Virus record (IMG/VR): IMGVR_UViG_3300037189_008960
Coordinates: 1 to 21,727 of that record
DNA from: a virus
Strand: one strand, 5' to 3'
Length of the DNA stretch: 21,727 nt
Within the stretch, counting starts at the first letter, position 1, and the number at the start of each line of letters is the position of its first letter. A program made the translations under genes and the position numbers. Shown here piece after piece: positions 1 to 21,727 of the stretch. Under the pieces are notes generated by a model. It had not been told where the DNA came from. It saw only the letters and a list, made by a program, of their open reading frames with translations, and ran no database searches.

Positions 1-1376
1 GGTTCAATTGTAGTGGTAGTAGAAGTAGATGTTGTTGATGTAGTTGTAATACATGAAAAGTTAGATCCAGAATCATAACATTTTTCACCAACAACATATG
101 CTCCAGTAGGTTTTTCAATTATAACACTGCCTCCACATACTAATTGATTTACTCCTTTATTAACAGATACTGTATGATTAGTATTGACACAATCTGTATA
201 AGTAAAATCAGTGACTCCTGAAATAGATGTTAATGTAATACAATTACAACAAGGTCCTAAAGCAAGAATTAAACCAGGACTGTATTCAATTGCATCAGGT
301 TGACTATAAAATGTATCACATGAATTTGGTAATAATGTAATAACATCCGATACATCCCCATTACATTTTACGTATTGATAATAAGTATTCTGATTATATG
401 GATTATAAATATTATACTCTATACAAGCTACAGTTGTTGTTGTTGATGTTGTACTTGTTGTTGGAGGACATGTTTCTCCACATACTCCGTTATTATAAAT
501 ATCTGCTGGAAAAGTAGAAAGAATAGTATTAGGTTGTCCACAAAAACTTATTGTTTGTCCAAAATCTAAATATACAGTATTAATTGTATTTGTAAAACAT
601 TCTGTATAAGAAAAAAGATATTCATATCCTCTATATTCAGTTTCTAAATTTGTAATTGTAAAACAATCACATTGTTGATTTATTGTAGTGGTTGTAGAGG
701 TGCTAGTAGATGTAGTGGATGTAGTGGTTACTAATGGATCAGGACATTTTTTATATAATGTATGAGCATTACAACTAACTAAAGTATTTTGTAATGTATT
801 TTCTCCATTACCACTCCATAACATTTGATTCCAATTTGGAATATATGAACTTGTTATTCCTTCATATCCTAATTCTAAAATATCAGAATATGAAACAACC
901 ACCCATGTTATTGAGTTTTGAAGACTTCCATTTGTAATGTCTGTATATATTTCCCAAGGAGTAAATATAAGTTGTGGAATATTACACGGTGCTTCTATTA
1001 TTTGTAATTCTTCTGAATTATAAGATGAACAACATATAAGATAATGTATTGGACATGTTGTTGTAGTAGAAGTGGTTGTTGTAGATGTAGTACTAGTTGT
1101 AGTAGTAGACGTAGTGGTAGATGTAGTGGTAGTTGGTAAACAACAATGCTGAAGTTGAACTAACAATGTATTAATGATAGTGTTTACATTATCTCCTGTA
1201 AAAACATCAGCACATTGTAAATTAGGACCAGAATAATAAATACAATGAGATGTATATAAATCTTCACAAACAGGAACTGGAGGACATAAAGACGGATCCT
1301 CAGTTGTAGTAGTAGACATATATCCTTGAGGACATTTTTCTTCTGTGTGAATTTTACCGCAATTATAACAACTCAT
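1..1376 (-). CDS. Modular Cys-rich, Thr-linker appendage protein (3' end outside window)
   Basis: The frame is open from ATG at 1376 to the window edge (458 codons, no stop), so the C-terminus is missing. The N-terminus MSCYNCGKIHTEEKC has paired cysteines and a histidine like a short zinc knuckle. Residues 31-70 hold the module C-x5-C-[DE] followed by CIYYSG and, ten residues later, GDN, shared with the next upstream genes. Four Thr/Ser-only linkers lie at about 82-107, 217-231, 306-315 and 444-456. Between them are cysteine-bracketed domains; three copies of one small domain have cysteines at 238/260/279, 318/338/353 and 379/396/414. No signal peptide is visible. The layout suggests an elongated beads-on-a-string virion appendage, perhaps for binding the cell surface. 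The function is inferred from architecture and from its place after the tail fibre genes. Confidence 0.75.
   Translation of the reverse strand, partial: MSCYNCGKIHTEEKCPQGYMSTTTTEDPSLCPPVPVCEDLYTSHCIYYSGPNLQCADVFTGDNVNTIINTLLVQLQHCCLPTTTTSTTTSTTTTSTTSTTTTSTTTTCPIHYLICCSSYNSEELQIIEAPCNIPQLIFTPWEIYTDITNGSLQNSITWVVVSYSDILELGYEGITSSYIPNWNQMLWSGNGENTLQNTLVSCNAHTLYKKCPDPLVTTTSTTSTSTSTTTTINQQCDCFTITNLETEYRGYEYLFSYTECFTNTINTVYLDFGQTISFCGQPNTILSTFPADIYNNGVCGETCPPTTSTTSTTTTVACIEYNIYNPYNQNTYYQYVKCNGDVSDVITLLPNSCDTFYSQPDAIEYSPGLILALGPCCNCITLTSISGVTDFTYTDCVNTNHTVSVNKGVNQLVCGGSVIIEKPTGAYVVGEKCYDSGSNFSCITTTSTTSTSTTTTIE
1056..1133 (-). repeat. Thr/Ser codon array (linker 1)
   Basis: This is the longest of four ACN/TCN codon runs in the partial gene, encoding 26 residues of only Thr and Ser. 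Shorter runs occur at 684-728, 432-461 and 9-47, and in neighbouring genes at 1542-1565 and 1834-1860. Codons vary (ACA, ACT, ACC, ACG), so this is an amino-acid repeat rather than a perfect microsatellite. It probably forms an extended flexible linker between folded domains. Confidence 0.8.
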
Positions 1377-1391
1377 TTATAAATTATTTAA

Positions 1392-1616
1392 TTAACATTG
1401 ATTTATCATTCTAAATATATTTGAAAAAACATGAATTAAAGAATCACCAGTTTTTATTTGTGGACATGTATTTTCACAACCACTATAAACAACACAATTT
1501 AAATTATACACCTCATCACAAAATATTGCATCTGGACAAACTGTTGTAGTTGTCGTAGTTGTTGTAATTATGGAATCTTGACAAGAACATTCATATTGAC
1601 AATAACATGATGACAT
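1392..1616 (-). CDS. Small Cys-rich protein with Thr8 linker, paralogue of its neighbours
   Basis: This is a 74-residue protein. The N-terminus is cysteine-dense (MSSCYCQYECSC), followed by eight consecutive Thr at 18-25. Next comes the shared module: C27-x5-C33-D-E, then C41-VVYSG, ten residues, GDSL, and a short amphipathic tail ending in Cys. The stretch from C27 to G52 aligns without gaps to residues 31-56 of the partial gene downstream. It looks like a single-module version of that larger protein. The start has no competing ATG nearby and follows the previous gene by 19 bases. A small tail-appendage component or adapter is likely; no family name is recognised. Confidence 0.7.
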   Translation of the reverse strand: MSSCYCQYECSCQDSIITTTTTTTTVCPDAIFCDEVYNLNCVVYSGCENTCPQIKTGDSLIHVFSNIFRMINQC

Positions 1617-1635
1617 TTAAAAAATATTTTAATTT

Positions 1636-2091
1636 TTAATCACAAATTCCATTGTTGGTTACTACTCCATTTATGGTATATAAACTTCCTTGAATAGCAC
1701 AAATATTAATACTTTGACCTTGATTTAAAGGTGTTGGATTTACTCTTACATTTGAACAATTTATATAAGTTATTTCAACAGGTGTAGGACTATTCACGTT
1801 TGCAACATGATAAGATGTACATTGTGGTAAAACTGTAGTGGTACTAGTAGTGGTACTTGTATTACAATTAGGATATATTAAATCAACTAATCTTTGAATA
1901 ATTTCAGTGACTGTAACACCTGATTGTAATCCATATTGTTCAAATAATGTACCTTCATATATTACACAATCTGAAGGAATCATTTGAACACATGTTTCTG
2001 GATTAGAGCAATCATAATCATCACAAAAAATTGGATAATTACAATAATCTATTTTAAAATCACAAGTATTTAAACAGTTACAATTATTCAT
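1636..2091 (-). CDS. Two-domain Cys-rich protein with Thr linker, paralogue of its neighbours
   Basis: This is a 151-residue protein read from MNNCNCLN at 2091. That start sits 10 bases after the preceding stop and is preceded by AATATT; an upstream in-frame ATG at 2136 would intrude into the previous gene. Domain 1 carries C17-x5-C23-DD, then C42-VIYEG, ten residues, and GVTV, matching the module in the neighbours with an 11-residue insertion. A Thr/Ser linker spans 78-86. Domain 2 has cysteines at 91, 112 and 131, nearly the same spacing (21, 19) as one bead of the large partial gene (22, 19). It is thus a compact two-bead member of the family. A role on the virion surface or tail is inferred. 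Confidence 0.72.
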   Translation of the reverse strand: MNNCNCLNTCDFKIDYCNYPIFCDDYDCSNPETCVQMIPSDCVIYEGTLFEQYGLQSGVTVTEIIQRLVDLIYPNCNTSTTTSTTTVLPQCTSYHVANVNSPTPVEITYINCSNVRVNPTPLNQGQSINICAIQGSLYTINGVVTNNGICD

Positions 2092-2101
2092 AATATTATG
2101 A

Positions 2102-2581
2102 TCAATAACAGTTATTACAATCAGTATCAAGCACACCTATTAAATAGGAATAGTTTATAACACCCCCGCCACCATTACTTATTTTAAGTTTAGGTGCTTG
2201 TAAACCTGATGGTACTTTTAATTTAAGATAATAAACATTACTATGAATGTCATGACAACCCACTTTTACTAGTCCTGAAAATGTTAGAGGTTGTTCATTG
2301 ATCCAGTTTGCTAACAATGTACTATTGTAATTATTATAATTACTAGGTACAAGAAATACAGCATCACCAATAATTAAGCTACTAAAAACAGCATCTTGTA
2401 ATGAACCTGTAGTATCTCTTTCCCATGTAAATTTATAACATAAATAACTTGATATGTTAGGCAGATTTTTACAATCAGATGTTATCTGACCATCACCATC
2501 CACTGTAACTGATACCACACTAGATGTATTTGGTAAAGTGAGACATTCACCTGGATTTAATACAATTGATTTTATAGCCAT
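2102..2581 (-). CDS. Virion-associated protein of unknown function
   Basis: This is a 159-residue protein starting MAIKSIVLNPGECLTLP at 2581, 10 bases after the previous stop. A longer frame back to 2653 would overlap the upstream gene and begin with low-complexity residues, so the shorter start is preferred. The sequence alternates hydrophobic and polar residues and looks like a beta-sandwich; a GGGG turn precedes the C-terminus. It ends TDCNNCY, a Cys-x2-Cys tail resembling the end (LDCKQCNY) of the protein at 9143-9697. From memory, similar proteins sit beside tail genes in other Bacteroidota phages, but no function is known to me. Confidence 0.7.
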   Translation of the reverse strand: MAIKSIVLNPGECLTLPNTSSVVSVTVDGDGQITSDCKNLPNISSYLCYKFTWERDTTGSLQDAVFSSLIIGDAVFLVPSNYNNYNSTLLANWINEQPLTFSGLVKVGCHDIHSNVYYLKLKVPSGLQAPKLKISNGGGGVINYSYLIGVLDTDCNNCY

Positions 2582-2591
2582 TTTAATAATT

Positions 2592-3932
2592 TTAAGGATT
2601 AATTGTTGTTGTGTTTGTTGATGTAAATCCTTGTGCACCACCGTTATCATCATAAACTACTACCACTGTACCTGTTGTACCAGTAACACACAATTGACAG
2701 AAGTTACAAGCAGAATTATAAATTATTTCTTTATGTATACATTTTACACAATTTAGTGTACCATTTGTAATACAAGTATTTGAATCAATATAAATTGTTC
2801 CATCTGTGCTTATATTTCCTGGTAGTAAAACAGAATACCCATCTGTTAATGCAGTGGGATCATTTAAAATATCTTCTCTAATTTTAATATAAATTGTAGA
2901 GCTGTGCCCTAAATTATCTGTAATTGTAAATTTAGTTCCTAAAGTTGTATTACAATCGTGGAATGTTACTGGAATGTTTGTTTTTTCACCAAAATAGAAT
3001 ACTAAACTAAATTCATCAGCTTCTGTATTATAATTCAACACTACATCAAAATCTACTACAAGATCATCACAGTTAATAGAACAACAAGTATCTTGAATTA
3101 TGCTAACAGCAGATCTTAAATCACATATAGATAACCAAATTTTTTCTAAAGTTTGAGCTAATGAATTTGATGATCCTGTCCAAAGAATTACAGCTGGGTC
3201 AGCTAATGATTGAATCACTGTTGCAGGAGCAACTGGTGTACATTCATTATTAGTTATAGAAGATAAAATTTCAGTGGGTAAACCTGTTGCTTGTCTTAAT
3301 TGACAAAACGAAGATTCCAACCCCATTAATGCATCATCTATATCTTTAGGTACTGGTGAACTAGAACAAATAGGGGTCACTTTAATAACACCTGCTGCTT
3401 CTAATGCATCTAAACGTGCATCTATACTTATAATTGCACTATCAATGCCATTTAATGTAGCATCAATATCATTTAATCTACTTAATATAGTACATATCTT
3501 TTGTGCAATTTTTTGTACATAAATTGATACAGGAACTGGATTTGTAATATCACCATTGGAATCTGTAAAATCAGAAATAAAACAACTTGCCAATCTTACT
3601 TCTATATCAGATGTACTACCAATTGTTAATGAGTCAATTATTTCTTGTAAATCACATACTTTATTTATCAATAATTGTAAAACAATACCTAATGTTTTTT
3701 CTGGATCAGGACATGTTATACAATTATCCACTAAACATTTTAAATCTAAATCAGTAAGATTTAATTGATCTTTTAAATCACAAATTTCTGTTGCAAGTTT
3801 ATATATGACATCTGATACAGAATCTCCATTGCATAAATTAATACATGATAAATCTGATCCTTGCCATATCACGCAATTAGATGATACAGGAGAACAACTT
3901 TCTTTATTTATATTTGATTTTGTAGGAATCAT
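2592..3932 (-). CDS. Structural protein with five helical Cys repeats and a beta C-terminal domain
   Basis: This is a 446-residue protein. Near the N-terminus C20-VIWQG, ten residues and GDSV form the module shared with the three Cys-rich proteins downstream. The N-terminal two thirds repeats a helical unit of the form hydrophobic-x2-I-C-[DQ]-L, anchored at C51, C93, C147, C210 and C270. A strongly heptad-like helix covers about 150-180 (LNDIDATLNGID...DARLDALEAA), suggesting trimeric coiled coil. From about 290 to the end the sequence becomes beta-rich with further Cys pairs. It probably forms a fibrous tail appendage. It is the first gene after the longest fibre-side gap and follows a candidate promoter at 4005. 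Confidence 0.72.
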   Translation of the reverse strand: MIPTKSNINKESCSPVSSNCVIWQGSDLSCINLCNGDSVSDVIYKLATEICDLKDQLNLTDLDLKCLVDNCITCPDPEKTLGIVLQLLINKVCDLQEIIDSLTIGSTSDIEVRLASCFISDFTDSNGDITNPVPVSIYVQKIAQKICTILSRLNDIDATLNGIDSAIISIDARLDALEAAGVIKVTPICSSSPVPKDIDDALMGLESSFCQLRQATGLPTEILSSITNNECTPVAPATVIQSLADPAVILWTGSSNSLAQTLEKIWLSICDLRSAVSIIQDTCCSINCDDLVVDFDVVLNYNTEADEFSLVFYFGEKTNIPVTFHDCNTTLGTKFTITDNLGHSSTIYIKIREDILNDPTALTDGYSVLLPGNISTDGTIYIDSNTCITNGTLNCVKCIHKEIIYNSACNFCQLCVTGTTGTVVVVYDDNGGAQGFTSTNTTTINP

Positions 3933-4042
3933 TATTTAAAATATTTTTTAATACAAAAAGATATCTTGATTACAATATAATATACGTTAAAATTAAGACA
4001 TTACCAAAATTATATATTAGACTATACTTGCATAGTTTTCTT
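3933..4042. other. Intergenic gap before the Cys-rich gene set
   Basis: No ORF fits in these 110 bases. On the minus strand they contain TAATTTTG, a match to the Bacteroidota -7 consensus, and just beyond the gap edge a short inverted repeat ACTAT/ATAGT (4021-4036). No T-tailed hairpin is seen, so upstream transcription may read through. Confidence 0.5.
4005..4012 (-). promoter_or_regulatory. Candidate -7 element TAATTTTG
   Basis: The plus strand reads CAAAATTA, so the minus strand reads TAATTTTG, which fits TAnnTTTG of Bacteroidota. The -33 region is weak (ATG 18 bases upstream instead of TTG). A start site here would leave a leader of about 65 bases before the gene at 3932. Confidence 0.35.
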
Positions 4043-4264
4043 TTATAGATTTTGGGGAATATTAAAATTGATTTCTTTTTGAATGAACTCAATTTTTGGA
4101 CAATTTTTAATCCAAGAAAATTCTTCTACTTTAGTATTAAACTCTTCTTCAAAAATAACCCAATTATCGTTAGCATCTTGTATTGGATTGAAATATGAAA
4201 TATTTTCATACATCTTATCTTTTACTAGTTCTTTTTGTTCAAATGTTAAAACTGCTACTAACAT
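4043..4264 (-). CDS. Small fibre-associated protein
   Basis: This is a 73-residue acidic protein. It has a central FNPIQDANDNWVIFEEE stretch and a C-terminal half with WIKNCPKIEF. It follows the probable receptor-binding protein by five bases, so the two are likely co-translated. From memory, small proteins with the same FNPIQD...NWVI core lie directly after fibre genes in other Bacteroidota phages. By position it could be a fibre assembly chaperone or a small fibre-tip subunit; the sequence alone does not decide this. Confidence 0.65.
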   Translation of the reverse strand: MLVAVLTFEQKELVKDKMYENISYFNPIQDANDNWVIFEEEFNTKVEEFSWIKNCPKIEFIQKEINFNIPQNL

Positions 4265-4269
4265 AATTT

Positions 4270-5031
4270 TTAATTTCTGTTTAGTGATGTTTGGTAAGTT
4301 AAAATAATAGAATATAATGTTGATTCTTCAGATAAACTAAACCCTTTACCTATCGCAGTAAATCCACAAGTTAAAACGGTACCAAATCCAGTATTACTTC
4401 CAATAACTAAATTACTACTACTTGGTGTTGTACTAGTGTCTGATTTTGTAAATAAAAGAGTATTATTTACAAAATATTTAGAATCTGTAGATGAAACTCG
4501 TGACATACCCAAGAATCCTTTACGGAAATTATTATCAACAATAGAACTAGGGGCTGGTGCACAATTTAATCTTGAATAGTTAGCAGAGCCCTGTGGAGAA
4601 GTTAAAGTAAAATTAGTTGTCGAAACAAGTGCTTGAATAGATGGTGATGTATTATAATTACCAGTGGCATAATACCATGCACTTGCGTCATCTTGTCCAA
4701 GAAACGCATTTGACGGACTTACACCTGTATCTGCATAAGAATTTACAGTAGGTGTAGCACCGCTAGAACTATGTGACCAACTACCATTCCATGAAGATAT
4801 ATCATAGGATCTACTTTTTAAATTATATGTGTGTGTTGTTTGAGTACCACCTACCATTGGATAAATTGCAATAAATTTATCCCATAATGAATTAGATTTT
4901 AGACTCACAACCATCGTATTAATGGCATTTTTCTGAATAGTATCAGTAATCGATGCTGCTGTAATAAATGCTTGTGCATCTGCATCAAATCCACTTTTAC
5001 TTGCAATTATTCCTATGCTTGATAATATCAT
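4270..5031 (-). CDS. LamG-like tail fibre tip / probable receptor-binding protein
   Basis: This is a 253-residue protein. The N-terminus is a helix-forming stretch (FITAASITDTIQKNAINTMV) followed by LWDKFIAIYPMVGGTQTTH. That combination is common in fibre proteins of Bacteroidota phages whose remaining part folds as a concanavalin/LamG-like jelly roll. The rest is rich in Gly, Ser, Thr and aromatic residues with alternating beta character, fitting such a sandwich. The start lies two bases after the stop of the large fibre gene. A role in host glycan or surface binding is inferred from family and position. Confidence 0.7.
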   Translation of the reverse strand: MILSSIGIIASKSGFDADAQAFITAASITDTIQKNAINTMVVSLKSNSLWDKFIAIYPMVGGTQTTHTYNLKSRSYDISSWNGSWSHSSSGATPTVNSYADTGVSPSNAFLGQDDASAWYYATGNYNTSPSIQALVSTTNFTLTSPQGSANYSRLNCAPAPSSIVDNNFRKGFLGMSRVSSTDSKYFVNNTLLFTKSDTSTTPSSSNLVIGSNTGFGTVLTCGFTAIGKGFSLSEESTLYSIILTYQTSLNRN

Positions 5032-5033
5032 TT

Positions 5034-8000
5034 TTATGCAATTAAGTTACCAAAAACATACCATTCATCTGTTGCAATCTTAACCAAAGTTGCACCACTA
5101 TATTGTCCGTTTGTTTTTAATTTTGAACTTTCACTTCGCAGTGTTACACCACTTGCCGCTGTAATTGTGCAAGCACCTGCACCATATTGCGAAATCAAGA
5201 TTTGTGTACCTATTGGGAATGCTACAGATGCGTTTGTTGGAACAGTCAAGGTATTAGCTGTTGCAACATTCATCTCTACAAGTTTATTTGCATCACTCAA
5301 AACAAGTGTATAAGAAGCCGTTTGTCTGTTTGTAGTTATTGTTGAAACTGCAAAACCCAACGCTGTAATATCTGATGCAGTTACAGCCGTATTCCCAGTT
5401 ACCCTTCCCTTTGTATCTAATGTTACTTTTACAAAGTTTCCACTACTTGCTTGTGATACTGTTGCAAGTGTTGACGTAATAGCAGTTGTTCCCGATCCTG
5501 TTACATCTCCGCTTAAAGTTATAGTTTGATTTGCTGATATATAACCACTTGGATTAGATGCAGCATAAGCACCTAATGCAGTTAATGCAGCAGATGCTGA
5601 AGTTGCTCCTGTTCCACCATTTACTATAGCCACCGTTCCACTTACATTTGCAGCAGTTCCTGATGAGGTTATATATCCATTTGGATTAGTAGCATTATAA
5701 GGTGTATAACCTAATGCTGTAGTAATATCAGATGATCCGACAGCTGTATTACCTGTAACACGGCCTTTAGTGTCTAATGTTATTTTTACAAAAGAACCTG
5801 TTGATGCTTGAGTAATAGTTGTTAAAGTAGTTGTAATAGCTGTTGTTCCTGTTCCACTTATATCACCACTTAATGTTATACTTTGGTTTGCGGTTAAATA
5901 TGTTGATGTATCATAACTTATTGTCCCTGCCGTTGATTTTACAAACCCTGTTCCTGACAATGCTGCTTGTGGAGTAAACCCAAGTGCTGTTGTAACATTT
6001 CCAGATGTTATACCAGTTATGTATCCAGCACCATTTGTTAGTTGAGAATTATTTGTTGGAATTGTTATAACTCCTGTCGTACTATTGTATGCTCCACTAC
6101 CAGCAGCAAATGATAAAGATGCTCTTGCTAACGCATCTGTGTATTGTGTAATTGTAGAAGATATTACACCAGTTATATTACTATAACTTATACCAGTTCC
6201 AGCAGAAAGTGATGTTAAGGTTATAAATCCAGAAGGATTAGTAGAGTTATAAGGAGTAAATCCTAATGCAGTAGTAACATTTGAAGATGTTATTGATGTT
6301 AAATATGTAGAATTATCATAACTTATTGTTGTACCACTAATTTTAACAAATCCTGTACCATTTAACGCCACCTGTTTATTATTAAATGTTGTCCAATCTG
6401 CTGAACTTAATAATCCTCTTGCACTTGCTGAGGCTGTCGGAATTGCAAAAGTATGTGTATCTGTTGTGCTTGTAATTGTAAAGTCTGTTCCAGTTGACGC
6501 AACCGAGAAAAGTTGTGTGCCGGCTGTTAGTCCGTTAAGCGAAGTTAAGCCAGTACCGCCACTTATAACAATGTTACCGCTACCTAATATTGTAGCACCA
6601 TTTATTGTTTTTATATTAGTTCCCGAAACTAATAAAGATTGCTTATTGTTAAATGTTGTCCAATCTGATGCAGTTAACAATCCACGATTTGTCGCACTTG
6701 CCGACGGTAAATTAAAAGTATGTGTTGAAGTTGCGGAAGTAATGGTGAAATCCGTACCTGTCGTTGATGTTGCAAAAGTTTGTGTTGATGCTGTTAATGC
6801 ATTTAATGAAGTTAATCCAGTCCCACCTGCAATAGTTATGTTCCCACTTCCCAATAAACTATTACCATTAACTGTTTTTATGTTAGTTCCTGATACTAAA
6901 ACTTCTTGAACTCCCTTCCATGTTGTACCATTGTAAAAATATGGAATGTTTAAAGTAGAATCAAAAACTTCTAAACCTTTTGGAGGTGAAATTATATCTA
7001 CTCTATCAGTTGATGCCAAACGTGGCATAAGGAATCCTCTTGATAATGAATCCAAATTAAATAAAACACAGTCAAAATCAGATGCAAACCCTCTATCACT
7101 TAATGTTATTCCAGGATAATCCATTGATTGTCTCATTCCACCTGATTCAAATGTGGTTGATTCGCTGAAAGACATAAATGTGTAATATCCAGGTGTTGGA
7201 TTTCCTGCATTTGGGATAACTATAGATTCAAAAAATATAGTTCCATTAGGCCCAAATTTTGCAAAATCCCCATCATTTGCATTTGTTGTATCAATTGGAT
7301 ATGTTTGTAATGCTGAACCTATCTGCGTAATAGTAGATTTTTTAGCAAGTCCAGTTGTAGGATTTGCAAATATTAGTAAATCTGTTAATGCTGGCGTTCC
7401 TGTCGTAAGGTCTTTTATGGAAACATCACCACTACCTAATAAAGTTTGACCATTAACTGTCTTAATATTAGTTCCGCTTACTAACGTATTTTGCTTTGCA
7501 TTTAATGCATTTTGTAAATCTTCTTGTGCTGATAGTGTTCCTGTTATTGAACCCCAAGTTGAAGAACCACCACCACCTATAGCGACCCATGATGCACCAT
7601 TATAATAGTATGATAAGTTCAAAGAAGTATCGTAAACCTCTAAACCTGTTGCAGGTGCTGTAATAGAAGTACGTTGTAAAGTAGTCATTTTAGGTTTTAA
7701 AAACCCTTTTGATGTAGATGATAAATGCAATAAAGCAGATGATTCTGTAGAACCACTTCCTATTCTTGCGTTACCATTAACATCAAATTTATAAATACTA
7801 TTTATATTTGTACCTATAATTACATTTCCTGCATTAAAATAGGTATATGCAAATGTTCTTGAATCAATTTTTATATTCAATGTAGGAGCTGAAGAACCAA
7901 TTTTTTCATAAAAACTAATTCTAGAACCATTATTATCAGAACCACCATTAATTTCTATTCTGTTTCCTGTATTACCAAAATATCCTATTTTTAATAAACC

Positions 8001-8522
8001 TGCATCTAAGTAATTTTCAAATTCAAATTGACTTCCTAAAGCACTTCCTCCACTATTTATTTTAAATATTGTAGAACCACTTGGTATTATTTTATTAATA
8101 ATAAATGTACCATTTATAGATACTTCATTATTATTTTCTGTAATTATTGAATTAATTAAGGTATTGTCTGCCCCCCATTTAACAATTTTATTTTGTAATC
8201 CTGTACCAGAAATAAAATTATTAGGATTTGTTATTGAATAATAATTTTGATCTAAAAATATTATTAAATCTTCTTGATTTATAACACTACCTGAAATTCT
8301 TCCCCATTCTACTACACCCCCAGTACTTAACCAAGAATAACCATCCCACCAATACGGTACTAGATAATCAGTGTCAAATACTTGAAATCCTTTATCATCA
8401 ATTGTTAAAGAAGTTCCTAAAATTATTCTTTCTGATGTTGATAAATTATGTAATCTACTATTTAATAGTTGATTTTTATTTAAACTTATACTGTAATATA
8501 ATTCTCTAACTGTTTCAGACAT
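5034..8522 (-). CDS. Large repeat-containing tail fibre protein
   Basis: This is a 1162-residue protein starting MSETVRELYY at 8522, ten bases after the upstream stop and preceded by AATATT; a longer frame to 8597 would overlap that gene. Three copies of a module ending in PYxYNGxxW lie at about residues 24-64, 262-318 and 485-540. NGxxLLGSG units occur near 346-368, 541-563 and 628-653. GTGFVK...TISYD...TYLT units lie near 721-741 and 856-876. TLDTKGRVTGNTAV units lie near 910-928 and 1032-1045. The last ~100 residues form a different C-terminal domain ending TDEWYVFGNLIA. These are typical tail fibre repeats; the protein probably trimerises into a long fibre carrying the tip protein encoded next. 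Confidence 0.88.
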   Translation of the reverse strand: MSETVRELYYSISLNKNQLLNSRLHNLSTSERIILGTSLTIDDKGFQVFDTDYLVPYWWDGYSWLSTGGVVEWGRISGSVINQEDLIIFLDQNYYSITNPNNFISGTGLQNKIVKWGADNTLINSIITENNNEVSINGTFIINKIIPSGSTIFKINSGGSALGSQFEFENYLDAGLLKIGYFGNTGNRIEINGGSDNNGSRISFYEKIGSSAPTLNIKIDSRTFAYTYFNAGNVIIGTNINSIYKFDVNGNARIGSGSTESSALLHLSSTSKGFLKPKMTTLQRTSITAPATGLEVYDTSLNLSYYYNGASWVAIGGGGSSTWGSITGTLSAQEDLQNALNAKQNTLVSGTNIKTVNGQTLLGSGDVSIKDLTTGTPALTDLLIFANPTTGLAKKSTITQIGSALQTYPIDTTNANDGDFAKFGPNGTIFFESIVIPNAGNPTPGYYTFMSFSESTTFESGGMRQSMDYPGITLSDRGFASDFDCVLFNLDSLSRGFLMPRLASTDRVDIISPPKGLEVFDSTLNIPYFYNGTTWKGVQEVLVSGTNIKTVNGNSLLGSGNITIAGGTGLTSLNALTASTQTFATSTTGTDFTITSATSTHTFNLPSASATNRGLLTASDWTTFNNKQSLLVSGTNIKTINGATILGSGNIVISGGTGLTSLNGLTAGTQLFSVASTGTDFTITSTTDTHTFAIPTASASARGLLSSADWTTFNNKQVALNGTGFVKISGTTISYDNSTYLTSITSSNVTTALGFTPYNSTNPSGFITLTSLSAGTGISYSNITGVISSTITQYTDALARASLSFAAGSGAYNSTTGVITIPTNNSQLTNGAGYITGITSGNVTTALGFTPQAALSGTGFVKSTAGTISYDTSTYLTANQSITLSGDISGTGTTAITTTLTTITQASTGSFVKITLDTKGRVTGNTAVGSSDITTALGYTPYNATNPNGYITSSGTAANVSGTVAIVNGGTGATSASAALTALGAYAASNPSGYISANQTITLSGDVTGSGTTAITSTLATVSQASSGNFVKVTLDTKGRVTGNTAVTASDITALGFAVSTITTNRQTASYTLVLSDANKLVEMNVATANTLTVPTNASVAFPIGTQILISQYGAGACTITAASGVTLRSESSKLKTNGQYSGATLVKIATDEWYVFGNLIA
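5350..7490 (-). repeat. Internal repeat region of the fibre gene
   Basis: Several diverged repeats are visible at DNA level. TTAAATGTTGTCCAATCTG occurs at 6384 and again at 6650. The segments encoding DTKGRVTGN are at about 5390-5430 and 5740-5795. The repeats could recombine and change fibre length or specificity. Confidence 0.7.
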
Positions 8523-8532
8523 AATATTATTG

Positions 8533-8991
8533 TTATGATAAATAAGCCCATCCTGAAACAGGAGAACTAAATATGATATGAATTTTAGATGGTGCAATAT
8601 ATTGAACTGTACCTTGTATTACTTGCCCTGATAAATCAGTGGTGGTTACATTAGGAGTAAAAGGTAAATTATAATTAATCACCCATGTAGATACACCAGG
8701 ATTAAATTTGTATGATTCAGCTGCATTACTAATAACATTAACATTTAAACATGTAAGTGGATCATCATTAAACATAAAAGCTTCCCATTTTGTATCTAGT
8801 CTTATCAACATAGATAATGAATAATCTAAATTAGATTGCCATTTTGCAAGTTCATATCTCATAGTTAAAAGATCTAAATCTTTTTTAGGACAACATTCAG
8901 AAATACCATATCGTATTTTTCTAAATACTCCTGATATAGCATCAGCATAGTTGCAAAAATATTTTTCTCTTTTACTATAAAAATCTTTCAT
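8533..8991 (-). CDS. Tail-region protein of unknown function
   Basis: This is a 152-residue protein. The N-terminal ~75 residues are helical with aromatic and basic residues (MKDFYSKREKYFCNY; MRYELAKWQSNL). The C-terminal half is beta-like (WVINYNLPFTP...IHIIFSSPVSGWAYLS). The start ATG overlaps the stop of the small Cys protein by one base (TAATG), a sign of coupled translation. It sits directly before the large fibre, so it may be a fibre-attachment or baseplate-like adapter. I do not recognise a family. Confidence 0.7.
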   Translation of the reverse strand: MKDFYSKREKYFCNYADAISGVFRKIRYGISECCPKKDLDLLTMRYELAKWQSNLDYSLSMLIRLDTKWEAFMFNDDPLTCLNVNVISNAAESYKFNPGVSTWVINYNLPFTPNVTTTDLSGQVIQGTVQYIAPSKIHIIFSSPVSGWAYLS

Positions 8992-9131
8992 TAATTAACT
9001 TTTTCTTTTTTAATTCTTAAAAGTTCTTTTTCATAAGTGTCTATACAAGATGAACACACTTCTTTTGAATCTGATGCCACTCTTTTTTGACATCCACAAG
9101 TAATATTTGAATTACAATTAGAACAAGTCAT
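8991..9131 (-). CDS. 46-residue zinc-ribbon-like Cys protein
   Basis: The protein begins MTCSNCNSNITCGC and contains a second pair C26-x2-C29 followed by a charged helix (YEKELLRIKKEKVN). The three Cys pairs (C3/C6, C12/C14, C26/C29) suggest a small metal-binding fold. The frame is intact, fills the gap between its neighbours, and its stop overlaps the next start by one base. From memory, short proteins of this kind accompany structural genes in other Bacteroidota phages. Function unknown. Confidence 0.72.
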   Translation of the reverse strand: MTCSNCNSNITCGCQKRVASDSKEVCSSCIDTYEKELLRIKKEKVN

Positions 9132-9142
9132 ATATTTGGTTT

Positions 9143-9697
9143 TTAATAATTACACTGTTTGCAATCTAATTTTAATAAACGTTTTTGAGCATATTTTAAA
9201 ATATCCATGGCTTCTTTATTTTCATGACTATATTCTACTTTAGCTTTAGCTGCATCAATAAAACTTTTTATTAATCTTAATTCATTAAGTTGATTTTTAA
9301 CATCTGCAGAAGGTTCACATGCAGAAAGTTCTAAATCAGACATTTTTTCATAATAGTTATTTAAAAATTGTGTTATTCTTAAATGATTATATTCTACATA
9401 TACTTGATCATTAGGAGAAACTGAATATCTTATAATATATATTCCATCTGGAAGTACATCAGAAGTATTTCCACAATCTTCTACTTGCAAACCTAATGTA
9501 CATGCATTAAATGCTGTATTAAAATCTCTAATTACATTTATAGTGGTAGGTATGTTAAAACCTGGACAAGTAATTTGTAAAGTGGCACAATTTATAGGTA
9601 ATTTGTTAGTGTATATAGAAGCATCTGTAATTCTTAAAATTTCAGAATTACTCACTGTAGGTATATCTAAAAATAATTGATGTGCATATGCAGACAT
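9143..9697 (-). CDS. Tail/virion protein of unknown function, first gene of a promoter-led unit
   Basis: This is a 184-residue protein. Residues 1-105 look like a beta domain (LQITCPGFNIPTTINVIRD; DGIYIIRYSVSPNDQVYVEY). The remainder is helical and charged (NQLNELRLIKSFIDAAKAKV; MDILKYAQKRLLKLD), ending LDCKQCNY with a Cys-x2-Cys tail. It lies immediately downstream of a good Bacteroidota-type promoter and a terminator, so it probably opens a separate transcript that covers the fibre genes. A tail-tube or fibre-base component is possible; no family is recognised. Confidence 0.72.
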   Translation of the reverse strand: MSAYAHQLFLDIPTVSNSEILRITDASIYTNKLPINCATLQITCPGFNIPTTINVIRDFNTAFNACTLGLQVEDCGNTSDVLPDGIYIIRYSVSPNDQVYVEYNHLRITQFLNNYYEKMSDLELSACEPSADVKNQLNELRLIKSFIDAAKAKVEYSHENKEAMDILKYAQKRLLKLDCKQCNY

Positions 9698-9704
9698 AAT
9701 ATTG

Positions 9705-9736
9705 CAAATTTATAAAAGTAACAAATAACTTGTCAA
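9705..9736 (-). promoter_or_regulatory. Bacteroidota-type promoter
   Basis: On the minus strand TTG (9736-9734) and TAAATTTG (9712-9705) are separated by 21 bases, matching the TTG / TAnnTTTG consensus. The expected start site is about 9699-9701, only a few bases before the ATG at 9697, so the transcript may be leaderless or nearly so. Confidence 0.65.
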
Positions 9737-9771
9737 TATTAATATACTAAATTTTACGCATTTTTCCAAAT

Positions 9772-9801
9772 AAAAAAGGGTAGGAAATTACCCTACCCTT
9801 T
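9772..9801 (-). terminator. Intrinsic terminator after the 429-residue structural gene
   Basis: A perfect 10-base-pair stem (AAAGGGTAGG / CCTACCCTTT, 7-base loop) lies just downstream of the stop at 9824. On the minus strand it is followed by a run of six T, part of which also pairs in the stem. Confidence 0.88.
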
Positions 9802-9823
9802 AATAATTAATTAAAAATTTATT

Positions 9824-11113
9824 TTATAAAGTTTCAATAACAACACCATTTCCAGCATTTGTTAAGATTGTTTGTAACAAAGTTGTAAAAGTGGTATATG
9901 TAGTACCAGCTTTTATCCAAACTGTTAACAAATATTGATCATTATCAAATGTACCTGTAGGATTGTTAAAACGTGGAACACTATGTAAAATGTTAACAGA
10001 GTTATACAAATCATCAGTGCTAAAATCACGAATTGCAGACGGTACTTCAATTTGACGCATTCTTAAACTATCAGTAAAGTTTCCATCAGGAAATGCTTCT
10101 TGACGATAACGATTAGATAAGATTACATCTCTAATTACTGTATTACCTACACCTTGTGCTTGTTTTGGAACTTGTACTTCAGCAACATAAGTTCCAGCAG
10201 GATTAGCAGCTGAAAAATTATATTGTCCTGTAATTGTTACACATTGTACATTACAAGGGTCACCACTTGTGTCAGTTAATGACAACAATATATTAATTGG
10301 TTGCAACTCATAATGATCAGTGATACGGAATGTACATGTTCCAAATTTAGTATCTTCATATGCACCAGTAAAACGCAATTTTGACTTAGCAGTAGCGGCA
10401 GTTGCAGGATCAGCAGCATATGCAGCCACCCAACCTGAAGTTGTTGAACTATAGGCATCTAATGCAGCAACAAATGCTTCTACAGTAGAGTAGTCAGCTT
10501 GATTAGCTACAGATACACTATTCCAGTCATAAACTCTTAGTTGTACAAAATTTTTCAAAATTGGATCTTGTGCAATTGACTTAGCCCAATTAATTGTTAC
10601 AATTGTAGGGTCTACAATAGCACCAGTACAAGTTGCAGAACAATCATCAGTGCAACATCCAGTGTAAGCAGAAACTGTTTTGTAAATGTTGTGTGATAAA
10701 AAACGCAATGCTGGACTACCTTTCAAATCAATACGTAAATTGTAATTTGTTCCACACTCCATGCTACAAACACTGATATCTTTAATGTGTTGTTGTGGAG
10801 CATTAGAAGTAGTAGTAAATACTCTACTAATGTACTTTGGATTAATTACTTTAGACTTAACTGACTCTTGATAACCACCATGGTAAGGTCCAATTTTATC
10901 ATTTGTAAAATAAGATCCTTGAGCTAAAATAAAGGGAGTGTTAGGAGTTGGAGCTGTGGTAAAACTTTGAAAAGTTTTTGCATTAAAAAGACCAAGCTGA
11001 CCAGCTGTTAAAGCACTTGTAGGATTATTAGCAGCAATTAATGCTAATGCACCACTAGTAATTCCATTAGGTCCTAATAAAAAGGATTTCTTAAAGGCGT
11101 GATTAAAATACAT
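9824..11113 (-). CDS. Large virion structural protein (tail or connector region)
   Basis: This is a 429-residue protein. The N-terminus (MYFNHAFKKSFLLGPNG) and the stretch ILAQGSYFTNDKIGPYHGG near 62-80 recall, from memory, an abundant structural protein of Bacteroidota phages. The sequence is beta-rich with a cysteine cluster at residues 116, 120, 153, 154, 158 and 162 and another CNVQC near 290. It has its own strong terminator and follows the ferritin-like gene by 28 bases. The isolated, terminator-ended gene suggests high expression, as for a tail tube or similar repeated subunit; the exact role is uncertain. Confidence 0.72.
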   Translation of the reverse strand: MYFNHAFKKSFLLGPNGITSGALALIAANNPTSALTAGQLGLFNAKTFQSFTTAPTPNTPFILAQGSYFTNDKIGPYHGGYQESVKSKVINPKYISRVFTTTSNAPQQHIKDISVCSMECGTNYNLRIDLKGSPALRFLSHNIYKTVSAYTGCCTDDCSATCTGAIVDPTIVTINWAKSIAQDPILKNFVQLRVYDWNSVSVANQADYSTVEAFVAALDAYSSTTSGWVAAYAADPATAATAKSKLRFTGAYEDTKFGTCTFRITDHYELQPINILLSLTDTSGDPCNVQCVTITGQYNFSAANPAGTYVAEVQVPKQAQGVGNTVIRDVILSNRYRQEAFPDGNFTDSLRMRQIEVPSAIRDFSTDDLYNSVNILHSVPRFNNPTGTFDNDQYLLTVWIKAGTTYTTFTTLLQTILTNAGNGVVIETL

Positions 11114-11141
11114 AATTGTTAAATTTAAATGAAAAAAAAAA

Positions 11142-11588
11142 TTATTTTAGAAATAGTAATTTATATTTTGCAGAGTTTATGCTAGATTTAGCAGTATCAA
11201 GTGAATTTACAATTTCACTATAAGGCATTATTGATTGTAAATTTGATATCATATCTTTCATATCTCTTAAATATTGTAAACCTTCTTCAACAGTTTGTAA
11301 TGATTTAGGAGGCACATCTTGATAAACTAAAAGTTCTTCAGCAGCACCTTGATATTCTTCAGCTAAATCATCAGCATGTTCTGGAAAAGCATCATATATA
11401 TTATTTAGTGCTTTATGTGCAGCATAAGATGCTAAACCAGTTACTTTTAAATGCAGTTTATGTAAACTTGTTCCAGCATTCATCATTTCTGAAACACAAG
11501 CTGCTGTTTTTGCAGAAAGACTATTGTCTTTCATAGGAGCTGTAGTTTGTTGTGTTTTTAAAGATCTTTTTAAAATATTATTTTCCAT
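11142..11588 (-). CDS. Ferritin/Dps-like phage protein
   Basis: This is a 148-residue, mostly helical protein. Residues 43-90 (HKLHLKVTGLASYAAHKALN onward) resemble the core of Dps: H46, H58, D73 and E77 are spaced 12, 15 and 4 residues apart, the same as H51, H63, D78 and E82 of E. coli Dps, which bind iron at the dimer interface. The Dps residue D67 is Asn here. From memory it also resembles small ferritin-like phage proteins annotated DUF5856. A further helix pair occupies 95-148 (LQTVEEGLQYLRDMKDMISN). It could store or oxidise iron, or be a helical structural protein that kept the fold. It lies between the connector-type gene (one-base gap) and the large structural gene. Confidence 0.65.
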   Translation of the reverse strand: MENNILKRSLKTQQTTAPMKDNSLSAKTAACVSEMMNAGTSLHKLHLKVTGLASYAAHKALNNIYDAFPEHADDLAEEYQGAAEELLVYQDVPPKSLQTVEEGLQYLRDMKDMISNLQSIMPYSEIVNSLDTAKSSINSAKYKLLFLK

Positions 11589-11589
11589 A

Positions 11590-12288
11590 CTAAGTAGATT
11601 TTTGTGCGTTTGCTTGTGATCTTTGATATTGAGTAATTGATTCTATATCTCCAGCTATTATAGAAACAGCTTCATCAATAATTAATTCTACAATATCATC
11701 TTTAAATTCACTAATTTGATCTGTGTTAATCAACCCTGTAGCAGGATTAATACAACCATCAAATGTTACATCAAGTGGTTTTCTGTAATAAGAAAGAAAT
11801 ATATCTTCTACTTGAAAATCATTATTAGTATATATTTTAAATTTATTATTACTTAGTGTAGCAAATGTTTCTCCCCATTCAAAACTAGGTCCTTTAAAAG
11901 GGTCTGTTAAAAGAAGATCTGCGTTTGCTTCTTCAGCTAAATATATTTTAAAATGTCTACCCTTACATTCATCTTTTTTTCCAGTGATACCTATTTTAAT
12001 AAAATAAGAATAATCGTTTGGAATGTTTTTACTTTCACAATATAATAGTTTATTTTCTCCTTTTAGTTCTGAAAATGCAACAAATTTTTGTAAATCATCT
12101 ATTAATCCTAATGATTGTTCTGAAGCTTCTTTTCTTGAATTTAAACCATGTACTTGTCTTCTAAACCACTCTCTTTGAGCTTTATTATATGCTTCAGCAA
12201 TCTGCCAACATTCTATATTATCATAATCAAATGATGCAAGTTTATTAAGTCTTTGCTGAAATTTTATTCTTAAAAGAGTGTTTTTCAT
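11590..12288 (-). CDS. Head-tail connector / ring-type protein
   Basis: This is a 232-residue protein. The N-terminal helix region with W28-QIAEAYNKAQREWFRRQVHG is characteristic of a protein conserved in crAss-like phages and compared with tail-completion proteins such as P22 gp4 (from memory). A central beta insertion runs about 65-160. The C-terminal part LSYYRKPLDVTF...FKDDIVELIIDEAV is typical of connector proteins that bind below the portal. The start is two bases after the preceding stop. Position among virion genes after the capsid protein fits a ring stacked between portal and tail. Confidence 0.7.
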   Translation of the reverse strand: MKNTLLRIKFQQRLNKLASFDYDNIECWQIAEAYNKAQREWFRRQVHGLNSRKEASEQSLGLIDDLQKFVAFSELKGENKLLYCESKNIPNDYSYFIKIGITGKKDECKGRHFKIYLAEEANADLLLTDPFKGPSFEWGETFATLSNNKFKIYTNNDFQVEDIFLSYYRKPLDVTFDGCINPATGLINTDQISEFKDDIVELIIDEAVSIIAGDIESITQYQRSQANAQKST

Positions 12289-12289
12289 A

Positions 12290-12529
12290 TTAACATTTCC
12301 ATTTTTTTAAAGCTAATGCTTTTCTTGTAGGTTCACCATTAGGTTTTTTCATTGGTCCTTCTACACCAGACATTCTAGCACAAAAAGACTTTTTTCTTGG
12401 TCCACCTTCTGGTTGAGGAGCTTTTAAATGTCCTCCTGTTTCTTTGTTATAAGAATCTCTACCTTTTTGATTTAAACCACCACTAGGTGATTTACCTTCT
12501 GCTCTTTGCCATGCTGGAGTTTTTGCCAT
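12290..12529 (-). CDS. Small basic phage protein, DUF6321-like
   Basis: This is a 79-residue protein rich in Lys, Gly and Pro, beginning MAKTPAWQRAEGKSPSGGLN and ending RKALALKKWKC. The pattern W-x-R-x-E-G-K-[SN]-P-x-G-G-L-N, then SFCARMSG and PTRKALALKKW, matches from memory a small protein widespread in phages of marine and freshwater bacteria (annotated DUF6321). The family has no established function; the charge suggests nucleic-acid binding or packing inside the head. It sits two bases after the next small gene and just before the connector gene. Confidence 0.8.
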   Translation of the reverse strand: MAKTPAWQRAEGKSPSGGLNQKGRDSYNKETGGHLKAPQPEGGPRKKSFCARMSGVEGPMKKPNGEPTRKALALKKWKC

Positions 12530-12531
12530 AA

Positions 12532-12660
12532 CTATTTCTTTTTAGATGATGATTTTTTTGCACCTGCTATTTTATCAGAAAAAGTAATTTTATCTTTAGG
12601 AGGTGCAAGAGCTGCAAATTTTTTTTCAGCTGGAGTCATAGGTGTTTTACCCTTTGCCAT
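12532..12660 (-). CDS. 42-residue Lys/Ala-rich small protein
   Basis: The frame reads MAKGKTPMTPAEKKFAALAP and continues with KDKITFSDKIAGAKK before a Lys/Ser tail. It begins one base after the upstream stop and ends two bases before the next start, so it belongs to a tight cluster of basic MAK proteins. The conserved-looking core MTPAEKKFAALAPPKDKI recalls small proteins beside structural genes in other phages, without known function. Confidence 0.7.
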   Translation of the reverse strand: MAKGKTPMTPAEKKFAALAPPKDKITFSDKIAGAKKSSSKKK

Positions 12661-12661
12661 A

Positions 12662-12808
12662 TTATTTATTTTTAGATTTTATTTTTTTTTCTTGTTTAAG
12701 CATTTCAGGAGTAGGTTTTTTACCTGATCCTTTAGCATCTCTAATATTATCCCAAAGACCTCTTTGAGATTTAGTACCATCTGCTCTCTTAATCATTTCT
12801 TTTGCCAT
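12662..12808 (-). CDS. 48-residue basic small protein
   Basis: The frame reads MAKEMIKRADGTKSQRGLWD, then a short helix, KKPTPEM and a Lys-rich tail. It begins five bases after the preceding stop and ends one base before the next start. It is very basic, like its two downstream neighbours. I recognise no family; an internal-head or DNA-associated peptide is a guess from charge and position. Confidence 0.68.
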   Translation of the reverse strand: MAKEMIKRADGTKSQRGLWDNIRDAKGSGKKPTPEMLKQEKKIKSKNK

Positions 12809-12813
12809 AAAAT

Positions 12814-13830
12814 TTATTTTTGCCAAGATTTCTCTACTTTTCCTTGAACATCAACTAATATTTGTTCATTCAAAGGATTTTTAAAAAATTCTAATACATC
12901 AGATGGTGTTCTACCAAGAATTGTACCACTTTCTAAATGATAGATAAAACCATCAGCTCGTGTTGCAATTAATTTTAAAAATGATGCATCTTTTATAATA
13001 GATCTAATTTTTAATGATTCCATATCATAACCTACAACTTCTAAGAATTTTTCAGCTGTACGTTTTTTATTATTATCTACACCTTCACCATTAATGTATT
13101 TATCCATGTTATCATACATTACATCTGTAGGAGTAGATTTTTTATATTGAGAACTATTTGTATCTACAATTTTTGATACATAAAATAACTTATTTGTATT
13201 TTTATCAAAAAGTTTTTGTAGTTCAGATAGTGCTTTATTTCTAAGTTTTTTATATTCAGTTTTAGTAGAAATTGTACTTTCTAACTTATCTAAATAAAAT
13301 TTTGGAGGTATTGCCATTTTTCTAGCTGCTTCAAATGATTTTGCTACTATAGAAAAACCTCCATTTTCAATAGCAATAAGTTTTATAAGATCATATGGAT
13401 CTCTATCTGGTTCTAGAAATAGAGGTTCATTACCACAAGCTATTCTAATTCTTCCCCAAAACTCATCATTATCAGGTTTTAAAAGTTTTATCTTATTCCA
13501 AAATTCTGGATCTTCTGGTTTTACAACATTAGCTGCTAATTCTTTTTCAAGTTGAGAAACAATAATTCTAATTTGTTTAATTTTAGCATCTTGTTCTTCA
13601 TCACTTAAATTTTTAACATCTGGAGCAAATTCATTCAATCCTGTTACATATCTTTTTATACCATTCATTTCTAAACAAGCAAGTTGTTCTTCATGAAATG
13701 TATTATCAAAGAGCGATAATCCATATTGTTCAAGTCCCATATTAGATCTTGTTTGTTCAAAATATGGTCTAATTGCTATACTGGATTTTTTATTTTGTGG
13801 ATATCCTTCCACAATAGTTACACTACTCAT
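12814..13830 (-). CDS. Virion-region protein of unknown function
   Basis: This is a 338-residue protein with mixed charge, mostly predicted helical: for example KQIRIIVSQLEKELAA at about 85-100 and FWNKIKLLKPDNDEFWGRIR at about 109-130. Conserved-looking features are the early FEQTRSNMGLEQYGLSLFDN and a C-terminal GFIYHLESGTILGRTPSDV. No signal peptide, membrane segment or known catalytic motif is visible. Its place between head genes and the connector gene fits a structural or internal (ejected or cargo) protein. I do not recognise the family with confidence. Confidence 0.7.
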   Translation of the reverse strand: MSSVTIVEGYPQNKKSSIAIRPYFEQTRSNMGLEQYGLSLFDNTFHEEQLACLEMNGIKRYVTGLNEFAPDVKNLSDEEQDAKIKQIRIIVSQLEKELAANVVKPEDPEFWNKIKLLKPDNDEFWGRIRIACGNEPLFLEPDRDPYDLIKLIAIENGGFSIVAKSFEAARKMAIPPKFYLDKLESTISTKTEYKKLRNKALSELQKLFDKNTNKLFYVSKIVDTNSSQYKKSTPTDVMYDNMDKYINGEGVDNNKKRTAEKFLEVVGYDMESLKIRSIIKDASFLKLIATRADGFIYHLESGTILGRTPSDVLEFFKNPLNEQILVDVQGKVEKSWQK

Positions 13831-13876
13831 GTTGGTTTTTGGTTTTGTATTATTATTCAGAAATACTCTGATAATT

Positions 13877-14326
13877 TTAATCTATTTTAACAATTTCATA
13901 ATAAAAATATAAGTCTCCCCAGTTTTGATTGTCTTTTACATCAACAATTTGTATGTGAAATAAATCAGTGGAAATACCTTTACCATATATAATTGGTACA
14001 GCTATACCGCTACTGTAAACAGTTAATTGCAAATAAAATTTTTCTCTATCTGTCTCAATTTCTTGATGTTGTAAATATATATCAAAAGTCTCAGTACTTA
14101 TCTCAAAATTAACTACATCAACAATACCCTTTTTAGAAGATATTCTTAATGTTCCAGATGAATTCTCATTTAAATCTAATTCATAAGATTTAATATCCAT
14201 TATATCTCTACTAAGTCTATTGACATGAGCTATTCTTGCAACAGCAGCTTCTGCAATTGAGTAAGCTTGTTCAATAGCTCTTTCAGGAGATTTAGGTAAT
14301 TGTATAAGTCTTTTAAGAGATATCAT
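13877..14326 (-). CDS. Virion-region protein of unknown function
   Basis: This is a 149-residue protein. A short helical N-terminus (MISLKRLIQLPKSPERAIEQ, then AEAAVARIAHVNRLSRDI) precedes a beta-rich domain from about residue 47 to the end (FEISTETFDIYLQHQEI; QLTVYSSGIAVPIIYGKGI). This fits a small jelly-roll or beta-sandwich virion protein, such as a capsid decoration or stabilising protein, but that is inference. Its leader contains a strong nested hairpin. The next gene starts 46 bases later. Confidence 0.68.
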   Translation of the reverse strand: MISLKRLIQLPKSPERAIEQAYSIAEAAVARIAHVNRLSRDIMDIKSYELDLNENSSGTLRISSKKGIVDVVNFEISTETFDIYLQHQEIETDREKFYLQLTVYSSGIAVPIIYGKGISTDLFHIQIVDVKDNQNWGDLYFYYEIVKID

Positions 14327-14345
14327 TTTATATTTTATTTAAAGT

Positions 14346-14388
14346 TAATCTGTTGAGGGCTACGAGCCCTCTTTTATATAACAGATTA
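14346..14388 (-). promoter_or_regulatory. Nested two-stem hairpin in the leader of the 149-residue gene
   Basis: An inner stem GAGGGCT/AGCCCTC with a 3-base loop (14355-14371) is enclosed, after an 8-base AT bulge, by a perfect 9-pair outer stem TAATCTGTT/AACAGATTA (14346-14354 and 14380-14388). On the minus strand no T-run follows, so it is not a normal terminator for these genes; the plus-strand orientation does have CTTTTAT after the inner stem. It ends about 20 bases before the start codon. Confidence 0.6.
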
Positions 14389-14455
14389 TAAATTTTACAT
14401 CAAGTCCTTTGTAGGTATTTATCTAGTTTAGATCAAATACTATTTAGAAATAAGT

Positions 14456-14602
14456 TTATTTTTTCTTACCCATCACTTTACCACCACCTTTGTATGCTGG
14501 TACAGCTGATTTTGGAGCTTGTGCTTTTACAACAGATTCTTTTTTAGTAGGGGTTTTAACAACAATATTGTTACCCATTGTACCTTTATTTTTTCCTGCC
14601 AT
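14456..14602 (-). CDS. 48-residue Lys-rich small protein
   Basis: The frame reads MAGKNKGTMGNNIVVKTPTK, continues with an Ala/Lys/Pro region and ends YKGGGKVMGKKK. It follows the capsid gene and its terminator. Composition matches the other short basic proteins at 12290-12808. Function is unknown; DNA condensation or a head-interior role would fit the charge. The frame is clean and the start follows an AT-rich stretch. Confidence 0.62.
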   Translation of the reverse strand: MAGKNKGTMGNNIVVKTPTKKESVVKAQAPKSAVPAYKGGGKVMGKKK

Positions 14603-14625
14603 TTTATTAATTTTTATTTTTTTAT

Positions 14626-14661
14626 AAAAAAGACTCAGGTGTACATTATATACACCTGAGT
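14626..14661 (-). terminator. Intrinsic terminator after the major capsid gene
   Basis: A perfect 11-base-pair stem ACTCAGGTGTA / TACACCTGAGT with a 7-base loop (14633-14661) is followed on the minus strand by C and six T. It begins 11 bases past the capsid stop at 14673. Confidence 0.9.
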
Positions 14662-14672
14662 GTTATCTTTTT

Positions 14673-16295
14673 TTAGAATGAACCACCAGTGATAGGGTTA
14701 CGCATAACAATTTTAAGCACTTTAGTTGGATCTTTTACCCAAATAGCTGGCATTGTTTGTGTCATAAATACTCTATAACCGTTGAATTGTCCACTAGATT
14801 GGAAACCTTGTGTACGACCCATATAGTCCATAGTACCATTTTGATAAAACCATTTTAATTGGTTATCCCAACCTAACTTCAACAAATAAATGTTATCATT
14901 AGTGTTATCAGTAATATCAAAAATAATAAAGTTATAAGAACTCAATGGGAAACCATCAATGATTGGATTCTCAATATCATTAGTGTGTACGTTATCAAAA
15001 GCTGGATTTAATACAAACTGAACATTAGCTAAGAATGGAATTACATAACTAGTGTAAGCATATCCAAAGTTCAAGTCCATACCTTGACCAGTGATAGCAC
15101 CAATTTCAGAGGCATTGATAATCAAACCAGAGTTTACAGCTTCACGCTTGATAGCTTCATTTACCATTCTCATACCACCCATACCTGTTTGTACAACAAG
15201 TTTGCGTTTAGGATCAGGACCTTTGAATTCTACACGACCATTGAAGAAGTTAAATATCTCAGATTTAAACAAATCTAATGTAAAACTTGATTTGTTATAA
15301 ATACGCTTGTATGAGTTATCCAATTGTTTCCAAAGACCTACAGACAATCTAATATCATCTGGACCATCTTGTTTCACTCTACCGCCATGACCCCACATCA
15401 AATATGTTTCAATGTCAGTGGCAATCTTAGTCAAGTGAGCAGCTTCCATAGTAGTCAAGAAAGTACGAGTAAGAGTACCACCTTCAATGGCTTTCTTAAC
15501 ATATTCTTTACCCATTTTAGCAGCAAGACCTTCTAAACTACTTACTGAAGGATCATTTGTTTTGTCAAAGTTTCTCCAGATTTCTGTAACAGGTACAGAA
15601 CCATCTTGCTTTAAACCACCTTTCATCATCAAATCAGCACGACTTGATACAGAATAGTGTACGTGTGCTTCAGCACCACCTACAAAGTTATAAAACTCTC
15701 TGTATCCAGAACCATATGCTCCAATATCAGAGAATCTTTCACCATATTCACCTCTTGCAGAACCTTTACGGAAGAACTTAGTACCATTTTTTAAATACTT
15801 TCCAGCATCTAAAAATTTAGTGTTGTCATTATTTACCAATTGAACGGTGTAAATAACACCATCTGGAACAGGGATAATGTCTTCAGTGGGTACAATATAA
15901 AGTTCCACTCCATTGTACTTATCATAAGTGACAATATCGCCACTACCAAAAGTACGCTTATTCAATTTAATTTTGAAAGTGGTACCATCAGCTCCAAGTT
16001 CATTGTTAGATTCAATATTCTCAACTACATAAGGTAGATCTTGAGATACTGGAACTTGCCATTTGTACTCTCCACGAGCATTATCTACATTAATTACATT
16101 CTTTCCACCAAAGCTAGACATTTGGTACAAAGGCATTTCTACCTTTTGAGCCATTGCCCAAAGATCTACTGGACCCATATCCATAGGTTCAGCACTCTTT
16201 AGCATGTTAACAAGGTGGTAAGAGTCTACATGAGAACTAGCATTATAGCTTGTGTCACGTAGGAATATACCATTGTTTAAAACTGGAGTTGCCAT
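14673..16295 (-). CDS. Major capsid protein
   Basis: This is a 540-residue protein with the length and position (after portal and scaffold-like genes) expected of a crAss-like HK97-fold capsid protein. The N-terminal arm contains PMDMGPVDLWAMAQKVEMPL and a GEYKWQVP segment. The body includes GGAEAHVHYSVSSRAD and a motif-like KLVVQTGMGGMRMVNEAI, where a conserved spine-helix region would lie. The C-terminus has several aromatic beta strands ending MRNPITGGSF. It ends with a strong terminator of its own, consistent with very high expression. The family is recognised from overall resemblance, not a search. Confidence 0.82.
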   Translation of the reverse strand: MATPVLNNGIFLRDTSYNASSHVDSYHLVNMLKSAEPMDMGPVDLWAMAQKVEMPLYQMSSFGGKNVINVDNARGEYKWQVPVSQDLPYVVENIESNNELGADGTTFKIKLNKRTFGSGDIVTYDKYNGVELYIVPTEDIIPVPDGVIYTVQLVNNDNTKFLDAGKYLKNGTKFFRKGSARGEYGERFSDIGAYGSGYREFYNFVGGAEAHVHYSVSSRADLMMKGGLKQDGSVPVTEIWRNFDKTNDPSVSSLEGLAAKMGKEYVKKAIEGGTLTRTFLTTMEAAHLTKIATDIETYLMWGHGGRVKQDGPDDIRLSVGLWKQLDNSYKRIYNKSSFTLDLFKSEIFNFFNGRVEFKGPDPKRKLVVQTGMGGMRMVNEAIKREAVNSGLIINASEIGAITGQGMDLNFGYAYTSYVIPFLANVQFVLNPAFDNVHTNDIENPIIDGFPLSSYNFIIFDITDNTNDNIYLLKLGWDNQLKWFYQNGTMDYMGRTQGFQSSGQFNGYRVFMTQTMPAIWVKDPTKVLKIVMRNPITGGSF

Positions 16296-16321
16296 ACGAA
16301 TTGTTTGTTTAAATTATTATT

Positions 16322-17542
16322 CTATCTTTTAAATATATTTGTGGGTCTTACTATTTTTCTTTGACTTCTTGTTTCTGGTTCTTCAGCAACAGAACTTGCA
16401 ATTTTATTGTTTTGTTCTGTTTTTAATTGTCTCACTGTTTGTTCAACCGCAGCATTCTTACCTTGTTTTTTTAATTCATTTTTATATGAATCAGGATCAG
16501 ACAATAACCATAATGCTTCTGCAATTAATGGATAATTAGGTTCTACAAATTGATATTTCTCTAACAAGTGTCCTAATAAATTAGTGGGTCTTCCACTTAT
16601 AGATGGATATTGCGGTTGCACTAAACCTGTGTATAGTTGTGCTTGAGTTTTTTTATCAAGTTTTAAACCATTCACTTCTGCTGTTTTTAAAGCATCATAA
16701 ACATTTCCAACATATGCATCTGCTGCTTCTTGTTGTTGTTCACGAAGCTCTTCTTGTCTTGCAAGTTGATATTTAACCACTTGCTCTTGCATCTCATCTA
16801 ATTGTGGTTTATATTGTTTTGCTTTTTGACCAAGTTTATTAAGATCTTTCCATGTTTCAATATCCTCATCTATTGTTTCGTCAGGAATACCTTTTGCTTG
16901 CATGTATTGTCTTACAATAAACTCTTGATCATTTTCATTTTCAGGATCCATTTCTCTCACTTGTTCTACTTGTGCTAAAGCAGCAAATAAACTTTTTAAA
17001 TCTTGTCCACCATCAGCTACATATTTAGCAGCATATTGTAATTCTTCTGGTAAACTTTCAAAGAACTTTTGAGGTGTTTCTTGTCTTACAACTTTTTCAC
17101 GCTCCTCAAAATTTGCTTGTAATAATTCTTTCCAATCTTTTAGTGAATAATCTTCCATTGACTTTTCATCATCAAATGGAATAATTAAACCTTCATCTAT
17201 TAATTTACTCATGGTGTCAATTAAACCAGATTTATCTGTTTTAGATTTACCATAAGTTTTTTCATCATTTATTGCATCATCAACATCACTTAATATATCT
17301 TTAATTTCTTCTTGTGTAATTTGTGGTTCTGTACTTTTGGTATCAGATGCACTTTCTTTTGAATCAGGATTTAAAAAATTTAAATCTACAGTTGCTTTAC
17401 TGAAGATGTTTGGTTTTACATCTGTTGGTGTTGTAGTGGGTGTTACAATGCTGTCAGCACCAGGGGCTCCTGAAAAAAGAGAATCAATATCAAGATCTAT
17501 TTGTTGCACATTTGTTTGTGCAGTGGCTGTTTGTTGGTTCAT
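16322..17542 (-). CDS. Probable capsid scaffolding protein
   Basis: This is a 406-residue acidic protein located between portal and capsid genes, the usual place of a scaffold. Residues 1-80 are low complexity with Thr, Ser, Asp and Pro. The middle is helical and acidic (about 85-260). A coiled coil rich in Glu and Gln lies near 250-285 (QEELREQQQEAADAY). The C-terminal ~60 residues switch to basic (KKQGKNAAVEQTVRQLK; RSQRKIVRPTNIFKR), as in scaffolds whose basic helix contacts the capsid shell. No protease motif is visible. The role is inferred from position and composition. Confidence 0.62.
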   Translation of the reverse strand: MNQQTATAQTNVQQIDLDIDSLFSGAPGADSIVTPTTTPTDVKPNIFSKATVDLNFLNPDSKESASDTKSTEPQITQEEIKDILSDVDDAINDEKTYGKSKTDKSGLIDTMSKLIDEGLIIPFDDEKSMEDYSLKDWKELLQANFEEREKVVRQETPQKFFESLPEELQYAAKYVADGGQDLKSLFAALAQVEQVREMDPENENDQEFIVRQYMQAKGIPDETIDEDIETWKDLNKLGQKAKQYKPQLDEMQEQVVKYQLARQEELREQQQEAADAYVGNVYDALKTAEVNGLKLDKKTQAQLYTGLVQPQYPSISGRPTNLLGHLLEKYQFVEPNYPLIAEALWLLSDPDSYKNELKKQGKNAAVEQTVRQLKTEQNNKIASSVAEEPETRSQRKIVRPTNIFKR

Positions 17543-17570
17543 ATTTTTGTTGGTTTACACTATTAATATA

Positions 17571-17578
17571 CAAAATTA
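17571..17578 (-). promoter_or_regulatory. Candidate -7 element TAATTTTG before the scaffold gene
   Basis: The minus strand reads TAATTTTG, fitting TAnnTTTG, in the 100-base gap before the scaffold-capsid pair. No TTG is present at the right upstream distance, so support is partial. The leader to ATG at 17542 would be about 25 bases. Confidence 0.35.
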
Positions 17579-17642
17579 TTTCAAATAAATATTAAAAATG
17601 TAAAAATGAATATTAAAAATCAATAGTATAATGCTATAAAAA

Positions 17643-20369
17643 TTATTTTTTCTTATTATTTACTTTATCATACTTATTTTTATTTTCTCTAGCAACTTGT
17701 AATTGTTTTTCAGCAATTTGTAATCTAGAGTTTATTTCTTTTTCTTTAATATCATTTTGACTTCTTGAAATGTTCATTCTATTCACTTCTTTCTCACGTT
17801 GCATGTTCATTTGTTCTTGATAATTATCTTGTTGTCTTATTTTTTCCATTGCATCTTGATAGTCACTTTGTTTATTCTCATTAATGTCCATCATAGACCC
17901 ATATCCAGCAGATCTAATTTCAGCTTGTAATATTTGTGATTGTCTATTTTTTTCATTTTCTTGAGCTTCAAACTCCATCTTTATTTTAGCTTCTTGTTGA
18001 CGAGCTTGTATCTCTTGTTGTGCTAAATCTTGTTGTTGTTTTGCTTGTTCTTGTCTAATAGCATTAACTTTCTCTTCAGCAGATTTAAGTACACTTGTGA
18101 GTTCTGCAATAGATTCAGATTTGATAATATTGCCAAGATCATAAATTGAAGAACCTGATGTATTATTTTGTAAAGCAAGTTGTTTAAGTTGATCAAGTAT
18201 AGCTCTATGATTATTTTTAGTTGTAGCAAATACATTTAAGTCTCTTGCTAATAAATCAATACCGTTCATTTGAAAATTTACTTTTTCATCGGTACTTGTC
18301 ATATATTGTAAGCGTACACTTGGGTTTTTAGATTGATAATATTGTGCAAGATCTGTCCTCATTGTATGCACACGAGGCATTAAATAATCACTGTGTTGTA
18401 TAAAATAGTGTTCAGTTTGTGCATATGAATTTACAACAGCTTGTTCTACACCTGTAGCTGTTTGTTGACCTGTAACAGATCCTAGACGTTGAGGACTTAT
18501 ACCTATACTTTCAAATGCTTGATTTTTAAAATAAGCACCAAGTTGTATTCTTGACATCAAACGCTGTGTTTGTTCTAAATTTAATACTTGATAGTGTTGA
18601 AAATTAAGTGCATTTTCTGTATTGGTAATTGATGTATCTAAAGGAAGCATCTGAAAATTTTTCATTGCTACATATGCTTTAGCTAAATTATTCTTACCCC
18701 AATCCTCACCCATGGAATGACGCGGTAAAGAATTTTGATCTAACATAATTACAGTTCCTAATTCATCTACTAGAATATCTGCAATCTGATTATTTACAAT
18801 GTTAAAACCAATTTGGTATGGTTTCATTAAGTCCACTAAAGATACTGATCTTGTATTTCTATCTGAAAACACTGAACCTTCCACTGGTAGTTTACAACCA
18901 TATACAGTGTTGTCACCTTTAAATTGGAATGGTAATTTTTTTACATTAATATACATTGGTGCTAAACCACCTGGGTTATTCATACCCCAAAAACTTGGTC
19001 TATTTGGACCCACTTTAATTCCACCCCATGTTTCATTAATCCATATCCAATCAATATGTTCACCAAAAATTAAATTGTCCTTGGTTTTATTTTTTACATA
19101 TTGTGTATTGTATTCAGGTTTTTCTGTAACTTGATATGATTCATCAACAATATCTTGTGTAATACTTCCATCTTCATTAATACTTGTAAGATGTCCCACT
19201 TTACGTTGAGATTTCCAATATAATGTTGTAGCTCTTAGCATATGTGTAGGACCATAATCTAAAAAGTCTTCACCTTCAGCTAATATCCATTGAACAATAT
19301 CACCATTGTAAGGCATATTTTCATATGTAGATAAAAATTGTCGATATGCTAAAGATGGACCTTCAACATTATATGCATGAGATCTAGTGGCATCATAATA
19401 ACTACCATCATTTTGTAAACCACCTAAAGGTAAACCTGCTGAACGAACAGGATATATAGCTTCTAGAGCTTCAAGTTGGTCTTGTGTCATTAAATATCCA
19501 TACTTGTCTATAATATCAGATACAGTGAGGATATCAATTTTACCCACCCAATTACCTTGAGATATATATCTAGCACTTGGTGATTTATGATAGAATGTTA
19601 AAAGAGGATTCCATAACTCAACTTCATAATCATCTTCATTCATTTTAAAATGCCAAAATTCACGGTCAGTGATTAACATGTCTTTAAATGCCATGTTCTC
19701 CAACTCATACATATGAAAACGTTCTTCATCTACTTTTTGTTGATGTGTTGCCCATTCTTCAACAAGTGATCTATAATCTTTTTTAAAAAAGGCTTCAATT
19801 TCTGGTAGTGATTTAAGAGCTTCAGGATTAAGAGCTTTTTGAGCTTCTTCAGAATTAGGGTCCATACCCATTTTAATCATCTTCATAACAGCCTCTCTTT
19901 CAGCATCAGCTAATAGAGTTTGTTCTATCATATCTCTTTTCTCCTCCATCATTTCATTATAAGAAATATCATCAACAGCTCTAAACATAATTTTAGATGT
20001 ACGTTTAGAAAATTCACCTGTTAATACATTAATTACATTTGGAATAATAGGATAAAACTTTAATTCTAATGCAGAAGCATCTTCTTTTGTAAGAGTTTCA
20101 ATTAAATCTGCATATTCATTATCATCTTCTATAATATAATCACTACGGTCAATTATACCTTTTGCTAATTTATAATTTTTTAAAAGTCTTCTTGCATTAC
20201 GTCTTATTTGTTTAATGCCTTGCCATTCTAACCAATCACAATTCCATGCTCCCCATTCTTCATCTTTTTCTTTTTTAGGTAGAAATTGAATAGGTTGGGT
20301 GAGCGTACCCATTTTATTGTATGACGTTTTTTTACCAGCTTTTAGATCTAGTGCATTATATACTTGCAT
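17643..20369 (-). CDS. Portal protein
   Basis: This is a 908-residue protein. The segment HMYELENMAFKDMLITDREF and the following VELWNPLLTFYHKSPSARYI are strongly reminiscent of crAss-like portal proteins, as is the large size. The N-terminal half includes a helical clip/stem-like region and RISEGD-like ISQGNWVGKIDILTVSDIID. The C-terminal ~150 residues (from about 758) form a long Gln/Glu/Lys-rich coiled coil (NAIRQEQAKQQQDLAQQEIQ and onward), probably the barrel or a tail projecting into the head. The dodecameric ring would sit at one capsid vertex for DNA entry and exit. It lies downstream of terminase, as is usual. Confidence 0.87.
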   Translation of the reverse strand: MQVYNALDLKAGKKTSYNKMGTLTQPIQFLPKKEKDEEWGAWNCDWLEWQGIKQIRRNARRLLKNYKLAKGIIDRSDYIIEDDNEYADLIETLTKEDASALELKFYPIIPNVINVLTGEFSKRTSKIMFRAVDDISYNEMMEEKRDMIEQTLLADAEREAVMKMIKMGMDPNSEEAQKALNPEALKSLPEIEAFFKKDYRSLVEEWATHQQKVDEERFHMYELENMAFKDMLITDREFWHFKMNEDDYEVELWNPLLTFYHKSPSARYISQGNWVGKIDILTVSDIIDKYGYLMTQDQLEALEAIYPVRSAGLPLGGLQNDGSYYDATRSHAYNVEGPSLAYRQFLSTYENMPYNGDIVQWILAEGEDFLDYGPTHMLRATTLYWKSQRKVGHLTSINEDGSITQDIVDESYQVTEKPEYNTQYVKNKTKDNLIFGEHIDWIWINETWGGIKVGPNRPSFWGMNNPGGLAPMYINVKKLPFQFKGDNTVYGCKLPVEGSVFSDRNTRSVSLVDLMKPYQIGFNIVNNQIADILVDELGTVIMLDQNSLPRHSMGEDWGKNNLAKAYVAMKNFQMLPLDTSITNTENALNFQHYQVLNLEQTQRLMSRIQLGAYFKNQAFESIGISPQRLGSVTGQQTATGVEQAVVNSYAQTEHYFIQHSDYLMPRVHTMRTDLAQYYQSKNPSVRLQYMTSTDEKVNFQMNGIDLLARDLNVFATTKNNHRAILDQLKQLALQNNTSGSSIYDLGNIIKSESIAELTSVLKSAEEKVNAIRQEQAKQQQDLAQQEIQARQQEAKIKMEFEAQENEKNRQSQILQAEIRSAGYGSMMDINENKQSDYQDAMEKIRQQDNYQEQMNMQREKEVNRMNISRSQNDIKEKEINSRLQIAEKQLQVARENKNKYDKVNNKKK

Positions 20370-20377
20370 TGTATTAA

Positions 20378-20488
20378 TTAGTTTATAAAATCATTTGATG
20401 TGGTGATGATGTATTCACCTAAAAACAATCTAGATACTGTTTTTGTAAAATAATTATTATCTAGTTGAACAGTGTATATGTGTATCAT
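20378..20488 (-). CDS. Possible 36-residue protein between terminase and portal
   Basis: ATG at 20488 overlaps the terminase stop as ATGA, the classic coupled arrangement, and the frame stays open to TAA at 20378, nine bases before the portal start. The sequence begins MIHIYTVQLDNNYFTKTVSR and continues with a hydrophobic LFLGEYIITT. It fills the gap almost completely. No family is recognised and the length alone could occur by chance. Confidence 0.5.
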   Translation of the reverse strand: MIHIYTVQLDNNYFTKTVSRLFLGEYIITTSNDFIN

Positions 20489-21727
20489 TTGAAATTTTTA
20501 AAAGGTATACTTGGTTTATTAACCATCTTTCTAGTTGTGGAAGGTTGTCCCATATGTCTGAAAGGATTCACTTTTAATTTAGTCATTTTTTCTGAATTTA
20601 CCAAGTTTTTATTGGTGGTCTCAATTCTTTTTTGTAAACCCCTGTTAGATTGTTGCACTTTAGCAAATGCAACAAGAGAACAAAATGATACAAGTCTATC
20701 TACGTTTACACCATCTTGATAAGCTTGCATTTCTTTCAACAACATAGGATCAGGTATTCTTTCAATACCATAAATTGTTTTTACAATTGTACCATCAGGT
20801 AGTGTTTCATGATCTAATTCTTCTTTAAGATATTCAATACCATAAGATAAAATAGTACCCTTAAAAATAGAACCTACGTTCTTCCATCCATATTCTTGAA
20901 AAACATTTCTATTTGCACCAATGTCTTTTAAAAATAATATCATATCTTTTGGTACAAGATATTTTTGTTTCTTTTTTGATATAATATATTGTATAAATAA
21001 TGCTACGTTATTTTCCACTATTGTCCATGCATTATATAATTCAATAAGCATTTCTAATAGTTCATGTGTTTTATTAATGTCATCAAATCTTCCACACCAA
21101 CTAGCTACAATACCATCTCTTTCAATTGTATTTTTCACTTTACCATCACCTTCATCTATAATCACTTCTACAGGATTTTTATAAATGAAGATAGAACATA
21201 GTGAATCTGATGTAGTGGTTTTACCTTCACCCACTGGATCCACTGACCCATAATACATACCAAATGTTGGGTCTTTTACAGGTCTTTCATATATACAAAC
21301 AACACCTTCTTTATTCTCAGCCTTTTTAGATACAGGAAAATCTTTAATAGGTAATTTTTTAGAAGGTGTCATCACCACTTTACCTTCTGCATTTCTAGAT
21401 AAATCAACATATTCTACAGAATAATTCTTTTCACTTATTCTTTGTAATTGTTTTGATACAAGATGTTGTGGAAATTTACTCACTTTTCTTGCAGCAAATG
21501 CTTCAGCAATATTTCTAGGATGCTGAGATATGGTGAGTTGATATGCTTCTGGTGCAAGATTTATTTTTGCTTTTTCAAATTCAGCATCTAAAGCTTTAAG
21601 TGCTTCATCCACTTTAGAATTTCCATACTTATCTATATACGGAGGCATACTCCATTGTTCTGGAATAAACAATCCTGTTTTACCTAATGTTCCATCACCA
21701 TCTATAAGATTACTATCTACACCATAA
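20485..21727 (-). CDS. terL: Terminase large subunit, C-terminal part (5' end outside window)
   Basis: The frame is open to the window edge; about 18 further residues are visible upstream of position 21672 (YGVDSNLIDGDGTLGKTG), so a TTG start at 21672 is not real. The visible 413 residues are the end of the ATPase domain linker and the RNase-H-like nuclease. Counting from 21672, the acidic triad is D145 in YGSVDPVGEG, E220 in WTIVENN and D325 in GVNVDRLVSF, as in the TerL nuclease family. This enzyme would cut concatemeric DNA and drive packaging through the portal encoded next. Walker motifs lie outside the window. Confidence 0.88.
   Translation of the reverse strand, partial: YGVDSNLIDGDGTLGKTGLFIPEQWSMPPYIDKYGNSKVDEALKALDAEFEKAKINLAPEAYQLTISQHPRNIAEAFAARKVSKFPQHLVSKQLQRISEKNYSVEYVDLSRNAEGKVVMTPSKKLPIKDFPVSKKAENKEGVVCIYERPVKDPTFGMYYGSVDPVGEGKTTTSDSLCSIFIYKNPVEVIIDEGDGKVKNTIERDGIVASWCGRFDDINKTHELLEMLIELYNAWTIVENNVALFIQYIISKKKQKYLVPKDMILFLKDIGANRNVFQEYGWKNVGSIFKGTILSYGIEYLKEELDHETLPDGTIVKTIYGIERIPDPMLLKEMQAYQDGVNVDRLVSFCSLVAFAKVQQSNRGLQKRIETTNKNLVNSEKMTKLKVNPFRHMGQPSTTRKMVNKPSIPFKNFK

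Follow-up and report, generated by a model that had tools for sequence, protein, structure and literature searches.

The stretch of DNA analysed here (21,727 nucleotides; hereafter the window) comes from an uncultivated crAss-like phage, identified as such by its virus record and by its capsid and portal matches, and represents the phage's head module. Its genes follow the order terminase, portal, g406, capsid, g149, g338, DUF6321, g232, Dps, g429, g184, g152 and fibre. The features relevant to this work are the following:

17643–20369, minus strand: portal protein (phrog_6547, E = 7.1e-91)
14673–16295, minus strand: major capsid protein (PF23898, Crass_capsid, E = 1.1e-30)
12814–13830, minus strand: g338, conserved gene after the capsid protein gene, in the same order as crAss001 gp33 (synteny)
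12290–12529, minus strand: small basic DUF6321 protein, just upstream of g232 (PF19846, E = 1.3e-25)
11590–12288, minus strand: g232, probable tail-ring or connector protein, upstream border of the slot (phrog_29507, phi4:1 gp062)
11142–11588, minus strand: Dps-like protein of the ferroxidase type, 148 aa, DUF5856 (translation, Pfam PF19174, PHROG 858, predicted model)
11523–11588, minus strand: N-terminal tail of that protein, residues 1–22, predicted to be disordered (pLDDT), with the tag MENNILKRSLK common to slot ferritins
11358–11453, minus strand: stretch with its four putative iron ligands, read from the sequence and invariant in homologues (codons: H46, 11451–11453; H58, 11415–11417; D73, 11370–11372; E77, 11358–11360)
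9824–11113, minus strand: g429, which borders the slot downstream and is homologous to the crassvirus auxiliary capsid protein gp36 (fold match)

In crAss001, the capsid gene gp32 is followed by gp33, the ring protein genes gp34 and gp35 and the auxiliary capsid protein gene gp36. Sequence comparisons of the slot neighbours with gp33 (a weak profile match to g338), gp35 and gp36 were too weak to count, so that the assignment of g429 to gp36 rests on its fold. The AlphaFold model of g429 (pLDDT 77) had gp36 (7qof_a) as its sole Foldseek match below 0.001 (E = 1.7e-10), and the two structures could be aligned over 308 residues at 3.9 Å (VIA Z 17.1). The g232 profile matched the crAss001 ring protein gp34 weakly (E = 0.09); its homologue in phage phi4:1, gp062, found via phrog_29507, is a virion protein detected by MS/MS, and phi4:1 gp061, which occupies the position of g429, has likewise been found in virions by MS/MS. 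Thus, judging from the fold of g429 and the matches of g232 and phi4:1, the Dps gene is located between probable tail-ring and auxiliary capsid genes. Of the phages with related neighbour genes, phi4:1 and FpV4 infect Bacteroidota, and one, Lbo-JY46, infects a cyanobacterium. At the other end of the window (positions 3–4000, minus strand), several neighbouring proteins have cysteine-rich repeated domains joined by threonine-rich linkers (TTTTSTTT), and the DNA contains short repeats of 9–18 bases; these could be modular surface proteins.

The first-pass annotation had reported a Dps/ferritin-type protein with an intact ferroxidase set inside a virion operon, and this description is supported by the fold, the conserved ligands and the crAss-like head module; the coordinates 11142–11588 proved correct, with the open reading frame on the minus strand. 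On sequence grounds, the protein is a member of the DUF5856 family and Dps-like in function. The profile search that the annotation had proposed yielded a DUF5856 match (PF19174, E = 2.1e-12) of 48.4 bits, above the gathering cut-off of 34.6, and no match to the Ferritin-like domain model of Dps and ferritins (PF00210) at E values up to 1. A further match was to PHROG 858, named 'starvation-inducible transcriptional regulator' (E = 1.9e-17). When the protein was compared with the PDB using phmmer, the top match was H. pylori NAP, a Dps (E = 0.0068), the other best matches were also Dps, and the alignment with NAP was ungapped and in register across the ligand motif. The putative ligands H46, H58, D73 and E77, previously counted by hand at the Dps spacing of 12, 15 and 4 residues, were confirmed at exactly these positions in the translation. 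They are invariant in all 156 distinct slot Dps sequences and are also kept in the much more distant homologues from phiR1-37 and P19250A. We regard ferroxidase competence of the slot protein as very probable. Two other features are conserved. H43, located three residues ahead of the first ligand, is invariant and also present in HP-NAP. The C-terminus (within residues 128–148) contains a YKLxFLK motif that is nearly invariant and has the form YRLKFLK in the phiR1-37 homologue.

The AlphaFold model of the monomer, built with 70 relatives (mean pLDDT 88), is a four-helix bundle of the Dps/ferritin type with helices at residues 24–48, 54–83, 100–120 and 124–146. Structural comparisons of this model returned Dps and ferritins throughout, the best being MsDps2 (Z 16.1, 126 residues, 2.3 Å), and E. 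coli Dps was matched with a Z of 14.5. Two of the expectations on which the first-pass reading depended, a four-helix bundle and ligands conserved in homologues, are therefore borne out. The short BC helix, which in Dps lies in the B–C loop at the two-fold axis, is absent, as residues 84–99 contain no helix in the model. Because of this missing helix and the unmatched PF00210, we refer to the protein as Dps-like and not as Dps. As H58 and D73 are 15 residues apart on a single helix of the modelled monomer, the four-ligand site would be expected to form only between subunits, as it does in the Dps dodecamer with its 23 symmetry. The N-terminal tail has pLDDT values below 50 at residues 1–3 and 6–20. 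Among the BFVD matches to the model are stretches of three uncultured phage proteins of 333–763 aa annotated as 'Prohead protease' (A0A6J7WIS1, A0A6J7WPK9 and A0A6J7XDU5), and other long predicted viral proteins also contain a Dps-like stretch. If the 'prohead protease' names are right, Dps domains may possibly be fused to head-maturation proteins in other phages.

Analysis of related metagenomic contigs in IMG/VR (loci designated L below) showed that the gene occupies a dedicated slot. All 80 relatives found with the Dps query had the same surroundings, and the slot lay between g232 and the auxiliary capsid gene in every locus checked. Three queries with g232 retrieved 221 loci that were unselected for slot content: the slot held a Dps in 132 of them and a ferritin in 21 (an iron-storage protein in 153 of 221), was empty in 64 and contained something else or an uncalled gap in the remaining 4. 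Some of the close relatives found with g232 carry a gene of about 196 aa in place of Dps. By its sequence this is a classical ferritin, with a PF00210 match at 1.5e-17 and matches to bacterial ferritins in the PDB at 8e-19. Seven ferroxidase-region residues that were checked are invariant in 28 of 28 slot ferritins; L091 and the others keep E17, E50, H53, E94, Q127 and E130. L048/L049 and L178 have ferritin and Dps genes in tandem. One lineage (L075:4628–6007 and L337:4717–6096) has a gene for a 459 aa protein ahead of Dps, the only large foreign gene seen in the slot. Among bacterial genomes, only three contigs were found, and the two inspected carry the same phage slot, with tags MINKLQRP, in what look like misbinned MAG contigs.

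The place of the slot gene is vacant in phi4:1, Lbo-JY46, FpV4 and crAss001. The first three of these have the flanking genes with an empty slot, so that our search of isolates yielded no cultured host for a direct test. We also found no Dps or ferritin elsewhere in 15 long contigs with empty slots, which indicates that the slot gene is dispensable. In one sub-clade (L163–L168 and most of L287–L362) the slot is nearly always empty, which offers an ecological contrast. Outside the slot, a second crAss-like lineage (L193, L195, L196) encodes a ferritin directly between the portal and the scaffold/capsid genes, with no LxR tag, and the more distant L206 has an untagged ferritin between portal and capsid genes, as in L193 (coordinates L193:3977–4501, L195:4004–4528 and L206:3992–4489). 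These portal-adjacent ferritins mark a separate, second occasion on which ferritin entered a head module.

The occupant of the slot has been exchanged many times. On a tree of g338 and g232 with 163 rows, built by a quick method after removal of near copies, Dps and ferritin must have replaced one another at least 18 times, and most of these changes are forced by well-supported branches. The window phage, which carries Dps, is sister to L091, which carries ferritin, with 100% support on this tree. As the ligands of the slot Dps and the ferroxidase residues of the slot ferritins are both invariant, iron chemistry appears to be what is kept when one protein is exchanged for the other.

A second feature shared by the two folds is a short N-terminal tag. 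The window Dps starts with MENNILKRSLK and the ferritin of its sister L091 with MESNILKRSLK; further pairs are MESKPRMLKRPEAV (L064 Dps) with MEQKPRMLKRPEVV (L198 ferritin) and MQKLSRPSIFST (L090 Dps) with MQKISRPTIFST (L102 ferritin). The tandem genes of L178 have the near-identical tags MQKIVRPTVF and MQKIPRPSVL. The core of the tag consists of a hydrophobic residue, any residue, and R or K, often followed by P (LKR, QKLxRP, QKISRP), and longer tails may hold two copies. The pattern [LI]xR occurred within residues 2–14 in 86 of 90 distinct Dps and 20 of 22 ferritins, against 36 of 840 other ORFs from the same loci. In loci fetched later it was present in 28 of 43 Dps, 6 of 7 ferritins and 10 of 637 other ORFs. 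The Dps rate fell from 96% to 65% out of sample, still 40 times the background, because the expression had been fixed on the first loci and missed variants of the tag; most of the exceptions carry such variants (VKRP, VQRP, GLSRP, LKK). Composition-preserving shuffles of the tails gave 17 hits among 133 Dps, where 121 were observed, and 5 among 30 ferritins, where 29 were observed. Homologues and ferritins from outside the slot (phiR1-37, P19250A, L193, L206) do not have the tag.

Across Dps–ferritin pairs, the similarity of the tags rises with the similarity of the neighbouring g232 and g429 (rho 0.43 and 0.49, respectively, in the first set; 0.32 for each in the larger set), which shows that the tag belongs to the phage lineage and not to the fold. 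No permutation reached the observed rho for either gene (p < 0.002), although P values for the tag overstate the evidence because the sequences are related; the stronger argument comes from the number of exchanges that the tree requires. As to a partner for the tag, correlations were seen for g232, for the auxiliary capsid gene and for g184, which partial correlation tests do not clearly separate, whereas g338 drops out.

Overlap between genes was rejected as the origin of the tag, since the start of the slot gene coincides with the g232 stop codon or follows it closely, and the codons for R, P and L vary. Conservation of the tag could come in part from recombination if the breakpoints lay immediately behind the 5′ end of the gene; the variation in codons speaks against such an origin, as does the retention of the tag by two folds in one genome. 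We found no other conserved family with the tag in these loci, and LxR was seen by eye only in scattered proteins: in g149 among the closest kin of the window, at the N-termini of a small number of g338 and g232 proteins, and in certain small basic proteins. The stretch between g338 and g232 is variable (0.5–3 kb) and encodes small, very basic proteins and DUF6321 proteins (e.g. L218:2003–2618, L253:1314–1895 and L026:4367–4792), some of which have the tag-like starts MAKQMLKRKDG or MAQLKRN. In the window, g149 (13877–14326) has a tag-like N-terminus, MISLKRLIQLPKS, and could be another docking protein; among its closest kin the start reads MISLKRL, with LKR kept in 4 of 8.

The fact that the exchange of Dps and ferritin keeps the same short N-terminal tag suggests that these phages attach iron-storage cages to their particles. 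The position of the gene in a late operon is by itself no proof of packaging; the tag, the neighbouring capsid gene and the pattern of exchange make association with the virion more likely. We hold with moderate confidence that a ferroxidase cage is docked to the virion or procapsid by its N-terminal peptide, and our inferences on iron binding and cage assembly, on the partner that the tag binds and on the location and benefit of the cage are as follows. The ferroxidase-competent DUF5856 protein would build a hollow, iron-storing cage, whose gene a clade of environmental crAss-like phages would keep in a dedicated slot of the head–tail module. The docking motif in the disordered tail would bind a structural partner of the phage and so tether the cage to the procapsid or virion, and the identity of the cage would be exchangeable, a true ferritin with the same tag filling the slot in other members. 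Once attached, the cage would oxidise Fe(II), using O2 or H2O2, and store the iron. The benefit might be the shielding of the particle and its DNA from Fenton damage by Fe(II) and peroxide, the delivery of iron at infection, or both.

Such a cage might be located on either side of the capsid shell. It could be cargo inside the capsid, comparable to the internal proteins of T4 and to the cargo of crAss001, which packs about 5.5 MDa of cargo protein (PMC10172136). Alternatively, it could sit outside, docked on hexon pockets in the manner of the crAss001 head fibres, the N-terminal segments of which dock in hexon pockets formed by the capsid and auxiliary proteins; uncharacterised proteins are expected to dock likewise in other groups (PMC10172136). 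The slot gene adjoins the auxiliary gene, and the phiR1-37 homologue (g280) is annotated as 'phage structural protein'. A cage of 9–12 nm would probably be too large for the tail channel. The N-termini of ferritins are located on the exterior of the cage, near the three-fold axes, so that one cage would present numerous outward-facing tails, which could attach to a surface of repeating units. The more general proposition, that virions carry interchangeable Dps and ferritin nanocages via one lineage-specific N-terminal peptide and that the particle is an iron-handling compartment, seems to us evenly balanced between true and false.

Phage-encoded Dps is known from gut and Lactobacillus phages, where it has been proposed to help the host to tolerate oxidative stress (PMC8008677). 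By extension, the slot protein could be a soluble late enzyme that clears Fe(II) and peroxide in the infected cell without being packaged, its tag having some other role, for example in protein stability or in recruiting the protein locally while particles assemble. The absence of the slot gene from some lineages would fit this explanation, as would the case of crAss001 gp7, a distant relative annotated as 'putative DpsA' whose gene lies in the tRNA/early region, separate from the structural block, and which is unnamed among the virion proteins in the part of the source available. We nevertheless consider a soluble enzyme rather unlikely, given the fixed position between ring-like and capsid-auxiliary genes and a tag that is rare outside slot genes and tracks the structural neighbours rather than the fold.

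The tails are mildly basic (median net charge +2 in Dps and +4 in ferritins), and E. coli Dps contacts DNA via its N-terminal lysines. The tail might accordingly be a DNA-binding arm by which the protein condenses or protects phage DNA directly, but we judge this improbable: the conservation is of a specific short motif, frequently including a proline, that exceeds what composition would give, and not of mere charge, and the swap with ferritin, which is no DNA-binding family, would be hard to explain if selection acted on DNA binding by Dps. As for a four-helix bundle that serves purely as a virion part without iron chemistry, one of the roles offered in the first-pass annotation, the structural neighbours and a YKLxFLK motif that may be an assembly contact would be in keeping with it, but it is very improbable because the alternative occupant, a ferritin, differs in size and assembly type and has invariant ferroxidase residues of its own, all four Dps ligands are invariant too, and the slot can be empty.

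Although phage Dps is already known, the exchangeable, tagged slot appears to be new; a full-text search of the open-licence literature returned no report of ferritin in crAss-like phages, of the exchange between Dps and ferritin or of the tag. Phage genes for Dps and other antioxidant proteins are usually taken as accessory genes that serve the infected cell. Here, the arrangement points to the particle instead: the capsid module holds a slot, its occupants share a single docking tag, and iron cages of two different folds have replaced each other many times. If tethering of the cages is confirmed, the tag would offer a defined peptide with which cages could be docked to crAss-like capsids, and there would be a mechanism for particle-borne iron, which bears on ideas of phage-carried iron in aquatic systems. 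The vague labels DUF5856 and 'starvation-inducible transcriptional regulator' would also give way to a mechanism that can be tested. Encapsulin shells descend from phage capsids, and the particle would be either a viral counterpart of ferritin-loaded encapsulins or a ferritin-decorated particle.

Among known systems, the Dps family (E. coli Dps, H. pylori NAP, MsDps2) shares with the window protein the H-12-H-15-D-4-E motif, aligned in register, and the four-helix bundle. The window protein differs from it in having no BC helix in the model, a shorter B–C loop and no tryptophan after the first ligand histidine, in its phage-specific N-terminal tag and conserved YKLxFLK C-terminus, and in being unmatched by PF00210. 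The phage proteins of DUF5856/PHROG 858 (phiR1-37 g280, RB49 rI.-1 and crAss001 gp7) belong to the same family as the slot Dps, but those that we have seen lack the LxR tag and have other gene neighbourhoods. The slot ferritin resembles bacterial FtnA in its PF00210 domain, its best PDB match (8e-19) and its ferroxidase residues; unlike FtnA, it has an N-terminal extension of 25–48 residues with the phage tag, and its gene is located in a capsid module.

Encapsulins are HK97-fold shells that take up ferritin-like cargo by means of short targeting peptides (PMC8346489). The likeness to the phage slot lies in the HK97-fold shell lineage, the iron-storage cargo and a short conserved peptide on unrelated folds. 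It is a functional parallel by analogy, with no shared family: the targeting peptide of Family 1 encapsulins is C-terminal, whereas the shared slot tag is N-terminal and has a different motif, and the shell here would be that of a complete crAss-like phage, in which the cages may be packaged. Docking of the crAss001 head-fibre proteins gp21 and gp29, whose N-termini have no clear sequence similarity to the slot tag, is comparable in being N-terminal and at the auxiliary protein, next to whose gene the slot gene is located. In phage T4, the capsid targeting sequence is an N-terminal peptide that internal proteins need in order to enter the procapsid core and that the head protease removes. This sequence is conserved among internal proteins that differ widely in other respects (PMC3012670). 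The slot tag can be likened to that sequence by its position and by being a short peptide common to unrelated folds, with the difference that the tagged slot set is restricted to iron-storage cages.
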